Shown: piece after piece, positions 1-38,718 of the stretch | How the letters are laid out: the number at the start of each line of letters is the position of its first letter | Position numbering within the stretch: position 1 is the first letter of the stretch | NCBI GenBank assembly: GCA_017537925.1 | Contig: JAFYJW010000031.1 | Location: 1 to 38,718, forward strand | Direction of reading: 5' to 3' | Source of the DNA: Synergistes sp. | GTDB taxonomy: Bacteria; Synergistota; Synergistia; Synergistales; Synergistaceae | Length of the DNA stretch: 38,718 nucleotides | The notes under the pieces: model-generated | Seen by the model: only the letters and a program-made list of their open reading frames with translations | Told to the model about the DNA's origin: nothing | Databases searched by the model: none | Translations under genes and position numbers: made by a program

Positions 1-1122
1 GAATATCAGACAGACCGCCGCTATCCCCAGTCCCGGGGGAAGAAGCAGCCACCACGCGCCCTGTGTGAAGGCGCCGAAAGAGTGCGCCTCGTGCAGCATC
101 CTTCCCCATGATATCAGGTGCGGGTCCGACAGCCCTAAAAACGCAAGCCCGGCCTCCGCGAGTATCGCGCCTGGAACGCCGAGCGCGATGTTCGCAAGCA
201 GTATCGGCGCTGTCTCCGGCAGAAGATGCCGCCAGAGTATATAGCTGCGCGGCGCGCCCAGCGCGCGCAGCGATTCCACCCACGCGCTTTCGCGCAGCGT
301 GAGGACGAGAGCTCGCACGGAACGCGCCGTTCCCATCCACGAGAAGAGCGAAAGTATAAGCACCAGCTGCCACAGCCCCCTGCCCCAGATACCGGCAAGC
401 GCCATCAGTATCGGCAGAGTCGGAATCGAAAGCAGTATATCGACGGTCCTCATGACCGCCGAGTCCAGTATGCCTCCGGCGTATCCTGCCGCAAGACCAA
501 GCGACATGCCTATGAGGCTTGCCGCTATCGTCGCGGATATGCCGACTATCAGAGAAGTCCTGATGCCGTAGAAAAAGAGCGCCAATACGTCTCTTCCGCG
601 CTGGTCGGTGCCCAGCAGCCCCTGTCTTTCCCCCGCAAGCGACAGGGTAAGGTCGGCGCTTTCCGCGCCTTCAAGCAGCATGCTGTAGCTGCCGTGCGAC
701 GGGAAGAGATAGTCCACGCTCCTGCTTACCGGGGGCAACCCTATCGCCTGCTTGAAGATCAGGTCGCGCCCGTCGCTGTTTATCCAGTATTCGTCTGAGC
801 CGCTGAGCTCGCTGAGCAGATATTCCTTTTCGGGGGATACCCATTTTATCCTTACGTCAGCCGAAGCGTTCGCCGTTATGTGCCCGCGCAGAGAGAATAT
901 CGCCGGAGGCTCCTTGTCCCAGACGAATTCGGTCTTTCCCGGCTTTATGTCTATCGTCCGCGCGGAGGGCAGAGTGCCGCTTTTCCACCACAACGGCCTG
1001 GCAAAGGGCGCGCCGGTTATCTCCTGCGGCGGAGCCTTGACCAGCAGAGGAGCGAATATCCCTGCCGCGGCTATCAGCAGGAACGCCATCACGCTTTTGC
1101 GAAGCAGTATATCCCGCATCAT
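1..1122 (-). CDS. ABC transporter permease, DppC/OppC type (3' end beyond the window)
   Basis: This is an inner-membrane permease of a peptide/nickel-type ABC importer, the partner of the DppB-like permease encoded just before it. The visible 374 codons have a TM helix at residues 10-28, the family signature LLGTDQRGRD at 169-178, further TM helices, and the EAA loop that contacts the ATPase (SLRALGAPRSYILWRHLLP, about 284-302). The start ATG overlaps the dppB-like stop as ATGA, so the two are translationally coupled. The odd part is the stretch between TM1 and the LLGTD motif: about 140 residues of probably extracytoplasmic sequence, against roughly 35 in E. coli DppC. The C-terminus lies off the left edge, and no ATPase gene is visible. 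The family call is sure; the substrate is not known. Confidence 0.93.
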   Translation of the reverse strand, partial: MMRDILLRKSVMAFLLIAAAGIFAPLLVKAPPQEITGAPFARPLWWKSGTLPSARTIDIKPGKTEFVWDKEPPAIFSLRGHITANASADVRIKWVSPEKEYLLSELSGSDEYWINSDGRDLIFKQAIGLPPVSRSVDYLFPSHGSYSMLLEGAESADLTLSLAGERQGLLGTDQRGRDVLALFFYGIRTSLIVGISATIAASLIGMSLGLAAGYAGGILDSAVMRTVDILLSIPTLPILMALAGIWGRGLWQLVLILSLFSWMGTARSVRALVLTLRESAWVESLRALGAPRSYILWRHLLPETAPILLANIALGVPGAILAEAGLAFLGLSDPHLISWGRMLHEAHSFGAFTQGAWWLLLPPGLGIAAVCLIF

Positions 1123-2093
1123 TCTTTTTTACCCTCTATCCTTACTCTCGGGTCGGCAAAGCCGTAGGCCACATCCGCCGCGAAGTTGCAGAAGACCGTG
1201 ATCAGCGCCAGCAGGTAAAACGACGCGCCCGCCGACGGATAGTCATGGCCGGATACGGCCTCAAGCAGAAACGTGCCTATGCCGTGAAGAGAGAATACGG
1301 ATTCGGTGATGACTGCGCCTGAAACGAGCCCCGGCACGGACATCAGCAGTATTGTTATTATCGGCGGCATTATCGTCCTGAACGCATGCCATACGACGCG
1401 TCCGCGCGGCAGTCCGCGCGCGCGGGCCATCAGCACGAAATCCTCTCCGAGCGCTCGCACCATCAGATTGCGCACATAGAGCGCCCATCCGCCGAAGCCT
1501 ATAAGAGAGAGGGACAGCACTGGAAGGGCCATATGCCTTACATAATCAAAAAAGAGCGCGGCAGTCCCTTCGGGCGGAGGCACGGACAGTGTGCCGCGGA
1601 GCGGGAATATCGGCAGCGCGCGCGCGAAGAGCATCAGCAGCACGATCTGGACGAAAAAGCCCGGGAAGGACGCGGTCAATGCGCTTGCCGCAAGAACTAT
1701 CTTCTCGGCAAGCCGCCCGCGGTTAAGCGCGGCCTTTATGCCGAGCCATATGCCGAACGCGGCGGAGATCGCCATCGAAGCGGACGTAAGCGCAAGCGTG
1801 ACGGGCAGCCGCGTCAGCAGCTCGTCCCATACCGGTTTTCTGCTGATGAACGACAGCCCGAAGCTGAACGTCAGCATCTGCTTCACATATATCGCGAACT
1901 GCTCCGGCAGAGACTTGTCGAGACCGTAGATCGCGCGCAGGTTCTCCTTTGCTTCCGGCGAAAATGACGGATCTATTATCGTGCTGACCGCGTCTCCCGG
2001 CATCATGCGGAATATCACGAAATTCAGCGCGATCACCGCGGCAAGGACAAAGAGCGATGAAAGAAAGCGTTTCGCAAGCCATCTGTAATTCAT
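1119..2093 (-). CDS. ABC transporter permease, DppB/OppB type
   Basis: This 324-aa integral membrane permease belongs to the peptide/nickel ABC transporter family. TM1 is at about residues 9-28, followed by the DppB/OppB N-terminal pattern MMPGDAV and a periplasmic stretch ending near GLDKSLPEQFAIYVKQ. Several TM helices and the cytoplasmic EAA loop (MARARGLPRGRVVWHAFR, about 223-240) follow, and the protein ends in a TM segment after SGHDYP. The length is normal for the family. It overlaps the binding-protein gene by 4 nt and the downstream permease by 4 nt, so all three should be made from one mRNA. The DppB type is clear; peptide, nickel or another substrate cannot be decided from the permease. 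Confidence 0.95.
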   Translation of the reverse strand: MNYRWLAKRFLSSLFVLAAVIALNFVIFRMMPGDAVSTIIDPSFSPEAKENLRAIYGLDKSLPEQFAIYVKQMLTFSFGLSFISRKPVWDELLTRLPVTLALTSASMAISAAFGIWLGIKAALNRGRLAEKIVLAASALTASFPGFFVQIVLLMLFARALPIFPLRGTLSVPPPEGTAALFFDYVRHMALPVLSLSLIGFGGWALYVRNLMVRALGEDFVLMARARGLPRGRVVWHAFRTIMPPIITILLMSVPGLVSGAVITESVFSLHGIGTFLLEAVSGHDYPSAGASFYLLALITVFCNFAADVAYGFADPRVRIEGKKE

Positions 2094-3766
2094 CTGCCGT
2101 CGCCTCCGAGCCGCCTGTAGTGCGGGTTTCTCTCAAGCATAAGATATTCGCCCGGACGGTAGCTTTTAAGCATGAAAGGCCCGCTCCCGATAAGTCCGTG
2201 CGGCCCCGTCCTGCCGTCTTCCGCAAGGGGATCCCAGCGCTGCCAGTCCTTTATCTTTTCTATTACCGCTGCGGGAATGGCCGGAAGCGACGCGGCGTTG
2301 TCGAGATACCAGTAGCTTACCCCGTCCATTACTATGCGCAGAGTATGATCGTCGGGCGTTTCGGTCTTTTTTATGTTTTTCACCGCGTCGAAGAAGCGCG
2401 GTATTTTATTGCGGCGCAGGAAATCAATGGTGGCCTTTATGTCGCGCGCGGTAAGCGGAGAGCCGTCGTTCCACAACAGGCCTTCTTTTACGCGGAATAC
2501 CAGCTCCGTGTGGCGACCTTTTCCTTCCCCTGCCGTTTTTACCTCCCATGACGACGCAATAGCGCCGCAGTTTTCGAGAGTGTACGGGTTCGTCGTAAGA
2601 AGCGACTCGTATATCAGCCCCAGGACCTGCCACGAGTAGGCGGATGACGCGGTAAACGGATTAAGGTTGCGCGGTTCTTCGGCAAGCAGCATCCTGAGCG
2701 GGCGATCCTTTCCGTCGGCGGGTTCCGCGCCGAGCAGCGTCCACATATTGTCGGCCGTTATGCTGTCGGTCGTAAATATGTTCTTCCATTTCTTCGACAC
2801 GGCTGCCACCGAAAGGCGGCTGTAAATTGGCACGGACGGCATGAGTTCCGCCAGTATGCGCTGCGCTTCGGCGGAGGCAGCACGCGCGGTCTGTTCGTCC
2901 GGCGCGCCGCGCAGCGCTTCAAGGGCGCCGTCAAGGCGCGCGTCGCTTATTCCGGTCATGTTGTATCCGCCTTCAAAATCCATCGAGCTGTGATAAAACG
3001 AATAGAGAGAATCGGGATTTCTGCCCATTCCCCATGCCAGCACCGCCATGGAATAATCCTTTCTGTCAAGACGGTTTATCATAACGGAAAAGTCTATCGG
3101 CTCAGTCTCCGCGGATATTCCTATCACAGAGAGAGAATCCGCTATTATCTGGGCAAGCTCCGCCGTTGTAGGCGCAACTCTCGCAAGCGGAGTGAGCAGC
3201 TTCATCGGCGGCACTTCGCTTCCGTCCGGGGCGGTCAGCCTGCCGGAAAGAGTCCACGAATAGCCGTTTTTTTTGAGCAGCTCGCGCGCCGCCTGCGGAT
3301 CGTAGATATCCGCCGCGCTGTCGGCAGGCGCCCACGGAGATACAGGGGGGAGCCATGAATTTATCGGTTCGCAGTAGCCGCTGAATATCATTCTGACGAT
3401 GCTGCTCCTGTCTATCGACATGGCGGCGGCGCGTCTCAAGGCCGCGCTGTTCCACGGGCTCTTTTTGTTGTTCAGCAGCAGGAAAAATGCGTGAAAGCCG
3501 CGCGCGGTGGACATCGCAAGCTCTTTGTTTTCGGCAAGCCTGTCAATGTCGGAGGGGCGGGCTATATCTCCCATTATGTCGAGCTCTCCGGCTTCCGCAG
3601 CCATTATCTGAGCGTCGGGGTTGGATATTATGATCATCGAAAGCTCGGAAATTTTTGGGCCGTGTATATCAGGCTCACCTGTTTTTCCGCCGCAGAAGGC
3701 CGCGGAGGAAAAACAGGGCAGGAGTATCATAAAGAGCGCACAGAGAATCGTTTTTGCGTGATGCAT
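2090..3766 (-). CDS. Circularly permuted substrate-binding protein of an ABC transporter (SBP_bac_5 family)
   Basis: This secreted 558-aa protein should deliver the ligand to the downstream permeases. Residues 1-27 form a Sec signal peptide; Cys25 is not in a good lipobox. The rest has the parts of a DppA/OppA-type protein in swapped order. Residues about 36-348 match the normal C-terminal half: the ISNPDAQIMAAEAGELDI strand-helix that normally follows the ERNPxYW motif, then the LRRAAAMSIDRSSIV helix, then the terminal AELMPSVPIYSR region. A linker of about 8 residues follows. Residues about 355-552 match the normal N-terminal half: RNLNPF, FRVKEGLLWNDGSPLTARD, GSGPFMLKSYRPGEYLMLER and NPHY, then the stop. 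No part is missing or duplicated, and the frame is intact. It starts 7 nt after the regulator gene and its stop overlaps the next ATG. The family is certain; the permutation is read by eye against DppA. Confidence 0.93.
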   Translation of the reverse strand: MHHAKTILCALFMILLPCFSSAAFCGGKTGEPDIHGPKISELSMIIISNPDAQIMAAEAGELDIMGDIARPSDIDRLAENKELAMSTARGFHAFFLLLNNKKSPWNSAALRRAAAMSIDRSSIVRMIFSGYCEPINSWLPPVSPWAPADSAADIYDPQAARELLKKNGYSWTLSGRLTAPDGSEVPPMKLLTPLARVAPTTAELAQIIADSLSVIGISAETEPIDFSVMINRLDRKDYSMAVLAWGMGRNPDSLYSFYHSSMDFEGGYNMTGISDARLDGALEALRGAPDEQTARAASAEAQRILAELMPSVPIYSRLSVAAVSKKWKNIFTTDSITADNMWTLLGAEPADGKDRPLRMLLAEEPRNLNPFTASSAYSWQVLGLIYESLLTTNPYTLENCGAIASSWEVKTAGEGKGRHTELVFRVKEGLLWNDGSPLTARDIKATIDFLRRNKIPRFFDAVKNIKKTETPDDHTLRIVMDGVSYWYLDNAASLPAIPAAVIEKIKDWQRWDPLAEDGRTGPHGLIGSGPFMLKSYRPGEYLMLERNPHYRRLGGDGR

Positions 3767-3773
3767 GGGAAGT

Positions 3774-4361
3774 TTAACCTTCTGCGTCCGGCGTCTCGGA
3801 GCGGACTATTCTTATCTCGCGCCCGGGCAGAGGACGCCCGGCCAGTATCCTGAGCATCATGCGCCCCACCAGCGCCCCAGTCTCAAATGAGGGGCCGCCC
3901 TCTTCGTCGGCCGTCACGGAATACGCTCCGTCGGCGGCAAAGCCTACGCATACGACCGGCACCTCGGCCGTTGCCGGAGGCGTATCCGCGTCGCACCATA
4001 TGAGCCCCTCCGCGCTGCGTTCGCTCAGTGTCCCGATTATATGACGCGCCCGCACGTCGTTTCCGTCTGTGGATTTCAGCAGCATCTCATACTCCGAATT
4101 CGCAAGCGCCCTTTCGACGCCGGCAAGAAAAGCTCCGAGCCACGGCACGTTCAGAGTACGCGCGACGACCCCGATAAGGCCGCTTGAGCTCGTCGAAAGG
4201 CTCCTCGCGTTGCGGTCTATCTTGTAGTCGAGCGCTCTTATGCTTTCCATGACCTTCATCTTGGTCTTCTCAGAAATGCGGTGATCGCCGCGCAGGACCC
4301 GGCTTACTGTAGCCTTGTCCACACCGGAGCGATTTGCCACATCCTGCATAGTGACCTTCAT
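3774..4361 (-). CDS. LacI-family regulator lacking one lobe of the effector domain
   Basis: This is a DNA-binding repressor-like protein of 195 aa; LacI regulators usually have about 330. Residues 1-25 form the LacI helix-turn-helix (TMQDVANRSGVDKATVSRVL), and the hinge helix region ends near residue 58. Residues 60-154 are the first part of the N-terminal subdomain (LIGVVARTLNVPWLGAFLAGVE, then VPVVCVGF). At about 155-157 the sequence jumps from TADEEGG straight to PSFETGALVGRMMLRILAGR, the segment that normally closes the N-subdomain near the C-terminus. The whole C-subdomain is absent, without a frameshift, and there is no room for it elsewhere. The start ATG has AGAGGTG upstream; upstream in-frame ATGs lie in or before the promoter. 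It is first in the transporter operon and probably controls it and itself. Confidence 0.9.
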   Translation of the reverse strand: MKVTMQDVANRSGVDKATVSRVLRGDHRISEKTKMKVMESIRALDYKIDRNARSLSTSSSGLIGVVARTLNVPWLGAFLAGVERALANSEYEMLLKSTDGNDVRARHIIGTLSERSAEGLIWCDADTPPATAEVPVVCVGFAADGAYSVTADEEGGPSFETGALVGRMMLRILAGRPLPGREIRIVRSETPDAEG

Positions 4362-4381
4362 TGCGAACACCTCTGATGCAA

Positions 4382-4423
4382 CCGATTGAATCGGATTATA
4401 GCAAAGCTCTCCCGCTATGTAAA
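4382..4423 (-). promoter_or_regulatory. Promoter and LacI-type operator of the transporter operon
   Basis: On the minus strand a -35 box TTTACA (4423-4418) and a perfect -10 TATAAT (4400-4395) are 17 nt apart. Directly downstream, sharing the expected start of transcription, is the perfect palindrome CCGATT-G-AATCGG (4394-4382). LacI-family operators are short palindromes of this kind, and an operator at +1 would block initiation. The palindrome lies 20 nt before the regulator ATG, so autoregulation is likely. The sequence elements are direct observations; the assignment to this repressor is inference. Confidence 0.8.
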
Positions 4424-4483
4424 ATGCATATCGGCAGGACATGCTTTGACTACCGCGAAAAACACAAATGCACCGAATCATAA

Positions 4484-4508
4484 GCGGGGCTTTTCAAAAA
4501 AGCCCCGC
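4484..4508 (-). terminator. GC-rich hairpin after the thioesterase gene
   Basis: An 11-bp perfect stem (GCGGGGCTTTT pairing with AAAAGCCCCGC, 3-nt loop) lies 28 nt past the thioesterase stop on the minus strand. The T-tract after it is weak, so it may be an imperfect rho-independent terminator. It separates the thioesterase cluster from the downstream transporter promoter. Confidence 0.5.
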
Positions 4509-4536
4509 ATCGATACAGAGGATATTGGTTAAGCTT

Positions 4537-5271
4537 TTATTTCCAGCGCGATAAGAGCCTCGCGTATTCCGTGTCGTTTTCGCTGTGCCGCAGCGAATGC
4601 AGGAATTCCCTGCCTTCGGCGGAGGGCACCTCCTGCGTCAGGCACCGCACTCTTGTTCGCGGGACCGGGTGCAGGAATTCGCCCTCGGCGAATACAGGCG
4701 ACATTTTTTCCGGGACTTCGTCCGGCACGCTGTCGAGCGCCCAGCTGAAATAAACGGTATGGTTCGTGTGGTCGTTCACGTCAAGGTCGTTCCAGCGCAC
4801 CTTCCACAGCTCTTCCAGAGAAGGCGCCTCCACGGGCGGGACCTTTACGTCCTCAGGAAGCTCCTCCGTGATGCGGCTCATGAAGGGCTTCATCTGTTCG
4901 TACCTGTCGAGGCGCAGCGGACGCATCTTCGCAAAGTCGACCAGCACCCACCATGTATAAGCCGAGCCGATATAACCGTTTTTAGCGTCGCTCAGCTTGA
5001 AGCTCCTCAGCGAAAAAAGATTCCTGTACGGTTCGGCGTAAGTCTTTATCGTAAGAGAGCCGCTTTCCTTTGAAGGATACTTTTCCAGATCCACGCGGTA
5101 TTTGCGCAGCACCCATGAAACGCCGTGCTCCATCGTCTGCGATACCGAAAGACCGAACTTGGACGCGTCGATATCCGCCATCTCCTGAAACATCTCAAGG
5201 AGCACGGAGAATTTGACCCGCCCGCGGGGGTCTATGCCGCTGAACGGAATGGCATTCTCGATCTCAGTCAT
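4537..5271 (-). CDS. Acyl-ACP thioesterase (FatA-like, double hotdog)
   Basis: This 244-aa cytoplasmic enzyme probably hydrolyses acyl-acyl-carrier-protein to free fatty acid. Two hotdog domains are visible. The N-terminal one has GRVKFSVLLEMFQEMADIDA, and the second (from about residue 155) has the typical WNDLDVNDHTNHTVYFSWAL motif, where the Asp/Asn/His catalytic region of acyl-ACP thioesterases lies. The length fits the bacterial family. The start overlaps the end of the upstream CofE-like gene by 8 nt, so the two are cotranscribed. The physiological substrate is not visible from sequence. Confidence 0.88.
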   Translation of the reverse strand: MTEIENAIPFSGIDPRGRVKFSVLLEMFQEMADIDASKFGLSVSQTMEHGVSWVLRKYRVDLEKYPSKESGSLTIKTYAEPYRNLFSLRSFKLSDAKNGYIGSAYTWWVLVDFAKMRPLRLDRYEQMKPFMSRITEELPEDVKVPPVEAPSLEELWKVRWNDLDVNDHTNHTVYFSWALDSVPDEVPEKMSPVFAEGEFLHPVPRTRVRCLTQEVPSAEGREFLHSLRHSENDTEYARLLSRWK

Positions 5272-6445
5272 CGAGGTAGTTGTCGAAGTAGCCCTGTATG
5301 TAGACTACAGGAGTTCCCTTGTCGCCGGAGCCGGACGTCAGGTCGCAGAGAGAGCCTATCAGGTCCGTCAGGCGGCGCGGCGTCGTACCGAGCGTTGAAT
5401 GTCCGAACCTGTCAAGGCTGTCTTTCGAGCGGATAGCATCTTCGACCGCTTTGGCGGCGTCTTTGCCGACGGCGTTGTCCGCTACATATTTGAATTTTAT
5501 CTCCTTCGGCATCCCGTTCAGCCCTTCAGTGAAGCCGGGAGAGACAACCGGGTCTGCAAGCTCCCATATGCCGCAGGCAGGGTCTTTGAATGCCCCGTCG
5601 CCGTATACGAGCACTTCCGGCTTTTTGCCTGTGCGTGCGATCATTTCGGCCTGCAGCTTTTTGACAAACTCCCCGCAGCCGCGCGGGAAGAGCTTGACCG
5701 AATTTTCATTCGTGTAGTTCGAACCGAGAAGGCCGTAATCCGGATTGAAGCCCGCTCCCTCTCTTACGGGCGCGCTGCATATCTGATCCATAGTCACAAC
5801 TTTCGCCGCGCCGCCCTTTTCAAGGATGTCGCGGTGGATGCGGCGCGCGTGGATGCTTGCCACTATCACCTGTTTCGTAAATTTCAGCGCCGAGAGAGGA
5901 TTGTTCGAAAAATGTACGGAGACGCGCTGAGGATCCGTGCTCTTATAGAGCTGTATGTAGTCGACTCCGGTAAAGGGGTGTTTGTACTCCCCGAATACTT
6001 TGTAGAACTCTTCCTCCCCGAAGCATTCATCGTTCAGCTTCGACGAGCTCAGATAGTAGTTCATCGGCTCTATCAGCTGGTTGCCGACTTCGTCGGAGGG
6101 ATATGTCAGGATGATATGCACTTGCCCCTTTATCCCTTTTACGATTCCGCGCAGCAGCTGATAGAAGCGGTTGCGCGAGAGTATCGGCGCAAATATCGCG
6201 ACGTCCCCTTCGGGAAACTTGCCCGCTATATCCGCCGATATGTCGGCAAGCGTCACGTAGTTGCCCTGAGCGCGCGCGACAAGGGACTCCGTCACGCCTA
6301 TCACGTCGCGGTCTCTGATCGTGAATCTGTCCCGCTCTGATTCCGAGGCGCTCACTATGCAGTCGGATATGATCTTTATGACGTCCGCTCCCGTCGTAAC
6401 GACCGGCAGACGTATTCCTCTTGATACCGTACCTACGTATCGCAT
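5264..6445 (-). CDS. CofE-like (F420-0:glutamate ligase family) protein
   Basis: This 393-aa protein resembles the F420 gamma-glutamyl ligase fold seen in CofE. The N-terminus has TGADVIKIISDCIV followed by RDRDVIGVTESLVARAQG, a Glu-containing stretch typical of the family. The C-terminal half contains GDGAFKDPACGIWELADP and DRFGHSTLGTTPRR. It is longer than classical archaeal CofE (about 250 aa) and belongs to the longer bacterial homologues of unknown function. No other coenzyme F420 gene is in the window, so an F420 role is doubtful; a related amide-bond ligation is possible. ATG is preceded by GGGAG. It overlaps the thioesterase gene downstream by 8 nt. The 87 nt between this gene and pgm hold a possible -10 TACAAT (6492-6487). 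Confidence 0.8.
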   Translation of the reverse strand: MRYVGTVSRGIRLPVVTTGADVIKIISDCIVSASESERDRFTIRDRDVIGVTESLVARAQGNYVTLADISADIAGKFPEGDVAIFAPILSRNRFYQLLRGIVKGIKGQVHIILTYPSDEVGNQLIEPMNYYLSSSKLNDECFGEEEFYKVFGEYKHPFTGVDYIQLYKSTDPQRVSVHFSNNPLSALKFTKQVIVASIHARRIHRDILEKGGAAKVVTMDQICSAPVREGAGFNPDYGLLGSNYTNENSVKLFPRGCGEFVKKLQAEMIARTGKKPEVLVYGDGAFKDPACGIWELADPVVSPGFTEGLNGMPKEIKFKYVADNAVGKDAAKAVEDAIRSKDSLDRFGHSTLGTTPRRLTDLIGSLCDLTSGSGDKGTPVVYIQGYFDNYLDD

Positions 6446-6532
6446 TCAGCAAAACTCCCTTTGCATAAGCAAATTTACAACTTTAAATTGTACCATTTAA
6501 GCCGGTTTACGTGCAAAACTTCAGAAGATCAG

Positions 6533-8137
6533 TTAAAAGGCTCCCGCCACTATCTTTGCCGCCTCTTCTTTTATGGCTGCCAGATGATCGCTGCTTATAA
6601 AGCTTTCGGCGTATATCTTATAAATATCCTCCGTGCCGGAGGGACGCGCCGCGAACCAGCCGTTCTCCGTCATGACCTTGAGCCCGCCTATGGGAGCTCC
6701 GTTGCCCGGCGCCGCCGTGAGCTTTGCCGTTATCTTTTCCCCGGCAAGCGTTTCCGCGGTCACATCCGACGGAGAGAGCTTCTTCAGCTTTTCCTTCTCT
6801 TCGCGCGACGCGGGGACGTCCTGACGGGAATAGTAAGGCGTGCCGAATTTTTTCATAAGCTCACCGTAGCGCTCCGACGGCGACATGCCCGTAACGGCCA
6901 TGATCTCGGCGGCAAGCAGGCTCATTATGAAGCCGTCCTTGTCCGTGCTCCAGGCGCGTCCGTCGCGGCAGAGGAAAGAGGCTCCCGCGCTTTCCTCTCC
7001 GCCGAAGCCAAGGTCTCCGGAGAGCAGCCCTTCCACGAACCATTTGAAGCCGACAGGCACCTCGCAGAGTTTGCGTCCGAGAGATGCTGCCACACGGTCT
7101 ATCATCGAACTTGATACGAGGGTCTTCCCTATAGCCGCTTTTTTATTCCATCCGCTGCGGTGCGTGAAGAGATAGTCCACCGCGACCGCAAGGTAGGCGT
7201 TCGGCTGCATAAGTCCGTCCGCGGTAACTATGCCGTGACGGTCGTAATCTGGGTCATTGCCGAACGCAATGTCGTATTTGTCCTTCAGCGCCACCAGATT
7301 TGCCATTGCCCACGGCGAAGAGCAGTCCATGCGAACCTTGCCGTCATGATCGAGCGGCATGAATGAAAATGTCGGGTCGACCTTCTTATTGACGACTTCG
7401 ATGTTTATGCCGAACTTTTCTGCTATAGGCGCCCAGAAATATATCCCCGAACCGCCGAGAGGATCTGCTCCGATCTTCAGCCCTGACTTCGCTATTGCGT
7501 CCATATCTATCACGTCGGCAAGTCCCGACGTATACTGTTCGACGAAATCCACGAAACGGACGTTTTCGGCGGCTATAGCTTTTTTGAAGGGCATGCGCCT
7601 GACCTCGGAGAGTTTGTTCCCGATGATCTCGTTGGCGCGCGTCTCTATGGCCTTTGTGACGTCGGTCCCGGCCGGGCCTCCGCTCGGCGGGTTGTACTTG
7701 AAGCCTCCGTCCTGCGGCGGGTTGTGCGACGGGGTTATCACGACGCCGTCCGCCGTGGTATCGCGTCCCGCGCCGTTCCACTGCAGTATCGCGTGAGATA
7801 CGACAGGAGTCGGCGTATATGTCAGCCCCTGCTGCATGCGCAGCTCTACGCCGTTTGCGGCAAATACTTCGGCCGCCGTCCGCAGCGCCGCTTCAGAGAG
7901 CGCATGGGTATCCATGCCCATGTAAAGAGGGCCCGTTATCTTTTCGGCTGCGCGGTATTCGCATATAGCCTGTGAGATCGCCGCAATGTGCGCGTCGTTG
8001 AAGCTGTTGTTCAAAGAGGAACCGCGGTGTCCGGACGTGCCGAATGAAACGCGCTGTCCCTTTTCGCTGATATCGGGCTCCTCGGTGTAATAGGCCGCGA
8101 TGAGCCTCGGTATATTTATGTCCGGTCTTTCCTGCAT
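6533..8137 (-). CDS. pgm: Phosphoglucomutase, alpha-D-glucose phosphate specific
   Basis: This cytoplasmic enzyme interconverts glucose 1-phosphate and glucose 6-phosphate, linking glycolysis to glycogen and cell-envelope sugar nucleotides. At 534 aa it is close to E. coli Pgm. Visible motifs are SFGTSGHRG (31-39), the phosphoserine loop [11 protein letters not shown] with Ser137, the metal-binding loop [10 protein letters not shown], the sugar-binding GGEESAG, and the C-terminal phosphate-binding [10 protein letters not shown]. All four domains are present. ATG is preceded by GGGAGGG at a good distance. The gene is divergent from rmuC. A TATAAT (8179-8174) on the minus strand may be its -10, but no convincing -35 was found. 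Confidence 0.96.
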
Positions 8138-8227
8138 ACATATCCCTCCCGGAAGGCATTGTTTTCTTTATCAATTATATAACATACTGCCGTGCGCCGC
8201 CTCATGGCGCTTTCCGCTGCCTGCCCC

Positions 8228-8250
8228 GCAATAGTATATAATTATTGCAG
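8228..8250 (+). promoter_or_regulatory. Probable rmuC promoter region with inverted repeat
   Basis: The -10-like TATAAT (8237-8242) sits inside an inverted repeat GCAATA-N9-TATTGC (8228-8248), just before the AAGGAG ribosome-binding site of rmuC. No good -35 was found at 17 nt, which would fit an activator-dependent or weak promoter. The repeat could be an operator or chance. Confidence 0.4.
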
Positions 8251-8261
8251 AAGGAGCGTGT

Positions 8262-9695
8262 ATGCGGATGCTGCATCTTGTGATCGGCGCGGCGGCGCTT
8301 GCCGTGCTGGCAGGTATTTATATCGTTATGTCTCTTTCACGCTTTCGCGAAAGCGCGGGTGCGATGGAGCAGACCGCGCGCGAAGTGCTTATGCGCCTCC
8401 AGAAAGCCGAGGAATGCATAGGCGACGCCGAACAGCGCATAGAGGACGGATTTGCGTCGATGCGCAAGGAACAGCGTGAAGCGGCCCTTGACGCGCGCAG
8501 CGAGCAGTCGCGCGCGATCGAGACGTTCGGGGACGCCCAGGCCAAGAGGATAAAGGACATCGGAGACGCGCAGCGCGATAATTTTACCGCCTTTGCCCGT
8601 CAGATATCGGGAATAGGCGACGCGCAGTCGGCGCTCGTAAAAGAGATGAGCGAGAACCAGAGCGAAAGCCTCGCCGCGTTCTCACAGCAGCTGACCAACA
8701 TAAGCCGCCTGAATGAAGAAAAGCTGGAAGCGCTGCGTTCGTCTGTGGATCAGCGTATGCTGGAACTCAGGAAAAGCAGCGAGGAACGGCTGGAAAAGAT
8801 GCGCGCCACCGTCGACGAGCAGCTGCACTCAACTCTTGAGAAGCGTCTCGGGGAAGCTTTTTCGACAGTGTCGGAGCGCCTTGAGCTCGTACACAAGGGG
8901 CTCGGTGAAATGCGCGCGCTTACCGCAGACGTGGGAGACCTGAGAAAGGTCCTTTCAAACGTCAAGACGCGCGGCATATGGGGAGAGATGCAGCTTCAGG
9001 CGCTTCTTCAGCAGATGCTTACAAAAGAGCAGTACGCTGAAAACATCGCGACCCGCCCCGGGAGCGCGGAAAGGGTGGAATTCGCAGTTATTCTGCCCGG
9101 AGCGAACGGCACGGGCAGCATCTATCTGCCGATCGACTCAAAATTTCCGCTGGAAGACTACAGCCGCATAGTATCAGCTTCGGAGGGAAACGACGCGTCT
9201 GCGGTAAACGAAGCAAGAAAAGCTCTGCAGATACGCATTCTGGATGAAGCGAAGGATATCCACAACAAATATGTCGAGCCGCCATATACGACGGATTTCG
9301 GAATACTGTATCTGCCGGTCGAAGGGCTGTACGCCGAAGTGCTGCGCATAGACGGCCTCTGCGAAAGGATGTCGCGCGATTACCGCGTGGTGCCGGCAGG
9401 TCCCGTCACGATCTGCGCGCTGCTGAACAGCCTTCAGATGGGCTTCAGGACGCTTGCCATCGAAAAACGCTCAAGCGAGGTATGGGAACTTTTAGGCAAG
9501 GTGAAGACGGAATTCGAAAAGTTCGGCGATATACTTGACAAGACAAGGAAAAAGATGAACGAGGCCGCAAAGGAGCTCGACCGCGCCGGCAACCGCACAA
9601 AGGCCATAAACCGCGCCCTTAAAAAAGTCCAGCAGCTGCCGTCGGGAGAAGATATATCCGACGATGACGAGTCTCTGACAAAAGAATACGAATAG
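8262..9695 (+). CDS. rmuC: RmuC-family DNA recombination protein
   Basis: This 477-aa protein resembles RmuC, a nuclease-fold protein that limits recombination at inverted repeats. An N-terminal TM anchor (about 6-24, LVIGAAALAVLAGIYIVMSL) is followed by a long charged, Ala/Glu/Arg-rich coiled coil (about 30-210). The conserved RmuC domain then starts at KTRGIWGEMQLQALLQQML and includes the LPIDSKFPLEDY and YTTDFGILYLPVEGLYAEVLR motifs. The C-terminal tail is acidic. The length is normal. The start has AAGGAG 5 nt upstream. It is a single-gene unit, divergent from pgm and ended by a strong hairpin. Confidence 0.95.
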   Translation: MRMLHLVIGAAALAVLAGIYIVMSLSRFRESAGAMEQTAREVLMRLQKAEECIGDAEQRIEDGFASMRKEQREAALDARSEQSRAIETFGDAQAKRIKDIGDAQRDNFTAFARQISGIGDAQSALVKEMSENQSESLAAFSQQLTNISRLNEEKLEALRSSVDQRMLELRKSSEERLEKMRATVDEQLHSTLEKRLGEAFSTVSERLELVHKGLGEMRALTADVGDLRKVLSNVKTRGIWGEMQLQALLQQMLTKEQYAENIATRPGSAERVEFAVILPGANGTGSIYLPIDSKFPLEDYSRIVSASEGNDASAVNEARKALQIRILDEAKDIHNKYVEPPYTTDFGILYLPVEGLYAEVLRIDGLCERMSRDYRVVPAGPVTICALLNSLQMGFRTLAIEKRSSEVWELLGKVKTEFEKFGDILDKTRKKMNEAAKELDRAGNRTKAINRALKKVQQLPSGEDISDDDESLTKEYE

Positions 9696-9729
9696 AACGC
9701 CGTCTGCGTCTTTACGCATCAAATATTCA

Positions 9730-9768
9730 CGCCGTGCATGATAAAAGCCGCATGCACGGCGATTTTCA
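9730..9768 (+). terminator. Rho-independent terminator of rmuC
   Basis: A perfect 11-bp stem (CGCCGTGCATG / CATGCACGGCG, 10-nt loop) is followed by ATTTTCATT on the plus strand, 34 nt past the rmuC stop. Confidence 0.8.
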
Positions 9769-9780
9769 TTATCATGCGGT

Positions 9781-9810
9781 AAACAAACGTCCCGCGCGGC
9801 GCGCGGGACG
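9781..9810 (-). terminator. Rho-independent terminator of the serpin gene
   Basis: A perfect 10-bp stem CGTCCCGCGC / GCGCGGGACG with a 3-nt loop (9788-9810) is followed on the minus strand by TTTGTTT. It faces the rmuC terminator, as expected between convergent genes. Confidence 0.75.
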
Positions 9811-9867
9811 CATATCATTAAACGACATAAGGCGGTTTGCCGGGCGTTCTTAACATCCGTAAAGCCG

Positions 9868-11394
9868 CTACGGTTTCATATACCTTCCGATAAAGAGTAT
9901 CGCGTTGCTCTTGTTGTCTTTTATAAGATATATGAACGGGTGATCGGCGCGGAAGATCACGACGTCTTCCTGAGGCGCCGCAAGCGATGATTTCATCATG
10001 ATTATCGCCGTAGCCGCGGCCGCTTCGGTGCCCTCTTCCGCAACGTCCACAAAAGTCTTGTGCAGGACTTTGTCTATCTGTATCTCTCCCGTCCCGTTTA
10101 TGCCGGAGAAGTCGGCGCGGGATGAAAAAGCGGAACGCATCCCCATATCCGACAGCATATCGGAAAGCTCGTAGCTGCTTTCCTGCTTGAATTTCGGCAT
10201 GGATATATCTACACGGCGCGGTATAAACCTGCTCGTCCATTCCGACAGCTGCTGCTCCGTCAGTATCTTTTCGACAGCATCAAGCCCTTTCTTTCTGTCC
10301 GGCAGTATCACCAGCATCGAAAAGAGATCGCCCTTATACGGCATTTCCACTATCTCACATTCGGGAAACTTCGCGTAGTTCGCTTTGCCGCCTCTGCGGC
10401 GCATCGTTACAACGTTTACGGAATGGTCTTCTGTCGGCCAGAACGGACGCGGTTCGGTGTTCTCCGGCTGGAACTCGTCAAGCCACGACGACTTGAAATA
10501 GACCGCGTTTGTGAGCGTAAGGACCGTGTCGCGCGTAAACGCGCCCTGCGGCACGAGATCCTTTATCTTATTATTCGTGTTTTTTTCCACCCATTTGTTG
10601 ACAGTTCTGCGTGAATTTTCAGGCGCTCCGGCGTAGTCGAGCGGGGAAAGCGAAGCCCCGTAATATTCTTCGAGCGTCTGCGCGAACTCCGGCAGTATCT
10701 TTTCTTCCTTTGCCGGCCACAGCGCGTTTGCGCAGCTCACCTGCGCTACGTCCTGCGGGACTCCGTTGATCGCGTTTATAAGGGCGCCCATGCTCTTATG
10801 CACATCCGGGGAGAAGAAAAGAACTTTTTCCATTTCTTTCTCCGTTGCGCCGCGCGCGCCGGCATATGTCATCGCAAGAGCCGTCGAAACGCTGTACGGA
10901 GATATGAAGAAGCTGCTTCCGGATCTTGACGAAGCGGTGCGCTTATAAAGATCGAACGTAAAGCTGTTCACCACGCGCGCAGCCTCCGCGGAAAGCGCGT
11001 CAGCCTTCGCGGCGTCATCCGCCGCGGTAAGTCCTGCGCGCATCGCCGCTATCTCTATATCTTTGCGTATCTCATCGTAATCATAGCCCGCCTGCCTGAA
11101 AGAATCCTTATACGCGGCCGCCAGCTGCTTCATAACAGAAAACTCCGCGTCGCCCAGCTTCTCAGGCTCGTTTTCCGCATGCTTGAGAGCCATAACGATC
11201 ATGGAAGCCACCTGAGTCGGCGTGAAAGCGCTTTTTCCAGGCACTACTTCTTCATTTATCAGCCCCGCCTCGTGCAGATGCGAAAGAGAGTGATATGTCC
11301 AGTGGAACGGCGGGATAAGATCCGCAGTCCCGGCAAGAGCAGCGGCGGACAGGATAAAAATAAGCAAAGCTGCAAGAGCTGTCATTTTTTTCAT
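9868..11394 (-). CDS. Secreted serpin (serine protease inhibitor) with N-terminal SLH-like segment
   Basis: This 508-aa exported protein should inhibit serine (or cysteine) proteases by the serpin suicide mechanism. Residues 1-21 form a signal peptide. Residues about 26-60 (PPFHWTYHSLSHLHEAGLI) resemble an S-layer-homology-type repeat, and a helical linker runs to about 135. The serpin domain covers about 140-508. The reactive-centre hinge EEGTEAAAATA (from residue 453) matches the consensus of inhibitory serpins; counting P17 onward puts P1-P1' at Ser469-Ser470, with Lys468 at P2. The signature FRADHPFIYLI follows. ATG at 11394 is chosen because GGGGAGG precedes it; a TTG 21 nt upstream would overlap that site. 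It is a single-gene unit with TATAAT (11442-11437) upstream. The 151-nt gap to the divergent nitroreductase gene shows nothing else. Confidence 0.92.
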   Translation of the reverse strand: MKKMTALAALLIFILSAAALAGTADLIPPFHWTYHSLSHLHEAGLINEEVVPGKSAFTPTQVASMIVMALKHAENEPEKLGDAEFSVMKQLAAAYKDSFRQAGYDYDEIRKDIEIAAMRAGLTAADDAAKADALSAEAARVVNSFTFDLYKRTASSRSGSSFFISPYSVSTALAMTYAGARGATEKEMEKVLFFSPDVHKSMGALINAINGVPQDVAQVSCANALWPAKEEKILPEFAQTLEEYYGASLSPLDYAGAPENSRRTVNKWVEKNTNNKIKDLVPQGAFTRDTVLTLTNAVYFKSSWLDEFQPENTEPRPFWPTEDHSVNVVTMRRRGGKANYAKFPECEIVEMPYKGDLFSMLVILPDRKKGLDAVEKILTEQQLSEWTSRFIPRRVDISMPKFKQESSYELSDMLSDMGMRSAFSSRADFSGINGTGEIQIDKVLHKTFVDVAEEGTEAAAATAIIMMKSSLAAPQEDVVIFRADHPFIYLIKDNKSNAILFIGRYMKP

Positions 11395-11545
11395 TTTCGA
11401 ATACCTCCCCTGCAAACAATATCCATCCAGTATTACATTATACTATAAGAGAGATGAGCGCTCAGCCTTAAGCCAAATAGGGTAAAAAATATTGCCGTAG
11501 TGATAGAATGAGAGCATACAGATCGAAACGGAGTGTGATTCCACC

Positions 11546-12367
11546 ATGAGCATGTTTTCCGTAGACGAAAGCAAATGCACCAAATGCGGGATATGCGCAA
11601 AAGTCTGCCTTTTCGGCTTAATAGAACCCGGGGATTTTGGCTTCCCCCAGATAGATGAAAAGAAAGAGGGCAGATGCATAGAATGCGGGCACTGCGTCCT
11701 TTTCTGTCCCGCGTCCGCCAATGAGCTGTCATTTATGAAAGCAGAAGGGCTTACTGCGGCGGCGGATATCGAAATGCCTTCGCAGGACGCGGCGCTCAAC
11801 CTGATAAAAACCCGGAGAAGCATAAGAAGGTTCAAAAAAGAAGTCCTTCCGCGCGATACGTTTGACAGGATATTCGACGCGGTAAGCCAGGCGCCAACCG
11901 CTGTAAACCGCCAGCCTGTGCGGTGGATCGTGACAGAAACGCCGGAAAAAACTGCGGAAGCGGCAAATCTTGTTCTCTGCTGGTTCCGTGAGGTCATATT
12001 CAGTGACCCTATATCCCCCGCGGCCGTGCTGGGCGCCTCGCTTATAGCAAGGGCAAAGGAGGGGGAAGACGCGGTACTGCGCGGAGCGCCACATCTTGCC
12101 GTGGCAGTAGTGCCGAAAGAGCACAAACGGCCCGAAGACGGCGTGATAGCGCTAACATACCTTGAACTTGCCGCACACGCGCTCGGAGTCGGCTGCTGCT
12201 GGGGCGGCTATTTCCTGAATGCCGCGCGCAATTTCGCCCCGCTGCGCGAGTTCCTCGGGGTAAGAGAAGACGAATATGTATGCGGAGCGCAGATGATGGG
12301 ACTGCCCGCGCTCCTGCCCGCAAGACAGTATCCCGCACGGCGCGGGGCGGACATCAGTTGGCTGTAG
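11546..12367 (+). CDS. Nitroreductase-family flavoprotein with N-terminal 2[4Fe-4S] ferredoxin domain
   Basis: This 273-aa cytoplasmic FMN oxidoreductase has its own electron-delivery domain. Residues 1-60 carry two CxxCxxCxxxC clusters (Cys11/14/17/21 and Cys44/47/50/54, the latter followed by Pro). Residues about 82-260 form the nitroreductase domain, starting with KTRRSIRRFKKEVL and containing QAPTAVNRQPVRWIV and LELAAHALGVGCCWGGY. This fusion is common in anaerobes; the substrate is unknown. The ribosome-binding site (GGAG, about 13 nt upstream) is poorly spaced, and a second Met lies two codons on. Its 3' end overlaps the likely TTG start of the GTPase gene by 10 nt. Confidence 0.92.
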   Translation: MSMFSVDESKCTKCGICAKVCLFGLIEPGDFGFPQIDEKKEGRCIECGHCVLFCPASANELSFMKAEGLTAAADIEMPSQDAALNLIKTRRSIRRFKKEVLPRDTFDRIFDAVSQAPTAVNRQPVRWIVTETPEKTAEAANLVLCWFREVIFSDPISPAAVLGASLIARAKEGEDAVLRGAPHLAVAVVPKEHKRPEDGVIALTYLELAAHALGVGCCWGGYFLNAARNFAPLREFLGVREDEYVCGAQMMGLPALLPARQYPARRGADISWL

Positions 12368-14265
12368 ACGAGCCGCGCACACTTGTAACAGGCATATTCG
12401 CCCACGTCGACGCCGGCAAGACGACTCTTACCGAGCAGCTGCTCTATCTGGCAGGCGCCGTGCGTTCGCCGGGGCGTGTAGACAGCGGAAGCGCTGTCAC
12501 CGACTTTCTGGAGCTTGAGCGCAGAAGGGGCATATCCGTCCGGGCAGCGTCCGCTTCCATCGAATGGCAGGGCGCAAGGATAGGGATAATCGACACCCCG
12601 GGGCACAGCGATTTTTCCGCTGAAACGGCGCGCGCAGTAAGGGCCATAGATGTAGCCGTCGTTGTTATCTCCGCTGCCGACGGCGTTCAGTCGCAGACAG
12701 AAGCTGTATGGGCGGCGCTCGAAAAGAGCGAAAGGCCCGCGCTTTTTTTCATAAACAAGACAGACCTTGCCGGAGCCGATATCAGCGCCTGCATGAAGGA
12801 TATTGCCGAGCTGACCGGCATGCCGCCGAAGATGACGGATCCGAAAAGCAGAGCCTCGCTGTGCGAGAATTTTGCCGAATACGACGACAGCGCGCTTGAA
12901 AAATACATAGAAAAGGGCGAGGACGCGTTTTCACGGCAGGAGTTGTCGGTCCTGTTAAAAAAAGCCGTTTACGGGCGCATTGCCGTTCCTGTGCTCACCG
13001 GCTCGGCTCTGCGCGGAGATGGCGTAAAAGAGCTTCTTGACATGCTTTCGATGCTTGCGTCCGAAGGCAGCGGCGACGGCCGGCTGGCGGGAGTCGTATT
13101 CAAGGTCGGGCACAGCGCTTCTTTCGGAAGAGCCGCCTATGTGCGGCTTTTTTCAGGCGCTTTGAAAAACCGCGACACGGTGCGCTGCGCAGGCGCAGAT
13201 GAAAAAGTCACTCAGATACGGGATGTAATGGGCGCCAGGGAAAAGGACGCCGGCGTGCTTCGCGCGGGCGGGATAGGCGCGGTATACGGGCTGGCTCATG
13301 CCAAAAGCGGCGACGTGATCGGAGACGCCTCCCTTGTGCCGCCTGCTGCGGAGATAGCGTCTCCCGCGCTGCGCGTGAAGATAGCGCCGAAGGATGCGCA
13401 GCAGTATCCGGCGCTCTCCGCCGCGCTCTCCGAGCTGTGCGCCGAAGACCCTCTTCTTGACGTGATATGGGAGAAAGAACAGCGCGAGATGCTGGTCCGG
13501 GTCTCGGGACTTGTCCATATAGAGATACTTCAGACATTGCTCGAAGAAAGATTCGGACTCGGCGTGGATATCGGAAAGCCTGTCGTCATCTACAAAGAAC
13601 GTCCTCTGAAGCGCGCGCGGGGCTTTGTGGAATATACTATGCCCAAGCCATGCTGGGCCGTTATGGAGTTCGAAATAGAGCCGCTCCCGACAGGCTCGGG
13701 ATATGTATTTGAGAGCAGAGTGCCCGACGACAGGATATTCATGCGCTATCAGGCGCAGGTGCGCCAGACTATTCCCGAAGCGCTCTCGCAGGGGCCGCAG
13801 GGATGGGAGGTCACTGACATAAAGATATCTCTCACAGGCGGAGAGCACCACACAGTACACACGCACCCCCTTGATTTTGTGCTGGCGACTCCGATGGGGA
13901 TAATGGACGCGCTTGTGAATTCCGGTACGGAACTGCTTGAGCCGATACAGAGGTTTCGCATGACATTTCCCGAAGAAGCGGGCGGAAGGGTGATAGGCGA
14001 GATAATCGCTATGCGGGGCCAGTTTGAAACGCCTGCGGTAAAAAAAGGCGTCTTCACAATGGAAGGCACGCTGCCGCTTGCGACAAGCATGGATCTTCCG
14101 GTGCGCATATCTCAGATCACAGGCGGCAGAGGAACTTTTTCTTCAATACCGGCAGGCTATGCCCCCTGTCCTCCGGGAGAGGGGCACGCGGTCCCATACA
14201 GAGGAATATCTCCTCTTGACCGTGCAAAATATATTCTTTACAAACGTGGCGCTCTCGGAGCGTAA
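12358..14265 (+). CDS. TetM-like translation GTPase
   Basis: This 635-aa GTPase of the EF-G/TetM family acts on the ribosome. Motifs with the TTG start are G1 AHVDAGKTT (15-23), G2 RGISV (57-61), G3 DTPGH (79-83) and G4 NKTD (133-136). The middle holds domains II and III, and the C-terminal domains IV and V include THPLDFVLATPMGIMDALVNSGTELLEP read in sections. The C-terminal end SPLDRAKYILYKR resembles the chromosomal TetM-like factors of anaerobes rather than classical TetM. Tetracycline resistance therefore should not be assumed. The TTG at 12358 gives the expected N-terminal length and overlaps the nitroreductase stop, implying coupling. An ATG at 12280 would add 26 unlikely residues inside the upstream gene. 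Confidence 0.88.
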   Translation: MAVDEPRTLVTGIFAHVDAGKTTLTEQLLYLAGAVRSPGRVDSGSAVTDFLELERRRGISVRAASASIEWQGARIGIIDTPGHSDFSAETARAVRAIDVAVVVISAADGVQSQTEAVWAALEKSERPALFFINKTDLAGADISACMKDIAELTGMPPKMTDPKSRASLCENFAEYDDSALEKYIEKGEDAFSRQELSVLLKKAVYGRIAVPVLTGSALRGDGVKELLDMLSMLASEGSGDGRLAGVVFKVGHSASFGRAAYVRLFSGALKNRDTVRCAGADEKVTQIRDVMGAREKDAGVLRAGGIGAVYGLAHAKSGDVIGDASLVPPAAEIASPALRVKIAPKDAQQYPALSAALSELCAEDPLLDVIWEKEQREMLVRVSGLVHIEILQTLLEERFGLGVDIGKPVVIYKERPLKRARGFVEYTMPKPCWAVMEFEIEPLPTGSGYVFESRVPDDRIFMRYQAQVRQTIPEALSQGPQGWEVTDIKISLTGGEHHTVHTHPLDFVLATPMGIMDALVNSGTELLEPIQRFRMTFPEEAGGRVIGEIIAMRGQFETPAVKKGVFTMEGTLPLATSMDLPVRISQITGGRGTFSSIPAGYAPCPPGEGHAVPYRGISPLDRAKYILYKRGALGA

Positions 14266-14279
14266 AGGAGAAGAGAAGA

Positions 14280-14741
14280 ATGGGAGAGGATTATACTCTT
14301 GCGGCAAAGATTCGCGTCCGCTACAGCGAGACCGATCAGATGAAGGTCGTATACAACGCAAATTATCTTGACTGGTTCGAGATAACGCGCACCGAGCTCT
14401 GCCGCGGATGGGGCAGGGATTACAAGGAATGGGAAAACGAGGGATTCATGCTTCCGGTAGCCGAAGCATACTGCCGCTATAAAAACCCGGCGCGCTACGA
14501 CGATCTGATCGAGCTTTGGGGACGCGTCGCGGAGCTTAAGGTGCACAGCATAAAGTTCGAATACAGGATAGTAAACGCATCCGACGGCAAACTGCTTGCA
14601 TGGGGCTGGACAAAGCAGGCATGCACAGACTCCGAAGGAAAGCTGCTGCGCGGCGAACACGCGTTTTATAAATGGGTCCTCTCTGTGATGGAAAATGAAA
14701 AGAGGCAAGAGCAGCAGGCGGACTGCCTTCTCACTCGCTGA
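14280..14741 (+). CDS. Acyl-CoA thioesterase, YbgC/4HBT type
   Basis: This 153-aa single-hotdog thioesterase is cytoplasmic and probably hydrolyses short- or medium-chain acyl-CoA. The family signature is clear: RYSETDQMKVVYNANYLDWF (about 13-32), containing the catalytic Asp and the following aromatic Tyr, then ITRTELCR. A CRYKNPARYDD segment follows, as in YbgC/FadM relatives. The start has AAGGAGAAG upstream. It begins 14 nt after the GTPase gene and ends inside the following prepilin-like gene, so the four genes from 11546 appear to be one operon. Confidence 0.9.
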   Translation: MGEDYTLAAKIRVRYSETDQMKVVYNANYLDWFEITRTELCRGWGRDYKEWENEGFMLPVAEAYCRYKNPARYDDLIELWGRVAELKVHSIKFEYRIVNASDGKLLAWGWTKQACTDSEGKLLRGEHAFYKWVLSVMENEKRQEQQADCLLTR

Positions 14742-15174
14742 GCTGATAATGGCCCTCGCGGCCGCGGCGGCGCTCGTCTGTGTCTTCGTGCCGGCAGTGC
14801 GTCCTTCGCCGGCGAATGAGAGACGCATTGTCTATAATGAGGCGCATTCGCTCTGCCTCTGGATAAAGCGCCATATCTCAAATGCGGCAAGAGAGGGCGT
14901 CGACGTCAAATTCATTCTCACCGACGACGCCGACAAAAGCTATACGGTACGAGTGCACCGTGTGAGCGGAGCCGTGAGAAGCCAGAAGTTTTCCTTTGCG
15001 GGCAGTGATACGGTACTTGCTTACGAAGGCGCAAGGGAGTTATATTTTTCCGCGCGCTGGTTTACACTCACACCGGCAGCCACTTTTATAGTAAAATCAA
15101 AGCATAAGGCGGATATAAGATTTTTCGTTACGGTTTCCGGCGCCGGTTATGCGTCTGTAAAAGAAAAGTTGTAG
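14695..15174 (+). CDS. Lone type IV prepilin-like / pseudopilin protein
   Basis: This 159-aa protein has a prepilin-type N-terminus: a basic leader (MKRGKSSRRTA), then FSLAELIMALAAAAALVCVF, giving Phe1, Glu5 and a long hydrophobic helix after cleavage. The residue before the cleavage point is Ala, where Gly is usual. The rest (about 35-159) is a globular domain with a beta-rich end, like minor pseudopilins (GspH/FimT). No pilus or secretion gene is nearby, so it must use machinery encoded elsewhere or have another role. The start lies 47 nt inside the thioesterase gene with only a weak GGAAA ahead, but the leader argues for it. The specific function is unknown. Confidence 0.72.
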   Translation: MKRGKSSRRTAFSLAELIMALAAAAALVCVFVPAVRPSPANERRIVYNEAHSLCLWIKRHISNAAREGVDVKFILTDDADKSYTVRVHRVSGAVRSQKFSFAGSDTVLAYEGARELYFSARWFTLTPAATFIVKSKHKADIRFFVTVSGAGYASVKEKL

Positions 15175-15187
15175 GAGCCTGTGTATC

Positions 15188-15799
15188 GTGGAAAACAAAA
15201 GTTGGCATAAGGAAATAGATTTTCACTGTACTTTCGGCACATGGCCGTTCAAAAAAAGCCTTGACATAACGCCCTCCGGTTTTCTCTACTGCGGAGAGCT
15301 CTTCCCTTTGAAAACCATAACCCGCATCAGATGGGGAGTCGATCAAAAACGCGGAGGGCCTTTCCCGAAGTATTTTTACAACGCCGCGTTCGGCTCCGAG
15401 ACTCGCGAGATCATTATAAAAACAAGACAGAAGGACTTCTATGAGCACCTGTCGCAGCGCTTCTGGACCGCCGTAGGCAGGCGGCTGCTCGGCGAGATGT
15501 TCGCCGGTCTGCGCAAGGGGCAGAGCTATAAGTTCGGAGAGTTTTCCGTAAACGACGAAGGAATAAGCATAATGCGCGGAGGGCTCTTCAAGGCCCCGGA
15601 TACCGAAACATATAAATGGCGCGACCTGAAATGGGGCATCGTCAACGGCAATCTTGTCTTCACCGCCTCGGATTTTGACGACAAGCTTCTGACAAGCGCT
15701 TCATTTCTTTGGACCGACAACGCTCACGTCTTAAGCGTCGCGCTTGCGCTGATGCAGAAGAGCGGGCAGACGGAACGTCTGTCAAAAGCCTGCGCCTGA
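15188..15799 (+). CDS. Hypothetical protein, possible tandem PH-like domains
   Basis: I do not recognise this 203-aa protein as a named family. It has no signal peptide or TM helix. Two halves look alike in layout: a beta-rich segment with GFLYCGELFPLKTITRIRWG, then a helix (KDFYEHLSQRFWTAVGRRL, to about 100); and GEFSVNDEGISIMRG with YKWRDLKWGIVNGNLVF, then a closing helix (to about 196). This is the strand-then-helix pattern of bacterial PH-like modules. The GTG start has AGGAG about 12 nt upstream. It follows the prepilin-like gene by 13 nt and ends the operon before a bidirectional hairpin. Confidence 0.7.
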   Translation: MENKSWHKEIDFHCTFGTWPFKKSLDITPSGFLYCGELFPLKTITRIRWGVDQKRGGPFPKYFYNAAFGSETREIIIKTRQKDFYEHLSQRFWTAVGRRLLGEMFAGLRKGQSYKFGEFSVNDEGISIMRGGLFKAPDTETYKWRDLKWGIVNGNLVFTASDFDDKLLTSASFLWTDNAHVLSVALALMQKSGQTERLSKACA

Positions 15800-15833
15800 C
15801 GCCGGCATTAAACATCTGTTATCGATACGTTAT

Positions 15834-15863
15834 AAAGAAAGCGGGCTGCTGCCCGCTTTCTTT
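15834..15863. terminator. Bidirectional terminator between the 15188 gene and grdA
   Basis: A perfect 13-bp stem AAAGAAAGCGGGC / GCCCGCTTTCTTT with a 4-nt loop. Its T-rich 3' arm on either strand (CTTTCTTTT on plus, CTTTCTTTAT on minus) suits termination of both convergent units. Confidence 0.8.
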
Positions 15864-15897
15864 TGTCTGCTGCGTCAGATCCGCTGCGCCGCGTGCG

Positions 15898-16374
15898 CTA
15901 CAGCGTCGTTTTGCTGTATGCGCCGCGCATGCTTTTCACCGCCGCGGCAAGCGCAGATGAATCGAAAAAAGCTTCCAGCATGGAAATGCGCTCTTTCCAC
16001 TGCGTCTCATCGCATTCCTCACGAATCACTTCTTCAAAAACGTGATAAACAGGAAGTCCCAACGGGACTTCCGCAAGCGGACCTGCAAATGACGGATCTC
16101 CGTTCGTAACTGTCTCGGCATAAATCTCCGCGCTTTCGGCGTCGGATGTTCCGAGAATCACCACACAGTTTTCGGTTCCGTACTTTTCAGCGGCTTCCTT
16201 TATTTGCTGCTGAATCTGCAGATCCATCGCTCCCGCGGCGGATCAGTCAGGGCATTCGGTCGCGGAAAATATTACCTCAGCCCCCGAAGCGGCAAGGCAG
16301 GCTTCCAACGCCGGCCCCGACACTCCGCCCTCTTCGCCCAACAGGATGAGCTTTCTGCCGGTCAATCTGCCCAT
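15898..16374 (-). CDS. grdA: Glycine reductase complex selenoprotein A
   Basis: GrdA carries the carboxymethyl-selenocysteine intermediate of glycine/sarcosine/betaine reductase in Stickland-type fermentation. The gene has 158 codons with an in-frame UGA at codon 44 (16245-16243) read as selenocysteine. Before it lie GRKLILLGEEGGVSGPALEA and ATECPD; after it SAAGAMDLQ and a complete C-terminal domain (VVILGTSDAESAEIYAET, DPSFAGPLAEVPLGLPVYHV). This gives the family CxxU pair, Cys41-Pro-Asp-Sec44, whereas the GrdA proteins I know have CFVU. Length and Sec position match GrdA. ATG 16374 (or GTG 16377) has GGGAGG upstream. Ordinary gene calling would report only the part after UGA, starting at Met 16227. 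The gene follows trxA; grdB/C/D/E are not in the window. Confidence 0.95.
16221..16245 (-). promoter_or_regulatory. Selenocysteine UGA and candidate bacterial SECIS hairpin
   Basis: The UGA (16245-16243) lies at the foot of a possible stem. GATCC (16244-16240) pairs with GGATC (16225-16221), and an inner CGC/GCG closes a GGGA loop (16234-16231). Bacterial SECIS elements start right after the UGA inside the coding region, as here. Stem strength was judged by eye only. Confidence 0.6.
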
Positions 16375-16437
16375 CACAGAATACCTCCCGTTTGTTATTG
16401 TGATCTGTATGCCGTCCGGTGCTGCCGGACCGCAGCC

Positions 16438-16767
16438 TCAGTTGCCCTGAGCCAGTTTTTCTATTTCCGCCCTTATCGCTTCCTCTGTGCACTGTTCCTT
16501 TGAAAGACGCTTTACCTCTGCGCCGTCTTTCCAGAAAAGGAATGTCGGCAGTCCCATCACGCGGAAGCCCATAGCCACCTTCTTGTTCACGGAACAGTCT
16601 ACAGAAGTGAACTTTACCCTGCCTTCGAAATCTTTTTCCATGGCATGATATTTGGGCAGGAGATTCATGCAGGGGACGCACTGCGGCCCCCAGAAATCCA
16701 CCACTACAGGAATATTCTTTTCCTGACGCACCTCGGCGTCACAGTTTTCTTTTGTCAGAGCTATCAT
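16438..16767 (-). CDS. trxA: Thioredoxin with CVPC active site, glycine-reductase associated
   Basis: This 109-aa cytoplasmic thioredoxin probably supplies electrons to glycine reductase. The fold is complete: [13 protein letters not shown] (21-33) with redox Cys30 and Cys33, and the cis-proline loop MGLPTFLFW. The active site reads CVPC with Gly-Pro-Gln before it, unlike the standard WCGPC; from memory, modified sites of this kind occur in thioredoxins of glycine-fermenting Firmicutes. ATG 16767 is chosen because GGAGG (16780-16776) precedes it by 8 nt; a GTG at 16782 would overlap that site. grdA follows after 63 nt, supporting a shared role. No thioredoxin reductase gene is in the window. 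Confidence 0.9.
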
Positions 16768-16864
16768 TTTTCCCGCCTCCACCGGAGTGTTCTTTCTGCC
16801 GCCGCGGCCGCCCGCTGCGCTGAAGCAGATATTTGCCGGGCCTTGCGTGCTGATGCGTTTTATC

Positions 16865-16944
16865 GGCTGAGTACTGTTTTTACCCTGTCTCCGCTCAGCC
16901 TGCCGGCACTTTCGTATGATACGTCATCATACAGCAAAAGTCAA
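16865..16944 (-). promoter_or_regulatory. trxA-grdA promoter, overlapping inverted repeat and leader stem
   Basis: On the minus strand TTGACT (16944-16939) and TATCAT (16921-16916) are 17 nt apart. A perfect inverted repeat GTATGAT-ACGTC-ATCATAC (16914-16932) covers the -10 and half the spacer, so it is a candidate operator. Transcription from here would give a leader of about 140 nt, starting with a 7-bp stem GGCTGAG / CTCAGCC (16900-16894 with 16871-16865). I could not match the leader to a known riboswitch by eye. Confidence 0.6.
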
Positions 16945-17025
16945 AATATGCTCCCCTTCGCCGCATGTGCGGAGCGCGGAAGAAAGGAAAAAACACGCAA
17001 CACGCGCAGCATCGGAGAATGCCAT

Positions 17026-17054
17026 TTGACTAAATTTGTTCAAAAGGGTATAAT
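17026..17054 (+). promoter_or_regulatory. smpB promoter
   Basis: TTGACT (17026-17031) and TATAAT (17049-17054) are separated by exactly 17 nt, 20 nt before the smpB start codon. This is a near-consensus housekeeping promoter, and the transcript would have a very short leader. The rest of the 290-nt trxA-smpB gap holds only the divergent trxA promoter and leader. Confidence 0.85.
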
Positions 17055-17073
17055 CGCGGCCGAGGTGGAAAAT

Positions 17074-17544
17074 GTGCCCGAAGACAAAACGGTTGCGCAG
17101 AATCGTAAAGCAAGACATGAATATTTCATACTGGACTCCTTCGAGACGGGCATCGTGCTTTCCGGAACTGAGATCAAGTCGGTAAGAGAGGGCAGGGTCA
17201 ATCTCAAAGACGGCTTTGCGGCTGTGGAAAAAGGCGAGCTTTGGCTTTATAATGTGCATATATCGCCTTACGAAAAGGGTACGATATACAACAAAGATCC
17301 GATGCGCGCACGCAAGCTGCTCGTCCACAAGTCAGATATACGCAGGCTTGTGGAGAAGACGCGCGAAAAAGGGCTCACTCTGGTGCCGCTTAAAATGTAC
17401 CTCAAAGAGGGGCGCCTTGCGAAAGTAGAACTTGCAGTGGCAAAAGGCAAACAGCTTCACGACAAGCGCGACAGCGCGGCGGAACGAGACGCCGAACGCG
17501 CGATGTCAAGAGCGCGCCGCCGCGAAGAGCGCGGCGAATATTAA
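17074..17544 (+). CDS. smpB: SsrA-binding protein SmpB
   Basis: This 156-aa RNA-binding protein delivers tmRNA to stalled ribosomes. Conserved SmpB sections are [50 protein letters not shown], the LLVHKSDI stretch, [20 protein letters not shown] and the basic C-terminal tail with GKQLHDKRD and a run of Arg. The start is GTG at 17074, chosen because GAGGTGG precedes it and the promoter lies just upstream. Upstream in-frame codons cross the promoter and are not used. The ssrA gene follows only 20 nt downstream, so both partners of trans-translation are adjacent. Confidence 0.97.
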
Positions 17545-17564
17545 AACTCGATCCCACCCTCACC

Positions 17565-17917
17565 GGGGACGACAGGTTTCGACAGCAGCGGAGGGTCGGG
17601 GGGAGCGTGCCGAGGATGGGGAAACCTCGTAAATCAGGCTCCAAAAAAATAATTGTCGAAGACAATTACGCTCTCGCTGCTTAATTAAGCAGCGCGCTCT
17701 TCCGGGCTTCCGCCGCCGGGTCCGGAAAGGGCGTCACAAAGACGGCTGGGATAACGGCAGATCCTTTCGGCCGGCGTCCGAGATCCAGGAAAGGATAGGG
17801 AAAGAATATCCCGTCTACGGGAGCCTCGGCCCCGAATCTTAAAGCGTAGACTACGCACGTAGCGCCCTCCAGATTGTCTTCTGTTGGACCGGGGTTCGAT
17901 TCCCCGCGTCTCCACCA
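17565..17917 (+). ncRNA. ssrA: tmRNA (10Sa RNA)
   Basis: This RNA rescues stalled ribosomes and tags the unfinished protein. The 5' end GGGGACG pairs with CGTCTCC before a genomically encoded ACCA end. The T-arm GGACCGGGGTTCGATTCC is clear, as is GACAGGTTTCGAC near the 5' end. The tag frame runs from about 17637 (resume codon GGC) to TAA at 17682-17684 and encodes GSKKIIVEDNYALAA, ending in the usual ALAA degradation signal. The exact resume codon is inferred. The RNA is one piece (not permuted) and about 353 nt long. It follows smpB by 20 nt; no separate promoter was identified. Confidence 0.96.
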
Positions 17918-17926
17918 GAAAGCTTC

Positions 17927-17960
17927 ATCAGGCCTCCTCAGGGGGCCTGATTTGTTTTTT
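17927..17960 (+). terminator. Terminator of the smpB-ssrA unit
   Basis: The stem ATCAGGCC / GGCCTGAT is followed by TTTGTTTTTT, starting 10 nt after the tmRNA CCA. Confidence 0.85.
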
Positions 17961-17991
17961 CCCGATCTTCTCAGATTCCACAAAAAACAGT

Positions 17992-18023
17992 AAAAAAGAG
18001 CAGCTGCCCGAAGGCTGCTGCTC
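17992..18023 (-). terminator. Terminator of the rplM-rpsI operon
   Basis: On the minus strand the stem GAGCAGC / GCTGCTC, with an inner CC-TTCG-GG tetraloop, is followed by TTTTTT and, after ACTG, another T-run. It lies 39 nt past the rpsI stop and faces the ssrA terminator. Confidence 0.87.
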
Positions 18024-18062
18024 CTGTAACTGCGATCTCGACGCTTTGTTTTGGAAAACGGA

Positions 18063-18458
18063 TTAACGTTTTGAGAACTGCTTGTTCGCGCGGGCGCCCT
18101 TGAGTCCGACCTTTTTGCGCTCGACCATGCGGGAGTCGCGGGTAAGGAAGCCGCCCTTCTTGAGCACAGGGCGCATATCGGGGTACATCTTCAGCAGCGC
18201 GCGGGCGACGCCGAGGCGGATAGCCCCTGCCTGTCCTGTGAGTCCGCCGCCGTGGGCGTTCACGAATACGTCTATCTTGCCTTCCACGCCCGCGGCCGCG
18301 AGAGGCTCAGTTGCCTGCGAGGCCCAGAAGTAGCGCGGGAGATAGTCTTTTACTTCGCGGTTGTTGATGAGGAACTTGCCTGAACCCGCACAGATGCGGA
18401 CGCGGGCGATGGCGTTCTTTCTTCTGCCGGTTCCCCAGAGGAATTTATTGTCAGCCAT
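18063..18458 (-). CDS. rpsI: 30S ribosomal protein S9
   Basis: S9 is a component of the small ribosomal subunit whose C-terminal tail reaches the P-site tRNA. The 131-aa protein has the family signatures GTGRRKNAIARVRI near the start, GGGLTGQAGAIRLGVARAL in the middle, and the basic tail ending in QFSKR, including the usual terminal SKR. The length is normal. It follows rplM by 15 nt, the standard bacterial L13-S9 pair, and is ended by a strong terminator. Confidence 0.98.
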   Translation of the reverse strand: MADNKFLWGTGRRKNAIARVRICAGSGKFLINNREVKDYLPRYFWASQATEPLAAAGVEGKIDVFVNAHGGGLTGQAGAIRLGVARALLKMYPDMRPVLKKGGFLTRDSRMVERKKVGLKGARANKQFSKR

Positions 18459-18473
18459 TTTCTGTCACCCCTG

Positions 18474-18908
18474 TTAGTCTATCTTTTCCGGTTTCTGCGC
18501 CGCATGCGGATGAGCGCTGCCTGCGTAGACTTTGAGTTTCCGGTACATGTCGCGTCCGAGCTTCGTTTTGGGAAGCATGCCCCAGATCACACGCTCAACA
18601 AGACGCTCCGGCGAACGATCGAGGACTTCCTTGTAGGTGAGGACCTTGAGACCGCCCGGATGTCCGCTGTGTTTCGCGATCGTTGACTGTGTGAGCTTTT
18701 TGCCTGTGAGGACGACCTTGTCTGCGTTGATGATGACCACGAAGTCGCCTGTGTCTACGTGCGGCGTGTATGTCGGTTTATGTTTCCCGGAAAGTATACG
18801 TGCTGCCTGCACCGCAAGGCGGCCAAGCGGCTTTTCAGACGCGTCGAGCAGATACCATTTCCGCTCGACCGTTTCTTTTTTCGCCATGAAGGAACGTGTG
18901 CCTATCAT
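18474..18908 (-). CDS. rplM: 50S ribosomal protein L13
   Basis: L13 is an early-assembly protein of the large ribosomal subunit. The 144-aa sequence shows [39 protein letters not shown], the [15 protein letters not shown] stretch and [19 protein letters not shown], all typical of bacterial L13. ATG 18908 is chosen because GGAGG precedes it by 7 nt; Met8 has no such site. It is the first gene of the L13-S9 operon. The leader is AT-rich with several possible promoter boxes but none I would name. Confidence 0.98.
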
Positions 18909-19007
18909 GTTTTTTCCTCCTTAAGAAAGAACCTGATTCTTCATTTTCTGTTTTCTTGTTTTATATCTCAAAGCGCTCTTTACCGCCTCTCTTCCGCCGT
19001 CACACAC

Positions 19008-19028
19008 GCGCGGCCCAAATGGGCGCGC
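19008..19028 (-). other. GC-rich hairpin in the gap before rplM
   Basis: GCGC-G-GCCC, loop AAAT, GGGC-GCGC makes an 8-bp stem with one bulged G in the 170-nt gap between the phosphoribosyltransferase gene and rplM. It has no T-tract on either strand. It could slow read-through from the upstream operon or be part of the ribosomal-protein leader. Nothing else stands out in this gap. Confidence 0.35.
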
Positions 19029-19078
19029 CGGCGTCTGAGACACTTTTCGGCTGTCGTGGGGGAAAGCGAAAAGCGGGA

Positions 19079-20122
19079 CTAAAGCACGCGTTTAAGTTTC
19101 GGATTCGGTATTATACCCGGCAGACGCCCGCGTTTTGCGACAGGTTTGCCGTTGACCATTTTCAGGTCCATCGTCATATCGCGCTGCGCGCCGCTCGTAA
19201 TGTAGCTTCCTACGCCGTAGACGTCGGCGCCGGCCTCGTTCATCAGCTTTATGCGCTCAGGGGTAAGCCCGCCGGTCGCGATTATATTGACATTGCGGAA
19301 ACCGGCAAGATCGAGACGCCAGCGTATTTCCCTGACCAGATCAGGCGTTACGCCGCCGCGCTCTCCCGGAGTGTCGAGGCGGATCCCGGAAAGTTTGTCG
19401 CCAAGAGCCTCGGCGACGCGTATCGTTTCTTCAGCCTCGTCTTTGAATGTATCTACAAGAACGATTCTTGCTTCATCCTTAGGAATCTGCGCGTCGTAAA
19501 GCTTCGCAAGCTTCACGGTATCGCCCACCATAAGAATCGCAGCGTGCGGGACAGTGCCTTTGGGCGCTTCGCCGCAGAGCTTCGCGGCAAGGATGCAACT
19601 CATCGCGCTGCAGCCGGCTATTTTGGCCGCGCGCTCCATTACCGGCGCTATCGCCGGATGTACGTGGCGCGCGCCGAAGCAGAGGACGCTTCTTCCTTCC
19701 GCCGCCAAAACGCATTCTCTTGCGGCCGTCGCCCAGCCTGTCGAGGAGGCGATCATGCCTAAAAGGACCGTCTCATAGATCCCGAAAGATTCGTAAGTGC
19801 CGGTGATGCGCATCAGCACTTCTTTGCTCTCAAAGCTCTCGCCTTCGGCAAGAGACTCGACCTGCGGCGGGTTGGGAAGTTTGCGGAAAAGGTTCAGGAC
19901 TTCCTCGGAGCCGGCAAATATGCCGGGTTTGCGTGTAAAGACCTCCGCGACTACAGGGGTCTCCAAAAGTCCTGCCGCACGGAGGACGTCGCGCGTCTTA
20001 AGGAAGTATATATCGGTCGTCCATCCGGAAAGTATCTCTTCATGCGTCGCGGAAAAAAGCCGCCCTTCCGTGTGCTTGTATGAATCTATGTCTTTCAGGC
20101 TGTCCAAAGGTTTTATAGTCAT
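19079..20122 (-). CDS. Nicotinate phosphoribosyltransferase family protein
   Basis: This 347-aa cytoplasmic enzyme probably makes nicotinate mononucleotide from nicotinate and PRPP (NAD salvage). Family features include the N-terminal DSYKHTEGRLF, the TDIYFLKTRDVL region, ESFGIYETVLLGMIA with SSTGWATAA, the FGARHVHP stretch (matching the active-site FG.R.ahP region), LVDTFKDE and RLDTPGERGGV, and the phosphate-binding end IIATGGLTPERI with GVGSYIT. It is shorter than classical PncB (about 400 aa) and matches the compact NAPRTase-like subgroup. It begins 10 nt after secG and is likely cotranscribed with it. Nicotinate as substrate is inferred from the family. Confidence 0.9.
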   Translation of the reverse strand: MTIKPLDSLKDIDSYKHTEGRLFSATHEEILSGWTTDIYFLKTRDVLRAAGLLETPVVAEVFTRKPGIFAGSEEVLNLFRKLPNPPQVESLAEGESFESKEVLMRITGTYESFGIYETVLLGMIASSTGWATAARECVLAAEGRSVLCFGARHVHPAIAPVMERAAKIAGCSAMSCILAAKLCGEAPKGTVPHAAILMVGDTVKLAKLYDAQIPKDEARIVLVDTFKDEAEETIRVAEALGDKLSGIRLDTPGERGGVTPDLVREIRWRLDLAGFRNVNIIATGGLTPERIKLMNEAGADVYGVGSYITSGAQRDMTMDLKMVNGKPVAKRGRLPGIIPNPKLKRVL

Positions 20123-20132
20123 GCCGCGCCTT

Positions 20133-20357
20133 CTATCTGATAAGTACCTGTATTATCGAAAGAATCATAAAAAGGGCTATCAGGACAGCCGTTATCTTCG
20201 TCAGCCCGGACATACGCTGCCATGCTCCGCCCATATCGGCTTGGGTGCCGCCGCCGAAAGATCCGGAAAAGCCCCCGGACTTTCTGTGCTGCATCATGAC
20301 TACCGAGATGAGCGCAACGCATACGAGTATGTGAATTATTCTGAAAAGAATTATCAC
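20133..20357 (-). CDS. secG: Protein translocase subunit SecG
   Basis: SecG is a small accessory subunit of the SecYEG channel. The 74-aa protein has two TM helices (about 3-21 and 53-72) joined by a Gly/Ser-rich loop with SGGFSGSFGGG, exactly the SecG pattern. The start is GTG with GGAGG upstream. An 83-nt gap separates it from rdgB; it has no clear terminator or promoter, so it may belong to the long upstream operon. Confidence 0.93.
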   Translation of the reverse strand: MIILFRIIHILVCVALISVVMMQHRKSGGFSGSFGGGTQADMGGAWQRMSGLTKITAVLIALFMILSIIQVLIR

Positions 20358-20440
20358 AAGCTACACCTCCATAAATATTCGCAACCGGCAGACACGAACA
20401 ACAAGTCTGACCGCGATACCTGCATATTGCGTTCAGCGTA

Positions 20441-21025
20441 CTATTCTATCACAGGTCTGAGCATTTCGGCTATACTTTTTACAGCTTTTGCACGGTGAGA
20501 TATAGTATTTTTTATATCGACGCCGAGTTCGGAAAAGGTTTTTTCGTATCCGTCGGGGATGAAGACAGGATCGTAGCCGAAACCGGACTCGCCTGCCGGG
20601 CTCGCGGCTATCCTCCCCGCACAGTATTCCGTCACCGCAAGAGGACTTCTTCCGTCCGGGAATACGACCGCTATTGAGCATACGAAGCGGGCTGAGCGGT
20701 CATCTGCGTCTTTTATGGCTTCCAGCAGCCATTCCGTGCGTGCTGAGTCTTTGCCGGGAACTACGCGGGCGGAATGCACTCCGGGCGCCCCGCCGAGCGC
20801 GTCGACTTCCAGTCCGCTGTCGTCGGCAAGTGCCGGCACTTTTGCGGACGACGCCCACGCGCGCGCTTTCAGGAACGCATTTTCCTCATATGTGGCGCCT
20901 GTTTCCTCGACGTATGGGGGAGAAGGAAGATCGCCGCCGAAGATAAGGTCTATCCCGTACGGCAGGAGCTGTTCTTTCATCTCCTGAAACTTCCCTCTGT
21001 TCGTGCTTGCCAGTATCATGCGCAT
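20441..21025 (-). CDS. rdgB: XTP/dITP diphosphatase (RdgB/HAM1 family)
   Basis: This 194-aa house-cleaning enzyme removes ITP, XTP and their deoxy forms from the nucleotide pool. Motifs are ILASTNRGKFQEM (the SxNxxK nucleotide-binding start), the Asp pair in LADDSGLEVDALGGAPGVHSAR, FVCSIAVVFPDG, and GFGYDPVFIPDGYEKTFSE near the C-terminus with SHRAKA. The length is typical. Its start overlaps the end of rph by 10 nt, and the rph-rdgB order is conserved in many bacteria. Confidence 0.96.
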   Translation of the reverse strand: MRMILASTNRGKFQEMKEQLLPYGIDLIFGGDLPSPPYVEETGATYEENAFLKARAWASSAKVPALADDSGLEVDALGGAPGVHSARVVPGKDSARTEWLLEAIKDADDRSARFVCSIAVVFPDGRSPLAVTEYCAGRIAASPAGESGFGYDPVFIPDGYEKTFSELGVDIKNTISHRAKAVKSIAEMLRPVIE

Positions 21026-21780
21026 CTGTCAAAAAGTTCCTGTTCTTTTTCGCTGAGACCGAGAACGCATCTCTGCATATCCATTATGATCTTTATGCCC
21101 GCACGGCCCGACTCTATGATCTCGGAAAGCTCGGAAGCGGAAAAGGAACCTCCTTCGCCGGTACCCTGAAGCTCTATGAATTCACCGCGCCCTGTCATTA
21201 CGAGATTGGCGTCGACTTCGGCAGCGGAATCCTCTTCATAGCAAAGGTCGAGCATGATGCGCCCGCCGACCTTCCCCACGCTCACCGCGGCTATCTGATT
21301 TTTCAGCGGGATATCGGTTATCCTTTCGCTGTCGCGCAGAAAGCGCAGCGCGTCAAAGAGCGCAATAAACCCCGCCGATATCGACGCGGTGCGCGTTCCG
21401 CCGTCGGCCTGAAGCACATCGCAGTCTATCGTTACAGTCCTTTCTCCGATCATGGGCAGATCGACCGCCGCGCGCAGCGAACGTCCTATGAGCCGCTGTA
21501 TCTCGCTTGCACGCCCGTTGACCTTTCCCTTTGAAACGTCACGCGGCGAACGCTGCGCCGTGGCGCGCGGGAGCATCGCATATTCGGCTGTGACCCAGCC
21601 GCCGCCTGTGCCGCGCAGGAACTGGGGTACCTTGTCTTCAACAGAAGCTGTGCAGAGAACGTGGGTGTTACCCCAGCGCACAAAGGCCGACCCTTCCGCG
21701 TAACGGCTCACCCCGCGCTCAAAGGATATGCCGCGCAGGTCGCACAGGTCCCTTCCGTCCGCCCGTCTGAAGCTGTCCAT
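21016..21780 (-). CDS. rph: Ribonuclease PH
   Basis: This is a phosphate-dependent 3'-to-5' exoribonuclease that trims tRNA precursors. The 254-aa protein has FVRWGNTHVLCTASVEDKVP, the ring-forming GWVTAEYAMLPRATAQRSPRD segment read in parts, IQRLIGRSLRAAVDL, TIDCDVLQADGGTRTASI and DLCYEEDSAAEVDANLV, the conserved RNase PH core. The length is normal. Its ATG directly abuts the stop of the GerMN gene, and rdgB overlaps its end, so translation of the three is probably coupled. Confidence 0.97.
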   Translation of the reverse strand: MDSFRRADGRDLCDLRGISFERGVSRYAEGSAFVRWGNTHVLCTASVEDKVPQFLRGTGGGWVTAEYAMLPRATAQRSPRDVSKGKVNGRASEIQRLIGRSLRAAVDLPMIGERTVTIDCDVLQADGGTRTASISAGFIALFDALRFLRDSERITDIPLKNQIAAVSVGKVGGRIMLDLCYEEDSAAEVDANLVMTGRGEFIELQGTGEGGSFSASELSEIIESGRAGIKIIMDMQRCVLGLSEKEQELFDRCA

Positions 21781-22638
21781 CTATTTTGTCCGCTCCCACG
21801 GTTTTGTGAGGTCTACCGGATTCTTGTCCTTTATCTCTTTGGAATTGATATAAAATTTTATTTTCTTCAGCGGCGGGAAATTATCCTGCACGGTCTTTGT
21901 CAGACCGCAGAGAAGCAGTTCCGCGTTCTGCTTTCCGATATTTTTCAGGGAATTCTGGAACGGCGCAGTCATATCCATATACAGCCAGTCCCCTCCCTGG
22001 AAAATGTCAGTGACGGCGACTGCGGTGTCAAGCACCTTTTTTTCCTTGAGGCTGTCTATGTACACCGAGAGAAGCCTGGAGATCATATCTTCCCTGGTCC
22101 CGCTGTCGTTTATCTCCACTTCCCTCTGGGAAAGCGATCCGTTCTCAGGTATGCAGATCACATATTTTTTGCCTGCCGGCTTGTCCGTTTCCGGCTTTTC
22201 GGCCTCTTTTACCTCAGAGCCTTTGCCGTAGACATTTCCTATGTGCTCGCCGCCCCTTTTGTCGGACCAGCTGAAGAAGTAGTTCGTGGCAAGGTAACCG
22301 CAGGCAAAGAGTATGACCATAAGAGCTATCCATGCGAATATACGCACTATCTTAGGGGCTTTGTGCTCCTCCTCTTCGTAGTAGTCATCCTCAACTTCAT
22401 CCTCTTCCACAGGCGGGGCTTTTCTTGAGCGGCGGGGAATCTCTTCCTCCTCGTACTCTTCCCTTTCGGGACGGCGCTTTCCGCGGGTGCGGGAGAGACG
22501 CTCTTCCTTCTCGAGCCTTTCCTCTTCCTCCTCGCGTTCGCGCAGAGTCTGCCTGCGCCGCACCGACGGCGTGTCGTAATCATATTCTCTTTTTCCGCGT
22601 ACTACAAACTGGCGTTCTCTTTTATCAGGATCGTTCAT
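21781..22638 (-). CDS. Membrane-anchored GerMN-domain protein
   Basis: This 285-aa protein has three parts. Residues 1-95 are a cytoplasmic, extremely charged Arg/Glu-rich and probably disordered region. Residues about 98-119 form a single TM helix (IFAWIALMVILFACGYLA). An extracytoplasmic GerMN domain (about 155-275) follows, with REDMISRLLSVYIDSL and VAVTDIFQGGDWLYMDMTAPF. GerMN domains occur in spore and cell-envelope proteins; the exact role is unknown, and there is no reason here to infer sporulation. It lies between the cell-wall amidase gene (32 nt upstream) and rph, and a gerM-rph-rdgB order is also seen in Bacillus. Confidence 0.87.
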   Translation of the reverse strand: MNDPDKRERQFVVRGKREYDYDTPSVRRRQTLREREEEEERLEKEERLSRTRGKRRPEREEYEEEEIPRRSRKAPPVEEDEVEDDYYEEEEHKAPKIVRIFAWIALMVILFACGYLATNYFFSWSDKRGGEHIGNVYGKGSEVKEAEKPETDKPAGKKYVICIPENGSLSQREVEINDSGTREDMISRLLSVYIDSLKEKKVLDTAVAVTDIFQGGDWLYMDMTAPFQNSLKNIGKQNAELLLCGLTKTVQDNFPPLKKIKFYINSKEIKDKNPVDLTKPWERTK

Positions 22639-22670
22639 TCCGCTTCCCCCATTTATATCGTTATTAAATT

Positions 22671-24140
22671 TTACATTTGTGTCGGGTGTTCCCTTATATA
22701 CTGTACTATACCCTGCGCCACCGTGCGCAGAAGTTTGTCCCTGTATGACGCGTTCGTAAGCTTCGCCGCTTCGGCTGCATTCGTCAGATAGCCCATTTCA
22801 ACCAGAACGGCCGCCATGCCTGCCCCGCGCAGAACAAAGAAAGGAGCCTGCATGACTTTCCTCATCGGAAGCCCGCCTGCTTTGGACGCGCTGTGCAGCA
22901 TCTCGGCAAGAGCGGTGCTTTCGTTTATCTTATCATTCTGCTGCATATCGCCCAATATCTTAAGCAGAAGCTGTGTTTTTCTGTCGGCGTTCTTTGCCGC
23001 CTGGGCGTTGTCTACGCCGGCGGAAATTTCCTTGTTTTCCGCAATGGCAAGGTTCATCGCGTCTCTGTCTGTCGGCGGGGCCATTATATAGTACTCCAGC
23101 CCGGCTACCTCGCTGCGCCCTTTGGGCATCGCGTTGCAGTGAAGGCTCACGAATACGTCCGCATTGTTTTTATTCGCAAATTCCGTGCGTTCAGCGAGTT
23201 TAAGGAATACGTCCCTTTCACGCGTCAGGCGCACGTCGACGCCGTAGGCAAGCAGTATGCTTTTGAGCTGCAGAGCCGCTTTCAGGTTTATATCCTTCTC
23301 GCGCACTCCGTTCGCCTGTGCTCCGGGGTCATGATCTCCGTGCCCTGCGTCGACCACCACGATCGGTTTTTTGCCGCCGGTAAAGGGCGCTGCTGAAACG
23401 ACAGGAGGCGGCAGCGTCTCTTTTTCCGTTTTTTCCTCCGCAGGGACAGGCTGCGCGGCCTGGTGCGGCGCCTGCACAGGGGTATCCGCCGCTGTTTCTT
23501 CGGCTTTTGCCGGCGGCGTCGCGGAACTGACAGGCTGCGCCTGCTGTTCTGCCGCGGCCTGCTGCGCCTGTGCCGCTTCCGGCGACGGATAAGCCTTCGG
23601 TATTTCTATCGTGTTCACTTTAGATGGTTCCGGCTGCTCTGCGGTATCCTGCGCCGCCGAAGGCTGAGGGGCCTCTGCGCTTTCTTCTTTTTGTCCCTGC
23701 GCTGTATAGCTGCCCCAGCGGAAATTCGCCTCCATGCCAGCAGAGGCGAAGAAATACTGAACTGCGTCTCTCACTGCGCCTGCTTCACCCCACCAGTGAG
23801 CCGCATCGTTTGATACCGGTCTGGTCAGACTGATGATCTTTCCGGCGGAGCGCACAACGTTGGAGGCGTTCCAGAATTCTATTTTTCTTCCGTTCACAGA
23901 AGACGATATGGACGTGAGGTCTTTTTTCGGGGCCAGCCCGAGCGACGCAAGCACTTCGTCTATGGCCACTTCTGTCACCGACGAATCGGTGCGCACCGGA
24001 ATATTTCCTTTTTTTACCTGGCCGTTCCACAGCTCGACAGTTCCATCGGCAAACGCCGCTGACGAAGCAAGCAGAAACAAAAAGACGGCCGCGATAAATA
24101 CCAAAAATGATATCTTCCTATTTTCCCGCAATGACAACAT
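22671..24140 (-). CDS. N-acetylmuramoyl-L-alanine amidase (Amidase_3)
   Basis: This exported 489-aa enzyme cleaves the bond between muramic acid and the peptide stem. A signal peptide ends near residue 31. An N-terminal domain (about 32-150, with repeated stalk-like SVTEVAIDEVLASLGL) is followed by a Pro/Ala/Gln/Glu-rich linker (about 155-245) and the catalytic domain (about 258-489). Zinc ligands are visible in VVVDAGHGDHDPGA (His), GVREKDINLKAAL (Glu) and VFVSLHCNA (His), and the catalytic Glu in AVLVEMGYLTN. The start lies 23 nt inside the pmbA-like gene with GGTGG upstream. The linker suggests the catalytic domain reaches across the envelope. Confidence 0.94.
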   Translation of the reverse strand: MLSLRENRKISFLVFIAAVFLFLLASSAAFADGTVELWNGQVKKGNIPVRTDSSVTEVAIDEVLASLGLAPKKDLTSISSSVNGRKIEFWNASNVVRSAGKIISLTRPVSNDAAHWWGEAGAVRDAVQYFFASAGMEANFRWGSYTAQGQKEESAEAPQPSAAQDTAEQPEPSKVNTIEIPKAYPSPEAAQAQQAAAEQQAQPVSSATPPAKAEETAADTPVQAPHQAAQPVPAEEKTEKETLPPPVVSAAPFTGGKKPIVVVDAGHGDHDPGAQANGVREKDINLKAALQLKSILLAYGVDVRLTRERDVFLKLAERTEFANKNNADVFVSLHCNAMPKGRSEVAGLEYYIMAPPTDRDAMNLAIAENKEISAGVDNAQAAKNADRKTQLLLKILGDMQQNDKINESTALAEMLHSASKAGGLPMRKVMQAPFFVLRGAGMAAVLVEMGYLTNAAEAAKLTNASYRDKLLRTVAQGIVQYIREHPTQM

Positions 24141-25485
24141 TTTCGATCACCACCGTAGGCGCGGCCACAGACCCGGAGAATGTAAGGTCTGAGCCTAAAG
24201 CCGTTATTTTTTTCATTAAATCAAGCAGATTTGACGCGATAGTAATGCCGCTCACAGGAACTGTAAGCACACCCTTTTCTATACGCAGTCCTTTGGCTCC
24301 GAGCGAGAAATCTCCGCTTACCGAATCGATCGTGTGGAGCCCCATAAATTCCGTTATGTATATTCCGTCGGCAATGCAGCTTTGCAGATCTTCCGGGCTT
24401 TCGCGTCCCGGATCAAGAATCAGGTTATGGGTGCCGACGTCGGGCAGCGAACCCGTCCCCCTGCTGCAGTTGCCGGTAGTTTTTACCCCGTCTTTTGCGG
24501 CGCTCTGCAGATCGTACAGAAAAGCTGCCGCTATGCCGTTTTTTATCAGTTCGGTCCTTTGGGTGGGGACTCCTTCGCAATCCATCGACGCAGTCCCCGG
24601 CTTCCACGGTATGCGCCCGTCGTCTGTGATGCTCACGCATGACGACGCGACATTCTGCCCCAGTTTGCCGCGCAGCATGGAGCGTCCCTTCTGTACATCC
24701 GTAGCGCAGAAGAGACCTCCGATAACACCAACGAGAGCGGCCGCCGCCATCGGCTCTATCATCACGGTATACGCTCCTGTGGCAACGGGAGCTCCGCCCA
24801 GTGCGGATACAGTATCCTTTACTGCGCGTTCCGCTATCTTAACCGTGTCGATCTCGTCCATTCTGAGGGCGCCTTTGCCATACCCGCCCATTTCGGAGAA
24901 TTCTCCCTCTTCCGCCAGCACAAGGACGCTGCAGCTTGCGCTGGAACAGCTCTCCCAGCCTGACAGCCCGTTTGTATTGGCAAAGAACGATTCTCCCCAG
25001 CCGTTTCCATACCCTGCCTCACGCACGGATCTCACACGGGAATCTTTGCCGCGTGCTGTTTCCGTCATCTCAAGGCAGTATCTCATGCGGTCTTCGTGTT
25101 TGATTCCCCGTATCGCAAGATCCTCGACGTCCAGCTCCGGATCGCTGACAAACGGGCCGTCATACAGCATGACGCCTTCTTCCGGTTCCGATGCAAGGGC
25201 ATTGTGAAGACTCCACTCGACCGGCGCGTCGACCGATGCGGCATCAAGACGGCCGCCGCTCGCTATGCCCTGGCGCCCGTCGCTGATTATAGTACGGACG
25301 CCTATGCGGGCCGATACTCCTGACGAACATTCTTCGATCTCTCCGTCAAGGAGAGAAAGGCTGCTTCCGCAGCTCGCGCTGTAAGCCAGGTCTGCGCCGG
25401 ATGCGCCAAGCCGCAGCGCGCGCGAGAGCGCGTGATCCGCGATCGCTTCGATGTCGCTGCGTTTCATAAACGCCGTATCGTTCAC
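24118..25485 (-). CDS. TldE/PmbA-like subunit of a TldD/TldE-type protease
   Basis: This 455-aa protein belongs to the TldD/PmbA family, which in E. coli forms a heterodimer that processes modified peptides such as microcin B17. Visible features are an N-terminal helix-strand region with GADLAYSASCGSSLSLLDGE, a central GAYTVMIEPMAAAALVGVIGG, GLFCATDVQKGRSML, and the C-terminal SGDFSLGAKGLRIEKG. The HExxxH zinc site of TldD is absent, so this is the PmbA/TldE-like partner. No tldD is in the window. The GTG start forms a GTGA overlap with the ltaE stop. No modified-peptide gene is seen nearby, so the substrate is unknown. Confidence 0.9.
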   Translation of the reverse strand: MNDTAFMKRSDIEAIADHALSRALRLGASGADLAYSASCGSSLSLLDGEIEECSSGVSARIGVRTIISDGRQGIASGGRLDAASVDAPVEWSLHNALASEPEEGVMLYDGPFVSDPELDVEDLAIRGIKHEDRMRYCLEMTETARGKDSRVRSVREAGYGNGWGESFFANTNGLSGWESCSSASCSVLVLAEEGEFSEMGGYGKGALRMDEIDTVKIAERAVKDTVSALGGAPVATGAYTVMIEPMAAAALVGVIGGLFCATDVQKGRSMLRGKLGQNVASSCVSITDDGRIPWKPGTASMDCEGVPTQRTELIKNGIAAAFLYDLQSAAKDGVKTTGNCSRGTGSLPDVGTHNLILDPGRESPEDLQSCIADGIYITEFMGLHTIDSVSGDFSLGAKGLRIEKGVLTVPVSGITIASNLLDLMKKITALGSDLTFSGSVAAPTVVIENVVIAGK

Positions 25486-26522
25486 GACGAAAGCACCTCT
25501 GATATTATTTCCGCCGCACGCTCCGCATCATTGCGCGTTACGTCCAGATGCGTCACAAGACGTATGCGCCGCGGGGATATAGCAAGCAGCAGCAGTCCCT
25601 TTTCCCGGCACACGGCCTCAAACTCCGCATCGCTCAGCCTGCAGCCGTGCAGAGAGAAAAAGACCATGTTGGTCATGTTGCGCACTTCCTCTACTTTCAC
25701 ACCGCCTGCCTTCAGCAGTTTTACGATAAGCGCGGCGTTTTCATGATCTTCCGCAAGGCGGTCAATGTTGTGCTTAAGCGCGTACAGCCCTGCCGCGGCC
25801 GCTATGCCCAGCTGTCTCTGGGCGCCTCCTATGCGTTTGCGCCATCTTATCGCTTCGTCTATAAATTCACGGCTGCCGCACAGCATCGACCCCAAAGGCG
25901 CGCCGAGCCCTTTTGAGAGACAGAACTGCACGCTGTCAACTTCTTTCGTATAAACGCTGACGGGGACTCCGTGGCGCACCGCGGCATTGAATATTCTTGC
26001 CCCGTCAAGGTGCACATGGAATCCGAGACGCCTTCCCTGGCGGGAGGCCGCTGCAAATTCTTCCGGAGAAGCCGCAATACCGCCGGCGTAATTATGCGTG
26101 TTTTCCAAAGCAAGCACAGAGGTCCTTGCATGATGCACATCTCCGTCGATGCGCGCGGCACTCGCTATCTCTTCGGGAGACGGTATCCCGCTGCCGTCAG
26201 AGAGCTCATACGGGCAGAGCCCGGCGATCGCGGCAACGCCTCCGACTTCCGAGCATAATATATGAGAGTTTTTCCCGGCAAGGATGCTTTCGCCGTGACG
26301 CCCGGCGGTCAGAAGGGCAAGCAGATTTCCCATCGTTCCGGAACAGGCAAATATCGCCGCCTCCTTGCCCGTTATCTCAGCCGCGTATTCGGAAAGAGCG
26401 TTTGACGAAGGGTCGTCTCCGTATATGTCATCTCCGACTTCAGCGGAAGCTATGACGCGGCGCATCTCGTCAGAAGGCCTTGTCACTGTATCGCTTCTGA
26501 AGTCCATTATTTTATGATCCAT
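25482..26522 (-). CDS. ltaE: Low-specificity L-threonine aldolase
   Basis: This 346-aa PLP enzyme splits threonine or allo-threonine into glycine and acetaldehyde. Family motifs are DFRSDTVTRPSDEMR, VGDDIYGDDPSSNALSEYAA, the substrate-binding GTMGNLLALLT region, VLALENTHNYAGG, FHVHLDGARIFNAAV, and the PLP lysine in FCLSKGLGAPLGS. ATG 26522 is chosen because GGAGG lies 6 nt upstream; an ATG 21 nt earlier would include that site. In this organism the glycine formed could feed glycine reductase (grdA lies about 9 kb away). It is coupled to the PmbA-like gene by a 4-nt overlap. Confidence 0.95.
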   Translation of the reverse strand: MDHKIMDFRSDTVTRPSDEMRRVIASAEVGDDIYGDDPSSNALSEYAAEITGKEAAIFACSGTMGNLLALLTAGRHGESILAGKNSHILCSEVGGVAAIAGLCPYELSDGSGIPSPEEIASAARIDGDVHHARTSVLALENTHNYAGGIAASPEEFAAASRQGRRLGFHVHLDGARIFNAAVRHGVPVSVYTKEVDSVQFCLSKGLGAPLGSMLCGSREFIDEAIRWRKRIGGAQRQLGIAAAAGLYALKHNIDRLAEDHENAALIVKLLKAGGVKVEEVRNMTNMVFFSLHGCRLSDAEFEAVCREKGLLLLAISPRRIRLVTHLDVTRNDAERAAEIISEVLSS

Positions 26523-26559
26523 TTTATCCTCCAGTCCGTTCATATGCTCCGAACACAGT

Positions 26560-27384
26560 TTATTTTATCCCGAGCCTCGCCCACGGCAGGAAATCATCCG
26601 ACACGGGGATGCCCATTGATGTTCCCGGTTTGTTCCCGCCGTGAAAGTCAGATCCCGCCGTTGCAAAAAGACCGAATCTTCTGGCAAGTTCAAGATCTCT
26701 GTATGTCACGTCAGGCGGGTTGGAACCGTATATCGCCTCTATCCCCCACAGCCCGGCCTCCTTCAGCTCAGCTGTCAGAGCGGACAGCCCATCTTCGTCC
26801 AGTCCCGTCTGGTGCGGATGAGCCAGCACGGCAAGACCGCCGGCCGAGCGGACGAGCGATATGCATTCCGCGGCAGAAAGACGTACCCGCGGAACGTAAG
26901 CGGAAGCACCGCGAGCAAGATATTTTGTGAAAGCTCCGCTAATGTCCGACGCATACCCTTTGTCGATCAGCAGCCTTGCTATGTGCGGTCTTGCCACTAC
27001 TTCGCCGCCGGAGTATCTCTCCGCTTCCTCGACGGATACTTCGATTCCCATTTTTCGCAGCTTTTCACAGATCTTAAGGTTGCGCTCCTGCCTGCATCTG
27101 CGTATATAACCAAGCCGTTCCTCCAGCTGCGGGCTGCCTGGGGTTATCCTGTAGCCTAAAATATGAAGCGTGTAAGGCGCTTCCGCTGACAGCTCTATGC
27201 CGCAAAGCCCTGCGATATGCTCTTCAGCGCATGCAGCGGCAAAAGGAGCAAGGCCCGAAGTCGTATCATGATCCGTAAGCGCCGCCATAAAAAGCCCCTG
27301 CTTTTTGGCAAGACGGGCTATCTGCGCAGGCGTGCACGTCCCGTCAGAATATGTGCTGTGGACGTGCATGTCAATTATTATCAT
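26560..27384 (-). CDS. PHP-domain metal-dependent phosphoesterase
   Basis: This 274-aa cytoplasmic enzyme is of the PHP family, whose nearest characterised members hydrolyse 3',5'-nucleoside bisphosphates or short RNAs. The metal-binding residues are in DMHVHSTYSDG (about 5-15), LTDHDTTSG, VVARPHIARLL, VLAHPHQTG and GSDFHGG near the C-terminus. The length is typical. Its start lies 14 nt inside the upstream GAF gene, and ltaE begins 37 nt after its end. The substrate is inferred only from the family. Confidence 0.92.
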   Translation of the reverse strand: MIIIDMHVHSTYSDGTCTPAQIARLAKKQGLFMAALTDHDTTSGLAPFAAACAEEHIAGLCGIELSAEAPYTLHILGYRITPGSPQLEERLGYIRRCRQERNLKICEKLRKMGIEVSVEEAERYSGGEVVARPHIARLLIDKGYASDISGAFTKYLARGASAYVPRVRLSAAECISLVRSAGGLAVLAHPHQTGLDEDGLSALTAELKEAGLWGIEAIYGSNPPDVTYRDLELARRFGLFATAGSDFHGGNKPGTSMGIPVSDDFLPWARLGIK

Positions 27385-28222
27385 CTATGTCCGTTTCCTT
27401 GTCATCATCATCTTCGTACGGCAGGGAGATGCCGCGCAGAAAAAGCTCATGGGCAAGAATCACAGCCGCAAGAGAGAGTTTTGCCGTGTCTCCTTCGCTG
27501 AAAGCGCCGGCTGTGCCCGCCTCCAGCTGAAGCACCCCTAATTTCTCGGCACGTGCGGTAAGAGGAACTGATATCAGAGAACGCGCGTCGCGATCGAGAG
27601 GCTGATCTCTTCCGGTGACAATCTTTGATATCCTCATGCTCTTGCCCGAACCGTATACCTTCCATGGCACGCCGCCGCTTTTCCTTAAGGCGCGCTCCGG
27701 CAGATCGAAATGCTTCGGCAGATAGAGCTCTCCGTTTATGTCGGCAAGTATGATAAAGACCGCGGCCTCAGGCGCCATCTCCTGCAGGGAACGCCAGGCG
27801 CTTTCTATCATCGGGGTAAACCCCTCAGTCTGCGCCAGAATCGCGGCAAATGAATCCAGCACCGGGATGAGCCTGTCATAACGGTCACGGAAGTACAGAA
27901 GGTACGCGCTGATAACAAAAAACAGCGCAAAGACCGACAACACTTCCGTCCAGCTGAATACGCCGGCTGCGGCCGCTGCCACCGCAGCTGCCGCGCAGAT
28001 CACAAGGTTTGTTTTATAAGGCCAGCGCCCAAACTCGTTGAGACCTATAAAAGCCGCCACAAGAGCGGCGGCGAAGAGCGCAAAGACGCCGAATACACAG
28101 CTTATGCCCGTTCCCGCGGCCATAAGAGCTATCATAATGACCGAAGCCCAGAATCTGCGCGGGCGGAAGATCACCCTGAGAGATCCCTTACCATTTTTCA
28201 AAGCGCAGTTCGTCTCCTTCAA
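27371..28222 (-). CDS. Membrane protein with C-terminal GAF-like domain
   Basis: This 283-aa protein has several N-terminal TM helices (about 26-125, Ala/Val-rich, including CVFGVFALFAAALVAAFIGL). They are followed by a cytoplasmic domain of about 150 residues with a GAF-like layout: RYDRLIPVLDSFAAIL, a beta stretch AAVFIILADINGELYL, and SLISVPLTARAEKLGVLQLE near its end. The C-terminal tail is Asp-rich. No kinase, cyclase or response domain is attached, so what it signals to is unknown. It overlaps the genes on both sides (35 nt and 14 nt), which places it firmly in the operon. Confidence 0.78.
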   Translation of the reverse strand: MKETNCALKNGKGSLRVIFRPRRFWASVIMIALMAAGTGISCVFGVFALFAAALVAAFIGLNEFGRWPYKTNLVICAAAAVAAAAAGVFSWTEVLSVFALFFVISAYLLYFRDRYDRLIPVLDSFAAILAQTEGFTPMIESAWRSLQEMAPEAAVFIILADINGELYLPKHFDLPERALRKSGGVPWKVYGSGKSMRISKIVTGRDQPLDRDARSLISVPLTARAEKLGVLQLEAGTAGAFSEGDTAKLSLAAVILAHELFLRGISLPYEDDDDKETDIDDNN

Positions 28223-28760
28223 GAGTCATTATTCTTATGCCGTCATAATCGATCACGGCGGCGCTTTCGGGGTCGCGTCCCTTGGGGATCGTGGTGGAGC
28301 CCGGGTTCAAAAATATCGTCCTTTCTTCGCGGAAAACAGAGCATACATGGGTATGACCTGAGATCGCAAGGTCGACGTTGCTGCGCAGCGCCATGGCTCT
28401 CAGCAGCGGGAAGTTGTCGCCGTGCATCATGAGTATCCTGCGGCCGTTCCAAAGAAGCGACACACAGCTGTGTATCTCCGGTTCCAGCACCATGGCGTCT
28501 ACCGCCGCGTCGCAGTTTCCCTGCGCTATGATTACGCGCCCGCCGTGTTTGTGGAATATGTTTATATCATCGGCAAGATCCGCAGGCGTATAGCCGCCCG
28601 GTATCGCGTTGCGCGGTCCGTGGTAAAGAACGTCGCCTGCATGCAGCACAGTCTTCACTCCGGGGCCGAAAAGGGCCAAAGCTTTGCGCCACGCGCAGCA
28701 GCTTCCGTGCGTGTCAGAAAGGATCCCTATTTTTTTATCGTTTATCGTTTCCGCAAACAT
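28188..28760 (-). CDS. YfcE/MJ0936-type phosphodiesterase (calcineurin-like)
   Basis: This small cytoplasmic metallophosphoesterase shows all metal-binding motifs: KIGILSDTHG, VLHAGDVLYHGP, IIAQGNCD, ILMMHGDNFP and LAISGHTHVC, then FLNPGSTTIPKG. It has 190 aa from ATG 28760, preceded by GAGGTG at 10 nt; a GTG at 28778 is possible but sits in that site. It is the first gene of the long minus-strand operon. The 90-nt gap to the divergent gene holds AT-rich sequence with a TATAAT (28803-28808, plus) and no clear -35. The substrate is unknown; YfcE itself acts on model phosphodiesters. Confidence 0.93.
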   Translation of the reverse strand: MFAETINDKKIGILSDTHGSCCAWRKALALFGPGVKTVLHAGDVLYHGPRNAIPGGYTPADLADDINIFHKHGGRVIIAQGNCDAAVDAMVLEPEIHSCVSLLWNGRRILMMHGDNFPLLRAMALRSNVDLAISGHTHVCSVFREERTIFLNPGSTTIPKGRDPESAAVIDYDGIRIMTLEGDELRFEKW

Positions 28761-28850
28761 AAAGCTGCGGCACCTCACTCTCGAAAAATTTACATTTTAT
28801 ATTATAATTCAGAGCAGCAGTAAAGATAAACAGTCAAGGAGGCAAATCCG

Positions 28851-29216
28851 ATGAATATAGATATAAAAAATCTTCCGGATCAGAATATGTTTCAGTTGGT
28901 TAAGTCTCTGGAGCTCGTTTCAGCGCGCGTTTTGGACTCGGTCATCAGGGCAGGGCAGCTTGCGTCTTCCGCCACACCGGAGATGCAGACGCTTTTCGAA
29001 CAGTGGACGGAATGCATAGGAGGAGCGATCGCGGACGCAGCTGAAAAAGAGGGCGCGATCCTACCGGAGAAGCTGGCGCAGGAGATAGGCGTGACGCCGG
29101 CTACCGTGATCTCTCTTGCGCTTGCGCTGCACCGCATGGGAAAGATAAAGATAACCGAGATAAAGGCGTCTCCTTCAGACGGCGCCAATACAGAGATATG
29201 CGGCTGTCTTAAATAG
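28851..29216 (+). CDS. Small protein with possible winged-helix segment, upstream of sufCB
   Basis: I do not recognise this 121-aa protein. It has no signal peptide or TM helix. The N-terminal 70 residues look helical. Residues about 70-107 (LPEKLAQEIGVTPATVISLALALHRMGKIKI) have the helix-turn-helix then beta-wing layout of small DNA-binding domains. The C-terminus carries a Cys pair (EICGCLK), and one Cys lies near residue 55. The ribosome-binding site is excellent (AAGGAGG, 8 nt). It stands 87 nt before sufC in the same direction, so a cluster-sensing regulator of sufCB is conceivable, but that is inference. Confidence 0.75.
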   Translation: MNIDIKNLPDQNMFQLVKSLELVSARVLDSVIRAGQLASSATPEMQTLFEQWTECIGGAIADAAEKEGAILPEKLAQEIGVTPATVISLALALHRMGKIKITEIKASPSDGANTEICGCLK

Positions 29217-29303
29217 CTCCTTTAATTATCTCTGATAAAGCTATATACTTTCTGCCGTGCGAGAGGGCATATTTTGATTCTGTTCAGGGGGAAGGGTTTA
29301 ATA

Positions 29304-30104
29304 ATGGCAGAGGAAAAACTGCTCGAATTAAAGGATCTGCACGTCTCAGTGGACGGGCGCGAGGTCCTTAAGGGCGTTTCTTTATCCGTAAACGCCGGGG
29401 AGATACACGCGCTTTTCGGTCCCAACGGCTCAGGCAAGACGACGCTGCTGAACACCGTGATAGGTTTTTCACGGTACAAAGTAACCGGAGGGTCTATCTC
29501 GTTCAAGGGGCAGGATATCACAGAGGCGACTATAGACGAACGGGCCCGTATGGGAATAGGCATATCATTCCAGAGACCTCCGACCGTAAAAGGCGTCACG
29601 CTCAGAGCTCTTGCGTCTCTCGGCAGAGAAGGCCTGTCCATGGAAGAGCTGGAAAGAGATGCCGCAAACCTTGACGCAGCGGAGTTTCTTGACAGAGACA
29701 TCAATGCGGGACTGTCAGGCGGAGAGATGAAACGCACAGAGATGCTGCAGATAATCCTCCAGCAGCCGGATCTGGTCTGCCTCGACGAACCCGAATCCGG
29801 AGTCGACCTGGAGAATATGGCCCTTATAGGACGCGCAGCGCGCATAGCGCTCGGCCGTGAGGAAGCCGGCGGCGGCCAGTGCACCCGTTTGAAAAAGAGT
29901 CTGCGCAGCGGCTACAGGGCGGGACTTGTGATCACACATACCGGCCAGATAATGGACCATATCTATGTCGACAGGGGACATGTGCTGATGAACGGAGAGA
30001 TAGTCTGCTCGGGCAACGCACAGGAGCTGCTCGGCGAGATTCGCAGCCACGGCTACACGGAGTGCTTCCGCTGCGCCGGCTGTGACAGGAGGAACTTAAA
30101 ATGA
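29304..30104 (+). CDS. sufC: Fe-S cluster assembly ATPase SufC (SmsC-like)
   Basis: This 266-aa ABC-type ATPase powers Fe-S cluster assembly with SufB. Motifs are Walker A GPNGSGKTT, the Q-loop at SFQRPP, the signature LSGGEMKR, Walker B DLVCLDEPESGVDL and the H-loop VITHTG. Compared with a standard SufC, it has an insertion (about REEAGGGQCTRLKKSLRSGY) between the D- and H-loops and a C-terminal tail with three Cys (ECFRCAGC). ATG 29304 is chosen because GGGGAAGGG precedes it by 7 nt; an earlier TTG-type start would lie in that site. It overlaps sufB by 4 nt. No sufS, sufU, sufE or second sufD-like gene follows. Confidence 0.93.
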   Translation: MAEEKLLELKDLHVSVDGREVLKGVSLSVNAGEIHALFGPNGSGKTTLLNTVIGFSRYKVTGGSISFKGQDITEATIDERARMGIGISFQRPPTVKGVTLRALASLGREGLSMEELERDAANLDAAEFLDRDINAGLSGGEMKRTEMLQIILQQPDLVCLDEPESGVDLENMALIGRAARIALGREEAGGGQCTRLKKSLRSGYRAGLVITHTGQIMDHIYVDRGHVLMNGEIVCSGNAQELLGEIRSHGYTECFRCAGCDRRNLK

Positions 30105-31273
30105 ACGAATACCGCGTCGAAGAGCACATCGGCGATTTTTCAAGCGAAGCCCCGCATCATGACGAAATAAAAGACCTCTCCGCGCTTGCTGACGCAGACA
30201 GAGAAAAGCTGCTGCGGGCCGGTATAGACAAAGAGCAGCCTGCCGCCGGCACGTTCGTTCACTCGGACCATAACACGGTGTACTGCAACTCGCGTCTCAA
30301 GGGAGTAGAACTTGCCCCGATATCATACGCTCTTTTCAAACACGATTGGCTCAAGGATTACTATTGGAAGATAATGGACCGGGACAAAGACGTATTTACC
30401 GAGCTTGCCGCAGGGCGCAAAGAAGGCGGGTACTATATACGCAGCGAAAAGGGCGCAAAGGTAAATTACCCGGTACAGGCCTGCATGTATCTCGAAACAA
30501 ACGCCCTTGCCCAGGATGTCCACAACATCGTCATAGCCGAAGAAGGCTCCGAACTCAACATAATATCCGGATGCGCGTCCGGGCCGAACGTCCGCTCCGG
30601 GCTGCATGTAGGCGTATCGGAAATGTACGTCAAAAAAGGAGCCACGCTGTCGTTCACGATGGTGCACGACTGGGCCGAAGAGATGGCTGTGCGCCCGCGC
30701 ACGACGGTGGTCGTGGAAGAAGGGGGACGCTACATATCGAATTATGTCTGTCTGAAACCCGCAAAAGATCTGCAGATGTATCCTACGGTATATCTTAACG
30801 GTCCGGGCGCCGCGGCGACATTCAACACAGTGCTGATGGCAGGTCCCGGTTCCAGGATGGATACCGGTTCGCGCGTATATCTGCGCGGAGAAGGGACGCG
30901 CGCCGAGATAGTATCCCGCTCCGTGTCGACTGGAGGCACGATATATGCGCGCGGACACCTGATAGGAGAAGCATCCGGCGTAAAAGCTCATCTTGAATGC
31001 AACGGTCTGCTGCTTTCGGACAAAGGGGTAATTCTTGCGGTGCCGGAACTTGAGGCGCGGCACAGGAATCTTGAGATGTCTCACGAAGCGGCGGTAGGCA
31101 AGATCAACCAGGAGGAAACGGAATACCTTATGGCGCGCGGCCTTTCCGAAGCAAAGGCGCAGTCGCTGATAGTAAAGGGGTTCCTTTCACTTGACATCAT
31201 AGGGCTGCCCGACGCGCTGAAAGGCGACATAGACAAAATAATAGAAGAATCCACAGCCGCGGGGGCGATGTAA
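30101..31273 (+). CDS. sufB: Fe-S cluster assembly scaffold SufB/SufD family (SmsB-like)
   Basis: This 390-aa protein is the scaffold partner of SufC. The C-terminal two-thirds form the SufBD beta-helix: ALAQDVHNIVIAEEGSELNI, then GLHVGVSEMYVKKGATLSF, IYARGHLIGEASGVKAHLEC and PELEARHRNLEMSHEAAVGK, which includes the conserved SHEA region, then SEAKAQSLIVKGFL. With only one SufBD-type gene beside sufC, this matches the minimal two-gene SufBC (SMS) systems described in anaerobes and archaea. Start ATG overlaps the sufC stop (ATGA). A clear terminator follows. Confidence 0.94.
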   Translation: MNEYRVEEHIGDFSSEAPHHDEIKDLSALADADREKLLRAGIDKEQPAAGTFVHSDHNTVYCNSRLKGVELAPISYALFKHDWLKDYYWKIMDRDKDVFTELAAGRKEGGYYIRSEKGAKVNYPVQACMYLETNALAQDVHNIVIAEEGSELNIISGCASGPNVRSGLHVGVSEMYVKKGATLSFTMVHDWAEEMAVRPRTTVVVEEGGRYISNYVCLKPAKDLQMYPTVYLNGPGAAATFNTVLMAGPGSRMDTGSRVYLRGEGTRAEIVSRSVSTGGTIYARGHLIGEASGVKAHLECNGLLLSDKGVILAVPELEARHRNLEMSHEAAVGKINQEETEYLMARGLSEAKAQSLIVKGFLSLDIIGLPDALKGDIDKIIEESTAAGAM

Positions 31274-31334
31274 AAACCGGCAGGAAGATACAGTTGCCGC
31301 CGGCTGACAGGACCGTCATTGGTCAGGACAAACC

Positions 31335-31366
31335 AAAAACCGCCGTAATGGCGGTTTTTATTTTTA
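31335..31366 (+). terminator. Terminator of sufCB
   Basis: A 10-bp stem AAAAACCGCC / GGCGGTTTTT with loop GTAAT (31335-31359) is followed by ATTTTTATT, 61 nt past the sufB stop. Confidence 0.88.
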
Positions 31367-31382
31367 TTCTGCCGTTTTTGGC

Positions 31383-31411
31383 TTGACCTCACATCTTTAA
31401 AAGACTAAACT
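31383..31411 (+). promoter_or_regulatory. Probable promoter of the corA leader
   Basis: TTGACC (31383-31388) and TAAACT (31406-31411) are 17 nt apart, directly after the sufB terminator. The transcript would begin near 31418 and have a leader of about 160 nt before corA. Confidence 0.55.
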
Positions 31412-31467
31412 TTTAAGTTGTAAGCGAACTCAAATTCGGGCGCCATGCCCGGGGAAGGAGATCATTT

Positions 31468-31527
31468 ATGGACGCAAGCGGCCCCAGTCCTGAACAAACT
31501 GGACCATATAATTTATCTTTCCGCTGA
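31468..31527 (+). CDS. Candidate leader peptide of corA (19 aa)
   Basis: A short reading frame with a strong ribosome-binding site (GGAAGGAG, 7 nt before ATG) encodes MDASGPSPEQTGPYNLSFR and stops 53 nt before corA. It has three prolines and acidic residues at positions 2 and 9. In enteric bacteria the short proline- and acid-containing MgtL peptide upstream of mgtA couples low magnesium to ribosome behaviour; the layout here is similar, but the peptide sequence is unrelated by eye. It could also be a chance ORF. Confidence 0.55.
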   Translation: MDASGPSPEQTGPYNLSFR

Positions 31528-31538
31528 CGTTCGCCGGC

Positions 31539-31576
31539 TTTCCCTGCCCGCGGACATGATGCGGGCACGGGGGAAA
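31539..31576 (+). promoter_or_regulatory. Hairpin sequestering the corA ribosome-binding site
   Basis: TGCCCGC (31545-31551) pairs with GCGGGCA (31561-31567), and after a bulge TTTCCC (31539-31544) pairs with GGGAAA (31571-31576). The 3' arm contains the GGGGG ribosome-binding site of corA, so the folded leader should block translation. Its 5' arm begins 12 nt after the leader-peptide stop, so a ribosome paused near the end of that ORF would disturb the hairpin. Another small stem, CGGGC/GCCCG (31437-31451), lies before the leader ORF. Confidence 0.65.
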
Positions 31577-31580
31577 TTCT

Positions 31581-32537
31581 ATGCTGAAAATCACAAAAAC
31601 AACAGATGCGCGGCTCGTTGAGCTTTCTCCGGGAAATATAGAAGCGGGCGCATGGATCAGTCTTGTGCACCCGACCACCGAAGAACTCTCCGAAGCCGAG
31701 AGGATAACAGGGGCTCCGCAGGATTTCATCCGCTCCGCGATGGACCCTGAAGAATCTTCGCGCATCGAGATAGAGGAAAACCATATACTTGTCCTCATCA
31801 ACGTTCCTCTGAACCGGGACCCGAACGACTATTCGTATGATACGATACCGCTCGGTATAATAATCACTCCGGAATATTTCGTCACGATATGCCAGGAGTA
31901 CAACGACATAATCCAGAATTTTTCGGAGTCGCGCTTCCGCTACTTCTGCACCTATAAGCGGACCCGCCTGCTCTTTCAGATACTTTACCGTTCGGCGATG
32001 CTCTTTCTGAAAGATCTGCGCCAGATGACACGCCGCTCTGATCAGATAGAACAGGACCTGCGCAAGTCGATGAAAAACGCCGAGCTATTTCAGCTGCTCG
32101 ATCTTCAGAAGGGGCTTACCTACTATTCAATGTCGCTGCGCTCCAACAAGGTCGTTGTGGAACGCCTGCTCAGGCTCTGCTCCAATTCGCAGGTCAGCCA
32201 TCTGATAAAATTCCGCGAAGAGGACGACGACCTTCTGGATGACGTGCGCGTAGAATACGATCAGGCAATAGAGATGGCTCAGATACAGACGGACGTCCTT
32301 GCCGGGATGATGGATGCGTTCGCCTCCGTAATATCGAACAATCTGAACATCGTAATGAAATTCCTCGCGTCGATAACGATAGTTATGGCCATGCCCACGA
32401 TGGTCGCAAGCTTCTTCGGGATGAACGTACCTGTCCCGTGGGAGACGCATTCAATGGGATTTGCCATCGTATGCCTGCTCGCATTCGTTATCACGGCGGC
32501 AACGACCTGGGTGCTCTGGAAAAAACGGCTCTTTTAA
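31581..32537 (+). CDS. corA: CorA-family magnesium transporter
   Basis: This 318-aa pentameric channel-type transporter moves magnesium (possibly cobalt or nickel). It has a large N-terminal cytoplasmic domain (1 to about 250) with the long helices typical of CorA, and two C-terminal TM helices. The family pore signature appears as FFGMNVPVP at the end of TM1, where most CorA proteins have YGMNF; the GMN is intact. The length is normal. Expression is probably controlled by the leader ORF and hairpin just upstream. It is the only gene after that leader and ends at a bidirectional hairpin. Confidence 0.95.
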   Translation: MLKITKTTDARLVELSPGNIEAGAWISLVHPTTEELSEAERITGAPQDFIRSAMDPEESSRIEIEENHILVLINVPLNRDPNDYSYDTIPLGIIITPEYFVTICQEYNDIIQNFSESRFRYFCTYKRTRLLFQILYRSAMLFLKDLRQMTRRSDQIEQDLRKSMKNAELFQLLDLQKGLTYYSMSLRSNKVVVERLLRLCSNSQVSHLIKFREEDDDLLDDVRVEYDQAIEMAQIQTDVLAGMMDAFASVISNNLNIVMKFLASITIVMAMPTMVASFFGMNVPVPWETHSMGFAIVCLLAFVITAATTWVLWKKRLF

Positions 32538-32589
32538 CGGCGTTTTCCGGTCGTCTGCGCCGCGCGGCAAAAGCTGCCGAATAAATAAA

Positions 32590-32628
32590 GACAGGCCTTC
32601 CGTTTTTTGTGCATACGGAAGGCCTGTC
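32590..32628. terminator. Bidirectional terminator between corA and the LUD gene
   Basis: A perfect 13-bp stem GACAGGCCTTCCG / CGGAAGGCCTGTC with a 13-nt loop lies between the two convergent genes. The T-tract is modest on both strands. Confidence 0.7.
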
Positions 32629-32659
32629 CTGTCATTTTCTCAACACTCCGGGCTGCGTC

Positions 32660-33307
32660 TCAGTATCCCAGATCCTCTCCTACTATTATGACATGGCACT
32701 CGCGGCCGATAGGCGCGCGCTCAAGCAGCATAACGACACGGCAGAGCCGGTCTTCGCTGCTGCAGTCGGAGCAGCGTCCGGTCACGGCGCACGGCGTCCT
32801 GCGTGAAAGACGCATCGCGTTCGGAGGAGTTGCGGCATTGCGCGCCCGTTTAAGCGCTGAATGGACGTCAGGCGCTATCTTGTTTACGCCGATTATATAT
32901 AATATCCTGCCCGGCCCCCAGGACATCGCCGCGGTGCGGTTGCCTGTCCCGTCTATATTCACTATCACGCCGTCCATCGAGAGAGCGTTGGCGCTTGTGA
33001 CGAACCAGTCCGATGTAAGTTCCTCAAGCAGCGCTTTTTTTCTTTCATCTTCCGTCATTCCGGGGATCCAGTGCTCTGCTATGACGCAGCCTTTTTTCCT
33101 GAGCGCCTCGGGCAGCCCTGTTTCACGGACTGTGACGGTACCGGGGATACCTACGGCAGATCCGTCGGGAATCAGCGCAAGCGCTGCCTCGCGGGCCTCC
33201 GCGGCATCCTTTGCAAAGCTTGCATGAAAGCCGCGGGCTTCGAGCGCTTTGCATACGTTTTCGGCAAGCGCTTTGTTTGACAGATGTTTTGCTTCAGATA
33301 GATTCAT
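32660..33307 (-). CDS. LUD-domain protein (lactate-utilisation family)
   Basis: This 215-aa cytoplasmic protein resembles the stand-alone LUD (DUF162) proteins related to LutB/LutC. Recognisable parts are NKALAENVCKALEARGFHAS, AVGIPGTVTVRETGLPEAL, the DWFVTSANALSMDGVIVNID segment read in parts, GTGNRTAAMSWGPGRILYII and a C-terminal Cys-containing stretch (CAVTGRCSDC). The short form is frequent in anaerobes and its function is unknown; no lactate gene is in the window. ATG follows a GGTGA site. The gap to the oadA-like terminator holds nothing else. Confidence 0.88.
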   Translation of the reverse strand: MNLSEAKHLSNKALAENVCKALEARGFHASFAKDAAEAREAALALIPDGSAVGIPGTVTVRETGLPEALRKKGCVIAEHWIPGMTEDERKKALLEELTSDWFVTSANALSMDGVIVNIDGTGNRTAAMSWGPGRILYIIGVNKIAPDVHSALKRARNAATPPNAMRLSRRTPCAVTGRCSDCSSEDRLCRVVMLLERAPIGRECHVIIVGEDLGY

Positions 33308-33405
33308 AGATCTTCACCGCCTGTAAGAAGTTTTTCTTCAGCTTCAAAACAATCATATTTTATTATACGGCAGCAGACCGGAAGCCGATCAAACTGCGCC
33401 GATAA

Positions 33406-33440
33406 GAAAGAAGCGACGCGCCACGCGCGCCGCTTCTTTC
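33406..33440 (-). terminator. Terminator of the nifJ-oadA operon
   Basis: The stem GAAAGAAGCG (33406-33415) pairs with CGCTTCTTTC (33431-33440), with a GC-rich loop. On the minus strand the arm ends in CTTCTTTCTTA, 20 nt past the oadA-like stop. Confidence 0.7.
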
Positions 33441-33460
33441 CTGTGCTCTTGCTGCGGCAG

Positions 33461-35008
33461 TTATATTTCGTAGGCTTCAGGCGCGTCCTGTTCCTCCTGA
33501 CCGATGTTTACCAAATTCTCCCTTGAGAATTTATTCGGCAGGAAGTCCTTTGCGACCTGCGGGAAGAGTATATAGGAAAGAACATCTTCAGGCTGCGTGC
33601 ACCAGATGCCTATCTCTTTTTGGGCCTGTTCTATCTCCGGCGGAATCTTCTCGCCGGGACGGCAGGTTATAGGTTCCTCGTCGCCGAGGACCAGCTTCTG
33701 GACCTCCGGATCCACAGGGGCCGGCGTTTTTCCGTAATAGCCGCGGAAATACTGATGGACTTCATTGGGGACCATTTTCCAGCGTTTGCCGGTTATCACG
33801 TTCATAGCGGCCTGTGTCCCGACTATCTGGCTTGTCGGGGTAACGAGCGGAGGATAGCCCATCTCTTTGCGGACACGCGGCACCTCTTCCATAACTTCGG
33901 TAAACTTCTCCAGGCAGCCTCCCTCTTTCAGCTGGCTCTGAAGGTTTGAATACATACCGCCCGGTATCTGGTAAAGAAGGATATTGATGTTGACTCCGGA
34001 TATCCCCATGATGATATCTTTATATTTTTCACGGAGCATCTGATAGTGCTTCGCGACCGGCAGCAGCTTTTCGAGCGACAGCCCCGTATCGAGCGGACCG
34101 CCGGCAAGAGCCGCGATTATAGCTTCGGTGGCCGGCTGGCTGGTGCCCATCGCAAATGGCGAGATAGCGCAGTCCACGATATCGGCGCCTGCTTCAAGGG
34201 CGGCAAGATATGTCATGGCCGCCATGCCGCTGGTATAGTGGCTGTGTATCTGCACCGGCAGGTCGACCTTTTCCTTTATCGCCTTAACGAGCGAAGAAGC
34301 CGCTACAGGCGAAAGAAGCCCGGCCATGTCCTTGATGCATATAGAATCCGCTCCCATGTCGGCCATGTCGCGCGCCTGTTTTGCGAACAGCTCAAGCGTG
34401 TGCACCGGAGAAATGGTGTAGGAGATCGTCATCTGCAGCGTTCCGCCCTCCTTCTTGACGGCGTCGGCTGCGATCTCCATGTTGCGCAGGTCGTTAAGCG
34501 CATCGAATACCCTGACAATGTCTATTCCGTTGCCGATAGCGCGCTTGACGAATTCACGCACGACCTCATCAGAATAGTGGCGGTAGCCAACTATGTTCTG
34601 CCCGCGCATCAGCATCTGCGTCTTTGTCTTTTTCAGGCGCTTCTTTATCTGGCGAAGCCGCTCCCACGGATCCTCGTTGAGAAAGCGCATCGCGGCGTCG
34701 AACGTGGCCCCGCCCCACATCTCTATCGAATGATAGCCGACTTCGTCCATAGCCTCACAGACAGGAAGCATGTCGTCGGTGCGGAGACGCGTGGCCATAA
34801 TGGACTGATGGGCGTCGCGGAACGCCGTTTCCATTATTTTGGCACGCCTTTTTGCTGCAGGTTCCTTAGGCGATTTTTTCTTCTCTTTCGCGGTCTCGAC
34901 AATGCTCACAGCCTCCCCGGCCTCTTCCTCGGGGGCCGTCGTGACTTTTGTCGCTATTACAAAACCGCTTTCTGTTTTTATCTTTTTTTTGATCTCTACA
35001 TCAGCCAT
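33461..35008 (-). CDS. oadA: Carboxyltransferase subunit, OadA/PycB type, without biotin domain
   Basis: This 515-aa protein has the carboxyltransferase domain of oxaloacetate decarboxylase alpha / pyruvate carboxylase subunit B. FRDAHQS (about 63-69) holds the metal-binding Asp, and SIEMWGGATFDAAMRFL, CIKDMAGLLSP (Lys) and VQIHSHYTSGMA (two His) follow, with PGGMYSNLQSQL in the conserved C-terminal part. Two features are odd. Residues 1-57 are an extra, charged, Lys/Glu/Pro-rich extension, and the protein ends without the biotin-attachment domain (no MKM motif), so a separate biotin carrier is needed. ATG 35008 follows GGAAGG, which overlaps the end of nifJ. With PFOR it acts at the pyruvate/oxaloacetate node. 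Confidence 0.88.
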   Translation of the reverse strand: MADVEIKKKIKTESGFVIATKVTTAPEEEAGEAVSIVETAKEKKKSPKEPAAKRRAKIMETAFRDAHQSIMATRLRTDDMLPVCEAMDEVGYHSIEMWGGATFDAAMRFLNEDPWERLRQIKKRLKKTKTQMLMRGQNIVGYRHYSDEVVREFVKRAIGNGIDIVRVFDALNDLRNMEIAADAVKKEGGTLQMTISYTISPVHTLELFAKQARDMADMGADSICIKDMAGLLSPVAASSLVKAIKEKVDLPVQIHSHYTSGMAAMTYLAALEAGADIVDCAISPFAMGTSQPATEAIIAALAGGPLDTGLSLEKLLPVAKHYQMLREKYKDIIMGISGVNINILLYQIPGGMYSNLQSQLKEGGCLEKFTEVMEEVPRVRKEMGYPPLVTPTSQIVGTQAAMNVITGKRWKMVPNEVHQYFRGYYGKTPAPVDPEVQKLVLGDEEPITCRPGEKIPPEIEQAQKEIGIWCTQPEDVLSYILFPQVAKDFLPNKFSRENLVNIGQEEQDAPEAYEI

Positions 35009-35013
35009 ACTTG

Positions 35014-38000
35014 CTATCCTTCCATCTGCATTTCTGCAAAATGCTTGTAGAAACGCCACCTCTGCCTGAGTGATTTCTTTTCTTCCTCAAGAATCTGTGC
35101 TGCTGCTTCCGGCGCCGTGAGTTTCAGGCTCTTATACCTTACTTCTCCGTAAATATAATCTTCCAGCGGCAGCGTCGGTTCCTTGCTGTCTATTATAAGA
35201 GGATTTTTGCCGGCGGCAAAAAGATCCGGGTTGTATCTCATAAGCATCCAGTGGCCGCTGTCAACGGCTTTTTTCTGCTGCTCCAGCCCCTTTACCATAT
35301 CTATGCCGTGCGCTATGCAGTGACAGTAGGCTATGATAAGCGACGGTCCGTCATACGCCTCGGCTTCTTCAAAGACTTTGACAGTATGGGCGTCGTTGGC
35401 TCCTATCGCCACCTTGCCTATGTAGACGTTGCCGTAGCTCATCGCCATAAGAGCAAGATCCTTTTTGCCTGTGCGCTTCCCTGCCGCAGCGAACTTGGCG
35501 ACCGCACCGCGCGGCGTCGACTTGGACGCCTGGCCGCCGGTATTCGAGTAGACTTCGGTGTCAAGCACCAGTATGTTGACGTTCCTGCCGGAGGCTATAA
35601 CATGATCGAGTCCGCCGTAGCCAATATCATATGCCCAGCCGTCCCCGCCGACGCACCAGACTGATTTTTTCGCAATGTCGTCTATCACCGAATCAAGCTC
35701 CTCGCCCTCGGGACTCCAGTTATGCGCAAGATATGACTTTATCTCAGCGATGTGTTTTTTCACCGCGCGGATATCGGCTTCTGTCTTCTGCGGCGCCTCG
35801 AGAATCTGCTTTACTCTCTTTTCTCCGAGCTCCGGAATCATCCTGACGAGCAGCTCTTCGGCATATTCTTTGCGCTTGTCTATGCTGATGCGGAAGCCGA
35901 GACCAAATTCGGCAGCGTCCTCAAAGAGCGAGTTGCTCCATGCCGGGCCGCGCCCCTCGTCGTTGACCGCCCACGGCGTCGTCGGCAGGTTGCCGCCGTA
36001 TATCGACGAACAGCCCGTAGCGTTCGCTATTATCGCCCTGTCGCCAAAGAGCTGCGAAAGCAGCTTGAGGTACGGGGTCTCGCCGCATCCGGCACAGGCT
36101 CCGGAGAATTCAAAAAGAGGCCTGAGCAGCTGCACGTCTTTGACTGTGGCCGTATTGAGTTTATCTCTGTCTTCATCGGAAACGTCGGGAATAGAGAGGA
36201 AATATTCCCAGTTGGCCCGCTCGGTCTCTCTGAGCGGCATCTGGGTCTTCATGACCAGCGGACACTCCGATTCTTTCTTCTTGGCTTTGTTTACCGGGCA
36301 GTTGCTGGCGCAGAGGCCGCATCCGGTGCAGTCTTCAGGCGCGATCTGAAGCGTGTAGGCTTTGTTCTGGAAACCGGGCCACTTGGCGTCCTCATGTTTG
36401 AAGGTCTCCGGGGCTTCCTCAAGGAGCTCCTTGTCGTAGATCTTTGAGCGAATAGCTGCGTGCGGGCATACAAGAACGCATTTGCCGCACTGTACGCATG
36501 CGCTTGAATTCCAGACAGGGATGTCTATCGCTATGTTGCGTTTCTCATACTGCGTCGTTGCGCTCGGGTAAGTCCCGTCTTCGGGCAGCGCCGATACAGG
36601 AAGGCTGTCTCCCTCCATGGCCATCATGGGGCCAAGGACTTCTTTGACAAATTCGGGGGCGTCATCCGCTACCGGAGGCTTGATATCAAACGTGCTTGTG
36701 GCCTTCTCAGGCACCTTGACCTGATGGAGATTGGCAAGCGTTTCGTTTACCGCGTTGATGTTCTTATCAACTATTGCCTGGCCTTTTTTGGCGTAGCTGT
36801 TGATTATCGAGTTCTTGATAGCCTCTATCGCCTTATCCTGAGGAAGTATGCCGCTTATCGCAAAGAAGCAGGTCTGCATTATCGTGTTGGTGCGTGATCC
36901 CATGCCTGTTTCTTTTGCTATCTTGACAGCGTCTATGACATAGAACTTGAGATGCTTGTTTATTATCCGCTTCTGATAGCTGTACGGCAGCTTATCCCAT
37001 ATCTCGTCCGGACCGAAGGGGGCATTCAGAAGGAATGTGCCGCCGTCCGCAGCGTTTTTCAGTATGTCAAGCTTCTCGACAAAGCTGTAGACATGGCAGG
37101 CCAGGAAATTTGCCTTGTTTATAAGGTAGCTCGCATATATCGGATCGGGGCCGAAGCGCAGATGGCTTACCGTTATACCGCCTGATTTTTTGGAGTCATA
37201 GCTGTAGTAGCCCTGCGCGTACAGGTCGGTCTCCTGTCCGATGATCTTTATCGAGTTTTTGTTTGCTCCTACCGTACCGTCGGAACCGAGTCCGTAGAAG
37301 ACGCAGCGCACAGTCCGCGGATTTTCTGTATGGTAGGAGGGGTCGTACGGCACGCTTTTGAATGTGACGTCGTCTTCAATGCCTATGGAGAAGCTGTCTT
37401 TAGGTTCAAGCTTTTTGAGTTCGTCAAAGACGCCCTTGACCATAGCGGGAGTAAAGTCCTTCGAGGAAAGACCGTAACGCCCTCCGACGACTTTTATGCC
37501 GCTGCCGAAGAGAGCTTCCTTGACGTCTGCGCAAAGGGGTTCGCCTATCGCCGCAGGATCTTTTGAGCGGTCAAGCACAGCTATCTTTTTGACGGAAGCC
37601 GGCAGCGCGTTCTTAAAGCGGCTTATATCAAAAGGCCTGAAGAGATGCACGGAAAGGACTCCGACCTTTTCCCCCTCGTTCATCATATACATTACCGTCT
37701 CCAGCGCCACGGCAGCGCCGCTTCCCATTAATACTATCACACGCTCCGCTTCGTCTGAGCCGTAATAGTCAAAGAGATGGTACTGGCGGCCGGTCTCTTT
37801 TGCGAATCTGTCCATAGCGCCCTGGAAAATGTCCGGCATAGCCGCGTAGTAGGCATTTACCGACTCCCTGCTCTGGAAGAAAACGTCAGGGTTCTGCGCC
37901 GTTCCGCGTACGAACGGATTGTCGGGCGTAAGTCTGGCAAAGCGATGCTCGCGCACGAGATCATCATTTATGCAGGCCCTCATCGTATCGTAGGAGATCT

Positions 38001-38556
38001 CTTCTATCTTCATCTCTTCGTGGCTGGTACGGAAACCGTCGAAGAAGTGCACCACCGGCACGTGCCCCTCAAGAGTGGCCATCTGTGCGATAAGCGCGTT
38101 GTCTGTCGCTTCCTGCACCGTAGCGGAGCAGAGCATCGCCCAGCCGGTACCGCGCACGGCCATTACGTCAGAATGATCTCCGAATATGGAAAGCGCGTGG
38201 GTGGCAACGCTTCTTGCCGTAACATGCATTACCGTGCTGGTGAGCTCTCCTGCGATCTTGAACATATTGGGAATCATAAGCAGAAGCCCCTGGGAGGCTG
38301 TAAATGTCGTGCTGAGCGATCCTGCCTGCAGCGCGCCATGGTACGCACCGGACGCACCGGCTTCGCTCTGCATCTCCTGTACAAGCGGCACAGTTCCCCA
38401 AATGTTCGGGCGTCCTTCAGCCGACCACTGATCAGACCACTCGCCCATCGGCGAGGAAGGCGTTATAGGATAGATAGAGATTACTTCATTAACAGCATGC
38501 GCAACATGCGCCGCAGCTTCGTTGCCATCTACCGTTACCATCTTCTTTTTTCTCAT
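35014..38556 (-). CDS. nifJ: Pyruvate:ferredoxin (flavodoxin) oxidoreductase
   Basis: This 1180-aa single-chain PFOR converts pyruvate, CoA and oxidised ferredoxin to acetyl-CoA, CO2 and reduced ferredoxin, the central energy step in fermenting anaerobes. The N-terminal domain starts with VTVDGNEAAAHVAHAVNEVI and YPITPSSPMGEW. The ferredoxin domain carries two CxxCxxCxxxC clusters (about residues 685-696 and 740-751). The thiamine-diphosphate domain follows: GACAGCGETPYLKLL, NATGCSSIYGG, GDGWAYDIGYGG and VYSNTGGQASKSTP. The length is normal for the fused form. ATG follows GGGAGG. The oadA-like gene starts 5 nt after its stop, so the two share an mRNA. Confidence 0.98.
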   Translation of the reverse strand: MRKKKMVTVDGNEAAAHVAHAVNEVISIYPITPSSPMGEWSDQWSAEGRPNIWGTVPLVQEMQSEAGASGAYHGALQAGSLSTTFTASQGLLLMIPNMFKIAGELTSTVMHVTARSVATHALSIFGDHSDVMAVRGTGWAMLCSATVQEATDNALIAQMATLEGHVPVVHFFDGFRTSHEEMKIEEISYDTMRACINDDLVREHRFARLTPDNPFVRGTAQNPDVFFQSRESVNAYYAAMPDIFQGAMDRFAKETGRQYHLFDYYGSDEAERVIVLMGSGAAVALETVMYMMNEGEKVGVLSVHLFRPFDISRFKNALPASVKKIAVLDRSKDPAAIGEPLCADVKEALFGSGIKVVGGRYGLSSKDFTPAMVKGVFDELKKLEPKDSFSIGIEDDVTFKSVPYDPSYHTENPRTVRCVFYGLGSDGTVGANKNSIKIIGQETDLYAQGYYSYDSKKSGGITVSHLRFGPDPIYASYLINKANFLACHVYSFVEKLDILKNAADGGTFLLNAPFGPDEIWDKLPYSYQKRIINKHLKFYVIDAVKIAKETGMGSRTNTIMQTCFFAISGILPQDKAIEAIKNSIINSYAKKGQAIVDKNINAVNETLANLHQVKVPEKATSTFDIKPPVADDAPEFVKEVLGPMMAMEGDSLPVSALPEDGTYPSATTQYEKRNIAIDIPVWNSSACVQCGKCVLVCPHAAIRSKIYDKELLEEAPETFKHEDAKWPGFQNKAYTLQIAPEDCTGCGLCASNCPVNKAKKKESECPLVMKTQMPLRETERANWEYFLSIPDVSDEDRDKLNTATVKDVQLLRPLFEFSGACAGCGETPYLKLLSQLFGDRAIIANATGCSSIYGGNLPTTPWAVNDEGRGPAWSNSLFEDAAEFGLGFRISIDKRKEYAEELLVRMIPELGEKRVKQILEAPQKTEADIRAVKKHIAEIKSYLAHNWSPEGEELDSVIDDIAKKSVWCVGGDGWAYDIGYGGLDHVIASGRNVNILVLDTEVYSNTGGQASKSTPRGAVAKFAAAGKRTGKKDLALMAMSYGNVYIGKVAIGANDAHTVKVFEEAEAYDGPSLIIAYCHCIAHGIDMVKGLEQQKKAVDSGHWMLMRYNPDLFAAGKNPLIIDSKEPTLPLEDYIYGEVRYKSLKLTAPEAAAQILEEEKKSLRQRWRFYKHFAEMQMEG

Positions 38557-38718
38557 ATCAGTTTACCTCCCGGTATAATAGCCAACATTTGGAGAAATTC
38601 GAATTAATTGTCAGCCACGATATTATTACACATCACGTAAAAAAAAGCTATAGTTCGACCGCAATGAACAAAGAGCATACAGACCGGCAGTACATAACGC
38701 TTTTATGCGCTGTAAATC
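38557..38718 (-). promoter_or_regulatory. Region upstream of nifJ
   Basis: This 162-nt stretch to the window edge holds the nifJ ribosome-binding site (GGGAGG, 9 nt before ATG) and AT-rich sequence with several -10-like boxes (for example TATTAT near 38575 and TAATAAT further upstream). No pair with a good -35 and spacing was found. No gene or repeat is visible. Confidence 0.4.

Follow-up and report, generated by a model that had tools for sequence, protein, structure and literature searches.

Natural circular permutants are already known among substrate-binding proteins (SBPs) of other clusters than the one treated here. The glucose-binding protein Tp0684 (TpMglB-2) of Treponema pallidum is circularly permuted, and its authors find both ligand binding and a conformational change (PMC4990184). 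Glycine betaine- and molybdate-binding proteins together with CysB form a permuted set found by CPSARST (PMC2395249). For the DppA/OppA/NikA family (SBP_bac_5, PF00496; cluster C), no description of a permuted member was found in the literature searched, where most subscription journals were missing.

The gene at 2090-3766 (minus strand) of the window, a 38,718-nucleotide stretch of Synergistes sp. DNA, very probably encodes a working exported SBP of an Opp/Dpp-type ABC importer that is circularly permuted, the transport role being a prediction. The protein has in common with DppA, OppA and NikA its Pfam family, the homology of both halves, an importer operon and predicted hinge strands, but its halves are swapped, its new ends are placed in a domain I loop and its partner DppC has an extra beta-sandwich. 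If the normal C-terminal half is divided into successive parts A and B and the normal N-terminal half is called N, the window protein is of type ABN and an ordinary one NAB. Tp0684, like the window protein, is an SBP that has undergone natural circular permutation, but it has the cluster B fold, belongs to another family, is cut elsewhere and is a tethered lipoprotein (Type Ic), whereas a pattern search found no lipobox in 117 ABN proteins. Tethering, proposed as a reason for the permutation of Tp0684 (PMC4990184), was rejected here on that ground. The CPSARST set likewise represents permutation among SBP-like folds, but it comprises other families with less than 24% identity whose relation is seen by structure (PMC2395249), whereas here the permutation stays within a single Pfam family and can be recognised from sequence.

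Swapped order of the two halves

The open reading frame encodes 558 amino acids and has a signal-peptide-like start, in agreement with the initial annotation, which had described an open frame with the signal peptide retained. The signal peptide and leader (aa 1-35; 3662..3766, minus) are helical at aa 7-14, a low-confidence region of the structural model, and are conserved in orthologues as an unaligned hydrophobic leader. The next segment, aa 36-350 (2717..3661, minus), corresponds to the C-terminal half of normal SBP_bac_5 proteins. Between the last aligned residue of this segment and a strand at aa 357-361 lies the linker that joins the old C-terminus to the old N-terminus (approximately aa 351-355; 2702..2716, minus). 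With the old C-terminal segment ending around aa 350 and the old N-terminal strand starting from about aa 356, its length is about 5-8 residues, close to the 8 or so proposed earlier. The chain then continues with what is the N-terminal half of normal family members (aa 356-552; 2111..2701, minus), with NPHYR at its end.

With Pfam SBP_bac_5 the protein scores 217.8 bits, against a curated cut-off of 32.4. The best stretch, aa 37-260, matches profile positions 146-363 of 368, i.e., the later part of the model comes first. The canonical order of the halves is absent, which makes the protein a permuted variant and not an ordinary member of the family. Additional Pfam matches (F-box, DNA_Packaging_2) were under the cut-off and taken as chance. 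Searching PDB sequences with phmmer matched SBPs in two swapped stretches, in the example of 4pfu aa 363-539 to chain residues 17-179 and aa 96-327 to 261-506, and the 60 best PDB sequence matches to a profile of 64 permuted proteins (hmmsearch) were all in canonical order. A test profile built from 28 normal-order SBPs gave two matches to the native chain: aa 37-325 correspond to profile positions 177-438 (216 bits), and aa 364-551 to profile positions 1-176 (132.5 bits). When the chain was rotated in silico at aa 350, the two matches fused to one covering positions 1-438, with 356 bits. The permutation is complete: no segment is doubled and none is missing. The full-length alignment in normal order that would have spoken against a circularly permuted DppA-type protein was not obtained with either phmmer and hmmsearch against PDB sequences or the normal-order profile, and the assignment stands.

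Predicted fold and position of the cut

An AlphaFold2 model computed with 64 orthologues had a pLDDT of 92.3 and a pTM of 0.87. Sequential structure alignment covers one half only (model residues 31-350 to DppA 203-507; 37-352 to OppA 216-517), as expected of a permutant. This C-half, comprising domain III and the adjoining part of domain I, aligned to cluster C structures with VIA Z values of 26-29 over about 290-320 residues at an rmsd of 2.6-5.7, and the modeled fold of this half can be assigned to the cluster C type. Foldseek TM-scores were 0.41-0.48 when normalised by the SBP model. For the N-half, which forms the rest of domain I and domain II, homology to solved structures was found by sequence, and the model of the whole protein is confident.

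The cut had been placed at the crossover between domains I and III. This needs correction: it lies inside domain I, about 50 residues ahead of the domain I/III hinge strand. Residue 37 of the model pairs with residue 216 of OppA, so that the OppA equivalent of the cut is at around residue 213-216. Since in AliD domain I consists of residues 29-63, 191-296 and 583-617 and domain III of residues 297-582 (PMC11192437), this site falls within the second of the three domain I segments. Two long strands of the model, aa 83-98 and aa 311-324, are consistent with the pair of hinge strands reported for proteins of cluster C (EppA, PMC7312458). The model thus suggests that domain III stays in one piece and that the new chain ends are confined to lobe 1.

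Distribution and history

The genome search for swapped SBP_bac_5 halves that had been proposed with the initial annotation found permuted orthologues in Synergistota, Bacillota and Bathyarchaeia. In an initial search of 41 genomes, most encoded the permuted protein with its halves in the same order, at 41-95% identity. Among Synergistota it was present in 108 of 188 genomes and 46 of 63 genera, usually once per genome, and several carriers are single-contig chromosomes. Because about 80 of the 188 genomes are without it, the protein is dispensable. A scan of named genome records showed the permuted SBP also in Bacillota MAGs and one Bathyarchaeota genome; matches occurred in 24 of 348 sampled Bacillota genomes and 10 of 257 Bathyarchaeia genomes. 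Plasmid-borne relatives of the window type covering at least 80% of the query were not found. Counting of segment orders gave 116 proteins of type ABN, 26 of the normal type NAB and one BNA. This spread over Synergistota genera, Bacillota and archaea shows that the order of the chain in the SBP fold can be altered without loss of the transporter.

Some individual loci deviate. One permuted SBP gene appears to be broken, with an internal TGA that splits the match in two (G148:C1:1106303-1107936), and related genomes have intact copies. A contig-end fragment in a Myxococcota MAG (L107:10001-10450), 57% identical to the permuted SBP, is possibly contamination. Some Bacillota MAGs (L094:3916-8152, L096:9896-13726, L097:1-3669) have two permuted SBP genes in tandem that are about 80% identical, and L096 additionally has a normal-order SBP operon upstream. 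Archaeal permuted SBPs (L108:9662-11914; L119; L123; L124; L132; L126; L128) are extended beyond the new C-terminus by dockerin-like repeats, by long additions or by a membrane helix; in two members a membrane helix is probable at the end, and others have the dockerin-like repeats.

A tree of 117 ABN, 28 NAB and 5 BNA proteins was made with the segments put in normal order; the alignment profiles were trained on ABN proteins and may pull some relatives together. The ABN proteins form one clade (support 100/95) that contains Synergistota (100/100), Bacillota (96/90) and archaeal proteins. A normal-order Bacillota pair (L096:3263-5137 and L122) is sister to ABN when the full sequences or the C-halves are used for the tree, but not with the N-halves, and the normal-order sister of the ABN group is therefore unsure. 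The permutation is ancient and common to most sampled Synergistota genera and to other lineages. A tandem duplication whose outer halves were then lost is a plausible origin and the simplest route; no duplication intermediate was seen among the loci, the Bacillota tandem copies both being already permuted.

The importer operon and an insert in DppC

The stop codon of the SBP gene overlaps the start of the gene for a DppB-type permease (ATGA) of 324 aa (1119..2093, minus; PF00528 and PF19300), whose position is conserved. It is followed by a DppC-type permease, identified from its translation and truncated by the contig start (1..1122, minus), which aligned to E. coli DppC and OppC with Z values of about 25. 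The window itself thus holds DppB and part of DppC, and in relatives the permuted SBP gene is mostly the first of an SBP-DppB-DppC-DppD-DppF operon, with the two BPD permeases and two ATPases of an Opp/Dpp-type importer. Some archaeal permuted SBPs are without adjacent permease genes. In the neighbourhoods of the relatives, no broadly conserved genes that could give a clue to the substrate were found outside the importer operon.

Adjoining the operon, at 3774-4361 (minus), the window encodes a short LacI-like protein composed of an HTH, the beginning of the sugar-binding domain and an apparent last part, with the middle absent; Pfam covers only positions 3-69 of the 281-position profile. In nine loci, a relative is encoded immediately upstream of the permuted SBP gene.

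The DppC of the window contains an extra periplasmic beta-sandwich between TM1 and TM2 (619..1038, minus; insert profile E 1.4e-47), which is absent from DppCs of normal-order operons. In the model the sandwich is ordered, with strands at pLDDT 91-96, and E. coli DppC and OppC align around it. Its presence is also apparent from the GTDxxGR motif of DppC, which starts at residue 154 at least in permuted-SBP operons vs. 73-100 in normal-order operons, counting normal-order DppCs where the pattern was found and regarding a few very high values as over-long ORF starts. No known fold was identified for the insert: the best VIA matches, with Z values of about 7.3, did not stand out from those of common arrangements, and matches to PDB sequences were insignificant only. 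The insert profile matches 106 of the 188 Synergistota genomes, nearly always in one place each. According to a comparison of the genome lists by hand, permuted SBP and DppC insert are both present in 105 genomes and both absent from 79, whereas four are discordant, three with the permuted SBP only (G071, G133, G138) and one with the insert only (G131). Bacillota and archaeal genomes likewise have the insert next to the permuted SBP.

This co-occurrence indicates linkage and not interaction, since shared ancestry alone can hold neighbouring genes together. We tentatively propose, as a possibility with the odds somewhat against it, that the insert and the permutation are a coupled innovation that altered docking or holding of the SBP and has been passed on jointly in Synergistota, Bacillota and Bathyarchaeia, with cluster C SBPs permuted at least twice, at different sites. 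The insert offers a direct route to asking how a binding protein and its permease adapt to each other.

Alternative explanations

That the order of the halves is an assembly or binning artefact, with parts of a single normal SBP gene or of two such genes misjoined, might be suspected from the window being a single contig of a fragmented genome of 77 contigs. The chance of this is negligible, as the same order recurs in the 108 Synergistota genomes, including the single-contig chromosomes, and in other phyla; an assembly join, named earlier as an observation that would overturn the permutation, is contradicted by these independent genomes. A fusion to which two different SBP lineages contributed one half each, instead of permutation of one gene, would agree with the position of the L096/L122 pair as sister in the C-half tree and not in the N-half tree. 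Nevertheless, we consider such a fusion highly unlikely: both half-trees place ABN beside the BNA permutants, which argues against a chimera, and the N-half of L096 is a long, poorly placed branch.

The protein could also have retired from transport to become a sensor or surface protein that merely adjoins permease genes. Those archaeal members that have dockerin-like or very long tails and lack adjacent permeases point in this direction, but in Synergistota and Bacillota it is for the most part the first gene of a five-gene importer operon that encodes the protein, which leaves this explanation a very slight chance.

Proposed function and ligand

As a permuted SBP serving an importer, the protein would be exported by Sec, after which the chain is expected to adopt the two-lobed shape typical of cluster C. 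Domain III (approximately aa 91-320) would stay continuous between the two hinge strands, leaving the flytrap motion unchanged, with the new termini in a domain I loop (lobe 1) and the old ends tied by about five residues. The SBP would bind a solute and hand it to DppBC, with DppDF driving import; the beta-sandwich of DppC is probably near the docking face.

A W-x-x-D aspartate (D501) binds the peptide amino end in AliD (PMC11192437). At the corresponding place the window protein has W245-G-M-G-R249, a W-x-x-[SGT]-R motif, and the W-x-x-D of canonical peptide-binding SBPs is thus absent, which still allows other ligands. The variant motif is nearly universal in ABN proteins: the residue at W+3 is Asp in 3 of 117, and Arg is present at W+4 in 105 of 117. 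Many normal-order SBPs in the sample are also without the W-x-x-D aspartate. The motif gives a weak hint that an anionic or otherwise atypical ligand may be about as likely as a peptide.

A second permutant

One of the 188 Synergistota genomes encodes an SBP_bac_5 permutant with the order B-N-A, cut in domain III (L164:1114-2793, minus). Searches with tblastn identified full-length, collinear relatives with 33-43% identity on plasmids of Halalkalicoccus, Nitratireductor, Roseomonas, Ketogulonicigenium and others. The BNA loci considered (L164; L185:5974-7623; L186:5983-7659; L206:2971-4569; L207:5905-7590) are from haloarchaea, alphaproteobacteria and the one Synergistota MAG. Like the window type, the BNA permutant belongs to SBP_bac_5, is permuted and is encoded by the first gene of an importer operon, but it differs in its cut site, forms a separate clade and is accompanied by a normal-sized DppC (two operons checked). 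SBP_bac_5 proteins have thus been permuted at two different sites, and whether these events were independent depends on the placement of the L096/L122 pair. The plasmid relatives, which are in importer operons, are annotated simply as substrate-binding proteins, illustrating that annotation can hide a permutation. On some of the plasmids, the BNA operons also contain M20/M28 peptidase and hydantoinase genes.

Follow-up and report, generated by a model that had tools for sequence, protein, structure and literature searches.

What the leader RNA in front of a corA gene of the Synergistaceae does is the question raised by this locus. The window, by which we mean the whole stretch of 38,718 nucleotides analysed, carries corA at 31581-32537 on the forward strand; the 318-residue product matches Pfam CorA (PF01544, E 1.7e-47), has the GMN motif, present as GMNVP in the translation, and has the CorA structure 4cy4 as its nearest solved structure in the PDB (E 4.6e-17). 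Its choice of ion is not certain, because it scores 86 bits, below the NCBIfam equivalog cut-off of 201 bits. The nearest named contig, with a CorA of 96% identity, is 'Synergistes sp.' JAEEYY010000239.1. Upstream of the leader region is a SufB/D-like gene (30101-31273), which is followed at about 31335-31365 by a terminator-like hairpin and a T run. Downstream, a gene for a LUD-domain protein (32660-33307, reverse strand) is transcribed toward corA, and the window also contains a tmRNA gene (17565-17917) with the tag peptide VEDNYALAA. An earlier note had proposed that a short leader ORF and an RBS-hiding hairpin control corA in a layout like that of MgtL, in a distant phylum, on a CorA gene and with an unrelated peptide, and had named conservation of the ORF and exclusion of a known metal riboswitch as checks.

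The leader follows a predicted sigma-70-type promoter on the forward strand (31383-31411), with TTGACC at 31383-31388, a 17-nt spacer and TAAACT at 31406-31411, and by sequence reading these elements are also found before corA in close relatives. A short hairpin, P0 (CGGGC/GCCCG, 31437-31451), stands just 5' of the Shine-Dalgarno sequence AAGGAG (31455-31460), which is separated by 7 nt from the start of a 19-codon leader ORF, MDASGPSPEQTGPYNLSFR (31468-31527; ATG at 31468, TGA at 31525-31527). The N-terminal half of the peptide is acidic, proline and serine in character, with E-Q where most relatives show E-P and with two acidic residues only, and the ORF ends 53 nt before corA. Directly behind the stop codon lies segment 0, GUUCGCCGGC (31529-31538), which can pair with segment 1, GCCCGCGGAC (31546-31555). 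Segment 1 is predicted to pair either with segment 0 (ON) or within the 5' arm of an RBS-hiding hairpin, 1:2 (31539-31574; OFF), in which 31539-31552 pairs with 31560-31567 and 31569-31574 and whose 3' strand GGGGGA is the corA Shine-Dalgarno sequence. Folding of the leader (206 nt) is more stable than that of shuffled sequences (z -3.0; 2 of 200 shuffles equally stable). The ORF with its good ribosome-binding site, its proline and acidic residues, and the hairpin with the corA RBS in its 3' arm had all been picked out by the earlier note, and each is confirmed here and in the comparisons below; its interpretation that together they control corA is supported as a model. Helix 0:1, and the occurrence of such leaders before mgtE and in Firmicutes, it did not see.

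Among the 100 nearest genomes 55 hold this CorA, 54 of them with a readable 5' region, and by curated reading a leader ORF with an early acidic residue and Ser/Pro is present in 36 of these 54. Four of 15 further, more distant corA loci also have one, giving 40 of 69 readable loci in Synergistota (71 CorA rows less G038, truncated at its 5' side, and G161, fragmented); the remaining 29 lack such an ORF, and in many of them the gene lies tight behind another gene. Conservation, the first of the proposed checks, is thus borne out, and it resides mainly in the N-terminal half, with starts such as MDxSGPSPEP, MDSSSPSPEPQG and MEGDSxS. Other examples are MDASGPSPEPVGQSLLIFI, MDSSSPSPEPQGRLVNIF, MDSSVPEPASNG... 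(partial), MEGDSSSTTVPRQIRFLY, MESECSARPEPLCGHIG and MSTGDSPLSRRNLGDAA. The curated peptides repeatedly have an acidic residue among residues 2-5, the number of Ser-Pro units differs between them, and the SPEP core is lost in G005. Codons 1-12 are conserved and the C-terminal half is free to change in group A, the ten leaders that include that of the window; in group B the Pro and Ser codons vary synonymously. The stop codon varies among TAA, TAG and TGA with the frame kept, and across lineages the reading frame, start, Shine-Dalgarno sequence and stop persist while the RNA changes in sequence and length. We note that the codons AGTCCTGAACCT (31475-31505 in the window, and in relatives) are almost invariant in nucleotides and can form a small hairpin, GUCC/GGAC, within the ORF; in G008 a perfect inverted repeat, AACGGUUCCGAACCGUU, takes their place.

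When 185 Synergistota genomes are searched with R1, a covariance model built from 16 leaders, 22 of them contain a single strong match (E < 1e-9), in every case just upstream of corA. Three further weak matches (E 0.002-0.009) were left uncounted, one of which precedes a corA (G108). Because ORF and hairpin both recur in relatives and the R1 matches precede corA, the two are more than a chance occurrence.

Leaders of the same type precede mgtE, which encodes a Mg2+ channel unrelated to CorA. By a fixed criterion for an acidic/Pro/Ser leader ORF, of which an acidic residue within residues 2-5 is itself a part, they are found before 38 of 69 corA genes, 34 of 78 mgtE genes and 8 of 252 control genes drawn from 400 kb of 20 genomes (2 of 142 where the control has an intergenic gap of at least 120 nt). 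The curated and criterion counts for corA differ by G064, G072 and G079, which have a distant Shine-Dalgarno sequence, and by a criterion match in the G012 region that was not curated as a leader. Twenty-three of the 34 mgtE leaders are among 58 loci fetched after the features of the criterion had been formed on the first 20. MgtE scores above the cut-off in 122 genomes, and the mgtE loci are a chosen part of these with the large genus g23 thinned (80 stretches asked for, 78 existing and read); 44 of the 78 have no such ORF by the criterion, and many of these mgtE genes follow closely on another gene. Examples are MEDPSSRSCVPLC..., MESGPQPLSRNRRA, MDAGPSLNPPLY... and MDAEPSPELNLPCF... (all but MESGPQPLSRNRRA partial), and in G073 and G058 the same hairpin type is kept before mgtE.

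The two transporters tend not to occur together in Synergistota genomes. Of the 185 genomes, 71 have CorA and 122 MgtE; both occur in 26 (about 47 expected if independent), CorA only in 45, MgtE only in 96 and neither in 18 (Fisher p 4e-11, where, as in all our counts, the rows are related genomes and p values therefore overstate independence). G030, G042, G049, G059 and G163 have both transporters with corA leaderless and the leader on mgtE instead. G041 has a leader before corA and none before mgtE.

Similar leaders are present in Firmicutes, which we entered through the CorA of Clostridium minihomine (41% identity to that of the window). A CorA homologue is present in 27 of 80 genomes of the C. 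minihomine family, and a leader ORF with the start x-[PAS]-[DE]-P stands before corA in 19 of these 27 (L223 and L224 among them, both by eye); examples from the Oscillospirales are MSPDPGSRS, MNPDPASPRS, MSPEPDNVG and MKADPLGDN. The P-D-P core corresponds to the EPDP element of E. coli MgtL (excerpts of PMC11282234). We also scanned, blind to the genes, for a Shine-Dalgarno sequence followed by M-[SN]-P-D-P. Across the class there is one match in 391 genomes, directly before mgtE; across the order there are 8 in 394 genomes against 3 for the reversed control, comprising six ORFs 21-30 codons long, each at a distance of 14-46 nt from the corA that follows it, and the N-termini of two long proteins, of which one is of the CNNM/CorC type. 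All seven short-ORF matches of the two scans thus lie just before corA or mgtE, one of the six from the order (G220) being already among the CorA-homologue genomes. In L219 and L223 the x-P-D-P leader reads across the Shine-Dalgarno sequence and start of corA, so that leader and corA overlap (with certainty in L219; by eye in L223).

These peptides and the genes behind them bear on what a leader of this kind might sense. The same switch between 0:1 and 1:2 could report a shortage of charged prolyl- or seryl-tRNA, or translation that has slowed overall, and leaders rich in Pro and Ser codons with a variable number of Ser-Pro units would suit that role, as would the response of mgtP to charged tRNA-Pro (excerpts of PMC8092293). 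However, the leaders lack a stretch of consecutive Pro codons such as amino-acid attenuators have, the recurrent early acidic residue (in the curated peptides, and also part of the fixed criterion) does not fit, and the downstream genes are those of Mg2+ transporters, not proline or serine genes; we regard this explanation as unlikely.

The RNA itself shows two competing helices. Hairpin 1:2 and P0 covary. The paired share of cells is 90.4%, where shuffles reach 82.9% and slid controls 31-43%, with a maximum of 43.1%. Of the 13 pairs counted, 6 are changed on both sides, and doubly changed cells number 21 where shuffles give 6.2. P0 contributes three of the counted pairs, two of them changed on both sides, with 87.5% of its cells paired. 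Helix 0:1 is possible in 27 of 27 leaders with a dG below the shuffle mean in every one (Fisher p 2e-16, the rows being related), and its 5' strand lies at the leader stop codon in 25 of the 27, where a terminating ribosome would cover it; in G074 and G081 the final part of the ORF serves as the segment. In the window alone its dG is -15.6 against -11.0 for shuffles (p 0.06), values to be read with the arms having been set by hand, which leaves room for choice, and with GC-rich sequence giving easy chance helices. Over 16 lineages, pairing of arms from the same lineage gives -18.2 kcal/mol against -14.0 kcal/mol across lineages (Wilcoxon p 3e-4 and 8e-5), with exceptions, G016 and G022 above all, where cross pairing with swapped arm windows is at least as good as the lineage's own. 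A further candidate, pairing of GCGAAC (31424-31429) with the GUUCGC of segment 0 as a fourth arm, (-1):0, like that of mgtQ, was rejected as holding only in the genus of the window; it is better than shuffles in G000 (p 0.003) and G001 (p 0.03) and not in 6 other group A leaders.

Both predicted helices use segment 1 in all 27 leaders, and equilibrium folding yields no ON state. In the window 1:2 (-23.0) is stronger than 0:1 (-14.6 in this comparison), and at equilibrium the corA Shine-Dalgarno sequence is mostly paired in all four modelled ribosome states; since the more stable hairpin never opens in this way, the ON state needs kinetic trapping.

We consider it probable that 31413-31580 is a translation-coupled attenuator of corA in which aborted translation of the leader at low Mg2+ raises CorA. 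Transcription would start near 31418 and a ribosome would begin on the 19-codon ORF. With sufficient Mg2+ it would reach the stop codon and keep segment 0 covered during the emergence of segments 1 and 2, so that 1 would pair with 2 and hide the corA RBS. At low Mg2+, with the 70S ribosome unstable, it would fall off or lag on the N-terminal acidic and proline codons (MDxSGPSPE); segment 0 would then be free as segment 1 emerges, 0:1 would form first, and the Shine-Dalgarno sequence in arm 2 would stay single-stranded and allow CorA to be made. The choice between 0:1 and 1:2 would accordingly be kinetic rather than one of equilibrium.

An ORF that merely couples translation or protects the mRNA, beside a hairpin that sets a fixed level, or one that encodes a functional small protein, would account for the closeness of leader and corA in the window, and many bacterial uORFs are of such a kind. 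Against coupling, 0:1 recurs at the stop codon with different sequences and the distance from leader ORF to transporter varies between about 50 and more than 300 nt, and the C-termini of the peptides are free to change, unlike those of a folded or membrane peptide; we find this explanation quite unlikely.

The output of the attenuator appears to differ between lineages. In group A, arm 2 extends into the corA Shine-Dalgarno sequence itself, and the output in the window looks translational, the RBS being hidden. In other lineages about 100-300 nt follow arm 2, and there the same ORF and 0:1:2 switch may act on an arm 3 and the transporter Shine-Dalgarno sequence, or precede an intrinsic terminator. 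An arm 3 (for example CACUCCC) with a potential partner in arm 2 or in the Shine-Dalgarno sequence of the transporter is suggestive in these spacer lineages; we offer the cascade as a possibility because such pairings are mostly not above shuffles (p < 0.05 for 2:3 in 3 of 16 and for 3:4 in 2 of 16). In Synergistaceae from termite guts (G019, G031, G036, G040) the leader is followed instead by a terminator-like hairpin, at least three of the four having a T run as well, and the output is, judging from these sequences, probably transcriptional. The termite-gut leader upstream of corA (L024, L028, L030, L047) is a longer one, MDSSVPEPAS...PRPPG, and its terminator-like hairpin with T run is clearest in L024, L028 and L030.

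At gathering scores Rfam finds no known riboswitch in the window leader, the M-box (ykoK, RF00380) included, and no leader RNA of the mgtL or corL kind is matched at those scores or with E up to 5, where the only matches are the snoRNA RF01569 and DUF2693 at 12-22 bits, far below the cut-off. The M-box is likewise a Mg2+-responsive 5' element of Mg2+ transporters and differs as a ligand-binding RNA; with its occurrence in 1 of 100 relatives, the exclusion of a known metal riboswitch, the second proposed check, holds. That one M-box is at G041:C201:3688-3858 (L078), on a contig that could be foreign. A direct Mg2+-binding riboswitch whose aptamer overlaps the conserved ORF, with the peptide a by-product, might explain why many leaders keep the nucleotides of AGTCCTGAACCT so strictly, as well as the possible small hairpin there, but we think it very improbable given these Rfam results, the retention of frame, start, Shine-Dalgarno sequence and stop while RNA sequence and length differ between lineages, and the mgtE and Firmicutes leaders, which have acidic/Pro peptide features in common and no obvious RNA sequence.

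The attenuator model has its closest parallels in the enterobacteria. In mgtL-mgtA a uORF with N-terminal acidic and proline residues, including EPDP, precedes a Mg2+ importer (excerpts of PMC11282234), and the expected polarity is the same, completion giving OFF and abortion ON. It differs in its Rho-dependent termination, in a transporter that is a P-type ATPase, and in a peptide with no known sequence relation to that of the window. In mgtQ-mgtB of Salmonella, Asp2 and Glu5 act with alternative stem-loops of which the last hides the transporter RBS, a translational output (excerpts of PMC8092293); the differences are its 8 codons inside an operon, a stem region 1 that overlaps the ORF, the P-type ATPase and its place in Proteobacteria. 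In corL-corA of E. coli and Salmonella a short uORF lies in the corA 5' region with alternative RNA structures, its efficient translation lowers corA, and the system responds to intracellular Mg2+ (excerpts of PMC11552253); it differs in Rho-dependent termination, a uORF placed in a three-way junction, few Pro or acidic residues and an unrelated peptide. The expected polarity of the window leader matches mgtL, corL and, for the acidic residues, mgtQ. As modelled, it works like mgtQ and resembles corL, and it is a member of neither by sequence, RNA or phylum. The MgtL-like layout of the earlier note therefore stands as to the acidic/proline uORF and not as to mechanism, where mgtQ with its RBS-hiding hairpin is the closest analogue and mgtL works through Rho. 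Its unrelated peptide is upheld, the likeness to known leaders being, by eye, in composition and not in sequence; so is the distant phylum, Synergistota, but CorA is no departure from precedent in view of corL control in Enterobacteria (excerpts of PMC11552253).

A literature search, with subscription papers mostly outside its coverage, turned up no description of leaders like these in either Synergistota or Oscillospirales. In a screen of Thermovirga lienii (Synergistetes) only an SLH motif is highlighted as a riboswitch candidate, and the corA motif is restricted to Gammaproteobacteria (both from excerpts of PMC6429828). A uORF reported in Mycobacterium differs in lying under an M-box (excerpts of PMC12810186). 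The principle is thus known from enterobacterial mgtL, corL and mgtQ, and the phyla, peptides, RNA layout and the breadth over CorA and MgtE appear new. Ribosome destabilisation, reportedly defined in a 2017 study, is to our knowledge established as a Mg2+ sensor only for a few enterobacterial leaders.

We incline, by a little, to the broader view that aborted translation of acidic/Pro leaders serves bacteria at large as a means of sensing Mg2+. It would have been fitted to CorA and MgtE in Synergistota and Oscillospirales, probably on several independent occasions, and would there take the place that the M-box has elsewhere, with the ribosome as the usual sensor and with outputs from RBS hiding to cascades and intrinsic terminators. 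If true, an enterobacterial special case would become a general principle, extending to two unrelated transporter families in two other phyla, and common gut bacteria would carry an unannotated layer of control. Dozens of natural variants would then be at hand for finding the residues that break ribosomes at low Mg2+, and such leaders could help in recognising Mg2+ importers in poorly known phyla.

We note finally the long protein of the CNNM/CorC type found by the gene-blind scan in the Oscillospirales (L249 in G956, ORF 200-1516 on the reverse strand; Pfam CNNM, E 2e-49), which itself starts MNPDPG; by analogy with the leader peptides, this N-terminus might sense Mg2+ as they would.
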